This document shows positions 1-39,986 of a DNA stretch of 39,986 bases, piece by piece. Positions within the stretch are counted from its first letter, which is position 1, and every line of letters begins with the position of its first letter. The position numbers and the translations under genes were made by a program. The stretch is taken from NCBI GenBank assembly GCA_026004795.1, contig BPJV01000015.1, positions 1 to 39,986 of the forward strand. The letters are read 5' to 3'. The notes under the pieces are model-generated. The model was given only the letters and a program-made list of their open reading frames with translations, searched no databases and was not told where the DNA came from. Origin of the DNA: Pirellulaceae bacterium (lineage in GTDB: Bacteria > Planctomycetota > Planctomycetia > Pirellulales > Pirellulaceae).

Positions 1-240
1 CTTACTTTTGCGGTGACGGCGGTAGCCTCGCTCCACGGCGTTGGATGTTGACGGCAGCAGTTTGTCGTCAAGGAATGTCAGTGACTTCTCCAGGTTGGGC
101 GAGAACAGTTTTTGCAGTGTCTTACCAAGCTTTTTGAAGCGACGAACCCGGCGTCGGAGCTTAGCCAGCTTCTCCAGTGCGGTGTCCGTCCGACAGCGAC
201 GGTCGAACAGCGGGATGCCCCGTTTTTTTGTACCAGGGGT
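1..240 (-). pseudogene. C-terminal part of a DDE-type transposase, cut by an IS3 element and by the window edge
   Basis: The minus strand is open without stops from about 240 to the window edge. It reads a very basic segment (LEKLAKLRRRVRRFKKLGKTL) followed by LLPSTSNAVERGYRRHRK. The S-T-S-N-A-V-E-R block resembles the conserved C-terminal region of several bacterial DDE transposases, where the Glu is catalytic; I cannot name the IS family. The frame begins exactly at the end of the IS3-type element at 243, so the gene was probably split by that insertion. On the far side of the insertion (1578 to about 1720) no long continuation survives in one frame, so the gene is dead. Confidence 0.55.
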
Positions 241-254
241 TATGAGAGTCTCGG

Positions 255-1128
255 TTAAGTAACGGGTAGTGGTTCCTCTTCTCGGCTGTGCCGCGGCTGG
301 AGCGGAGGCGCAGCCGGAGCGGAAGCCGCGGCACAGCCGGCCGCGAACTCCGAGGGGGTCCGGTAGCCCAAGCTGCTGTGCGGCCGCTCGTGGTTGTGCT
401 CGTGCTGCCGACGCCGGGCAAACCAACGAGCCTCGGCCAAGTTCGTGAACTCCTCGACGTTCAGCAGCTCGTCGCGCAGGCGGCTGAAGAACGATTCGGC
501 GAAGCCGTTCTCCCACGGCGCGCCCGGTTCGATGTACAGCATCTCCAGGCCCGCCTCGCTCGCTGTGGCGGCGTATCGCGCGGGCGATGAACTCCGGGCC
601 GTTGTCGCTGCGGATGTGCCGCGGTACGCCACGCGTCAAAAACAAATTCGTCACCACGTCCAACACCCGATCGGCCGTGATGCTGCGATCGACCTCCAAC
701 GCCAGGCACTCGCGCGTGGACTCGTCGGTGATCGCCAACCACTTCAGCGGACGACCGTTGGCCGTACGGTCCTGGATGAAGTCCCATGCCCAAACGTGAT
801 CTTTATGCTCGGCACGCCGACGCACGCAGGCTGTTGCCGCTATGCCCCAAACGCCGCTTTTTCCGCGTCTTTTGCGGCACTTTCAGGCCTTCCCGTCGCC
901 ACAGGCGATTGCCCCTTCTTGAAGCTTCACTGACCAACCTTCCTGACGCAATTTCGCGGTGATCATCCGATAACCATAACGCGGATACTGCCGCACTAGT
1001 TCGTGTATGCGCGACACCATCTCCTTCTCCTCTGGGGAATCTTCCTTTGCCTGGTAACGCTGAGTGCTCCGAGCTTGACCCAGCACCCGACACGCCCGAC
1101 GCTGCGAAACGTTCACCCGCTGTTGCAC
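255..1128 (-). pseudogene. IS3-family orfB transposase (rve integrase core), multiply frameshifted
   Basis: Pieces of one OrfB lie in consecutive minus-strand frames. The N-terminal HTH_21-like part is at 1128-883 (RVNVSQRRACRVLGQARSTQRY, then PRYGYRMITAKLRQEGW). A linker with LWRREGLKVP follows in another frame, then the integrase core with WAWDFIQDRT, the SDNGPEF motif and, in the last frame (632-255), PWENGFAESFFSRLRDELLN and RPHSSLGYRTPSEFA. The DDE acidic residues (D in AWDF, D in SDNG, E in WENGFAE) are still recognisable, but at least three frame changes separate them. No functional product is expected. Confidence 0.8.
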
Positions 1129-1225
1129 ATGAGCGACCGCCTGACGACGCCGCGTTGGGCTTTTTCAGTTGTCGAGCCAGCGGTCAAACGCAGGACATGA
1201 CATTGTCGGCTGGGGTACCGGAGAG

Positions 1226-1537
1226 CTATGGCAACACGAAAAAGTTTCCCTCCCAGGCTTCCTTCAAGATCAGCTTGTCCAGTTCCGCTTCGGCCAGCAG
1301 TCGCTTCAGCCGCTTGTTCTCCTCCTCCAGTTCCTTCAGTCGCCGAGCCTCCTCGGCTTTCATCCCGCCGCAACCAACGCTGCGCGTCGGTGCCCGTTCC
1401 GCCAGCGATGGAACGTCGCCTCGCTGATCTCCAACGCTTGGCATACCTGGCCGATCGTCTGCCCAGACGACAACATCGCATCCGCCTCCCGAAGCTTCCT
1501 GATGATCTGCTCCGGAGCTGTGCCGCTTTCTGCTCAT
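1226..1537 (-). pseudogene. IS3-family orfA (helix-turn-helix), frameshifted
   Basis: From ATG at 1537 the protein starts MSRKRHSS, the usual start of this orfA group. One extra G then throws the frame; removing it restores EQIIRKLREADAMLSSGQTI and a helix-turn-helix ending EISEATFHRWRN. A further insertion of about 23 bp follows, after which the original frame resumes with GGMKAEEARRLKELEEEN and a leucine-rich coiled coil (KRLKRLLAEAELDKLILKEA). OrfA normally binds the terminal repeats and fuses to OrfB by programmed frameshifting. These lesions lie elsewhere, so the copy is inactive. The inserted 23-24 bp also occurs at 3952-3975. Confidence 0.75.
1373..1396. repeat. 24-bp hairpin sequence, copy 1 (inside IS3 orfA)
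   Basis: These 24 bp are identical to 3952-3975 inside group II intron A, while the bases on either side differ. The core folds as an 8-bp stem with one G-T pair and a 3-nt loop (ACCGACGC, GCA, GCGTTGGT on the minus strand). In orfA the sequence sits where the family consensus runs straight from the helix-turn-helix into GGMKAEEA, so it looks inserted. Confidence 0.6.
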
Positions 1538-1783
1538 GAGAGTCCTCCTGACCGAATTCATGCTAGTTAGACTCTCATGACTCATGGGCCTGTTTTTGGG
1601 AAGCACTCCACGAGAATCGCCTCAAGGAACGGCCGGGTCGCCAACGTCGACGTAGAGACCAAGCACCGGAAAGCGTGGGCGCAGCTAATACCCGGAATCG
1701 CATGCCATTGATGATTCTGGTATGCTAAATCATGGTGGGCGCTGGCCATAACCGCAACAATTCGATTCTGGGAGGAATGTGCT

Positions 1784-1996
1784 GTGCGATATCGCGTTCT
1801 TATCGAGCAGGATGAAGACGGTGTTTATGTCGCCGAAGTCCCTGCGCTTCCTGGATGTATTTCACAAGGGAAAACCCGCAGCGAAGTGCTCGACAACATC
1901 AAAGAGGCAATCGCCGGTTATCTGGAGAGCCTCCAAGCGCATGGTGAACCGATTCCACCGTCGATTACCGAAGAGGTCGTGGAGGTTAAACCGTGA
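1784..1996 (+). CDS. hicB: HicB-family antitoxin
   Basis: The 70-aa protein has the HicB partial RNase H fold signature: YRVLIEQDEDGVYVAEVPALPGCISQGKT, then an EVLDNIKEAIAGYLESL helix. HicB antitoxins neutralise the HicA mRNA interferase by direct binding, and many repress their own operon. This one is short, with no separate DNA-binding domain visible. The start is GTG at 1784 with GGGAGG about 10 nt upstream. Its 3′ end overlaps hicA by four bases (GTGA), which implies translational coupling. The order antitoxin then toxin is the reverse of E. coli hicAB but common. The pair occupies the first visible cassette of the integron-like array; toxin-antitoxin pairs are frequent in such arrays and are thought to stabilise them. 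Confidence 0.9.
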   Translation: MRYRVLIEQDEDGVYVAEVPALPGCISQGKTRSEVLDNIKEAIAGYLESLQAHGEPIPPSITEEVVEVKP

Positions 1997-2217
1997 GTGC
2001 CTTGCCGGCCGTTTCAGGTCGCGAAGCGGTTAAGGCCCTTGAGAAGATCGGCTATGACCTGGACAGACAGCGAGGTAGCCACATGATTCTGCGGCAGTCG
2101 AACCCACCACACCGACGTTTGACCGTTCCCGATCACAAGGAAGTTGCCAAGGGAACATTGCGTGCGATCATTCGACAGGCTGGATTGACAGTTGAAGAGT
2201 TCAATAACCTTCTGTGA
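1993..2217 (+). CDS. hicA: HicA-family mRNA interferase toxin
   Basis: The 74-aa protein matches HicA: a small dsRBD-like fold with GREAVKALEKIGYDLDRQRGSHMILRQ, where the His of GSHMIL is the expected catalytic residue, followed by LTVPDHKEVAKGTLRAIIRQAGLTVEEF. HicA cleaves mRNA and is blocked by HicB. The GTG start overlaps the hicB stop codon. The stop codon lies about 13 nt before the 3′ end of group II intron A, that is, just before the R″ box of this cassette's attC. All key features are intact, so it is probably functional. Confidence 0.92.
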   Translation: MSALPAVSGREAVKALEKIGYDLDRQRGSHMILRQSNPPHRRLTVPDHKEVAKGTLRAIIRQAGLTVEEFNNLL

Positions 2218-2231
2218 GTCATTGTGGCGAA

Positions 2232-2300
2232 TCGGGTAAGGGCCATCCTTGCGGATGACCCTCCCCACACCACCTGACATGCGGGTCCGCATCAGGCGGT
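2232..2300 (-). ncRNA. Group II intron A domains V and VI
   Basis: On the minus strand, 2300-2269 folds as ACCGCCTGA / TCAGGTGGT (9 bp including a G-T pair) with an upper TGCGG/CGCA stem, a 2-nt bulge and an ACC loop. This is the shape of domain V; its lower stem holds CGC, the catalytic triad variant reported for group IIC. Domain VI follows as GGGTCATCC-GCAA-GGATGGCCC, then TTACCCGAT to the 3′ end. The maturase stop codon lies inside domain V. Confidence 0.75.
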
Positions 2301-3731
2301 TCCGCGAAGTGGAGCAAGCTGTGCCCATAAAGTCTTCATGCTGACCAGTCCTTGTTCGGCAAGCCATGCATTGGTCAGCCCGACGCCGCTGGCGATTGTC
2401 CTGCACATGTGCCAGTAGCTTTGTCGGCTGCGAGCGTGGCGGATGGCCTGACGTCGGGGGACGCCGAGTCGGATGAGCATCTCACGTCGACGTTTGGGTC
2501 GACGCCACTGCTTCCAGTAGCACATCCGGATTCGGCGACGCATCCACTGGTCGAGTCGATCGAACAGTTTCAACTGCGACGCCAGGCCGAAATATCCCAT
2601 CCAGCCGCGAACATACGATCGCAGTTCGCTCAGGCGACGATCCATCGAGATGCCCCGGCTGCGGCCGGTGATCTGGCGGATACGTTGCTTGAACTTGCGG
2701 AGGGATTTCGCCGCTACGTTGATCGTCGCCCGTGACTTCACGAACGCAAAGCCGAGAAACTCGAACTCCTTGCTCGGCACCACGCGGCTCTTCTCCTGGT
2801 TCACCACCAGTCGAAGTGTCTCGGTCAGGTAGCGGGACACCGACGCCATGATCCGCTCGGCAGCACGCTGCGATTTCGCAAAGATCGCGAAATCATCGGC
2901 ATACCTCACGAAGGGCAAACCGCGGCGCTCCAGCTCCTTGTCCAGATCGTCGAGCAGTATGTTGCTTAACAACGGACTGAGCGGACCGCCCTGGGGTGTG
3001 CCCACGTCGGTGGATTGCAGAACTCCTTCGACCATCACGCCCGCTCGAAGGTAGCGACCGATCAAGCGCAGCAGCCGTTTGTCGTCGACTCGACGAGCCA
3101 CCCGCGCCATCAGGACGTCGTGTTGGACTCGGTCGAAAAACTTCGACAAATCAATGTCCGCTGCGAATCGGTGTCCGCATCGGATGATGCGTTGCACCTG
3201 CCTGGCTGCTCCGTGAGCAGAGCGTTTGGGTCGAAAACCGAAGCTCGACTGGCTGAAGTGCGGGTCGAAGATCGGCGTCAGGACCTGGACGATGGCTTGT
3301 TGGATCAAGCGTTCGAGTACGTTTGGGATACCGAGCAAACGCTGACCGCCATCGGGTTTGTCGATGGTCTTGCGTCGTACCGGCCCAGGCTGGTACGTGC
3401 CATCGAGAAGCTGTTGCCTGATCGTGGGCCAGCGAGGTCGGAGCCATGCAGGGAATTCCGCAATGGTGATCCCGTCCGGGCCAGGGGCCCCGCGGTTCGC
3501 CTTCACGTTCTTCCAGGCTCGTTCCATGTTGGCTTGGTCGACAACGGCCTCCATCAAAGACATCGGAAATAAGCTCAAGGCTGGCTGCTCAGCCCGCGCC
3601 GCGGCGGTCGATCCCGGTCGGGACAATGACCCTGTGGTCTCCGGACCGTCGCCGCCTGAACGATTCAGGTCGACTTGCCCGGAGGTGGTCCCTCGCTGCG
3701 AGTTGGCTGTTGGCTCCTCCTTGTTCTTCAT
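2292..3731 (-). CDS. ltrA: Group II intron reverse transcriptase/maturase
   Basis: This 479-aa protein is encoded in intron A. About 60 residues of polar leader precede the reverse transcriptase domain: MERAWKNVKANRGAPGPDGITI, the RT2 region with LLGIPNVLERLIQQAI, SSFGFRPKRSAHGA, then VGTPQGGPLSPLLSNI and the catalytic YADD (FVRYADDFAIF). The C-terminal third holds the maturase/X region (GWMGYFGLASQLKLFDRLD) and a basic tail, MCYWKQWRRPKRRR, with RHARSRQSYWHM and LTNAWLAEQGL. I see no HNH endonuclease domain, as expected for introns of this type. The ATG at 3731 has AAGGA 7 nt upstream. The protein should splice intron A and could act in trans on the ORF-damaged copies B and C. Confidence 0.93.
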   Translation of the reverse strand: MKNKEEPTANSQRGTTSGQVDLNRSGGDGPETTGSLSRPGSTAAARAEQPALSLFPMSLMEAVVDQANMERAWKNVKANRGAPGPDGITIAEFPAWLRPRWPTIRQQLLDGTYQPGPVRRKTIDKPDGGQRLLGIPNVLERLIQQAIVQVLTPIFDPHFSQSSFGFRPKRSAHGAARQVQRIIRCGHRFAADIDLSKFFDRVQHDVLMARVARRVDDKRLLRLIGRYLRAGVMVEGVLQSTDVGTPQGGPLSPLLSNILLDDLDKELERRGLPFVRYADDFAIFAKSQRAAERIMASVSRYLTETLRLVVNQEKSRVVPSKEFEFLGFAFVKSRATINVAAKSLRKFKQRIRQITGRSRGISMDRRLSELRSYVRGWMGYFGLASQLKLFDRLDQWMRRRIRMCYWKQWRRPKRRREMLIRLGVPRRQAIRHARSRQSYWHMCRTIASGVGLTNAWLAEQGLVSMKTLWAQLAPLRGTA

Positions 3732-3951
3732 GGTTCGGTCCTTCCCGTCTCGATTGGTCTTCGAGATTCGGTACTACGACCTCTGCTGACTCCTGCCTCG
3801 CCCGCCACGAGTTGCCTCGTGGCGTTCCAACCTTTCGGGCAAGCCCTACTCGCTGGAGCGACCACGGCTGAACAGCCGTGCAGCGGCTCGCAAGCCGCCT
3901 GACAGGTCTCCCCGGATAAGCGCGTGATGTTTCGCTGCACAGGCTCGCACG

Positions 3952-3975
3952 ACCAACGCTGCGCGTCGGTGCCCG
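3952..3975. repeat. 24-bp hairpin sequence, copy 2 (inside group II intron A)
   Basis: Identical to 1373-1396 in the IS3 orfA remnant, with different flanks. It lies between the maturase start and the conserved 5′ part of intron A. Immediately beside it is a second small hairpin, GCCCGC-CTGA-GCGGGC (3971-3986), which overlaps the right-hand breakpoint of the 1,000-bp deletion seen in copy C. Confidence 0.6.
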
Positions 3976-4280
3976 CCTGAGCGGGCGTTTGAGAACGGCT
4001 TCGTGATGTTGTGCTCACTCGCCGACCCGAACCGGCCTTATATGGCGTTTCTGTTCGTAACCTCGCAGCTTTGACGAGAATGTGACCGGCGGCGAAATCA
4101 GGCCGGCACTTACGCACACATTCGCAGGCTTCCTCCCCACGGTCGGTCACCCTTCCGCAGTTGCCCTCGTCTAGTACTTTGTCAATCGGAGCCATCATTT
4201 GGTATACTGATCTCCTTGAGACTCTCGAACTCGTACAGGGGACTTGCACCCGATTACAATCACGCCCATGCCGGGCGTAC

Positions 4281-4367
4281 ACAAATCGGTGCACCGAAGC
4301 CGCCGGCGGTGCTGTAATTGATGGCCGAGCTTTTTGGCGGCGGCTCGGTGACCTTGGGACGTTCGTC
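4281..4367 (+). other. Integron attC site 1 (hicBA cassette), part right of intron A
   Basis: L″ at 4288-4305 reads GGT-g-CACCGA-a-GCCGCCG. It pairs with L′ at 4338-4353 (CGGCGGC-TCGGTG-ACC), leaving G4291 and A4298 as extrahelical bases. Such bases mark attC bottom-strand recognition by integron integrases. R′ is GTTCGTC at 4361-4367. The R″ half lies on the other side of intron A (about 2224-2230, GTGGCGA plus ACAA after the intron). Cleavage in R′ between G4361 and T4362 would define the start of the next cassette. Confidence 0.8.
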
Positions 4368-4392
4368 CGCAAAACCAAGCGCAGGAACCACT

Positions 4393-4986
4393 ATGCTACG
4401 CAAGCTGCTTGGCCTATTCGCATCTGGCAAGCCGTTCGTACCGCCAACCGAAAAGCAGGTCGAGTACGCAAAACTGTGTGGCGTTACAGTTCAGCCGGAC
4501 ATGGATCGCGAAGCCGTGTCGCGCGCAATTGACGCGGCTTTCGTTGCTGACCCGAAACTGAAGTTCAAGGTTTCCGCACGACGCAAGAGAAGCGAGAAGC
4601 AGGCGGCGGAACAATGGGAACAATTGCCAGCGCCACTCAAGCGGGAATTCAAAAAATGGCAATCCGCTGCCGATGAGCATGACCATTTTGTCATCGCGTA
4701 TTCGTCTGGTCGCAACGTGACTGTGGACATATTAGAATGTGACGGGGTTAGATTGGAACAGCAAACAATCATCATTGATTTCCTTGGACCGCGAATCGAA
4801 AACGTGGTCGTTGGATACGATGGGCGAAAGGAGATACGCGAAAACGAATTGTGTTGGGATCAAAAACTTTCGCTCCGGTCAGCCGATATCAAAGAATCGC
4901 GTAAAATTCAGATCTTCGAGCACCAGGTAAAGAAATACCAGTCAACGATTAAACGGACTATCGAACGTTTGCAGAAATCCAAATAG
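4393..4986 (+). CDS. Cassette-encoded protein of unknown function (197 aa)
   Basis: The frame is open from 4318, but 4318-4367 is attC sequence, so the start is taken as ATG 4393 (MLRKLLGLFASG) with AGGA about 7 nt upstream. The N-terminal part has PTEKQVEYAKLCGVTVQPDMDREAV, which resembles the small SAP/HeH-like helical segment found in some phage and bacterial proteins; that is only a resemblance. A basic stretch (SARRKRSEKQ) and a mixed region with many hydrophobic strands follow, ending in a Lys-rich helix. There is no signal peptide or membrane segment. Its cassette starts TTCGTCCGC and ends GCGGACGAA, exact complements, as expected for one circular cassette. AT-richer codon use than the core genes suggests transfer. 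Confidence 0.75.
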   Translation: MLRKLLGLFASGKPFVPPTEKQVEYAKLCGVTVQPDMDREAVSRAIDAAFVADPKLKFKVSARRKRSEKQAAEQWEQLPAPLKREFKKWQSAADEHDHFVIAYSSGRNVTVDILECDGVRLEQQTIIIDFLGPRIENVVVGYDGRKEIRENELCWDQKLSLRSADIKESRKIQIFEHQVKKYQSTIKRTIERLQKSK

Positions 4987-4994
4987 CGGACGAA

Positions 4995-5663
4995 ATCGGG
5001 TAAGGGCCATCCTTGCGGATGACCCGCCCCACACCACCTGACATGCGGGTCCGCATCAGGCGATTCCGCGAAGTGGAGCAAGCTGTGCCCATAAAGTCTT
5101 CATGCTGATCAGTCCTTGTTCGGCAAGCCAGGCATTGGTCAGCCCGACGCCGCTGGCGATTGTCCTGGACATGTGCCAGTAGCTTTGTCGGCTGCGAGCG
5201 TGGCGGATGGCCTGACGTCGGGGGACGCCGAGTCGGATGAGCATCTCACGTCGACGTTTGGGTCGACGCCACTGTTTCCAGTAGCACATCCGGATTCGGC
5301 GACGCATCCACTGGTCGAGTCGATCGAACAGTTTCAACTGCGACGCCAGGCCGAAATATCCCATCTCCGTCTCGATTGGCAGGCAAAATCTTGGCATCAG
5401 GACCGATGCTGACTCCGGCCTTATGGAACGTTTCTGTTCGTAACCTCGCCGCTTTGACGAGAATGTGGCCGGCGGCGAAATGAGGCCGGCACTTAATCCC
5501 ACACTCGCAGGCTTCCTCCCCACGGTCGGTCACCCTTCCGCAGTTGCCCTCGTCTAGTACTTTGTCAATCGGAGCCATCATTTGGTATACTGATCTCCTT
5601 GAGACTCTCAAACTCGTACAGGGGACTTGCACCCCATTACAATCACGCCCATGCCGGGCGTAC
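4995..5663 (-). mobile_element. Group II intron B, internally deleted
   Basis: Both intron ends match copy A: the 5′ end GTACGCCCGG near 5663 and 3′ CCCTTACCCGAT at 4995, with domains V and VI intact. The 3′ 370 nt are nearly identical to copy A. Alignment is then lost at 5366, within the maturase gene. A short segment (5367-5415) only partly resembles the region upstream of the maturase start in copy A (3742-3798), and full similarity returns at about 5418. About 1.38 kb is missing compared with A. The intron sits in the R″ box of the attC of the 197-aa-protein cassette. Confidence 0.8.
5056..5366 (-). pseudogene. Maturase fragment of intron B (C-terminal about 100 residues)
   Basis: Only the end of the maturase remains, from MGYFGLASQLKLFDRLD through WKQWRRPKRRREM to LAPLRGIA. 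The reverse transcriptase domain with YADD is missing. The frame stays open upstream to 5523 through unrelated or leader sequence, so a chimeric peptide is possible but unlikely to work. Confidence 0.85.
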
Positions 5664-5749
5664 ACAAAGCCGTGAACCGGAGCGGCGAAGTCGGACGCAT
5701 TTGACATGGACAATCTTTCGTCGCCGCCCGGTTACGGCCGACGTTAGCG
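5664..5749 (+). other. Integron attC site 2, part right of intron B
   Basis: L″ at 5669-5688 reads GCCGT-g-AACCGG-a-GCGGCGA and pairs with L′ at 5721-5738 (TCGCCGC-CCGGTT-ACGGC). G5674 and A5681 are left extrahelical at the same spacing as in attC1. R′ is GTTAGCG at 5743-5749. The R″ box, GCGGACGAA, lies left of intron B at 4986-4994 and is complementary to the start of its own cassette (TTCGTCCGC at 4362). After exon joining this copy carries one A more than expected. Confidence 0.82.
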
Positions 5750-5785
5750 TTTCGTGTGTCCTGTTTTTTATCCAAGGAGAATGAG

Positions 5786-6586
5786 ATGAAGAGTAAAGGT
5801 TTGATTGCCGCTTTGGTTTGTGGTGTCAGTAGTTTTGCCAGTTCTGCGTATGCTGGCTGGCTTTCCGTTATTGGAGTAGGGTGTACGATCGTGGCCATCG
5901 GGGCAGCAGTCCTCGGTGGACCTCCCGGTGCTGTTGCCGGGGGTGTCTTGGCCATCGTGGAAATCGGTTGCGTTGCAACCGATGTTGTTACGACCGTGAT
6001 TGACCGACCGATACTTTCATTTGCATCAGTCGAAGCACCCGACCCGATTCTGGTTGCCGATGCAGATGTTGGTGCCCAACTTCTTGGAGCGCAGTTTCAG
6101 CATATCACCGCGAGTGATCCGAGCTTGAACGCGTTGGCGACAGCAACAAATGAATACATCGACAGTCTCAATGCATACCTGTCCCATGCCGCCAATGGTT
6201 CGGACGCTCTAACTTTAGCAACTGATTTGGCATTGATGGGGAACTGCATCGATTCGATTGCGGATGAGATGGACACCCTTGGCTACGGGACGATGTCTTT
6301 CAATCAATCCCAGATTGACTCGGCGCAGGCATCAATATTGACAAATGGCCTTCCCCAATGGGAGATTGACTTCCTTACATCCGCCGGGCTCGATCAAGAT
6401 TACGTTGACATGTTTACGGAAATGCACCTAGTAGTGGACGTTACGGATCTTGGCGGTGTAACGGTGTCAGGCATGTTAAGGCAAGCGGCGGATACATGCA
6501 CCAATGCTGCAATAGACATGGCAATTTCTCACCCATTGATTCCAGCACCACGGCCAGCCCTGGAAGAGCCGATTGGAGTGGAGTGA
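5786..6586 (+). CDS. Cassette-encoded exported protein of unknown function (266 aa)
   Basis: The start is ATG 5786 with AAGGAG 6 nt upstream; the GTG at 5756 lacks a comparable site. A clear signal peptide runs to about residue 23 (MKSKGLIAALVCGVSSFASS, cleavage likely after AYA). It is followed by a long hydrophobic, glycine- and valine-rich stretch (residues 24-70: GVGCTIVAIGAAVLGGPPGA and VLAIVEIGCVATDVV). The remainder is acidic and helical, with few positive charges (TATNEYIDSLNAYLSHAANG, QIDSAQASILTNGLPQWEID). I recognise no family. The hydrophobic block could insert in a membrane. Its stop codon overlaps the start of the next gene (TGATG), so the two are probably coupled. The cassette begins TTAGCG at 5744. 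Confidence 0.78.
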   Translation: MKSKGLIAALVCGVSSFASSAYAGWLSVIGVGCTIVAIGAAVLGGPPGAVAGGVLAIVEIGCVATDVVTTVIDRPILSFASVEAPDPILVADADVGAQLLGAQFQHITASDPSLNALATATNEYIDSLNAYLSHAANGSDALTLATDLALMGNCIDSIADEMDTLGYGTMSFNQSQIDSAQASILTNGLPQWEIDFLTSAGLDQDYVDMFTEMHLVVDVTDLGGVTVSGMLRQAADTCTNAAIDMAISHPLIPAPRPALEEPIGVE

Positions 6587-6786
6587 TGAGACTGTTCATT
6601 CTCGCAAGTAGTTTGCTCTCCGCTGTTGCGGCGCTAGCAATGATTGCCATTTGCATTACATTGCCAAAACTAGAGTGGATAGCAGCAAGCATCGCTTTAG
6701 CAGCATTTGCAACGCTTCAGTACTTCAATTTCAGGAAGTCCAAGTCGTCACAATCGCAACACCAAACTGCGATTGATCAACGCTAA
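6586..6786 (+). CDS. Small two-helix membrane protein (66 aa), second gene of the cassette
   Basis: The ATG at 6586 overlaps the stop of the preceding gene. Two hydrophobic helices are evident, about residues 3-26 (LFILASSLLSAVAALAMIAI) and 30-47 (EWIAASIALAAFATLQYF). A short basic and glutamine-rich tail follows (RKSKSSQSQHQTAIDQR). The stop codon TAA is part of the attC R″ box CGCTAA. Function is unknown. Coupling to an exported partner suggests an envelope-linked pair; an immunity or anchoring role is one possibility, without direct evidence. Confidence 0.65.
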   Translation: MRLFILASSLLSAVAALAMIAICITLPKLEWIAASIALAAFATLQYFNFRKSKSSQSQHQTAIDQR

Positions 6787-7835
6787 TCGGGTAAGGGCCA
6801 TCCTTGCGGATGACCCTCCCCACACCACCTGACATGCGGGTCCGCATCAGGCGGTTCCGCGAAGTGGAGCAAGCTGTGCCCATAAAGTCTTCATGCGGAT
6901 CAGTCCTTGTTCGGCAAGCCATGCATTGGTCAGCCCGACGCCGCTGGCGATTGTCCTTGACATGTGCCAGTAGCTTTGTCGGCTGCGAGCGTGGCGGATT
7001 GCCTGACGTCGGGGGACGCCGAGTCGGATGAGCGTGTCACGTCGACGGTTGGGGCGGCGCCACTGTTTCCAGTAGCACATCCGGATGCGGCGACGCATCC
7101 ACTGGTCGAGTCGATCGAACTGCTTCAGCTGCGACGCCAGGCCGAAATATCCCATCCAGCCGCGAATATACGATCGCAGTTCGCTCAGGCGACGATCCAT
7201 CGAGATGCCCCGGCTGCGGCCGGTGATCTGGCGGATACGTTGCTTGAACTTGCGGAGGGATTTCGCCGCTACGTTGATCGTCGCCCGTGACTTCACGAAC
7301 GCAAAGCCGAGAAACTCGAACTCCTTGCTCGGCACCACGCGGCTCTTCTCCTGGTTCACCACCAGTCGAAGTGTTTCGGTCAGGTAGCGGGACACCGACG
7401 CCATGATCCGCTCGGCAGCACGCTGCGATTTCGCAAAGATCGCGAAATCATCGGCATACCTCACGAAGGGCAAACCGCGGCGCTCCAGCTCCTTGTCCAG
7501 ATCGTCAAGCAATATGTTGCTTAACAACGGACTGAGCGGGCGTTTGAGAACGGCTTCGTGATGTTGTGCTCACTCGCCGACCCGAACCGGCCTTATATGG
7601 CGTTTCTGTTCGTAACCTCGCAGCTTTGACGAGAATGTGACCGGCGGCGAAATCAGGCCGGCACTTACGCACACATTCGCAGGCTTCCTCCCCACGGTCG
7701 GTCACCCTTCCGCAGTTGCCCTCGTCTAGTACTTTGTCAATCGGAGCCATCATTTGGTATACTGATCTCCTTGAGACTCTCAAACTCGTACAGGGGACTT
7801 GCACCCCATGACAATCACGCCCATGCCGGGCGTAC
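6786..7835 (-). mobile_element. Group II intron C, exact 1,000-bp deletion derivative
   Basis: The ends match copies A and B. Aligned to copy A there are no other length differences: the left part is 746 nt up to the breakpoint and the right part 298 nt after it in both. The breakpoint lies in CTGAGCGG (7532-7539), which occurs in copy A at 2977-2984 and 3977-3984. Deletion between those 8-bp repeats removes exactly 1,000 bp, taking the maturase N-terminal half and its leader. Several point differences from A in the 3′ third show it is not a very recent copy. It is inserted in the R″ box of the cassette holding the two genes at 5786-6786. Confidence 0.85.
6847..7539 (-). pseudogene. Maturase fragment of intron C, lacking its N-terminal half
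   Basis: The remaining frame covers the second half of the reverse transcriptase domain, including LSNILLDDLDKELERRGLPF and the YADD site, and the entire C-terminal maturase region to LAPLRGTA. The N-terminal part, with RT1 to RT4, is removed by the 1,000-bp deletion. Substitutions relative to copy A include FDRLD preceded by Q instead of L and RRPNRRRDT instead of RRPKRRREM. It cannot be an active reverse transcriptase. Confidence 0.88.
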
Positions 7836-7920
7836 ACAATGCAATGCACCGGAGCCGCGAAGACGGGCGTTTTCAAATGGACAATCACTCGTCGCGGCCC
7901 GGTGATTGCGGACGTTGAAC
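7836..7920 (+). other. Integron attC site 3, part right of intron C
   Basis: L″ at 7841-7860 reads GCAAT-g-CACCGG-a-GCCGCGA and pairs with L′ at 7892-7909 (TCGCGGC-CCGGTG-ATTGC), with G7846 and A7853 extrahelical. R′ is GTTGAAC at 7914-7920, a full match to the GTTRRRY consensus. R″ lies left of intron C: CGCTA at 6781-6785 plus ACAA at 7836-7839 gives CGCTAACAA. This is the exact complement of the start of its own cassette (GTTAGCG at 5743). Confidence 0.85.
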
Positions 7921-7963
7921 TAAGCCGCTTCGCGGAAGTCATTTTCTTCGACCACTCATTCGG

Positions 7964-8046
7964 GTCGTCCGCGCTGTAGGGAATGTCCGCGCTGGAACAA
8001 TCGTCCGCGCGATGAGGGTCGTCCGCGCGATGAGAGTCGTCCGCGC
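7964..8046 (+). repeat. Cluster of five short repeats built on (T)GTCCGCGC
   Basis: TCGTCCGCGC occurs near 7965, 8001, 8020 and 8038, with a variant ATGTCCGCGC near 7984. Spacing is about 17 to 19 nt, and the units near 8001 and 8020 share the longer form CGTCCGCGCGATGAG. The cluster lies just left of the recombinase gene. Such repeats could be binding sites for the recombinase or the transposase at the element's terminus; this is inferred from position only. Confidence 0.6.
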
Positions 8047-8214
8047 TGTAATGTCTCTCTGAGGATGATATCTGGCATTCTTGCCCCGCCCGTCAAGTTT
8101 CTACTTGCGCGATGCCTTGTTCTGAAGCATGCTTCCGGTAGTCAGGCCGAATGGCCAATTGCCGATCCAGCAACTCTACCTAGCGAGGCAGCCTTGACGC
8201 CCTTTAAGAAACGA

Positions 8215-9120
8215 ATGAATGGTTATATCAAGCGGATGGCCGAGGACATGCAACTGCGGAACTTCTCGCCCAGTACCATCGACTCCTACACCTACCACGT
8301 CGACAAGTTCTGCCAGCACTTCGGCAAGACCGCAGACCGGCTGGGCCCCGAAGAGATCCGGTTGTATCAGTTGCACCTGGTCAATGAGAAGAAAGTTTCC
8401 TGGAGCAGCTTCAACCAAGCCGTTTGTGGCCTAAGGTTTCTGTACACCGTGACGCTCGGCAAGGACTGGGCCATCAAACACATTCCATTCGGCAAACGAC
8501 CCAAAAAACTGCCGACTGTGCTCTCCAACGAAGAAGCTTGCCGGTTATTCGAATGCCTTCACAACCCCAAACACCATGCCGTCCTGCTGACTTGCTATGC
8601 AGCCGGCCTGAGACTCAGCGAGGCGACGCACCTGAGGGTGGCCGACATCGACGGCGACCGTTCGCAACTGACGATCCGCCACGGCAAGGGGCGCAAGGCC
8701 CGAGTTGTCCCAGCATCCCCGCGACTGCTCGAGGCACTGCGAACGTATTGGAAGATCGACCGGCCGCGGGACTTTCTGTTTCCCGGCAAGACGCCCGACA
8801 GCCCGCTCTCTTCGGCGACGGTCCAGAAAGCATGCAAGCTGGCGGTGGCCAAGGCGGCAATCACCAAGCCGGCCGTCACCCCACACACGTTGCGGCACAG
8901 TTGGGCCACCGGAATGCTCGAAGCGGGCGTGGACTTGCTGACCATCAGCAAACTGATGGGACATTCCAGCTTCGTCACCACGATGGTCTACCTGCACGTC
9001 CGGCGTCAGCATCTGGACCGGTCGCCCAGCCCGATCGACTGGTTGCCGGTGAGGCAATGTCCGCGATGGGCCGAGCCACGACAGGACGATCCGCCGACCA
9101 AGAGCAACGGCCGCGGGTGA
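8215..9120 (+). CDS. Tyrosine recombinase (XerD-like integrase) of an IS91-like element
   Basis: The 301-aa protein has a SAM-like N-terminal domain (MAEDMQLRNFSPSTIDSYTY) and a complete catalytic domain. Arg133 is in AAGLRLSEATHLR, the beta-hairpin Lys in HGKGRKAR, His224 and Arg227 in HTLRHSW, His250 in LMGHSS, and the nucleophile Tyr259 in TMVYLH. ATG 8215 matches the family start; the frame is open to 8065 but the extra 50 residues look unrelated. It lacks the extra helix typical of integron integrases (IntI), which lies between the second and third catalytic boxes, so it is not the integrase of this cassette array. Its end overlaps the IS91-type transposase start by 64 nt, so the two are likely co-expressed. 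Confidence 0.9.
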   Translation: MNGYIKRMAEDMQLRNFSPSTIDSYTYHVDKFCQHFGKTADRLGPEEIRLYQLHLVNEKKVSWSSFNQAVCGLRFLYTVTLGKDWAIKHIPFGKRPKKLPTVLSNEEACRLFECLHNPKHHAVLLTCYAAGLRLSEATHLRVADIDGDRSQLTIRHGKGRKARVVPASPRLLEALRTYWKIDRPRDFLFPGKTPDSPLSSATVQKACKLAVAKAAITKPAVTPHTLRHSWATGMLEAGVDLLTISKLMGHSSFVTTMVYLHVRRQHLDRSPSPIDWLPVRQCPRWAEPRQDDPPTKSNGRG

Positions 9121-10391
9121 TCGATTTATTGCGGCAGTTCACTCCGCGGTTCATGATGCGGAATCGTACGCATCCCCAAGTCAAGAGCGTCCTGTCGAAG
9201 ATTCTGCTCTGCCGCACGGCGGTCCTGAAAGGACACGTCTATGAGTGCAACCGTTGTCGGTCGCGGATCAACGTGTACAACTCGTGCACCGACCGGCACT
9301 GTCCGCAGTGTGGGGGAGCCAGGCGGGCGGACTGGATGGACAAGAGCGCCGAAGTCCTGCTGCCCGGCGTGCCGTACTTTCAAGTCGTCTTCACGCTGCC
9401 CGACAAACTTTCGTCGTTGATTCTCGGAAATCGGAGCGAGCTTTACAGCTTGTTGTTTCAAAGTGCTTGGCGGGCTCTCGATAGTGAACTTCGCCGCACG
9501 GGCAAGTTCCACCCGGCGGCACTGATGATTCTCCACACATGAAACCAACAGTTGGAACACCATCCGCATATTCACGCGGTGGTTCCCGGAGCCGGACCGT
9601 CGCTCGACGAGGACCGGTGGGTCGTGGCGAAACATCCAAGGCACCGCCGTCGCAAGAAGCCGTACCTGACCGATCATGTCGAACTTGGCCGGGCCTTTCG
9701 CAAGTGCTTCGTTCGCGGTCTGAGACGACTGCTTCGCAAGGGAACGCTCAAGCTCGGCGGAAGCGTGGAGTTTCTGAACGGTCCAGCTCAACGCGACGCC
9801 TGGCTCAACGAGCTCGAAGCGACTGACTGGAACGTGTTCATCGAAGGCCCTCCCAGCGGCCACAGCGACCCGGCGAATGTCATCAAGTACTTGGCCCGTT
9901 ACCTGACCGGCGGTCCGATCGCCGACAGCCGCATCATTCGTGCCAACCAGGACGAAGTCTGGTTCTGGGCCCGGCCCAAACGAGCTTCGGGCAAAAAGCG
10001 ACGCGGCATGCACAAGCCGCGGCCATTCCGCCTCGCCGCGGATCAGTTTATGACGCGATGGACAACTCACATCTTACCCAAAGGCTTTACCAGGTCCCGT
10101 TCCTATGGCGGCTACCATTCCCGCAAGCGAAAAAGTTATCTCAATCGATGTCGTGAACTGCAGTGCCCGAAGCCAGCCGAAGAACCCGTCGACGAGATGA
10201 CAAATCCAGTCATTGCCAGTTCACAACCCGAACTCCGTTGTCCGCGTTGTGAGGGCGAGCTTGCCTGCATTCAAAGCAGCAAGCGCCCCAGTTGGCGGCA
10301 AATCTTCGACCGCGACATCTACCAGGTCGCGGGCTTATACAGTCCGATGTTCCACGTGCTCTCTCGCGCCCCGCCTCGGAGACCGCGTTGA
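9057..10391 (+). pseudogene. IS91-family transposase (Y2 HUH), interrupted by one in-frame TGA
   Basis: From ATG 9057 the frame runs to TGA 9540-9542 and continues in the same frame to 10391, 444 codons in all. The N-terminal zinc-finger-like region has CNRCRSRINVYNSCTDRHCPQC. After the stop come the HUH motif (HHPHIHAVVPG) and the paired tyrosines (VIKYLARYLTG), which are the catalytic elements of IS91 rolling-circle transposases. A C-terminal ELRCPRCEGEL zinc knuckle follows. The stop falls where relatives have Trp (LHT-W-x-Q-x-L-E-H-H), so TGG to TGA is the simplest explanation. A 161-residue zinc-finger fragment and a separate catalytic part could still be made, but normal activity is unlikely. 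Confidence 0.85.
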
Positions 10392-10627
10392 CCATGAAAC
10401 TTATCGCCACCGGGCCGCCTTCCATTCAACTCGTCTCCGGGCGAGCCCGCCGCCGATGCGCTTGGGCCGCCCATACTGCCTTTCTGTTCGGACAACATCA
10501 TCCATCCGCTGAAGCTGTGGCACTTTCCTTGGGCGCGAAATTGTTTGACCGGCAGTGACGATTTGCTACGATGTTAGGCAAAGGAGGCCGCCGTTGCAGT
10601 GCAATCCGCATACCGCGACAGCGGCAA

Positions 10628-10687
10628 GTTCAACGCCAAATCTATCCATCGACATCCTGTCACTGGATAGATTCCAATACGTTAGCT
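10628..10687 (+). other. Probable attC site 4 of the IS91-occupied cassette
   Basis: R″ is GTTCAAC (10628-10634), a perfect RYYYAAC match and the exact complement of the R′/cassette start GTTGAAC at 7914. R′ is GTTAGCT (10681-10687). Between them a hairpin pairs AATCTATCCA (10639-10648) with TGGATAGATT (10664-10673), with GACA/TGTC above it. Unlike attC1 to attC3 the L boxes pair perfectly without extrahelical bases, which makes this call less certain. If right, the cassette runs from 7915 to 10681 and has been filled by the IS91-like element. Confidence 0.5.
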
Positions 10688-10714
10688 GGCAATCCATATC
10701 GAAAAGGTCGTCAC

Positions 10715-11251
10715 ATGCGTCAAAACATTTCTGTCACGCTCGCTGTGGCGTTGGCCTTCTTGGTGAGTGCGCAAACGGCAGCTGAAGACGGCCGTGTCGA
10801 ATACCAAGCTGAGATCGATGCCGACATTGACGCCGTATGGAAGGCGTTCACAACAGGTGCGGGCCTCCAATCATGGATGGCGCCGCTTGCCGAGATTGAG
10901 CTTGTTGTGGGCGGCAAGATGAAAGCCAATTACAACGCAGAAGGGGAAATCGGCGACTCCACGACGATCGAAAACACCATCCTGTCGTTTGATCCGAAAC
11001 GCATGCTGTCTCTCAAGGCAACGAAATTCCCGGAAGGCTTTCCTTTTGAAGAAACCGCGAAGGCCACATGGTCCGTTTTCTACTTTTCAGAACTTCCGTC
11101 CTCTCGCACCAAAGTCACCGTGGTTGGCCTTGGATACTCCGACACCGAACCGTCGCGACGAATGCGAGAGTTCTTTGCAATTGCCAATAAACAATTGCTC
11201 GACAGACTCAATGAGTCGCTGAAGAAGCAAAGGGCGAACGCACCGCAGTAG
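10715..11251 (+). CDS. Exported SRPBCC/AHSA1-like protein (178 aa), cassette-encoded
   Basis: The start is ATG 10715 with AAAAGG 7 nt upstream; the longer open frame to 10571 would run through the attC4 site. Residues 1-23 are a signal peptide (MRQNISVTLAVALAFLVSAQ, cleavage after about TAA). The mature part follows the START-like/AHSA1 pattern: VEYQAEIDADIDAVWKAFTT, GLQSWMAPLAEIELVVGGKM, then ENTILSFDPKRMLSLKA and TKVTVVGLGYSD. Such domains bind hydrophobic ligands or help chaperones; the ligand here cannot be told. The cassette start TTAGCTGG and its end CCAGATAA are complementary except at one base, supporting a single cassette that is now capped by intron relic D. Confidence 0.82.
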   Translation: MRQNISVTLAVALAFLVSAQTAAEDGRVEYQAEIDADIDAVWKAFTTGAGLQSWMAPLAEIELVVGGKMKANYNAEGEIGDSTTIENTILSFDPKRMLSLKATKFPEGFPFEETAKATWSVFYFSELPSSRTKVTVVGLGYSDTEPSRRMREFFAIANKQLLDRLNESLKKQRANAPQ

Positions 11252-11270
11252 ATGGCGCGGGCCCCAGATA

Positions 11271-11515
11271 ATCGGGTAAGAGCCATCCCTGCGGTTGACT
11301 CACCCCACATCACCGGACGTGCGGGGGCGCATCAGGTGGTTCCGCGAAGCGGAGCAAGCTGCGCCCATAGAAGTCTTGTCGACCGGCCATTGGGCGGGCT
11401 CGTGCGAATGCAGTTGCCCTCGTCCAGTCCCTTTTCAATCGGAGCTATCACTTGACATACTGATCTCGTTGAAACTCGCAACTGCTCATGCCGTCCCTGC
11501 GGGACTGTTGGGAAA
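11271..11515 (-). mobile_element. Group II intron D, eroded relic
   Basis: The 3′ end ATCGGGTAAG (plus strand) and degraded domains V and VI are recognisable at 11271-11345. The last 13 maturase residues (LLWAQLAPLRGTT) and about 90 nt of the conserved 5′ region (11410-11480, CAGTTGCCCTCGTC and CAATCGGAGC) also remain. The rest of the maturase is gone, and the 5′ end differs from the other copies. It follows AGATA, which with ACAA at about 11515 would give AGATAACAA, the R″ box of the SRPBCC cassette. An L″/L′ pair for this fifth attC is not convincing. Confidence 0.65.
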
Positions 11516-11550
11516 CAATGCGCCATCCAACTCCGGGCTCACGCCTGAAG

Positions 11551-12342
11551 CTAGATCATTCGGCCGCTTCGCGGCTGCAAGTTGGTGCCATCGGGATCGT
11601 GCCATCTTTCTTTTTGCACTTCAGTGCCATCCCAAGTGCTGGCAAAATCGATCTTGGTCCGTTCGACCGTGGGAGTCGGCGGCACCGGTTCTAGATCGGC
11701 CAAGTAGATGGCGGTCCTCGGGCGGTCCTCGGCGTCGGTCTCATGACTGCAATCCCAGGAGACGACCGCCCGCGTGTCGCTTAAGGGAACGAATCCCGGA
11801 TAGGAGCAATCGCCATCGCTGAGCAGATCAGCGCACCGATGTACGTTACCATCGTGCTACCAGTACAGCGTCGTCGTGCAGTCTCGCTCGGTCATTCGCC
11901 GCCCGCCAACGAGCAATCGAGATCCCCGGTACTTAAGCAGCGGGCCGCCGATGAAGGTGCCCAGATCCGCGTGTTTCCAGTTGTCGCACGGGGTCGGGCC
12001 TTCGATCTATTCGGTAAGGTTCCTTCCGCCTCGACCGACGGCCCGCAAGGTGCCGCGGGGGGCAAACAGAAAGGTGCCGCGGGGGGCGAACAGAAAGGTG
12101 GTCTCATCCCCATTTGCCGATTGAAAAATGGGGCCGATGCGCCGAGGCAGCCCATCGCCGCTGACCAGCATGACGGACTCAACGTTCGGTCCCTCGCCGC
12201 GGCGGCGTGCGTCAAAGTGTTGTTTACGGCGGCCGCATAGGTAGGCCTGGTCCTTGAATATCGCCGCGTGCCAGAGGTAATGCCCAAAGGCCCCCTCCAA
12301 CATTCGCGGCTGGCTCCACGATCGGCCAGCCTGGCATTTCAC
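11551..12342 (-). pseudogene. Propeller/sialidase-like (BNR-type) protein remnant
   Basis: One minus-strand frame from about 12342 to TAG 11551 reads a 264-codon C-terminal part of a family common in planctomycetes and often annotated as exo-alpha-sialidase. Recognisable pieces are FGHYLWHAAIF, AYLCGRRKQHFDARRRGEGP, NGDETTFLF, DLGTFIGGPLLKYRGSRLLVGGRR, DCSYPGFVPLSDTRAVVSW and RTAIYLADLEP. Two in-frame TAG codons break it, at 12007-12009 and 11857-11859. The N-terminal part is missing, and an 8-residue repeat (FLFAPRGT twice) has been added. It is a dead gene at the edge of the accessory region. The substrate of the family is not certain. Confidence 0.72.
12049..12096. repeat. Tandem duplication of a 24-bp unit
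   Basis: Two adjacent 24-bp units (12049-12072 and 12073-12096) begin GGTGCCGCGGGGGGC and differ at one base (A or G after GGC). On the minus strand they encode FLFAPRGT twice within the decayed propeller gene. The length keeps the frame. Confidence 0.85.
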
Positions 12343-12503
12343 CAGTCAGGCTCCAGGTTTATACTTCACGCCGATCGAACATCCTCGCTGGAGGATTCCC
12401 TCCTCCACGATGCATTCCCTCGACAGTGAGTGTGTTCAGTTTTCTCGGCGGTAAGTGAATTTTGGTGGCCACCTCGGCGAACCTAAGGCGGTACGGAGCA
12501 ACC

Positions 12504-13560
12504 ATGCAGGCAGCGGTCGACGTTATACCAATCGAACGAGCAACAGCCCCGTACTTTTTCGGCATCGACGTCGGCGGAACGAACATCAAGATCGGGCTGG
12601 TTGACGACAGGGGGCAAACCCTGGCTGTTCGAAAGCATCCCCACGCGGGCCGACGAGGGACCGCAGCAAGCAGTTGAGCGTATCGCTGCCACCTGCCGCC
12701 AATTGTCCACGTCGGCTGGTGTACCAATGGGGGAGATCCCGGCTGCTGGTCTTGGGACCCCGGGCCCGTTGTGCTTGACGCGAGGCATGCTTCTCGATCC
12801 TTCGCACTTTCCCAAGTGGCACCACTTTGCCATTCGGGATGCCGTCTCCCAGGCCTTGGGGATCCCTGTCCGCTTTCTCAACGACGCCAATGCGGCAGCC
12901 TATGGTGAATTCTGGATCGGAGTGGGGAAAGATCACCCGAGCCTGGCGATGTTCACCTTGGGAACCGGCGTCGGCGGGGGATTGATCTACGAAGGTATGC
13001 TGATCAATGGGGCCAATAGTTTCGGAAGTGAGTGTGGCCATTTCATCGTCGACAGCCGTCCTGACGCGCGGTTATGCGTATGGGGAGGCGGAAGAGGCCA
13101 ATTGGAGGCGTATGCGAGTGCCAGTGCGGTGGCGGCTCGAGCGACCGAAGCGGTGACGGCCGGACTGCCGACCTCGTTGGCGGACACCTATCGGAGCAAC
13201 GGTAAGTTGACGGCAAAAGATGTCTATGAAGCGGCGAAGGCGGGGGACCAATTCTCGCTGGAACTGATCGATGAGACCGCCTTCTATTTGGGAATCGGTG
13301 TGGCGGATGCCGTGCACGCTATCGATCCGGGCCTGGTCGTATTGGGAGGCGCGATGAACTTCGGCGGCGCGGAGTCGCCCATTGGCCGTCGATTCCTCGA
13401 GGGCGTGGTGGCTGAATTCCGACGACGCACGTTTCCCAACGTGGCTGCTGGTACGACCGTACAGTTCGCAACGTTGGGTGCGGCGGCCGGCTACGTTGGA
13501 GCCGCCGGGTTCGCGCGCTGCAAATATTATGATGAAAAGAAAGCTCCCGTTACGGAGTGA
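12504..13560 (+). CDS. ROK-family sugar kinase (glucokinase-like), with a one-base frameshift
   Basis: Start ATG 12504 (MQAAVDVIPIERATAPYFFG). The nucleotide-binding motif FFGIDVGGTNIKIGLVDDRG is in one frame; from the run of five G at 12610-12614 the remainder continues one base out, with ESIPTRADEGPQQ to the end. Removing one G gives VDDRGKPWLFESIPT and a continuous protein of about 351 aa, the usual ROK size. Further motifs are GLGTPGPL, FLNDANAAAYGE (catalytic Asp), FTLGTGVGGGLI and GSECGHF. The ROK zinc motif (CxCGxxGC) is reduced to LCVWGGGRGQLEAYAS, so only one cysteine remains. The reaction would be ATP-dependent phosphorylation of a hexose. Whether the frameshift is real or a homopolymer sequencing error cannot be told here. 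Confidence 0.82.
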
Positions 13561-13591
13561 TCCCTGAAAACTGGATGGAGTAGCCATTACT

Positions 13592-15397
13592 GTGGTATCG
13601 ATCGATCGTATTCGCAATTTCTGCATCATAGCCCACATCGACCATGGCAAGAGCACTTTGGCCGACCGGTTGCTCGAGGTCACGGGAACGGTCTCCACGC
13701 GGGAGATGCGCGAACAGTTGCTCGATGAAATGGAGCTGGAACGGCAACGAGGCATTACCATCAAGGCCAAAGCGGTTACTTTGAATTACCAGCGCGGCAA
13801 AGAACAGTACGAACTCAACTTGATCGATACGCCCGGGCACGTCGATTTTCAATACGAGGTATCGCGGAGTTTATCGTGCTGTGAGGGTGCGTTGCTGCTG
13901 GTCGACGCCTTCCAGGGGGTCGAAGCGCAAACCGTGGCCAATGCCTATGCCGCCCTGGAACACGACCTGACCATCATCCCGGTGATCAACAAGATCGACT
14001 TGAATTACGCTCGCGTCGACGAAGTGATCGAGGAGATGCATCAGGTGCTAGGCATCGATCCGGATACGGTTATCAAGTGCAGCGCCAAAGCCGGCATCGG
14101 TATCGATGAGTTGCTGCAGGCGATCGTCGAGCGCATCCCGCCGCCCCAGGGGGACCCCCAAGGGGCACTGCAAGCTATGGTTTTCGATTCCCATTATGAC
14201 GAGTATCGCGGCGCCATCACCTACGTGCGATTGATGTCCGGAACGGTGCGGCGAGGTCAAAAAGTAACCTTTGCTCGCGCGGGAACGACGCACGAAGTTG
14301 TGGAGTTGGGTCAGTTTTCGCCCAAGCGGCGTCCCACCGAGTCGTTGCATGCCGGACAAGTCGGCTATCTTATCTGCAATATCAAATCGCTGCGCGAAGT
14401 GCACATCGGCGACACGGTGGTTGAGGCCGGCCCGCAGGCTGCTCCGCCATTGCCAGGCTACCAAGAGCCCAAGCGGATGGTTTACTGCGGTTTGTATCCC
14501 AGCGATGGCCAGGATTTTAGCGAACTGCGCGATGCGTTGGAGAAACTGAGCATCAATGATCCGAGCTTCGAGTTCACGCCGGAAACCAGTGATGCACTCG
14601 GCTTTGGATTCCGCTGCGGTTTTCTTGGTTTGCTGCACATGGAAATCATCCAACAACGTTTGGAGGATGAATGCGATGTCGATCTGGTGCAAACCGCTCC
14701 GAACGTGACCTATGAGGTAGTCACCAAGAAGGGAGAGACGCTGGAGATTCACAAACCGCAGGATGTACCTGATCAAGGAGATATCGCCGAGTTCCGGCAA
14801 CCCATTGTGCGTGTCAACTTCGTCGTCCCCACCGAATGCATCGGCCAGGTCATGAAGTTGTGTCAGGATCGTCGCGGTATCCAGCGCTCGACGGAATACC
14901 TGTCCGCCACGCGGGCCATGCTGACCTACGATTTGCCGCTGGCCGAAGTGATCTACGACCTGCATGACAAACTGAAGAGCGCGACGCGCGGTTACGGGAC
15001 GATGGATTACGAGCTTCTGGGGTATGAGCCGGCCGACCTCGTGCGGCTAGACATCCTGGTCAACGGCAAGCGAGTCGATGCTCTGAGCGTCATCTGTGAC
15101 CGCCGCGACGCGGAACGACGAGGAAGAGCCGTCGTCAAGAAACTGAAGGACGAAATCGACCGCCACATGTTCGAAGTTGCCGTCCAAGCGGCCATCGGTT
15201 CGCGCATCATCGCTCGGGAAACCAAACCCGCGTTACGGAAAAACGTCACCGCCAAATGTTACGGTGGAGACATCACCCGCAAAAGGAAGCTGTGGGCCAA
15301 ACAACGCGAGGGAAAGAAGCGAATGAAATCGATCGGCTCGGTCGACATTCCGCAAAAAGCATTCATGGCGGTTTTGGAGGCTGGCGACTCGAAGTAG
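13592..15397 (+). CDS. lepA: Elongation factor 4 (LepA), ribosome back-translocase GTPase
   Basis: The 601-aa protein has the full LepA layout. The GTPase domain carries AHIDHGKST (G1), RGITIKAKAV (G2), DTPGHVDF (G3), NKIDL (G4) and CSAKAGIG (G5). Domain II and the EF-G-like domains follow (SDALGFGFRCGFLGLLHMEI), then the LepA-specific C-terminal domain with PALRKNVTAKCYGGDITRKR, KLWAKQREGKKRMKSIG and VDIPQKAFMAVL. LepA binds the ribosome and remobilises stalled or mis-translocated complexes, with a role in initiation or assembly. The start is GTG 13592 with GGAG about 13 nt upstream. It lies 31 nt after the ROK kinase gene on the same strand, so the two may be co-transcribed. Confidence 0.98.
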   Translation: MVSIDRIRNFCIIAHIDHGKSTLADRLLEVTGTVSTREMREQLLDEMELERQRGITIKAKAVTLNYQRGKEQYELNLIDTPGHVDFQYEVSRSLSCCEGALLLVDAFQGVEAQTVANAYAALEHDLTIIPVINKIDLNYARVDEVIEEMHQVLGIDPDTVIKCSAKAGIGIDELLQAIVERIPPPQGDPQGALQAMVFDSHYDEYRGAITYVRLMSGTVRRGQKVTFARAGTTHEVVELGQFSPKRRPTESLHAGQVGYLICNIKSLREVHIGDTVVEAGPQAAPPLPGYQEPKRMVYCGLYPSDGQDFSELRDALEKLSINDPSFEFTPETSDALGFGFRCGFLGLLHMEIIQQRLEDECDVDLVQTAPNVTYEVVTKKGETLEIHKPQDVPDQGDIAEFRQPIVRVNFVVPTECIGQVMKLCQDRRGIQRSTEYLSATRAMLTYDLPLAEVIYDLHDKLKSATRGYGTMDYELLGYEPADLVRLDILVNGKRVDALSVICDRRDAERRGRAVVKKLKDEIDRHMFEVAVQAAIGSRIIARETKPALRKNVTAKCYGGDITRKRKLWAKQREGKKRMKSIGSVDIPQKAFMAVLEAGDSK

Positions 15398-15417
15398 CCG
15401 CGAACCAGATGTAGCCG

Positions 15418-16383
15418 CTAACCAGCGGCGCCCGATTGATTTCGTCGGTCGATGAATTTCAAAAGCTGGTACAGCATGTCGATGCGCGGCGGGTGATACC
15501 CCGCGGCGATGGCTGCGCGCAACGGGTTGCCGAAGATAGGTTCCACCTCCATCGGCCGGCGATGACGATAATCCAAAAGCATGCTCGAAGCATAAGGGAC
15601 CATCGCCTCCGTATCGGCCAGCATCTTGGCTACGTGTGCATCGTACACTTCAACCCCGCTGACCGATCGCGCACACTGCTGTACTTCCCGCATGAGAGCT
15701 TCTGCCAGCGCGCGCGTTTCCGGTTGAGAAATCAACTGGCGCGTGTCCGCTTTCAGCACGACCGACAGACCGTTGAACGGAATGTTCCAGGCCAATTTCT
15801 TCCACCGCGCTAGGTGCAAATCCGCACAAGGCTGCGCATCGATTCCCGCGGTGTGCAGGTGGCGGGCGATGCGCTGCACACGCTCGGTAATCGTCCCTCT
15901 TGTCGAAGAAGCGTATTCGCCGAAGGTGATCCCGCCGTAATCGAGGTGATGGATGCGTCCGGGAGCGACTCGATTCGCGCACAGGAAGCAACAACCACCC
16001 AACACACGATCCGGACCGATGACTTGCGCAACATCGCGTTCTATCTCCCAACCGTTTTGCAGCACAAGCACGCACGTATGCGGTCCGCAACAGGCGTGGA
16101 GAGCTGGCTCCAGTGCGGCATTGGCAGTCGCTTTCCAGCACACCAGCACCAGATCCGCCTGGGGAAGTTGTTGTGGGTTTCGGGTGACCTGCGGTCGCTT
16201 TAGAACGAGATTGCCCTCCGGCGTTTCCACGTGCAATCCGCTGGTCCGCAGCGCATGGTAATCGCTGCGAGCAAGGAACGTGACATCGTCGCCTGCCACG
16301 GCCAGTTTCGCCCCGTACAGACCGCCCACGGCTCCCGTCCCCAGAATCACCACCTTCCACTGCTGATGCCGTTCCCCATTCAT
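15418..16383 (-). CDS. panE: 2-dehydropantoate 2-reductase (ketopantoate reductase) family
   Basis: The 321-aa protein begins with a Rossmann NADPH-binding motif, KVVILGTGAVGGLYGAKLAV (GxGxxG at about residues 16-21). It then has ADLVLVCWKATANAALEPAL and LVLQNGWEIERDVAQVIG, the conserved middle block of the ApbA/PanE family. The C-terminal helical domain contains ARWKKLAWNIPFNGLSVVL, with the conserved Lys and Asn, and a motif with DYRHRRPMEVEPIFGNPLRAA. The enzyme reduces ketopantoate to pantoate in CoA synthesis, although many family members have other 2-oxoacid substrates. It converges with lepA (20 nt apart). The small repeat GCCGCT-AACC-AGCGGC at about 15413-15428 could act as a shared terminator stem, but no T-run follows. 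Confidence 0.9.
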   Translation of the reverse strand: MNGERHQQWKVVILGTGAVGGLYGAKLAVAGDDVTFLARSDYHALRTSGLHVETPEGNLVLKRPQVTRNPQQLPQADLVLVCWKATANAALEPALHACCGPHTCVLVLQNGWEIERDVAQVIGPDRVLGGCCFLCANRVAPGRIHHLDYGGITFGEYASSTRGTITERVQRIARHLHTAGIDAQPCADLHLARWKKLAWNIPFNGLSVVLKADTRQLISQPETRALAEALMREVQQCARSVSGVEVYDAHVAKMLADTEAMVPYASSMLLDYRHRRPMEVEPIFGNPLRAAIAAGYHPPRIDMLYQLLKFIDRRNQSGAAG

Positions 16384-16941
16384 GCTCCGTTCCTTAGTTT
16401 CCGAACGACTTGAGTGCCACGACGAGCCGCAGCAGCTTTGCTACTGTCGGCTCATCAACGATCACCCCCAACCGCCACGGACACTCCCTGTTGCCCGCCA
16501 GCACTACGTTGCTTTCATTGTACGCTCCCCGCCGTGCATTCACGGTACAGCCTCGGGCTTGCCGGCACTGGCTAAATCACCTCCGGTAAAACGCAATGTT
16601 CTGGTGGCGATCGTACGCCTAGTAATCTCCGGGCGTCCGACATCCTGGTTCGTGTCCCCGGTCATCGACCAGGCCTCCCACCGGCACGTTGCCTGACTCT
16701 TGCTCCGGCGCGGTCACCAATCCGGCTGGGCCGATTCCTCAGGTTGACGAACTCTCCAGACGGTAACAGGTTTCCCAGGCAGCCACCATGGCACCTTGCA
16801 TTGCGACGGCACGACTGACGATTAGAATTGCAATTGCCAGGGTGCCATGCGTCGGAACACCCCGTGCAAGCGTACACGTGATTCAGATTCGCGTGACGTA
16901 GAAGTCCAGTTTAACCGGCTAAGTGAAAGGGACCATCCAAT
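16384..16941. other. Non-coding stretch between divergent genes, with one inverted repeat
   Basis: About 560 nt without a convincing gene; the open frames here have no family signal or good ribosome site. CATGGCACC (16787-16795) and GGTGCCATG (16841-16849) form a 9-bp perfect inverted repeat 45 nt apart. The stretch must hold the promoters of the sulfatase and ketopantoate reductase genes, but I cannot pick out clear boxes. Confidence 0.5.
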
Positions 16942-18483
16942 ATGACGGCTTTAATCGCTCGCGTTGCCGGACTGCTTATCGGCTGGGTAGCCACCTGCGC
17001 TTGGATTCTTGGCAATGCCACCTTAGCTCCTGCAGATGAAAGCAAGCAGCGGCCGAATATCCTGTTCATCCTGACCGACGACCAGGCTCCGTTTACCTTG
17101 CGGACTTATGGAAACTCCGTCTGTCAGGCACCGAATATCGATCGCCTGGCTCGAGAAGGCATGACGCTCGAAGATGCCCACCACATGGGTTCGTGGTCGG
17201 GAGCCGTTTGTTTGCCCTCACGAACGATGATCATGACCGGTAGTACCGTTTGGCATATTCCGGCTCGAGGCAACCGGCTGCCCACTGGCGAGGAAGACCA
17301 AGAGGGAAATCGTCGGCTGACCGAACAAGTCGTCGCGCATAGCATGGCGGTGCTGTTCAAAGCGGCCGGTTACGACACCTTCCGAACCTGCAAGCGGGGA
17401 AATACCTTTGGGCCGGCCAATGAGCATTTCGACATTCGATTCGAGCAGGACATGCGCGAAGGGAATGACCAGCGGGGTAGCGCGTGGCATGCCCAGCATG
17501 CTTTGGATTACCTTCAGGCACGTCAACAATCGGGGGACAAAGATCCATTCTTGATGTTCCTGGGATTCTCCCATCCCCATGATCCTCGCAACGGCAAGCC
17601 CGAATTGCTGGAGAAGTATGGCGCCGAGAACCGGAAGGAGCCGCCGACCAGGATCAATCCATTGGCTCCTCCCTTGCCGGTGAATTATCTGCCCGCTCAT
17701 CCATTCCCCCACGGCCATCCTGGATTGCGCGACGAGACGAAGGTCGAGGGGGTGTTAGAGGACCGTTCTGAAGCGACCATCCGCAACGAATTGGGGCGAG
17801 AATACGCGTGCATCGAGAATATTGATCGGCAAATCGGCAGAATCCTCGACCAGCTCGAAGCCATGGGGGAACTGGACAACACTTATATTTTCTTCACATC
17901 CGATCACGGAATCGCCGTAGGGCGGCACGGGCTGACTGGAAAACAGAACTTGTATGAACACACCTGGCGAGTCCCATTGATCGTGCGTGGCCCAGGAATC
18001 AAGCCCGGGAGCCGGGCATCTGGATTCGTTTATCTGCTGGACGTGCTGCCTACGATGTTGGATCTGGCGGGGATCGAGATTCCCGAGGCAATCGAGGGGA
18101 TCAGTTTTCGACCCGTCTTGGAAGGGAAGCAGGATCGCATGCGCGATGTCCTTTATGGTGTCTACTGCGGTGGTACCAAGCCGGGGATGCGTAGTGTCAA
18201 GACGGCCGACGGATGGAAGCTAATCAAGTACGACGTCCTCGACGGGCAGGTCCGCGAAACGCAATTGTTCAACTTGCATGAAAACCCGCACGAACTGCTC
18301 GAGGAGCACCATGATGATCGAGTAGTGCGACTTACCGGCTACGCCCCCGGCCCTCATCAACGCGATTTGGCAGAAGATCCGCGGTTCGCTGCGAAGCGTC
18401 AGGAGTTGGAGCGTTTGCTGTGGGAGGAGATGAAGCGACTGGATGATCCGTACCGTTTGTGGGATCAACCTCCAAAGGATTAG
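16942..18483 (+). CDS. Secreted sulfatase (formylglycine-dependent)
   Basis: The 513-aa protein has a signal peptide (residues 1 to about 33, MTALIARVAGLLIGWVATCA). The sulfatase fold starts at RPNILFILTDDQ, where the Asp pair (46-47) binds calcium. The core motif SGAVCLPSRTMIMTG has Cys90 in C-x-P-S-R, to be converted to formylglycine by the FGE enzyme. Further metal and active-site motifs are FLGFSHPHDPR, FFTSDHGIAVGRHGLTGKQN and RVPLIVRGPGI. The C-terminal part (DGWKLIKYDV, TQLFNLHENPHEL) is typical of the large planctomycete sulfatase set. These enzymes remove sulfate from polysaccharides in the periplasm or outside; the substrate is unknown. AAAGGGA stands about 8 nt before the ATG. No sulfatase-activating enzyme is nearby. 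Confidence 0.95.
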   Translation: MTALIARVAGLLIGWVATCAWILGNATLAPADESKQRPNILFILTDDQAPFTLRTYGNSVCQAPNIDRLAREGMTLEDAHHMGSWSGAVCLPSRTMIMTGSTVWHIPARGNRLPTGEEDQEGNRRLTEQVVAHSMAVLFKAAGYDTFRTCKRGNTFGPANEHFDIRFEQDMREGNDQRGSAWHAQHALDYLQARQQSGDKDPFLMFLGFSHPHDPRNGKPELLEKYGAENRKEPPTRINPLAPPLPVNYLPAHPFPHGHPGLRDETKVEGVLEDRSEATIRNELGREYACIENIDRQIGRILDQLEAMGELDNTYIFFTSDHGIAVGRHGLTGKQNLYEHTWRVPLIVRGPGIKPGSRASGFVYLLDVLPTMLDLAGIEIPEAIEGISFRPVLEGKQDRMRDVLYGVYCGGTKPGMRSVKTADGWKLIKYDVLDGQVRETQLFNLHENPHELLEEHHDDRVVRLTGYAPGPHQRDLAEDPRFAAKRQELERLLWEEMKRLDDPYRLWDQPPKD

Positions 18484-18542
18484 GTGCGGAACCACCATCG
18501 AGGTGTTTGCGGTAACTAAAGTGGCACGAAAGGATTCGCTGA

Positions 18543-20363
18543 ATGGCGCCCGATATCGATGGTGTTCTGCTGTTCGCTGCAGGGGCTGCAGCGGACTGGT
18601 CGCTGCTGCAAGAGATCCTGACACTGCTCTTGGCCGCGATCGTCGTCGGCGCGATCGCCGAGCAACTCAAGCAGAGTGTTGTCGTAGGCTACCTCATCGC
18701 CGGCATGTTGGTCGGTCCCAATGTGCTCGGCGGCGTGCAGATGCAGAGCACGTTGATGCCGGTGGCCGAACTTGGAGTCGCTCTGCTCCTGTTCGCCATT
18801 GGGCTGGAATTCTCCCCCCATCGCCTGTTCGCTTTGGGAAGAACGGTATTGCGGATTGGGATTCTGCAAATCCTGCTCACGGCGGTTCTGGGATGGGGAG
18901 CTGCTCTGTGGTGCGGCTTGTCGGGCCGTGAAGCTCTGATCGTGGGCATGATGGTCTCGGTCAGCAGTACAGCGACGGTGCTGCGCGTACTGACCGATCG
19001 AGGAGAACTGGATAGTCTTTATGGCCGCTCGGCAGTCGGTGTCCTGCTGCTACAGGATGTCGCCGTCATACCTATGATTGTGTTGAGCAGTGCCATGCGC
19101 GGTGGGGGAAGTTGGTTGGCCGTGGCACGGGATTTGATCATCACGGCCGTGCTGTGCCTGGTGCTGGTGGTGATCTTCTTCCTGGTTTTCAATCGCATCG
19201 TTCCTCGTCTGCTGCAGATGCGGAGTATGCGGCGCAACCGAGACTTGCCGGTGTTGCTGGCTGTCCTGTTAGCCGCCGGTTCGGCCTGGACGGCGCACCG
19301 TGTGGGACTGAGCCCCGCGCTGGGGGCATTTACGGCGGGACTCTTGCTGGCGTTGTCTCCGTTTGCCGTGCAGATTCGTGCTGACACGCGACCGTTAGCC
19401 ACCGTCATGGTGGCTCTTTTCTTCGCTGCTATCGGCATGTACGGCGATCCCGCATGGGTCGTCCAGCATCTACCGTTGGTAGTCGGTGTCTTGTTCGCCA
19501 TCCTGCTTGGAAAGGCAGTGGTGATTGCCGTGTTGGCCCGCGCCTTGCGGCGCTCGTGGAACTACGCGATCACCGTCGGATGCACATTGGCCCAAGTAGG
19601 GGAATTCTCTTTTGTCCTCGCCACCATCGGAGTCGACACGTCGGTCGGCGACGCGTTGATTACCGAGACCACGTTTCGCACGATGGTTTCGGTTACTATC
19701 GCCAGCATGATGTTCACGCCCTACCTCATTGCAGTTTCGCCGCACCTGGCAACAGGGTGGGAACGACTGCTTGGTAAGATCGCACGCCAGGCGAAAGCAT
19801 TCGGCACAGGTAGCGAGGCAGCGCAGTTCGAATCATCAGCGAGCCACGCCACCGCCCCGCCGTCGGCCGAGGAGTCGGTGCCTCAGGTGCTCGTCATCGG
19901 ATTCGGCCCGGCCGGCCAGCGGGTGGTGGAGGGACTGTTGTCATTGAACATCTATTCCGTACTCGTCATCGATTTGAATCCGGACAATATCGAGATCGCG
20001 CGCCGCTACGGGGTGCATGCGGTGCTGGGCGATGCTACCCGCCGCGATGTCCTGGAACATGCAGAAATCGCCAGCGTGGAAGTCGTCGTGCTTACCATTC
20101 CCGATACCGGTCAGGCACGACACCTGATCTTTATGGTGCGCGATTTGGCTCCCCACGCCTACATCCTCGTTCGTTGTCGGTACCACATTCTTCATTGGGC
20201 CTTGTTGAATGCGGGGGCCCACGAGGTCGTCGACGAAGAGATTCTCGTCGGCCAACGACTGGGGGCCTCGGTGCAACAACGCTTGGCGCACCGCCTTGTC
20301 GGTCCGGTACCATCGGACGCCTTAACCATGCCACCGGCCGACGATCAGCCCACGGGCTGGTGA
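18543..20363 (+). CDS. CPA2-family monovalent cation/proton antiporter with TrkA-N domain
   Basis: The 606-aa membrane protein has about twelve hydrophobic segments in the first 390 residues. They include the Na/H exchanger signatures VVVGYLIAGMLVGPNV, LGVALLLFAIGLEFSP, VSSTATVLRVL and LGAFTAGLLLALSPF. After a hydrophilic linker of about 50 residues a Rossmann-type RCK/TrkA-N domain follows: VLVIGFGPAGQRVVEGLL (about residues 445-465), with NAD-binding GxGxxG-like glycines, ARRYGVHAVLGDATRRDVL and VVLTIPDTGQARHLI. The layout matches KefB/KefC and YbaL, which exchange K+ or Na+ for H+ under control of the nucleotide-binding domain. The ATG lies 59 nt after the sulfatase stop on the same strand, so read-through transcription is possible. 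Confidence 0.93.
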   Translation: MAPDIDGVLLFAAGAAADWSLLQEILTLLLAAIVVGAIAEQLKQSVVVGYLIAGMLVGPNVLGGVQMQSTLMPVAELGVALLLFAIGLEFSPHRLFALGRTVLRIGILQILLTAVLGWGAALWCGLSGREALIVGMMVSVSSTATVLRVLTDRGELDSLYGRSAVGVLLLQDVAVIPMIVLSSAMRGGGSWLAVARDLIITAVLCLVLVVIFFLVFNRIVPRLLQMRSMRRNRDLPVLLAVLLAAGSAWTAHRVGLSPALGAFTAGLLLALSPFAVQIRADTRPLATVMVALFFAAIGMYGDPAWVVQHLPLVVGVLFAILLGKAVVIAVLARALRRSWNYAITVGCTLAQVGEFSFVLATIGVDTSVGDALITETTFRTMVSVTIASMMFTPYLIAVSPHLATGWERLLGKIARQAKAFGTGSEAAQFESSASHATAPPSAEESVPQVLVIGFGPAGQRVVEGLLSLNIYSVLVIDLNPDNIEIARRYGVHAVLGDATRRDVLEHAEIASVEVVVLTIPDTGQARHLIFMVRDLAPHAYILVRCRYHILHWALLNAGAHEVVDEEILVGQRLGASVQQRLAHRLVGPVPSDALTMPPADDQPTGW

Positions 20364-20537
20364 TGCTGGCCCAACTGCTCCTCCACACAAGGCAAACCAG
20401 AGGGCGGCAAAACAGGTGGCTTGACCAACCCTATTACTCCCTTAAAACATGGGATTGATCCTTCGGTCGTGCATGGGTAGTAGCCAATTTCGCGGAGCCG
20501 CCTCGAGGTTCGGGCGAAATATGGTATCTCGATTCTC

Positions 20538-22130
20538 TTGGACAGGGCAATTGACAGGGTGAGCGACAATCCACCGATCAAACGTGCGTTGATAAGCTGT
20601 AGTGACAAGCTAGGGCTGGTCGATTTTGCTGCGGGGTTGGTTGCCTGCGGCGTTCAGATTTATTCGACCGGTGGTACCCGCCGCCATTTAGCCGATCATG
20701 GCATTGAGGCCGTCGACATCGCCGAATACACGGGCTTTCCGGAAATGATGGACGGCCGGGTGAAAACCTTGCATCCGAAGATTTTTGCCGGCATCCTCGC
20801 CCGACGCGATCACGTCGGCGATTTGCGATCCCTGCAAGAGGAGGATATCAAGACTTTCGATCTGGTGGTCGTCAATCTTTATCCTTTCGAAGCGACGGTG
20901 GCCCGCCCCGGAGTCACGCGAGAGCAGGCTATCGAGCAAATCGACATCGGCGGCCCCAGCTTGATCCGGGCGGCGGCCAAGAACCACCAATGGGTGACCG
21001 TGGCGACGCGCCCCGAACAGTACTCGGCTATCCTTTCGGAGATTGAGGCTACGGGGGCGACGAGCATGGCCTTACGACGACGTTTGGCCAGTGAAGCGTT
21101 CGCCATGACATGCCAGTACGATCAAGCAATCGCCGAGTATTTCCGTCGGGACGATGGCATCGAGGATCTTCCACCCCACATCACTATTCGATTGGAACGC
21201 AAGAGCCTCCTGCGCTACGGCGAAAACCCCCATCAAAAAGCGGCGGTTTACCGGTTGCCGCGGAGCAGCAAAGCCAGCGTGGTCAATGCGCGGCAGATTC
21301 ACGGGAAAGAGCTTTCCTACAACAACCTGCTCGACCTGGACAGCGCGCTGGCCATTGCGCGGAGTTTTCCCCAAGCGACGGTATCGGTGATCAAGCACAA
21401 TAATCCCTGTGGCACGGCCACTTGTGCCAAACTATCGTTGGCGGCACGGAAAGCGTTGGACGGTGATCCTGTCAGCGCCTTTGGCAGTGTCCTCGGATTC
21501 AATCGCACGGTCGATGTAGAGACGGCGGAAGTGCTCGTTGAACCAGGTCGGTTCATCGAAGCGATCATCGCCCCCGACTTCGAAGCAGCGGCGGTCGGTG
21601 TGTTGACGACCAAGCCTAAGTGGCGGAACTCGGTGCGTTTGGTTCAAGTGGGGCGGATCGATCCTCCCGAACCGGAAATGCACATCCGATTTATCGCCGG
21701 CGGCGCGCTGGTCCAAGAGGCAGACGTGCTTCCGCCGTTGCACAGCCAGTGGCGCACCGTTACCGAAGTGCCGGTCAATGACGCGCTGTGGGACGATATC
21801 CATTTTGCTTGGGAGATGGCCAGGCATGTCAAGAGTAACGCGATCGTGTTGGGCCGTGACACCTCATTGGTTGGCGTAGGGGCCGGGCAAATGAGCCGCG
21901 TCGATGCGGTGGAGTTGGCGATTCGCAAAGCTGGCGAGCGGGCAGCCGGAAGCGTCATGGCCTCCGACGCATTTTTCCCGTTCCCCGATTCGATCGACGC
22001 AGCGGCCGAGGCAGGAATTGTGGCCATCATCCAGCCGGGAGGCTCTCGCCGAGATGAGGAAGTCATCGCGGCGTGCAACAAGCATCGCATCCCGATGGTG
22101 TTTACCGGTGTGCGTCACTTCAAGCACTAA
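20538..22130 (+). CDS. purH: Bifunctional AICAR formyltransferase / IMP cyclohydrolase
   Basis: The protein, up to 530 aa, catalyses the last two steps of purine synthesis. The N-terminal MGS-like cyclohydrolase domain (residues to about 200) has KRALISCSDKLGLVDFA, YSTGGTRRHLADHGI, TGFPEMMDGRVKTLHPKI and NLYPFEAT. The AICAR transformylase domain has RYGENPHQKAAVYR, GKELSYNNLLDLDSALA, SVIKHNNPCGTA with the catalytic Lys-His, and the C-terminal SDAFFPFPDSIDAAAEAG and RHFKH end. TTG 20538 is the longest start; GTG 20559 (VSDNPPIKRAL) is equally likely and gives a length closer to relatives. It follows the antiporter gene by about 175-195 nt, so it probably has its own promoter. Confidence 0.97.
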   Translation: MDRAIDRVSDNPPIKRALISCSDKLGLVDFAAGLVACGVQIYSTGGTRRHLADHGIEAVDIAEYTGFPEMMDGRVKTLHPKIFAGILARRDHVGDLRSLQEEDIKTFDLVVVNLYPFEATVARPGVTREQAIEQIDIGGPSLIRAAAKNHQWVTVATRPEQYSAILSEIEATGATSMALRRRLASEAFAMTCQYDQAIAEYFRRDDGIEDLPPHITIRLERKSLLRYGENPHQKAAVYRLPRSSKASVVNARQIHGKELSYNNLLDLDSALAIARSFPQATVSVIKHNNPCGTATCAKLSLAARKALDGDPVSAFGSVLGFNRTVDVETAEVLVEPGRFIEAIIAPDFEAAAVGVLTTKPKWRNSVRLVQVGRIDPPEPEMHIRFIAGGALVQEADVLPPLHSQWRTVTEVPVNDALWDDIHFAWEMARHVKSNAIVLGRDTSLVGVGAGQMSRVDAVELAIRKAGERAAGSVMASDAFFPFPDSIDAAAEAGIVAIIQPGGSRRDEEVIAACNKHRIPMVFTGVRHFKH

Positions 22131-22322
22131 CGCGCAGTCCAAGGCCGCGATCGGCCATTCGGAGGATGACGCCCGCTGGCTAGGCTGCCGGCACGTGGCT
22201 GCTGTAGGGGCCGCGAACTAAGCGCGGAGGGCCTGCCCAGCGGATGAAGGAAAGGTACCAACTTTCATCGCCCGCCTACCCTCGATGCCGCTGCTTCGCG
22301 CACCACGCTAGCCGGTGAGCGA

Positions 22323-23621
22323 TCAGCCGACGATATCAATTCCCGTCATCGTGCCCGTGCTCGTCATGAACTTGTCGAAGGGCAAGCCACACGCTTGAAG
22401 AATGGTGACGAACAGATTCGGTAACGGATAATTGTCACGCTGATCGAATGCCAAATGTCCCGCATGACGCAGGGGACCTCCAGCAAACAAGACAGGCATG
22501 TTCTTGTTGCTATGATTGGAGGCGTTCCCGAGGTTGCTGGTCAATAGCACCATGGTGTTGTCCAGCAACGTTCCGTCCTGCTCTTCTGTTTGGGCCAAGT
22601 CGCGCAGGAAAGCGCCCCATTGGGCGACCATGGCCGTCTCCACCTTCGCCAACTGTTGCAGCTTGGTCTCATCCATTCCGTGGTGGCTCAACGTGTGGTA
22701 TCCCTCGCGAACCCCCTCGATCGGCAACACCCCCGCACCGCCGCCGGTATGCAAAGTGATAAAGCGGCAGGAGTCGGTCTTCAGGGCCAACCGGATCACA
22801 TCGTGCATGGTCTTTTGCCGAGCGATCAAATCGTTGCGGTCTTCGATGTCGCGTGGCGGTGGAACATCAACCCGGGGTTTGGGCATCTGCGCCCAACGCT
22901 CGGCCTTCGTCATGCGTACTTCGAGCTCACGTACGCTGCTGAAGTAGGCATCCAATCGCTGCCGATCCGCTGCCCCCAAGTGACGCTGAAGAGCACGAGC
23001 ATCCTCGGCTACCAAATCCATGATACTGCGGCCTTCCAGGATGCGCCGCCGTTGCAATTCTCGCTCTCTTGGCGAATCGTCGACGAACAGCTTGGCAAAC
23101 AAACGCGATGGCGACGATTCCGCAGGAATCATCGATCCGTTCTCCGTGTAAGACGGGCTATTGGTCCCATCAATGCCCAGGACGAGCGAAGAGAAGCGCG
23201 TCTCGTCCCCTAAATGCTTCGCCAACAACTGGTCCAGGGAAATCGTGTTGCGGGCGCGTCCTTCACTTCCCACCGGATTGGCCGTCAGAATGCTGGCTTC
23301 AGCGCGATGCCCGCCGGTAACCTCCGGGTGCGAACTGCCGGAGACGACGGTCAACCGCTCCCGCAGATCTTCCAGCGCTTGCAAGTACATTGGCGGCTGG
23401 TACGATTTGCCCGCTTGCTTGGGAATCCAGTTCGGAGCGTACAACCCGAGGCTGAGTGTCACCGCTACGAACCGTCGGGGTGGGCGCTGGCTCGCAGCCG
23501 CCAATGGCCGTTGCATGGCACTCAACCAGGGTAATGACAAGGCGACTCCCGCCCCACGCAGCACCGTTCGCCGGTCGATGTGGCGGCCGGTTATTACGTT
23601 GATCGATCGTTCCATGGCCAT
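22323..23621 (-). CDS. DUF1552 family protein, exported by a Tat-type signal
   Basis: The 432-aa protein begins with [20 protein letters not shown], a twin-arginine signal around residues 17-34. The DUF1552 hallmarks follow: [64 protein letters not shown] and [17 protein letters not shown]. The C-terminal region reads [35 protein letters not shown] and [21 protein letters not shown]. The reaction is unknown. In planctomycetes and related bacteria the gene is a standard partner of DUF1592-type cytochrome proteins, as here: it starts 36 nt after that gene, in one likely operon. A role in an envelope or periplasmic complex with the partner is inferred. Confidence 0.93.
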
Positions 23622-23657
23622 GGGGATTCTACCTTTCGTTGTTAACTGCTGCCTCGT

Positions 23658-26072
23658 CTACTTACTCAGGAAAATCGAACTGGTAACTACCGCGTCAAGA
23701 ATTGCCCGAATGCCGTAGCCCTGGGCGGCTACCTGACGTGTCAGTCGCTCCACTTCACTTCGATCGGCGAAGGAAATACGAGCGCCCGTTCCATAGACCA
23801 ACATCTGCTCGATCAAGTTTCGCGCCAAATCTTCCTCACGACGTTGTACCAATTCCCGAAAAGACTCGAAATCTTCGAAGGATCCCCCCGATTCCCATAC
23901 ATAACTCGGATCGATGCGTGGTCCCTTCTGAACCTTTCCCCCTCGTACCACCGGGTAAAACTCGCGCCATCGCCCTGCGGCGTCGAAATTCTCCAGCGCG
24001 AAACCGGGGGGATCGATTTTGCGGTGACAACTTGCGCACTGTTCGTCCTGGCGATGTTTCTCTAACTGCTCGCGTATTGTCTTAGCACCGCGAATATCCG
24101 GTTCGATGGCCGGAACATTGGCTGGCGGCGGAGGAATATCCTCTCCCAGGATGCGCCGAGCCACCCAAACACCGCGCAGTACGGGCGAGGTGTTGGTACC
24201 ATTGGCGGTGACCTTCAACACCGATCCATGAGACAAAATCCCACCTCGATGGGAATCCGGCGGTAGGTCCACGCATCGCAGCGTATCTCCACGGACTCCG
24301 CTCACTCCGTAATAGCGCGCCAACCGGCTGTTCAAGAACGTATAAGGCGCTGCAACCAACTCACCGATTGGGGCGTTTCGCTCCAGCAAGTGCTGCAGAA
24401 ACGCGTGGGTCTCTTGCAGCATCGCGTCTTGGACGATGAGGTCGAAGTCCGGGTGGAGCCGAGCATCGGGCTCAGTGAACTCGATATCACGCAACTCTAA
24501 CCATTCGCCGGCAAAGCGCGCCATGAATTGTTCACCCCTCGGCGTGCGGAGCAAACGATGTGCGTGGGAGAGGATCGCCTCAGGCTGATCGGCTCGCAAC
24601 TCTCCTTGCCGAGCCGCTTGGAACAAAGCCTCATCCGGCAGACTATGGCACAGGAAATAGCTCAAACGCGTCGCGATCGCATACGGATCCAATCGCCCGG
24701 GGGACTCCTCGAAGTAAAGGAAGCGCGGGGAACAGAGGATTGCCGTATAGGCCACCCGCAGCGACTCGGGAATCGACTGCGTCCCCTCCCAAGTCTTACG
24801 GTAAAGGGCGAGATACGGCTCAAGTTCGGCACGCTCCACGGGCCGCCGCCAAGCCAGCCCAGCCATCCGGCAGATCAATTCCTCGCCGGCCGCCAGCGGA
24901 TGGTCGCATTCGCACTTTGCCTGCAGTGGATCGTCATGCGGGGTGACCTTAATGCGGCCAAACAAGCGCTGGCGCACAAACGCATCGTCGGCGATCGGGT
25001 GGATACGCTCCATCTCCAACCAGTGAATCGCCAGGCCGGGAACGTCCTGCGCTCCCCCTTCTCCGTTAGCTGCCTGCCCTCCCTGGAACCGAGCCCGCTT
25101 CAGGGTCACGTCGTTCGGTCGGATCTCCAGCATGTGGCCCTGTGGCAACCACGTGACCATGTCGACAGTTTTCTTCTCTTCATCAACCTCGAAGGCCCCT
25201 ACCCAGCTCATCAGGGGAGCACTGGAAACGCATTTACCACTACGCACCGTACACCATACCCCGCGGTCGGCGGGTTTCTTCAGCGCGGATGCCTCAAAGC
25301 GGATCCGGTACCATCCATCTTCTCGCGCCGTCGTCGCCGGTAGACGCCCGTAAAAAATAAGTCGTCCAGACCACACGACGGCCGCTCCATCGATGTACTC
25401 CGGCTCTCGTGTTCGGGTCCGCGTCCGTGATAGTTCCTTGGCCGAGAATCTCCGCTTCCACGGTGTCGTCGGAGTCAGCGCCCGACGCATCGCTTCGTCC
25501 AAGGCCATGTCGACCACCTGGACATGGTTCTCCAAATCGAAGTGCGACAAGGTCTGCAATTCGGCCAACGTGGTGTACTCGCCTGTTCGCGGAGGCTGAG
25601 GCAGATGGCGTGTTAGAGGAACATCGATCCCCAATAGATCCTGCAGAGTCGCCTCCAATTGCGAATGAGTGAGCCGGCGTGCCACCACGCGCCCTTGTTC
25701 CTGTTGGATCTGGCGCTGGTAGGTCCGCAGCGCTTGCCCAAGCTGGGCCACCAGCGCAGTGCGCTGGGATTGATCCATCGTGGTGGCATCCGGTGGTGGC
25801 ATTTCACCTGCAGCCACGCGGTCATGCACTTGGACCCAAGTAGCAAAAGTCGCCGCATCGCGCAGGTCCCAGTTCAACTCGGCTAAATCCAATCCGGCCT
25901 CGGACGAACTCCCGCTGTGGCAGTCGAAGCAGTGCTTCGCTAGATGCTCAACCAGCTCCGCCGCAGGGTCGGCTGCACGTGCCTGAGGCAACGTCACGAC
26001 TGCCCAAATCATCATCAACAGCGTGCAGATTACACGCTTCGCTACCGACTTGGTGTTCGAATCGATGCGCAT
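23658..26072 (-). CDS. Large exported cytochrome-type protein with DUF1587/1592/1588/1585 domains
   Basis: The 804-aa protein has a signal peptide (residues 1 to about 33, ending ARA). A c-type haem-like motif KHCFDCHSGSSSEAGLDL (CFDCH, residues 48-52) opens the mature protein. The planctomycete domain series follows: DUF1587 (VARRLTHSQLEATLQDLLGI), a carbohydrate-module-like middle part, DUF1592 (RVAYTAILCSPRFLYFEES, RLSYFLCHSLPDEALF), DUF1588 (GILSHGSVLKVTANGTNTSPVLRG) and a second CASCHRKIDPPGFALENFD. DUF1585 (EQMLVYGTGARISFADR, GIRAILDAVVTSSIF) closes it. Two CxxCH sites suggest two haems. The function is not established. The DUF1552 gene downstream is its usual partner. Confidence 0.93.
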   Translation of the reverse strand: MRIDSNTKSVAKRVICTLLMMIWAVVTLPQARAADPAAELVEHLAKHCFDCHSGSSSEAGLDLAELNWDLRDAATFATWVQVHDRVAAGEMPPPDATTMDQSQRTALVAQLGQALRTYQRQIQQEQGRVVARRLTHSQLEATLQDLLGIDVPLTRHLPQPPRTGEYTTLAELQTLSHFDLENHVQVVDMALDEAMRRALTPTTPWKRRFSAKELSRTRTRTREPEYIDGAAVVWSGRLIFYGRLPATTAREDGWYRIRFEASALKKPADRGVWCTVRSGKCVSSAPLMSWVGAFEVDEEKKTVDMVTWLPQGHMLEIRPNDVTLKRARFQGGQAANGEGGAQDVPGLAIHWLEMERIHPIADDAFVRQRLFGRIKVTPHDDPLQAKCECDHPLAAGEELICRMAGLAWRRPVERAELEPYLALYRKTWEGTQSIPESLRVAYTAILCSPRFLYFEESPGRLDPYAIATRLSYFLCHSLPDEALFQAARQGELRADQPEAILSHAHRLLRTPRGEQFMARFAGEWLELRDIEFTEPDARLHPDFDLIVQDAMLQETHAFLQHLLERNAPIGELVAAPYTFLNSRLARYYGVSGVRGDTLRCVDLPPDSHRGGILSHGSVLKVTANGTNTSPVLRGVWVARRILGEDIPPPPANVPAIEPDIRGAKTIREQLEKHRQDEQCASCHRKIDPPGFALENFDAAGRWREFYPVVRGGKVQKGPRIDPSYVWESGGSFEDFESFRELVQRREEDLARNLIEQMLVYGTGARISFADRSEVERLTRQVAAQGYGIRAILDAVVTSSIFLSK

Positions 26073-26529
26073 GCTGGTCCGTGGAGGGTGGGAACATGGC
26101 GGTCGGAGCGTGCAGGGACGCCCCCACCGGGTTGGCAGGAAGGAGGGTCAACAAAGTGGTGGTAAGAACAGAGGCTCGATCGCAGGCGCTGCCGCACCAT
26201 GCTGGGGGCATGCACAGCGATTGACTTTGTCGCCAATCAAGTTGCCCACACGCGTGCACGTCCCCTTCCGGGCCGAAACGGCCGGCGTTCGCTTGCTGTA
26301 GCCCCACCGGTCAGCGGTCGTCGGGACAATGCCCTCGCGCAGGCCACATCCCCACGAGCAACAGGAACGTCTCCGCCCAACCGCTTTGGCCAACCTCCGT
26401 ACGGTCATCCGATGGATGGTCAGGTTGGTACCAGCACCGTTGCCGCGGCGATGCATCCCTGTGGAGCAGCCTAAAATCGAACTCTGTCTAGGCGCATTAT
26501 ACCGAGCGGCTGTGGGGCGGGGGAAGTCC
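26073..26529. other. Non-coding stretch, no gene seen
   Basis: About 457 nt between the start of the DUF1592 gene and the end of rph, both on the minus strand. Several frames are open by chance in GC-rich DNA, but none has a recognisable domain or ribosome site. It probably holds the promoter of the DUF1592/DUF1552 operon. I see no clear terminator or RNA gene. Confidence 0.5.
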
Positions 26530-27240
26530 TCAGTCGAATATCCAGCGTTTGCCCAACGCCTTCCGTTGAATCTCGGTCAGTTGGGCTATCCCTTGTCGGG
26601 CCAATTTCAACATCGCGGCAAGCTGCTGATCGTCAAACGTCGCCTCCTCGCCCGTGCCCTGGATTTCCACAAAGCGTCCCTGGCCGGTCATGACGACGTT
26701 CATGTCGACCTCCGCCGCCACATCCTGCTCGTAGTTCAAATCCACAACCGGTTTGCCTGCCACTATTCCTACACTGATCGCCGCCACGCTGTCGCGAATC
26801 GGATGCGCTGCTTCGTCAACACGGGAAAACTCCGCATGCAAGGCATCGCAAAGCGCGATGAACGCGCCGGTAATGCTGGCCGTACGTGTTCCTCCGTCTG
26901 CCTGGAGAACGTCGCAATCGACCGTTACCATTCGTTCCCCCAGCTTTTGCAAGTCCACCACCGCGCGCAAGCTGCGGCCGATCAATCGTTGAATCTCCGT
27001 CGTTCGACCATCTACCTTGGCGCGATCACGCGGTTTTCGCGTGGGCGTACTGTGGGGCAGCATGTTGTACTCCGCAGTGACCCAGCCTTTCCCGGATCCG
27101 ACGAGCCATGGAGGGACCGTATCGCTCAAACTGGCCGTGCAGAGTACGATGGTTTCTCCACTCTGATACAGGACGCTTCCCGGGCTGGAGCGCGTGAACC
27201 GGCGTTTCACTTTTACGGGTCGAATCGAACATTGCGCCAT
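26530..27240 (-). CDS. rph: Ribonuclease PH
   Basis: This 236-aa protein is complete for the family (about 238 aa). It trims tRNA 3′ ends phosphorolytically. After a short N-terminal segment it has [38 protein letters not shown] and [31 protein letters not shown], which includes the phosphate-binding [11 protein letters not shown]. Further on are [21 protein letters not shown] and the C-terminal [20 protein letters not shown] with [13 protein letters not shown]. The ATG is at 27240. The divergent SDR gene starts 107 nt away, so the promoters of both lie in that gap. Confidence 0.97.
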
Positions 27241-27347
27241 CGTGGTCGGATTCCTCTTGCAGACGGTTGAGTGTGGTGCTCATCGTATCGCATGGAGGGA
27301 TCTTTGCAATTCGGAATTAGGAGTTCGCGAGTCGCTTTGGAGCAGGT

Positions 27348-28136
27348 ATGCACACGGAGATCAATCTTCCAGGAATCCAACAGTTCCGACTGGATGGGGC
27401 TACCGCCCTCGTAACGGGTGGTTCCCGTGGGCTGGGGTTGGCCATGGCAGCGGGCTTGGCCTCGGCCGGCGCCAAAGTCTGCTTGGCAGCACGCAATGGT
27501 GATCAGGCGCAATGGGCAGCCAGAGCTCTCGAGGCACAATTCGGCATAGCAGCCTTTGGCACCTCCGTCGATGTAACTCAGAGCGACCACGTGCAGCAGG
27601 CGGTCGATACTTTGCTGCACCGGTGGGGCCGGCTAGACATCGTGATCAACAGCGCTGGGATCAATCACCGCGGTCCGATCGACGAACTGACGCCCGAACA
27701 GTTTGATGAGGTGATGCGCGTGAATGTTCGCGGAACATGGAACGTCTGTCGCTGCGCCGTGCCACCGATGAAAGCCGCGCGTTATGGGCGGATCATCAAC
27801 GTGGCTAGCACTTTGGGGCTGGTCGGTTTAGCCAATCGTACGCCGTACGCCAGCAGTAAAGGGGCCGTCGTGCAGATGACCCGCGCGCTTGCTCTCGAGT
27901 TGGCCCCGTGGGAAATTACCTGCAATGCCATTTGCCCAGGCCCTTTCTTGACCGACATGAACCGTCCCATCGCCGACACAGAGGAAGCCAAACGGTTCAT
28001 CGTCGGCGCGGTGGCTTTAGAGCGGTGGGGGCGGTTGCAAGAGATCCAAGGTGCCGCGATCTATTTGGCCAGCCCCGCCAGCTCCTACACCACCGGTAGT
28101 ATGCTGGTGGTCGACGGAGGTTGGACCGCTCGCTGA
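27348..28136 (+). CDS. Short-chain dehydrogenase/reductase (SDR)
   Basis: The 262-aa protein is a classical SDR. The cofactor motif TGGSRGLG is at residues 23-30, and NSAG follows in VINSAGINHRGPIDEL. The catalytic Ser is in NVASTLGLVG and the YxxxK pair in TPYASSKGAVVQMTRALALE. The C-terminal part LASPASSYTTGSMLVVDGGW is typical of the 3-oxoacyl-ACP reductase / gluconate 5-dehydrogenase group. The short N-terminal extension (MHTEINLPGIQQFRLDG) resembles gluconate 5-dehydrogenase-like members, but the substrate cannot be decided. It likely uses NAD(P)H in the cytosol. A likely terminator lies 200 nt downstream. Confidence 0.93.
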   Translation: MHTEINLPGIQQFRLDGATALVTGGSRGLGLAMAAGLASAGAKVCLAARNGDQAQWAARALEAQFGIAAFGTSVDVTQSDHVQQAVDTLLHRWGRLDIVINSAGINHRGPIDELTPEQFDEVMRVNVRGTWNVCRCAVPPMKAARYGRIINVASTLGLVGLANRTPYASSKGAVVQMTRALALELAPWEITCNAICPGPFLTDMNRPIADTEEAKRFIVGAVALERWGRLQEIQGAAIYLASPASSYTTGSMLVVDGGWTAR

Positions 28137-28337
28137 TTTTTCCGCCACGGACGGATGGATCAACTATACAAGTTGTGCGGTTACGAGATTCGAAATCCAT
28201 TGGGGGATTTCCGCCAATTGTCCGGTCGCTGGCGGCGTCGCCGTCTCGCGTGGACGAAAATGTAGACAGGCATCACGATCGCATCACGGCACGGCATTCA
28301 CTCATTGGGGCAGAAGTGAATGAGCGGGGACAACCTC

Positions 28338-28362
28338 GGCCGTGGTGCGGTCGTTTTTTTTT
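28338..28362 (+). terminator. Probable intrinsic terminator downstream of the SDR gene
   Basis: GGCCG (28338-28342), a 5-nt loop TGGTG and CGGTC (28348-28352) form a short GC-rich stem with one G-U pair. It is followed by G and nine T (28354-28362). The orientation suits the SDR gene, which ends at 28136. The stem is short, so efficiency is uncertain. Confidence 0.5.
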
Positions 28363-28397
28363 ATCTCAGCGTCCCTCCCCGATGGCACGGCGATTCG

Positions 28398-28697
28398 TCA
28401 CATCTCAATCGCCTCTGCCTCGATCAAACTGAGGATACCATCGACCAGTGGATAAAAGAATCGTCCCCCGTCGCTGACGACTCCTCCTTCAATAGGCTCT
28501 TTCACCGCTCGGCCGAGCCGATCACGCAATTCGCCGCGCTGCTGCCGCTGACTCAGTCGCTGGAGCTCGGCTTCGGTGACCCAGCGGAGTTGACTGCCTG
28601 TCAGTGGGCAACAGAGCACCTGCCACGCCCAGTCGGCAATCATGATCTGTGACTTCTCGCCCGCATCCTGTCTCTCGTCCATCGTCTCACCGATCAT
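28398..28697 (-). CDS. Trm112/UPF0434-like small protein
   Basis: The 99-aa frame ends in the pattern of the YcaR/Trm112 family: LLxCP-like WQVLCCPLTGSQLRWVTEAE at the start of the domain, then GGRFFYPLVDGILSLIEAEAI at the end, which matches the usual YP-I-x-DGIPxLL-x-x-E-A block. In bacteria these small proteins are of uncertain role; in eukaryotes and archaea Trm112 is an activating subunit of methyltransferases. Only one cysteine pair (CC) is present, so zinc binding may be incomplete. The start is uncertain: the Met at 28697 or the internal Met of MIADWAW. A long helix (LQRLSQRQQRGELRDRL) in the middle is typical of planctomycete versions. Confidence 0.78.
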   Translation of the reverse strand: MIGETMDERQDAGEKSQIMIADWAWQVLCCPLTGSQLRWVTEAELQRLSQRQQRGELRDRLGRAVKEPIEGGVVSDGGRFFYPLVDGILSLIEAEAIEM

Positions 28698-28977
28698 GTC
28701 GCAAGCTGTTGGTGACTGCCTCGCACCTGATTATTTCGATGATGGCAGTTTTGACCAAGGTCTTCTCCTCTCGTCCTAGGTTGCCAGGCGACCGGTGATC
28801 AACGTCAAGGCAGGATGCCGGGCAGCAAACGAGGCCTCGGCCGACCTACTCGTCCAACCCCGATCGCGTCCCAGGCACAAGCATCACCTGTTGCTGGATT
28901 ACGCGATAGACCACACCCCCGATGCGGCGCCACGCACGAAATTCGCCCAGCCACCTGCTGCCACTCTCAGGCAGAAA

Positions 28978-30336
28978 TCACGACGTCGACTGAATCAGTT
29001 CGTCCAACGTCTTCATCAACTGCTCTTCTCGGCCGGCTAGTTCCGCAACGCGATCCGGAGCGACGAATACGCGAACTCGTTTGACATGTTGATCGAATTG
29101 CTCCGTGGCCAGCGTTTGCACCACCGGGGAAACCTGCGCCAGAGAGACAAAACGATCGCCCTGCCCGCCGGTGAGGGCTACCCGGACATCGAATTGAACT
29201 TCGAGTTTCGCTGGCGGAGCATCGATCAACACCTCCCATGCGGACCACGGACGACCCGTCAACTGCGCGAGCCGCTCGGCCAGCTTCACCATCCAACCGT
29301 CCAACTGGGAGTACTCGCATCTGGCAAGGCTGTGGTACAAATCTGGTGCGGCGGCATGGTTGAACTGCAGCACTCTTTTGTAAAGGCGGCGGTGAATAGA
29401 GAAAATCCCTTGATGCAAGGGGAGCAGTTCCGGCCGACGCTCGGCAGCCAACGCTCCTAACCGAGAGACAAAATCGACATCGCTCCATTCCCTCCACGCG
29501 GTCGTATCGCAGTGAGGCCCAAGGTGGTAAACCAGACGCTGCAACATGGCCGTGGCACTGCGTACGGCGTGGTGCCAGTAAACCTCGCTGAACATCACAT
29601 AGCGCCCGAAGACGAGCATCTCCGCCGCCGTTTTTCCCTTCTCCGTGATCGCCAAACTACGCCGCTGTTCGTCGACAGTAAGGGCGCCGATCAAGCGCAG
29701 CAGATCGAAATTCTGACCATAGGGAACACCGGCATGGAGACTGTCCCGCTGAAGGTAATCCATTTTGTCGATATCCACGGGACCGTTAAGCATCGACCGT
29801 AGAATTGATTCCCCCAGAGAGACGTTCTGGCGTGGAGACGCCAGAAAATCCGCCACCGCATCTGGCTCCACCTCCCAATCACGCCGCAACAGATCAGCCA
29901 CCTCTCCGTGACAGAGCCAGCGACGAGCCAACTCTTCATGTCGCGGCGCCCATGCCAATCCTAGATCTTCGATCGGATGGCAATAGGGCCAATGGCCAAT
30001 GTCGTGCATCAGTGCCGCCAGTAGAAACAGACGCTCCTGCTGCCCCGTCACCATCTCACGCCATCGTCGCCACGATGTCTGCAAGCGGCGGAGGACCATG
30101 CATGCCAGGCGGTAAACCCCCAGACTGTGTTCAAACCGCGTATGCGTGGCCCCCGGATAGACGTGTGTCACCAGTCCCAGCTGACTGATTCGTTTCAACC
30201 GCTGCATGGCGGGCGTATCCAACAGCCGGAGCACGCGTCGCGTCACCCCCACATTCACTTCGCCCGGAATCCGGATCTGGAATGGTGGATTGTCACCAAG
30301 TTCAGGTAGCAGTTCGTCCAAGATGTAATTTTCCAA
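28978..30336 (-). CDS. HD-domain phosphohydrolase (dGTPase-like)
   Basis: The 452-aa protein has the arrangement of SAMHD1/dGTPase-type HD proteins. RLLDTPAMQRLKRISQLGLV is followed by YPGATHTRFEHSLGVYRLA, with His70 as the first metal ligand, then LLAALMHDIGHWPYCHPIED (His111-Asp112). RDSLHAGVPYG and DIDKMDYLQ supply the last Asp of the motif. The C-terminal half is helical. Relatives hydrolyse dNTPs or other nucleotides; the exact substrate is not known. The start is TTG 30336, placed directly after the stop of the DUF1501 gene (TGA then TTG), which suggests translational coupling in one operon. No ribosome site stands out, so the coupling rests on spacing. Confidence 0.9.
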   Translation of the reverse strand: MENYILDELLPELGDNPPFQIRIPGEVNVGVTRRVLRLLDTPAMQRLKRISQLGLVTHVYPGATHTRFEHSLGVYRLACMVLRRLQTSWRRWREMVTGQQERLFLLAALMHDIGHWPYCHPIEDLGLAWAPRHEELARRWLCHGEVADLLRRDWEVEPDAVADFLASPRQNVSLGESILRSMLNGPVDIDKMDYLQRDSLHAGVPYGQNFDLLRLIGALTVDEQRRSLAITEKGKTAAEMLVFGRYVMFSEVYWHHAVRSATAMLQRLVYHLGPHCDTTAWREWSDVDFVSRLGALAAERRPELLPLHQGIFSIHRRLYKRVLQFNHAAAPDLYHSLARCEYSQLDGWMVKLAERLAQLTGRPWSAWEVLIDAPPAKLEVQFDVRVALTGGQGDRFVSLAQVSPVVQTLATEQFDQHVKRVRVFVAPDRVAELAGREEQLMKTLDELIQSTS

Positions 30337-31839
30337 TCAGGCAAGTACTTCCTTGATCACCCGACCGTAAACATCGGTCAACCTAAAGTCGCGTCCTGCA
30401 TATCGGTACGTCAGCCGCTCGTGATCCAGTCCTAATTGGTAGAGGAGCGTGGCATGCAAATCGTGCATGTGCACCTTGCCCTCAATCCCCTGAAAGCCGA
30501 ATTCATCGGTTCTACCGAAAGCGAATCCAGGTTTAAACCCCCCACCGGCCAACCACACCGTGAAACCACCAGGGTTGTGATCCCGACCGGTACCGTTGTC
30601 TTGAGAATAAGGTGTGCGTCCGAATTCTCCCCCCCACCACACGATCGTGTCGTCCAACAAACCCCGCTGCTTGAGGTCGGTAAGCAACCCGGCTATGGGA
30701 CGGTCGACCGCACGTGCATGCTCAGCATGCTTCGGCAAGTTCGAATGCTGGTCCCAGGCGGGATTGGCAGAGTTGTCGCCATAGTTGACTTGGATGAAAC
30801 GCACGCCCTGCTCGCATAGCCGTCGAGCCAATAGGCACTTTTCGCCAAAACTGCGCGTGTGCGGATCATCCATCCCATACAGCCGCCATGTCGCCGCTGT
30901 CTCCCGTTCCAAATCGAGGATCTCCGGTGCCACTCTTTGAGTACGCCAGGCCAGGTCGACCGATTGCAACGCCGCGTCGAATTCGTCGACTGCGGGGTCC
31001 CGACGTCGACGCTGGGCCACGTTGAGCGCGCGCAGCAATTCCACGGTTTCCGTCTGGCCGACGGTCTGCGTTTCCCCCAACCCTGCCATCGTCAATTGGC
31101 GTGCCCCGGCACTTCCGATCTTTGTTCCTTGGTACCGCGGCGGAAGAAAGGCAGCACCGTAGTTGCGTGGGCCCCCGTTGCCTAACGAGGGAGCGATGGT
31201 AACGAAACCGGGCAGATCAGCATTCTCAGTCCCCAAGCCGTAGTAGATCCAGGAGCCTACCGACGGCCGCACAAAGTTCGTCGCTCCACAGTGAAGAAAC
31301 AAGGTCGCCGGACCATGGGCCACTCCCTCGGTGTGCATGCCGTGCAAAAAACATAGGTCATCGACATGCCGCGCCGTTTCCGGAAACAGATCGGACACCA
31401 TCCGCCCACATTCCCCGTACGGACGGAACTTCCACGGCGATTGCATGAGCCGCTGCCGCGTCCGCTGGCCCGTTTTGGCCAACTGCCGCGCATCATCAAA
31501 CTCCATCTCTTCGCCGTGGCGACGGGCTAACAGAGGTTTGTAGTCAAACGAATCCACCTGACTGACACCTCCCTGCATGAATAAGAAAATGACCCGCTTG
31601 GCCCGCGGTCGATGATGGGGACGGGAGAGCGCCGCAGCAAAGCCGGTTTCGGCGGCGCCGGCAGGGCCGGCCCCCAACGCAGTTGCCGCCACTCCGGCGA
31701 ATCCACAGGCCGATTGCATCAACCAATTACGCCGCAATAGCTGCAGAGCAGACGCCTGCTCCTCGACGAACTGGCCCTGTTCCTCTCGGCACCTCGAAGC
31801 TTGCTTATGGCTGCGCATCCGATTGACTCCTGTTGACAA
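30337..31839 (-). CDS. DUF1501 family protein (sulfatase-fold, Tat-type signal)
   Basis: The 500-aa protein starts with a hydrophilic leader and a twin-arginine segment (LLRRNWLMQSACGFAG, Arg36-Arg37). The DUF1501 body follows: RAKRVIFLFMQGGVSQVDSFD, KFRPYGECGRMVSDLFPETA, DDLCFLHGMHTEGVAHGPA and RPSVGSWIYYGLGTENADLPG. The C-terminal region has EQGVRFIQVNYGDNSANPAWD, GLLDDTIVWWGGEFGRTPYS, GRDHNPGGFTVWLAGGG and LHATLLYQLGLDHERLTYRY. The fold is related to alkaline phosphatase and sulfatase, but the activity is unknown. It starts 7 nt after the DUF1549/1553 gene, its constant partner in planctomycetes. Confidence 0.94.
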   Translation of the reverse strand: MSTGVNRMRSHKQASRCREEQGQFVEEQASALQLLRRNWLMQSACGFAGVAATALGAGPAGAAETGFAAALSRPHHRPRAKRVIFLFMQGGVSQVDSFDYKPLLARRHGEEMEFDDARQLAKTGQRTRQRLMQSPWKFRPYGECGRMVSDLFPETARHVDDLCFLHGMHTEGVAHGPATLFLHCGATNFVRPSVGSWIYYGLGTENADLPGFVTIAPSLGNGGPRNYGAAFLPPRYQGTKIGSAGARQLTMAGLGETQTVGQTETVELLRALNVAQRRRRDPAVDEFDAALQSVDLAWRTQRVAPEILDLERETAATWRLYGMDDPHTRSFGEKCLLARRLCEQGVRFIQVNYGDNSANPAWDQHSNLPKHAEHARAVDRPIAGLLTDLKQRGLLDDTIVWWGGEFGRTPYSQDNGTGRDHNPGGFTVWLAGGGFKPGFAFGRTDEFGFQGIEGKVHMHDLHATLLYQLGLDHERLTYRYAGRDFRLTDVYGRVIKEVLA

Positions 31840-31846
31840 GGTGCGG

Positions 31847-34726
31847 TTAATCCAAATAGCGGAAATCGATGGAGGCCACCAAAGAATGCACCAGCCGCTG
31901 CACGCGCTGCTTGCTCATCGGCCGATCACCTCCGGTGAGAAACTCCACTGCCACACGTGATTCTTCCTCCAGGGGGGCACGGCCGAGCAAATGCCAATAG
32001 ATAGCATCTACCCAGTGGCCGGCCGCATTGTTCCCCGCGCCAAATTGCCTTCCAAGCTGCTCGTGGAAACGCGTCGCCGCCGCCTCGACTCGCTGGTGCA
32101 CCCAGGGATCATTGAGCAACACCAACGCTTGGGTGGCCACCGTACTGCGGGCACGCATGCCGACCGAAACACTCGGGTCGGCGAAATCGAATGCCTCGAG
32201 CAGGGGCGGCAAGGCGTTGCGAAACACCGGATGATAAACGGTGCGGCGCGTCCCTTCATGCACATAGTTGTAATCGGCACGCGTGCCCGGACGGATCAAG
32301 CTCCCATACATGGTCAAATCGAGTTCTCCGCTGACCGCCAGCATCGCATCGCGAACCGCTTCTACGGGCAACCGTTTGTAATTGGCGCGCCACAAAAAAC
32401 GATTGGCAGGATCCTGCTCCAGGGTTCTCGCCGTGTTCGCCTGCAGACTCCGCGCGTAGGTCTCGGATAACACGATCTGACGCACTAACCACTTGGTCGA
32501 CCACCCATGATCTACCAATTGGCTTGCCAGCCAGTCGAGCAATTCGGGGTGAGACGGAGGTTCTACGGTGGTCCCAAAATTATTGGGATCTCCGGCCAAT
32601 GAAGAACCGATTAGCCACAACCATAGGCGATTCGCATAGACACGAGCCGTTAACGGATTCTTTTCACTGGCAATCCATTGCGCCAGTTCCCATCGGCCGC
32701 TCGAGTGCGCAGGAATCTGCGGCTGGGCCGGTCCCAAGGCGGTCAAGAATCCTCTCGGTACCGTTTGCCCTAGATTATGCACATCCCCGCGAATATGGAT
32801 CGGAATGTCCTGCGGCGGACGCTTCTCTTCGATGGTTAAGCACTTCGGACGGGACGACAACTTGTTTTGGAGTTCCTTCAGCTCCTTTTGCAGCACCTTC
32901 TGCCGCTCTGTCAGCGAAGCGAGTTCCTGTTGCTGCGCGCTATCCGTTCTTCCCGATCCTTTAGCCTCGCCGTGGGCCGCTTCGTCACGGTCGACGGGTA
33001 AGAACTGCACAGCGTCGACGACCACATAACCATCGGTTCCCTCGTTGGACACCATCACGTAGGCCAAGCCGTCTTTTTCGAAGAAGAATTCTCCTAAAGA
33101 AACCCACAGGTCGCCGATAGCTCCTGGTCGACGTTGGTCAACGTAGACCGTCTGCTGCTCATTGGCGCTGAAAACACGCACCGGCACGCGCGAGGCACGA
33201 TTGCTCCCCGCCGTATAGGCCAATCGCACTTCATACTCCCCCGGCCGCAGACCGAGCGGTTCGAACGTCGCCGTCTTACGCCCTTTCTCCGCATTGCCAT
33301 CATGCAAATAGCCGTCTGCGATGAACGGTTTGGTAAACGTCGACGCGGTCCATTGCCCAACCAGTCGCGCTTGGGAACTGTCGACCACGACGCCAGCAAG
33401 CGTGGCGGGATCAATCGACGAGGTGGTCGGACGTCCCCAGGCAGCCAAACGTTTCTCCAGCCGCTTCAATTCCTGCTCCAACCGGTCGTGCCGTTCCTGC
33501 AGTTCGGCATACCGCTGTTCCTCCTCCGGAGGCAAGGGAAGCGGGCGTTCGATCCACCGCGAAACGTTGTCATGTTCCAAACCCACGGCCGACCTCAGAA
33601 TGCCGGCCAGAGCATAATAATCCTTCGTCGGAATCGGATCGAATTTGTGATCATGGCACCGCGCGCAACCGAGCGTTTGAGCGAGGAACGCCCGACCGAT
33701 CACCTCGAGCTGCTCATCGATATAGTCCATCTCCAATTGCGCCTTGTCCTGACGCTCCAAGTTCGTGTTGCCCATCGCCAGCAGCGCCGTAGCGATCAGT
33801 TGCCGCTGCCGCTGGGCGACCGACGTTGCCGTCATCAGATCGCCTGCTACTTGCTCGCAGATCATGACGTCGAAGGGACGATCTTCATTAAACGCCTCGA
33901 TGACGTAGTCTCGATATCGCCACGCCTCTGGTAGCACAAATCCGCGCAAAGTGATCGATTCCGCAAACCGAACCACATCCAACCACCGCCGCCCCACATG
34001 CTCGCCGAAGCGAGGGGAAGCCAACAAGCGATCTACCAATTCCTCGATGCGCCCATCGCTAATCATCGCCACACCACGACGAATCTCGCCCGGTGTTGGC
34101 GGTAAGCCAGTCAGGTCGAAGTACAGCCGACGAACCAGTACGTGGGGAGCGGCGGGACCGGCAGCCGGAATCTCCAGCTCACGCAACTTGGCGTAAACGA
34201 ATGCGTCGATCGGGTTTGCTGCTCCTCCGGGTACTTGGGGGCGCGTCAGCGGGCGGTAAGCCCAGTGTTCCGCCGCGCGTTCCACCGGCAATCCGCGAGA
34301 TGGACGATCTGCTGGCTCCTTGGCCATAGCTCTCGGATCGGTCGCTCCTTCCTCGATCCAGCGGGCGAAGTCCCGCAACACCGTTGCCGGAAGCTTTCCG
34401 TCAGGAGGCATCTGCAAATGGGGGTCACGATAACTGATAGCCCGCCATAGCAGGCTATCCTCCAGATTGCCCGGGCGAATCGCCGGCCCGGAATCCCCCC
34501 CGCGTTGCCAGCCAACTCGAGAATCCAAGGCCAATCCACCACTGGCCTCCGTCTCGGTACTATGACAATCCAAACAGTATTCGATGAGCGCCGGACGAAT
34601 CCTGGCTTCGAACAGCTCCACCCCTGATGGTGCTTGACCTACGGCGATTGACATCCATCCGCAGGTCGCGACCATTCCAATCAGGCGCAGCAATATAGTT
34701 CGCAGGTCAAACGTGGGCGACATCAT
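31847..34726 (-). CDS. PSCyt1-DUF1549-DUF1553 cytochrome-type protein with a golvesin-like insert
   Basis: The 959-aa exported protein has a signal peptide (residues 1 to about 31, ending VGQA). The PSCyt1 domain carries EYCLDCHSTETEASGGLALD (CLDCH, residues 51-55). DUF1549/PSCyt2 follows (IDAFVYAKLRELEIPAAGPA, LVRRLYFDLTGLPPTPGEI, HVGRRWLDVVRFAES) with a second haem-like CARCHDHKFDPIPTKDYYAL. A coiled coil (EEEQRYAELQERHDRLEQEL) leads to a beta-rich insert resembling a golvesin/xanthan-lyase C-terminal domain, with GLRPGEYEVRLAYT and GYVVVDAVQFLP. A second coiled coil and DUF1553/PSD1 close it (SGRWELAQWIASEKNPLTAR, FGTTVEPPSHPELLDWLASQ, LVRQIVLSETYARS). The function is unproven. It is the first gene of an apparent three-gene operon. 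Confidence 0.94.
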   Translation of the reverse strand: MMSPTFDLRTILLRLIGMVATCGWMSIAVGQAPSGVELFEARIRPALIEYCLDCHSTETEASGGLALDSRVGWQRGGDSGPAIRPGNLEDSLLWRAISYRDPHLQMPPDGKLPATVLRDFARWIEEGATDPRAMAKEPADRPSRGLPVERAAEHWAYRPLTRPQVPGGAANPIDAFVYAKLRELEIPAAGPAAPHVLVRRLYFDLTGLPPTPGEIRRGVAMISDGRIEELVDRLLASPRFGEHVGRRWLDVVRFAESITLRGFVLPEAWRYRDYVIEAFNEDRPFDVMICEQVAGDLMTATSVAQRQRQLIATALLAMGNTNLERQDKAQLEMDYIDEQLEVIGRAFLAQTLGCARCHDHKFDPIPTKDYYALAGILRSAVGLEHDNVSRWIERPLPLPPEEEQRYAELQERHDRLEQELKRLEKRLAAWGRPTTSSIDPATLAGVVVDSSQARLVGQWTASTFTKPFIADGYLHDGNAEKGRKTATFEPLGLRPGEYEVRLAYTAGSNRASRVPVRVFSANEQQTVYVDQRRPGAIGDLWVSLGEFFFEKDGLAYVMVSNEGTDGYVVVDAVQFLPVDRDEAAHGEAKGSGRTDSAQQQELASLTERQKVLQKELKELQNKLSSRPKCLTIEEKRPPQDIPIHIRGDVHNLGQTVPRGFLTALGPAQPQIPAHSSGRWELAQWIASEKNPLTARVYANRLWLWLIGSSLAGDPNNFGTTVEPPSHPELLDWLASQLVDHGWSTKWLVRQIVLSETYARSLQANTARTLEQDPANRFLWRANYKRLPVEAVRDAMLAVSGELDLTMYGSLIRPGTRADYNYVHEGTRRTVYHPVFRNALPPLLEAFDFADPSVSVGMRARSTVATQALVLLNDPWVHQRVEAAATRFHEQLGRQFGAGNNAAGHWVDAIYWHLLGRAPLEEESRVAVEFLTGGDRPMSKQRVQRLVHSLVASIDFRYLD

Positions 34727-35138
34727 CGGAAAGCACCCTTGGCGGGAACGGAGGGTAGGAGAGACGGCGGAGGAATCCGGTTAGCCACACCACGGACAGG
34801 TGGCTTGATCGCGAAGCTAAGGCTCCCCGATTCCCCATTGTAACCGATTTCGGTTGCTAGTTCCTACCGCTACCCGTCCCCCCAGTGATTACGTCCCGGA
34901 TGCCACTGAACAGGCGAGCATGAACGGCTGCTTTTCGACGCAGACCAACCGAACGTCGCAAGAGAGGTCATCGCCCACCGCTGAAAATGATTTCCCTCGC
35001 CCCCGACCGGTTCCCTTGGTTCCACTCCCTCGTCGCCAGAAAACGGCCGCCAATACGCTGGAAGGTGCCGATGACCGCAACAGGCGTCCTTTTCGCACTC
35101 CCCCAAAGCTTCGCTGGCGGCACGCGGTCCACGGCACG
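34727..35138. other. Non-coding stretch, no gene seen
   Basis: About 412 nt between the start of the DUF1549/1553 gene and the end of recR, both leftward. Open frames here have low-complexity products without family signal. It should contain the promoter of the three-gene operon to its left and the terminator of the dnaX-ybaB-recR group, but I find no convincing hairpin with a T-run. Confidence 0.45.
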
Positions 35139-35750
35139 TCACATGCGTTGCCGTCCGCTGAGAGCGTCGACCAGAATCTCACGATTGGTATGCTCGAGGA
35201 TGCTACCAGCCGTGATGCCCCGCGCCAGGCGAGTGATCTCTACGGAGCATTCGGCCAGTCGGTTGGACAGGTAAAGCGCTGTACCATCCCCTTCAACCGT
35301 TGGATTGGTGGCCATGATCACCTCCTGAAACGCGCCGTTCCGCACTCGATCGACCAGGGCTTCGATGGTCAATTGTTCCGGTCCGATTCCTTCCAAAGGT
35401 GCTATGCGTCCCAACAGGACATGGTACAAGCCACGGTAGACGCCGGCTTGCTCGATGGCCATCAAGTCGCGTGGTTGTTCAACGACGCAGATGCGGCTCC
35501 GGTCCCGCGTCGGATCGAGACAGATTTCACACCGCTCCTGTTCGGCAAGGTTGAAGCATTGTTGGCAGTACCCGACGCTTTCGCGCACTCTGCGGATGGC
35601 TTCTGCCAGCGCGAGCGCCTCGGACTCACTGACGCGCAACAGATGAAAGGCCAAACGCTCGGCCGACTTACGCCCAATACCGGGCAGGCGCGCCAGTTGC
35701 TCAATCAGCTCGCGTACTGCCGAGGAATTACCATCCATGCCAGTCGCCAT
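35139..35750 (-). CDS. recR: Recombination mediator protein RecR
   Basis: The 203-aa protein is full length. It has the N-terminal helix-hairpin-helix (LIEQLARLPGIGRKSAERLAFHLL), the C4 zinc finger (YCQQCFNLAEQERCEIC) and the Toprim domain (RSRICVVEQPRDLMAIEQAG, YRGLYHVLLGRIAPLEGIGP). The end block has EVIMATNPTVEGDGTALYL, RLARGITAGSILEHTNREIL and DALSGRQ. RecR works with RecO and RecF to load RecA at gaps and breaks. It lies 7 nt downstream of ybaB in the conserved dnaX-ybaB-recR order. Met1 or Met5 may be the start. Confidence 0.98.
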   Translation of the reverse strand: MATGMDGNSSAVRELIEQLARLPGIGRKSAERLAFHLLRVSESEALALAEAIRRVRESVGYCQQCFNLAEQERCEICLDPTRDRSRICVVEQPRDLMAIEQAGVYRGLYHVLLGRIAPLEGIGPEQLTIEALVDRVRNGAFQEVIMATNPTVEGDGTALYLSNRLAECSVEITRLARGITAGSILEHTNREILVDALSGRQRM

Positions 35751-35757
35751 GATTGTC

Positions 35758-36099
35758 CTACAGGCCTCCCAGTGCTTCGTCGAGTCCCGGAACGGAAATG
35801 CCGCCGGTGACCTCTTTGACTTTCTCTACATGCAACGATCGCACCTTGCTCAAAGCATCGTTCAACGCCACCGGGATAAGTTCTTCGAGCAACTCTTTGT
35901 CATGCTTCTGAAACAGCTCATCGGCGATACACAGACGCAACACCTCGCCGATGCCGTTGACTTCGACACGGATCAGGTCGGCACCGGCAGACCCCGTGAC
36001 GACTTCGGCGGCCAGTTGAGAGCGAATCTCTTGTACCCGCTTGGCGATCGACGTGGACTGCTTGAGTAGATTGGCCATGTCGGTCAGATTCTTAAACAT
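35758..36099 (-). CDS. ybaB: YbaB/EbfC-family nucleoid-associated protein
   Basis: The 113-aa protein starts at ATG 36099 (MFKNLTDMANLLKQS) with AAGGAAAT about 6 nt upstream; the frame is open to 36126, but that start lacks such a site. The family pattern is clear: FKNLTDMANLLKQSTSIAKRVQEIRSQLAAEVVTGSAGADLIRVEVNGIGEVLRL, then a helix with LLEELIPVALNDALSKV, here ending EVTGGISVPGLDEALGGL. YbaB dimers bind DNA, with a proposed role next to recR in repair or nucleoid structure. It is flanked by dnaX and recR in one probable operon. Confidence 0.95.
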   Translation of the reverse strand: MFKNLTDMANLLKQSTSIAKRVQEIRSQLAAEVVTGSAGADLIRVEVNGIGEVLRLCIADELFQKHDKELLEELIPVALNDALSKVRSLHVEKVKEVTGGISVPGLDEALGGL

Positions 36100-36221
36100 T
36101 CCTGATTTCCTTTCCCTGGTATTCAAAACAGTTGCCAGCTAAGTCGGTCATCGAACGTGATGAGCAGGACGGAGCCAGTTGGACGCCGCCGCCAGCCGCG
36201 ACGTCAAGGTTGCATCACCGC

Positions 36222-38123
36222 TCAAGAAGCGGCCGGTTCGGAGGACGATTCACTGCGTGCTGTCGGCTGGGGAAGATCGATCCGCAGTACTTCGCCATCA
36301 AGCTCTTCACACAATCGTTTGATATACGGATGTTCGTGCAGTTCCCGCATGCGCCGCGCTACCTGCGCTGAGTAGGATTCGCGAACTGGCTCTTGGACCG
36401 GCTGCCCTTCGCGCACGGAAAACGTCAGGCGTACCGTTCTGCCACATTCTGCCGCCAGCGCTTGCAAGAGGGCCTGCTTCCGCTCGGGCTGACTGCACAT
36501 TTGGCAAGCGTGGTCGGCGCCCGGCGGAAAAACGATCCGCCAATGATCCGTGTCGATCGGTTCAATCGCGTCGGCCGCCATGGCCAGGTCGGCGACCATC
36601 CCCTCGAGCCGAGCCGCTGCCCGGTGCCATAGGTCACGAGCGGCAGTGGAACCGGCGGAAAGTTGCGGATTCCTGCCCGAGGGTGAAACCGCGGCTGGTG
36701 GGGCGTTCGTCGCTTCGCGGACCATTTCTTTATCTGGCCGCACTGGCTCAACTGGATTGTCCTGGACCGGAGCCGCGTGATCAACACCAGCATCGGTTGC
36801 GACGGCGTCGCCCCGGTGACCGCTCTCGGCGTCCTCACCAGCCGCACTTTCGGCCAAGGTGGACGAGGCACTACGCTGCGGCGGCGTGAACGTCGGGCGT
36901 GGAACGCGCTGACTGGAATTCATCGAGGCGGATTCAACGTTTTTTTTTTGCCCAGCGGACGGAATTCCACGGGCCGTCAGTCGTTCCACCAATTCTGGCA
37001 GCGAGCTGAACTGCTCCAAGTTGCAGATCTCCACGACAGCAACCTCCAGGAGCGTTACCGCAGCGACGCTGGAACGCATGCGTACGATCGCTTCATCCAC
37101 GATCTGAATCGCCGCCAAGAGCGTTTGCAATCCCCAATGCTGTGCCGCGTGGCGCAGGCCCTCGACCGCTGCGGGACTGGCGTTGCGCAGCAGTTCCTCC
37201 CCTCCGCCAACGGCCAAGGCCATCGTATCGCGAAGGAACCCAAGCAGTTGTTCGGCTAACTGCCCAGCATCGGCTCCCTCCTGTTGCGACTGGCCGATGA
37301 TCTTCAATGCCGCCAAGGCATCCTGCTGCACCAACCGCTCGACCAATTCCAACACGCGGCTTTCATTGGCCGTCCCCAAGATGGTGTTTACCGTCTCGAC
37401 ATCGATCGTCCCCGAGGAGAAACTCATCACTTGCTCGAGCAACGATTGGCTATCGCGCATCGAACCATTGGCGCGCCGCGCCAGCAGTGCCAGCGCTGCC
37501 TCATCGGCTTCGAATCCCTCCTGCTGGCAAATCTCCTGCAACCGCTTCTGGATATCGGTTGCCTTGACCGAGGCAAAGTCGAACCGTTGGCATCGCGAAA
37601 GTACCGTGATCGGCACTTTGTCCGGATCCGTCGTGCAAAAGATGAACTTCACATGCGCCGGTGGCTCCTCCAAGGTCTTGAGCAAGGCATTGAACGCCGC
37701 CGTGGTGAGCATGTGCACCTCGTCGATAATGTAGATTCGATAAGGCGATCGACTGGGGCGAATGTTGACGTTGGAGCGCAGTTGCCGAATCTCCTCGATC
37801 CCGCGGTTGCTGGCGCCGTCGATCTCGATCACGTCGATATCCTCGCCCGCGTCGATGGCCGCGGCAATTTCCGCGGCCAATTCGGGAGACGTCCCCGGGG
37901 GGATGTTGAGTGCCTTGGCGAAGATTCGTGCCGTCGACGTCTTGCCGACTCCTCGTGCCCCAGTGAAAAGATAAGCGTGGCCCACGCGTCCCGTCTCTAT
38001 CGCCTTGCTCAATGCCTGAGCAATGTGGTCCTGCCCGATCAGTTGATCAAAACTTTTCGGGCGGTATCGCCGCGCGACGACGGTATAGTTGGCAGGTTCG
38101 CTTGAACGAACGGAAGAATCCAT
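36222..38123 (-). CDS. dnaX: DNA polymerase III subunit gamma/tau, without the usual zinc module
   Basis: The start is taken as ATG 38123 (MDSSVRSSEPANYTVVARRY), giving 633 aa; the frame extends to 38180, close to the SRP RNA. The AAA+ clamp-loader core is intact: Walker A FTGARGVGKTSTARI (about 53-67), Walker B YIIDEVHMLTTAAFNALLKT, sensor IFCTTDPDKVPITVLSRCQRF and LARRANGSMRDSQSLLEQV. The usual four-cysteine zinc module after the Walker A helix is absent; that place reads ALNIPPGTSPELAAEIAAAI with no cysteine. A Pro/Ala/Glu-rich linker follows domain III, and the C-terminal tau-like part has WHRAAARLEGMVADLAMAAD. The protein loads the sliding clamp and holds the polymerase cores together. 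It is the first protein gene after ffs, upstream of ybaB and recR. Confidence 0.96.
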   Translation of the reverse strand: MDSSVRSSEPANYTVVARRYRPKSFDQLIGQDHIAQALSKAIETGRVGHAYLFTGARGVGKTSTARIFAKALNIPPGTSPELAAEIAAAIDAGEDIDVIEIDGASNRGIEEIRQLRSNVNIRPSRSPYRIYIIDEVHMLTTAAFNALLKTLEEPPAHVKFIFCTTDPDKVPITVLSRCQRFDFASVKATDIQKRLQEICQQEGFEADEAALALLARRANGSMRDSQSLLEQVMSFSSGTIDVETVNTILGTANESRVLELVERLVQQDALAALKIIGQSQQEGADAGQLAEQLLGFLRDTMALAVGGGEELLRNASPAAVEGLRHAAQHWGLQTLLAAIQIVDEAIVRMRSSVAAVTLLEVAVVEICNLEQFSSLPELVERLTARGIPSAGQKKNVESASMNSSQRVPRPTFTPPQRSASSTLAESAAGEDAESGHRGDAVATDAGVDHAAPVQDNPVEPVRPDKEMVREATNAPPAAVSPSGRNPQLSAGSTAARDLWHRAAARLEGMVADLAMAADAIEPIDTDHWRIVFPPGADHACQMCSQPERKQALLQALAAECGRTVRLTFSVREGQPVQEPVRESYSAQVARRMRELHEHPYIKRLCEELDGEVLRIDLPQPTARSESSSEPAAS

Positions 38124-38195
38124 GGCAGATACCACCGAAGTTGCGGAGAGTACATCGCCCAATGTACCCCGATGGATCATGAGGACGATAAGAAA

Positions 38196-38305
38196 CGCCT
38201 GTGCAACAGCGGCCCTCGCACAAGGGTACCCCGCTTATGGCTGCTCCAATTAAGGCCTGACCAGGTTCACGGTTCCCCCTCGCGAGAGCCACTGCCACAC
38301 AGGCG
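38196..38305 (-). ncRNA. ffs: Signal recognition particle RNA, small bacterial type (4.5S)
   Basis: On the minus strand CGCCTGTG at 38305 pairs with CACAGGCG ending at 38196, followed inward by GGCAGTGGC/GCCGCTGTT and CTCGCG/GCGAG stems, about 110 nt in all. Domain IV is clear: GTGAACC-TGGTCAGG on one side and AGCAGCCATAAG on the other, the symmetric and asymmetric loops bound by Ffh. The apical part is CCTTAATTGG, so the usual GGAA (GNRA-type) tetraloop is replaced by a TTAA-centred loop. The location directly upstream of dnaX is common in bacteria. Ends are placed at the closing stem and are good to a few bases. Confidence 0.88.
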
Positions 38306-38398
38306 TCGCGAGTCATCTTATGTCTTAAGTTATAGATGTTTGTCTGCGATCAGCCAAGCATACTGCCGGGCAAGACGAACAACAATGCCGGCAGTACG

Positions 38399-39695
38399 TT
38401 ATCTCCGGCCACGACCGCGACCACGTCCCCCACGGTTTTCCTGCTTGCTGTGGTTGTCCAAGTTGGTCGCGATAATTGGCTGCAGGGCTTCCTCCCAAGA
38501 GGGAATGTTCTTGTGGCGAGGCGTCGCAGCGTGCGAGTCCTCTTCGGAGGAATGAAGCTCGTCGTCAGCGTCTCCCTCCGTCTCGCCCACGTGGCCGGTA
38601 CTCGACGCAGATCCTTCCTCCTCCTCCCGGCGACGGCCGCGGCGCCGACGACGGCGACGTTTGGTTGGAGCCTCGGGCTCTGAGGGGTCACCTTCCGACC
38701 AGGCCACTTCGACCTCTGCCGATTGCTCGATCTCCACTTCCATGGCCACCTCGTCATCGCCTCGCTCCTCCGCCGATGTTCCCTCAGCAACCTCCGGCGA
38801 CCAACGGGATCCCCGCCGGCGACGGCGACGGTCCGATCGGCGCAGTGGCATCGCGTCTTCGTCCTCCGCCGCGCTCTCCAGCAACGAATCGGCATCGTCC
38901 ACTTCATCGCTCGACTTGCTGGCGTTGGCCAACGCTTCGTCCCGACTCTCTCGCTCCACGATCTCACCGCGTCGCCGTCTCCTACCGCGCCGACCCCGAC
39001 GCCGGCCGGGACCTCCCGCGTCGTCCTCCAACTCATCGGTGATATCGCCTTCCCCCCAATTCGACTCCTCATCCCCCACATCGTCGATGATGCGTTGTGG
39101 GCTAGAGGCTTCATCCAAACTCCGTTTGGGAACCTCAGCAAACATCGACTCGAGGGCCGGATTGACCGGCTCCGATGCGCGCTCGAAGAGTTCCGCGACC
39201 GGTGCGGGAACCGTGGACTCGGGCACTGGCGTAGTGCCACCGCTCTCGGTCGCCGTGTCCGCTCCCGCCTGCTCGATCTCCACGGCCGCGACCGACGATG
39301 GCTGGTCAGCCGCAGCGGATGGTCCCCCCGACTCCTGCCCCGATGGAGCGTCCGAAGACACCCCCAGCATCGATGCCAGAAAATCCCACGTCGACCGTTT
39401 GTTCGAGCGTTTTGGTTTCACTTTCTTCCTTTTTCCTGAAGTGCCCGCCGCGGCGGAGGAGGAAACTGGCCGCCAGCGTTGACTTGGCTCCCGCCGATGT
39501 CCCCGGCTGATCACCGGATGCACTGGCTTCCACGGCCGTCGGCGGTGCCGAGGTGAATGGTTGCTGCGATGGGGCTTCCGCCCTGGTCGAGTTCTCTTCG
39601 CCGTCCGTCGACGACGAGGCTTGTTCGCTCGGCTCTACATCTTCAGGAACCGGCGCCCCAAGCATTTTGGCCAGTTGTTTCCAATGATCTGACAT
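38399..39695 (-). CDS. Long acidic low-complexity protein with Arg/Gly tail, with a one-base frameshift
   Basis: The first frame starts at ATG 39695 (MSDHWKQLAKMLGAPVPEDV) and is Ser/Glu/Pro-rich. At a run of five A (minus strand; 39430-39434) reading must shift by one base to continue as KRKKVKPKRSNKRSTWDFLASMLGV and onward to 38399. Removing one A joins the two into about 432 residues. The N-terminal 'HWKQLAKMLGAPVP' and internal 'TWDFLASMLGVSSDAP' look like two copies of one short motif. The remainder alternates acidic blocks (DEESNWGEGDITDELEDDAG) with basic ones (RRRGRRGRRRRRGE) and ends in RGGRGRGRGRR. Such RG-rich tails often bind RNA. Similar proteins in planctomycetes are sometimes annotated as RNase E-like, but no catalytic domain is present. 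Confidence 0.65.
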
Positions 39696-39773
39696 AGCGG
39701 CTAATCTTGTCCAATGAAACTCAAGGCAGGATTGAAATTCTGAAGATTTCGCTCGAAAAGTTCTCCGCGACAC

Positions 39774-39986
39774 CGCCGTCTACCACCCCACGCAGGAAAA
39801 GAGGAGGGAGGTGCGGCGCGGAGTCTCTGCAGACAACGCAGGTTGGCCGCAGCGGCCATCTTCCTTGTTCACTTACAGTTACGCGAACTTACTAACGACG
39901 TAAACTGCGCGACGACCTTGCTGGCATTATACCGGACAGCCGCCCTGTCGGAAGACGGAATCCGCTCGCTCACCTGACGATCCTCT
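39774..39986. other. Right end of window, no gene seen
   Basis: This stretch lies upstream of the acidic-protein gene and would hold its promoter. I see no convincing reading frame, RNA gene or repeat in it. Confidence 0.4.

Follow-up and report, generated by a model that had tools for sequence, protein, structure and literature searches.

Group IIC-attC introns, a known kind of mobile intron, occupy neighbouring attC sites in a 39,986-nt stretch of a Pirellulaceae genome (contig BPJV01000015.1; the whole stretch is called the window), and comparison with variant arrays suggests that they do more than sit there. We propose, with a probability of roughly 0.75, that these introns insert in the R'' box of attC and then, as direct repeats, recombine with each other, thereby exchanging units that consist of an attC and the next gene. 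The integron that carries them is probably planctomycete. The features of the window are as follows.

1784-2217, + strand: first cassette, hicB-like (1784-1996) and hicA-like (1993-2217) genes (Pfam HicB_lk_antitox 1.7e-12, HicA_toxin 5.8e-21)
2231-4280, - strand: intron A, full length, 2,050 nt, ends from Rfam match, tandem junctions and joined flanks; Rfam matches D1D4-1 at 3738-3826, D1D4-3 at 3921-4156, domain V-VI at 2231-2301
2292-3731, - strand: reverse transcriptase (RT)/maturase of intron A, open frame of 479 aa (Pfam RVT_1 2.4e-39, GIIM 1.8e-20)
4009-4012, - strand: putative EBS1 of intron A, ACAA on the intron strand, loop GCACAACA (motif search)
4179-4208, + strand: outward promoter-like site TTGTCA-18-TATACT, towards the next cassette (1 vs. 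0.1 expected in 320 nt)
4281-4367, + strand: right part of attC A (stem, R'); match to attC model R1 at 4274-4367, 65.6 bits, training-set member
4393-4986, + strand: gene 2, no confident family (ORF 4318-4986; top Pfam match under cut-off)
4995-5663, - strand: intron B, deletion derivative of 669 nt, EBS1 loop absent
5664-5748, + strand: right part of attC B; R1 match 5659-5748, 78.6 bits, training-set member
5786-6786, + strand: gene 3 and a small next ORF (6586-6786), no Pfam family
6786-7835, - strand: intron C, 1,050-nt deletion derivative, EBS1 loop retained
7836-7920, + strand: right part of attC C; R1 match 7831-7920, 77.0 bits, training-set member
7918-10681, + strand: tyrosine recombinase and IS91-type Y2 transposase unit (Pfam Phage_integrase, Zn_Tnp_IS91, Y2_Tnp)
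10571-11251, + strand: AHSA1/Polyketide_cyc2-like gene (Pfam)
11271-11477, - strand: relic D, two intron pieces, 5' end missing (by sequence comparison to the intron)

Introns A, B and C each run antisense to the cassettes and each split the R'' of a real attC; B and C are 93-98% identical to A on the same strand (BLAST). On the + strand the introns read ATCGGG...GGGCGTAC; the intron 5' end, GUACGCCC, fits group IIC-attC introns. The exact ends follow from three observations: the Rfam domain V-VI match stops at 2231; BPJP01000020.1 contains two intron-intron junctions, GGGCGTAC/ATCGGG, with zero gap; and, of the 70 related loci with 450 nt or more upstream (80 loci were kept from 257), 57 have the motif GT[AG]CGCCC ahead of the RT. 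The left half of R'' in the first cassette stops at 2230. When the introns are removed, the flanks join as TGTGGCGA/ACAAATCG for A, CGGACGAA/ACAAAGCC for B and CAACGCTA/ACAATGCA for C, with one extra A left in B, as an earlier note on this DNA had stated. Insertion keeps the AC of R'' and the whole attC stem and replaces the remaining R''. Among 17 copies compared in this way the core is restored in 12, two have an extra A (B and C17-1) and three are one A short (C1-773, BPJP01000028-1 and one of G007); a further G034 copy outside the 17 is likewise one A short. The extra A of B is consistent with a left gene that was swapped at this junction. We dropped the register mismatch in R'' as proof of exchange, since the copies lacking an A may be imprecise insertions.

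By similarity the intron-encoded RT is of class C (IIC): the nearest solved chain to the RT of intron A is the GsI-IIC RT at 446 bits, followed by a second group II RT at 357 bits, and LtrA scores 134 bits. Domain V-VI of A and C carries a CGC triad (RF00029, 40.4 bits vs. a cut-off of 40), the IIC form of domain V according to the accessible text of PMC7923331. The putative EBS1 loop reads ACAA where the Rfam D1D4-3 consensus has GCaaaacA, and it is complementary to the IBS1 TTGT of the target. It was seen in A, C, C17-1, C1-773, one tandem copy and two G034 copies; the motif is absent from B and was not found in four G007 copies, three of which join at AA/CAA. Flanks of CCA or TCA border other introns. 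An EBS1 search across the 80 loci was too loose and was discarded. Every feature tested fits group IIC-attC introns, and the earlier reading of their identity, bottom-strand orientation and R'' position is borne out by RT class, domain V-VI, the ACAA/TTGT pairing and the joined flanks. The open RT frame and the 1-2% divergence between most full copies are compatible with recent intron activity.

Model R1 was built from 12 attC sequences, among them the sites of A, B and C, and it finds all three of these training-set sites. Its stem (helix 2) has 18 pairs, with 90.7% of cells paired and both sides changed in 13 pairs. The refuting outcome named in the earlier note, introns outside group IIC with unrelated targets, does not occur: the introns are class C, and, across four genomes, 26 of the 30 intron 5' ends that are intact adjoin an attC-model match (G000 8/9, G001 5/7, G007 7/7, G034 6/7), eight of the 26 matched sites, or copies of them, having been in the model. 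Saturation of attCs by introns is local and not general, because only 8 of the 18 attC matches of this genome are occupied. The earlier note's "nearly every attC" holds for this stretch only, and its "four of five" is right locally if the fifth is taken to be the tyrosine recombinase/IS91 unit, which is placed like a cassette, has no intron and carries a transposase interrupted by a stop. An integrase gene (intI) scores 379 bits against the TIGR02249 cut-off of 265, has no stop and lies beside empty attCs; the four attCs closest to it are intron-free. It is located on contig C12, and the window on contig C15.

The claim that four copies point leftward in the same R'' position stands for A, B and C and falls short for relic D. 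The two pieces of D, 11270-11377 (87%) and 11410-11477 (85%), are intron-derived and their left junction, CCAGATA/ATCGGG, fits; about 55 nt of the intron 5' end are gone, and model R1 recognised no attC to the right at E up to 10. The R'' placement of D is therefore supported on its left side only. Two minis of 172-173 nt (C17-2 and C1-776b) are deletion derivatives at the same type of target with a common deletion junction. The idea that they prove a mobile miniature was dropped, as short microhomology could produce that junction twice. Seven sites common to both minis sit beside the deletion junction. Without the EBS1 loop, B and the minis may be dead remnants.

Exchanged neighbours and mosaic introns are evident when variant arrays are aligned. 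Block boundaries lie in or at introns in six of seven cases, in a small hand count of blocks that were found because they touch introns. Positions 4995-6896 of the window (intron B, attC B, gene 3 and 111 nt of intron C) are identical to BPJP01000020.1 over 1,902 nt; past them there are 11 differences in 260 nt and then unrelated sequence, and the left neighbour differs starting at the intron edge, intron B itself being identical across all 669 nt with no visible breakpoint. BPJP01000028.1 and contig C17 of this genome have an intron, a cassette and a mini in common and a different left gene, with three of the four substitutions in the first 221 of 2,031 nt. Contigs C12 and C17, both of this genome, carry the same two cassettes with intron and are identical along 1,388 nt, up to a point 172 nt into the intron, after which 1,289 nt hold 13 differences; leftward, identity breaks in the IS91 unit, with 12 differences between 4453 and 5022. 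Tandem copy T1 is a mosaic of 13 C-type sites followed by 9 T2-type sites; a search of 199 family genomes that allowed one mismatch turned up no tandem intron junction. In the relative G034, a single contig of 9.57 Mb, an attC, a gene and 21 nt of intron are identical (448 nt) at two places, beyond which there are 24 intron differences and different attCs; the left neighbours differ, and an intron lies to the left of one copy only. G034 also holds an intron-flanked unit of which a second copy has an empty R''; this copy can be the state preceding insertion. One further G034 pattern, a "gene" end at four different empty attCs, was rejected as shuffling: judged by eye, the translation of the "gene" is that of a tyrosine-recombinase/IS91-like element, so transposition next to attC explains it.

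We treat the BPJP contigs as variant arrays and do not claim a sister strain: 10.4 kb of this genome's non-array DNA matches their bin at best at 67-71%, and the repeated segments that the BPJP array contig has in common with this genome are 92-99% identical. The distance would reflect misbinning or transfer, and composition mildly favours misbinning.

These observations can be ordered as follows. The intron ribonucleoprotein would recognise the folded attC bottom strand plus IBS1 TTGT via EBS1 ACAA and insert in R'' on the strand opposite to the cassettes. Class, target and ends are read from the sequence, whereas the reaction would be the one known for this family. The RT frame is open in full-length copies; B, C, D and the two minis are deletion derivatives. 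The introns are near-identical direct repeats that separate every gene from its attC, and recombination between them would yield mosaic introns and the exchange or duplication of {attC + next gene} units. Such units are offset from the integrase cassette {gene + attC}, and genes would therefore acquire new attC sites. We infer homologous recombination as the agent, and likewise any circular intermediate.

The introns could instead lock the array, as the earlier note suggested: by parting the outer R'' from the remaining attC, an intron would keep the integrase from using the site and freeze the cassette. The split R'', an intI above its family cut-off without a stop, the four intron-free attCs nearest to it, and arrays that vary around intact intron-bounded blocks all speak for this, whereas the AC of R'' and the entire stem survive insertion. 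We regard freezing as a tenable but minority explanation. It can hold together with recombination; judged from the alignments, the arrays change at introns, a pattern that resembles recombination more than simple freezing. Retention of copies, even degenerate ones, for the sake of an outward promoter that sits close to the intron 5' end and drives the next cassette seems to us somewhat unlikely. Both hexamers of TTGTCA-18-TATACT are intact in 14 of 23 intron ends, and an outward promoter was tested in S.ma.I2 (PMC8876359, accessible text), but the site is also ribozyme sequence, so its conservation is no proof; moreover, the -35 hexamer is lost in both minis, the -10 is changed in C1-776b too and in C1-463, and one G034 end has lost both.

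Spread of introns as passengers, with the integrase moving gene, intron and attC together and neither repeated insertion nor recombination at introns involved, would account for the same two cassettes with intron on C12 and C17. We consider it improbable, since the genes that precede A, B and C differ from each other, as do the attCs, and since movement of the whole unit would not separate gene and attC beside one intron, as is seen in the BPJP01000020.1, BPJP01000028.1/C17 and G034 comparisons. Chimeric contigs are a concern where near-identical repeats of 0.7-2 kb may mislead assembly or binning: BPJP01000020.1 starts inside an intron, and the remaining DNA of its bin is distant from this genome. 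The same pattern nevertheless occurs in the one-contig G034 and within this genome, and three breaks fall at SNP-pattern changes inside introns, which makes this source of the exchanged neighbours quite improbable. We favour recombination between inserted introns.

S.ma.I2 and relatives (PMC7923331, PMC8876359) likewise combine a class C RT and an outward promoter-like site with antisense insertion into R'', at TTGT/T next to the attC hairpin. In the arrays studied here several neighbouring attCs are occupied, deletion derivatives as short as 172-173 nt sit at the same target and there are signs of exchange; comparable attC density or copy exchange is not described in the accessible parts of those two papers. 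Terminator-targeting group IIC introns, as far as the available text of PMC4424553 goes, are alike in RT class and in a target of hairpin plus short IBS1, whereas here the loop is ACAA (Rfam consensus aaaa), the complement of TTGT, and the hairpins are attCs. The ORF-less bacterial group II introns in the same text likewise lack an RT and have intact relatives in their genome; here B and the minis lack the EBS1 loop as well. In the model of Leon and Roy, as given in accessible text of PMC3053210 and PMC7923331, recombination between attC introns couples a gene to another attC, starting from an intron at a terminator and ending when the intron is lost through splicing and reverse transcription. 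The joining of a gene to a different attC by homologous recombination (inferred here) would be common to that model and our arrays; the model also has the terminator start and the loss step. Exchange at introns, as read from these alignments, would be natural support for one of its steps.

To our knowledge, the way in which genes and attC sites become coupled is an open question in integron biology. Among the titles found in literature mostly free of subscription, none reports these arrays. They also show a local array filled by a single retroelement family, whose ORF-less and very small derivatives remain at one and the same target. Whether attC introns amount to a second shuffling system of integrons, RecA-type and perhaps using intron-bounded circles, that would re-pair genes and attCs independently of the integrase, is for us an even call. 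Natural arrays, including one pair in a one-contig genome, re-pair gene and attC with breaks at attC introns, and the recombination step is therefore testable in the laboratory.

The genome of the window comprises 5.59 Mb in 17 contigs, of which the window is C15 entire (39,986 nt), and the cassette array spans about 1.7 to 11.6 kb of it. In order, the array carries hicBA, gene 2 (which has no confident family), gene 3 and a small ORF after it, a unit of tyrosine-recombinase and IS91-type transposase genes, and an AHSA1-like gene. The following elements lie among these genes:

2231-4280, minus strand: intron A, full-length, RT frame of 479 aa open
4995-5663, minus strand: intron B (669 nt), much of the RT frame lost
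6786-7835, minus strand: intron C (1,050 nt), much of the RT frame lost
7918-10681: the tyrosine-recombinase/IS91 unit
11271-11477, minus strand: relic D, two intron-derived pieces

The earlier note had described group II introns in this array, running opposite to the cassettes and of the group IIC-attC kind. The observation is true and the elements are of a known kind: A, B, C and D are all antisense to the cassettes, and judged from sequence the introns show every tested feature of that class. The GsI-IIC RT is the nearest to the intron RT among solved chains, domain V has the CGC triad, attC-model matches adjoin the intron ends, and where the Rfam D1D4-3 consensus shows aaaa in a loop, the sequence here is ACAA, the complement of TTGT and a putative EBS1. 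Group IIC-attC introns are described in parts of PMC7923331 as targeting TTGT/T in R'', antisense to cassettes. The group II covariance models that the note had proposed for fixing class and ends agree, the Rfam domain V-VI match extending to the end of intron A at 2231. In contig BPJP01000020.1 of the compared genome G001 (1-6078, L157), three tandem introns occupy one attC, the first being a mosaic of two other intron copies; the tandem junction was not found in 199 family genomes searched with one mismatch. These introns stand head to tail with zero spacer (junction GGGCGTAC/ATCGGG; the contig begins within the first), and because they adjoin in this way both ends are fixed, 5' GUACGCCC and 3' CCCGAU. 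Among related loci (80 kept from 257), 70 extend 450 nt or more upstream of the RT match. GT[AG]CGCCC occurs in that stretch in 57 of them, including the tandem BPJP copy and three with almost no exon on the contig; TTGT precedes the motif in 26.

The attC stem is supported by covariation. Helix 2 has 18 pairs with 90.7% of cells paired and 13 pairs changed on both sides; the observed score for the whole structure was reached by 0 of 500 shuffles, and slid controls were far lower. R1, the attC model built from 12 sequences (seven of the 12, in the alignment and in R1, are occupied sites), was searched at E up to 1 with 150 candidates scored per genome, so that match counts are lower bounds: at least 18 in the genome of the window (G000), at least 11 in G001, at least 43 in G007 and at least 58 in G034. 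Among the matches listed, 8, 5, 7 and 6, respectively, are occupied by an intron end. Counted from the introns, and excluding two inner tandem ends of G001, intact 5' ends adjoin an R1 match in 8/9, 5/7, 7/7 and 6/7 cases; since 8 of the 26 matched ends are R1 training sites or an identical copy, the independent count is 18/22. The ends lacking a match are C1-776b, BPJP01000020.1 at 9254 and 30086 (the latter with a weak match, E 0.15, in a separate search) and G034 at 2861045. The claim that nearly every attC of a local array is occupied stands for the window array, which is dense, but not beyond it: intron-free attCs lie beside the integrase on C12 (four) and on C17 (two), with four further intron-free matches on C16, C1 and C2, where on C16 and C2 "empty" means no adjoining intron match. 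Saturation is not general, and the window array is the dense case.

Next to the introns, shared blocks break off. Window 4995-6896 is identical to BPJP01000020.1 over 1,902 nt, a block that starts with intron B and its attC, continues through gene 3 and ends 111 nt into intron C (case i); the gene to its left is a different one right up to the intron edge, and to the right come 11 differences in 260 nt, then a different intron body and a different attC. BPJP01000028.1 and C17 of G000 have in common an intron, most of the attC that follows it, the cassette after that and a 173-nt mini intron, ignoring a single-base difference where the insertion site is joined (case ii); their left genes are unlike, and three of the four substitutions in the 2,031-nt intron fall in its first 221 nt. 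C12 and C17, both of G000, share two cassettes and the first 172 nt of an intron with 0 differences over 1,388 nt, followed by 13 differences in 1,289 nt, and on the left 12 further differences are listed inside the IS91 unit (case iii). Tandem copy T1 is C-type at 13 sites and T2-type at the following 9 (case iv), a single order with a chance of 2e-6 among C(22,9). In G034 (one contig, 9.57 Mb), 448 nt of attC, gene and 21 nt of intron occur twice (case v); beyond them come 24 differences between the introns, and unlike attCs. To the left, one copy has an intron and then an IS91-like unit; at the same place the other has an unoccupied R'' (GGGTAA/CCAAGCGG) next to other sequence. The shared gene blocks have seven boundaries in all (two each in cases i, iii and v, one in ii). 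Six fall within or at the edge of an intron and the seventh inside the IS91 unit, counted by hand in a non-random sample, as the blocks were found through touching introns.

The unit moved by the integrase is a gene plus its attC, bounded by R'. Under such movement a gene and its attC would stay together, which is not the pattern of cases i, ii and v. Recombination between two introns would delete or duplicate an attC with the next gene, since all introns within an array share one orientation. Sequence comparison documents the class and target of the introns, their ends, the occupancy of attCs, the deletion derivatives, the mosaics and the exchanged neighbours. Insertion would proceed by reverse splicing into the bottom strand in its folded form, the agent of exchange is probably homologous recombination, and intron-bounded circles may be intermediates. 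The introns may also affect the integrase, and the note's idea that they lock cassettes in place stands as a hypothesis. They may affect expression as well. An outward promoter is reported for S.ma.I2 (PMC8876359, in part).

The tyrosine-recombinase/IS91 unit is placed like a gene cassette and recurs on C12, C17 (two copies), C1:786k, C10 and BPJP01000020.1 (26142-28905). At five of six distinct left flanks, all but that of C10, it follows an R1-recognised attC and begins immediately 3' of CGTTG of R'; a related unit in G034 borders R'' from the opposite side. Elements of this type seem to target attC hairpins. A 24-26-nt sequence recurs exactly in DNA of introns and of IS-like elements (window 1373-1396 and about 3950-3976; C12:57127, C12:104858, C10:105227) and is perhaps a small dispersed repeat. 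Two mini introns of 172-173 nt (C17:9985-10157 and C1:776k of G000) sit at different attCs; their deletion junctions are the same, and both keep the two intron ends. ORF-reduced derivatives occupy several attCs of G034 (L163, L164; four copies of 803-804 nt) and G007 (L160-L161; a 1,423-nt pair, 98.4% identical, with unlike flanks), and an RT search of G034 found the intron-RT family as fragments only. Bacterial ORF-less introns are rare and nearly always accompanied by relatives that may supply a protein in trans, according to a section of PMC4424553.

The idea that group IIC-attC introns aid cassette formation appears in PMC7923331, and the Leon-Roy model, which includes a step of homologous recombination from intron to intron, is summarised in PMC3053210, each taken from excerpts. 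Intron density, small derivatives and comparative evidence of exchange are not described in the available portions of PMC7923331, PMC3053210, PMC8876359 and PMC4424553. The added exchange result renders the older Leon-Roy model testable.
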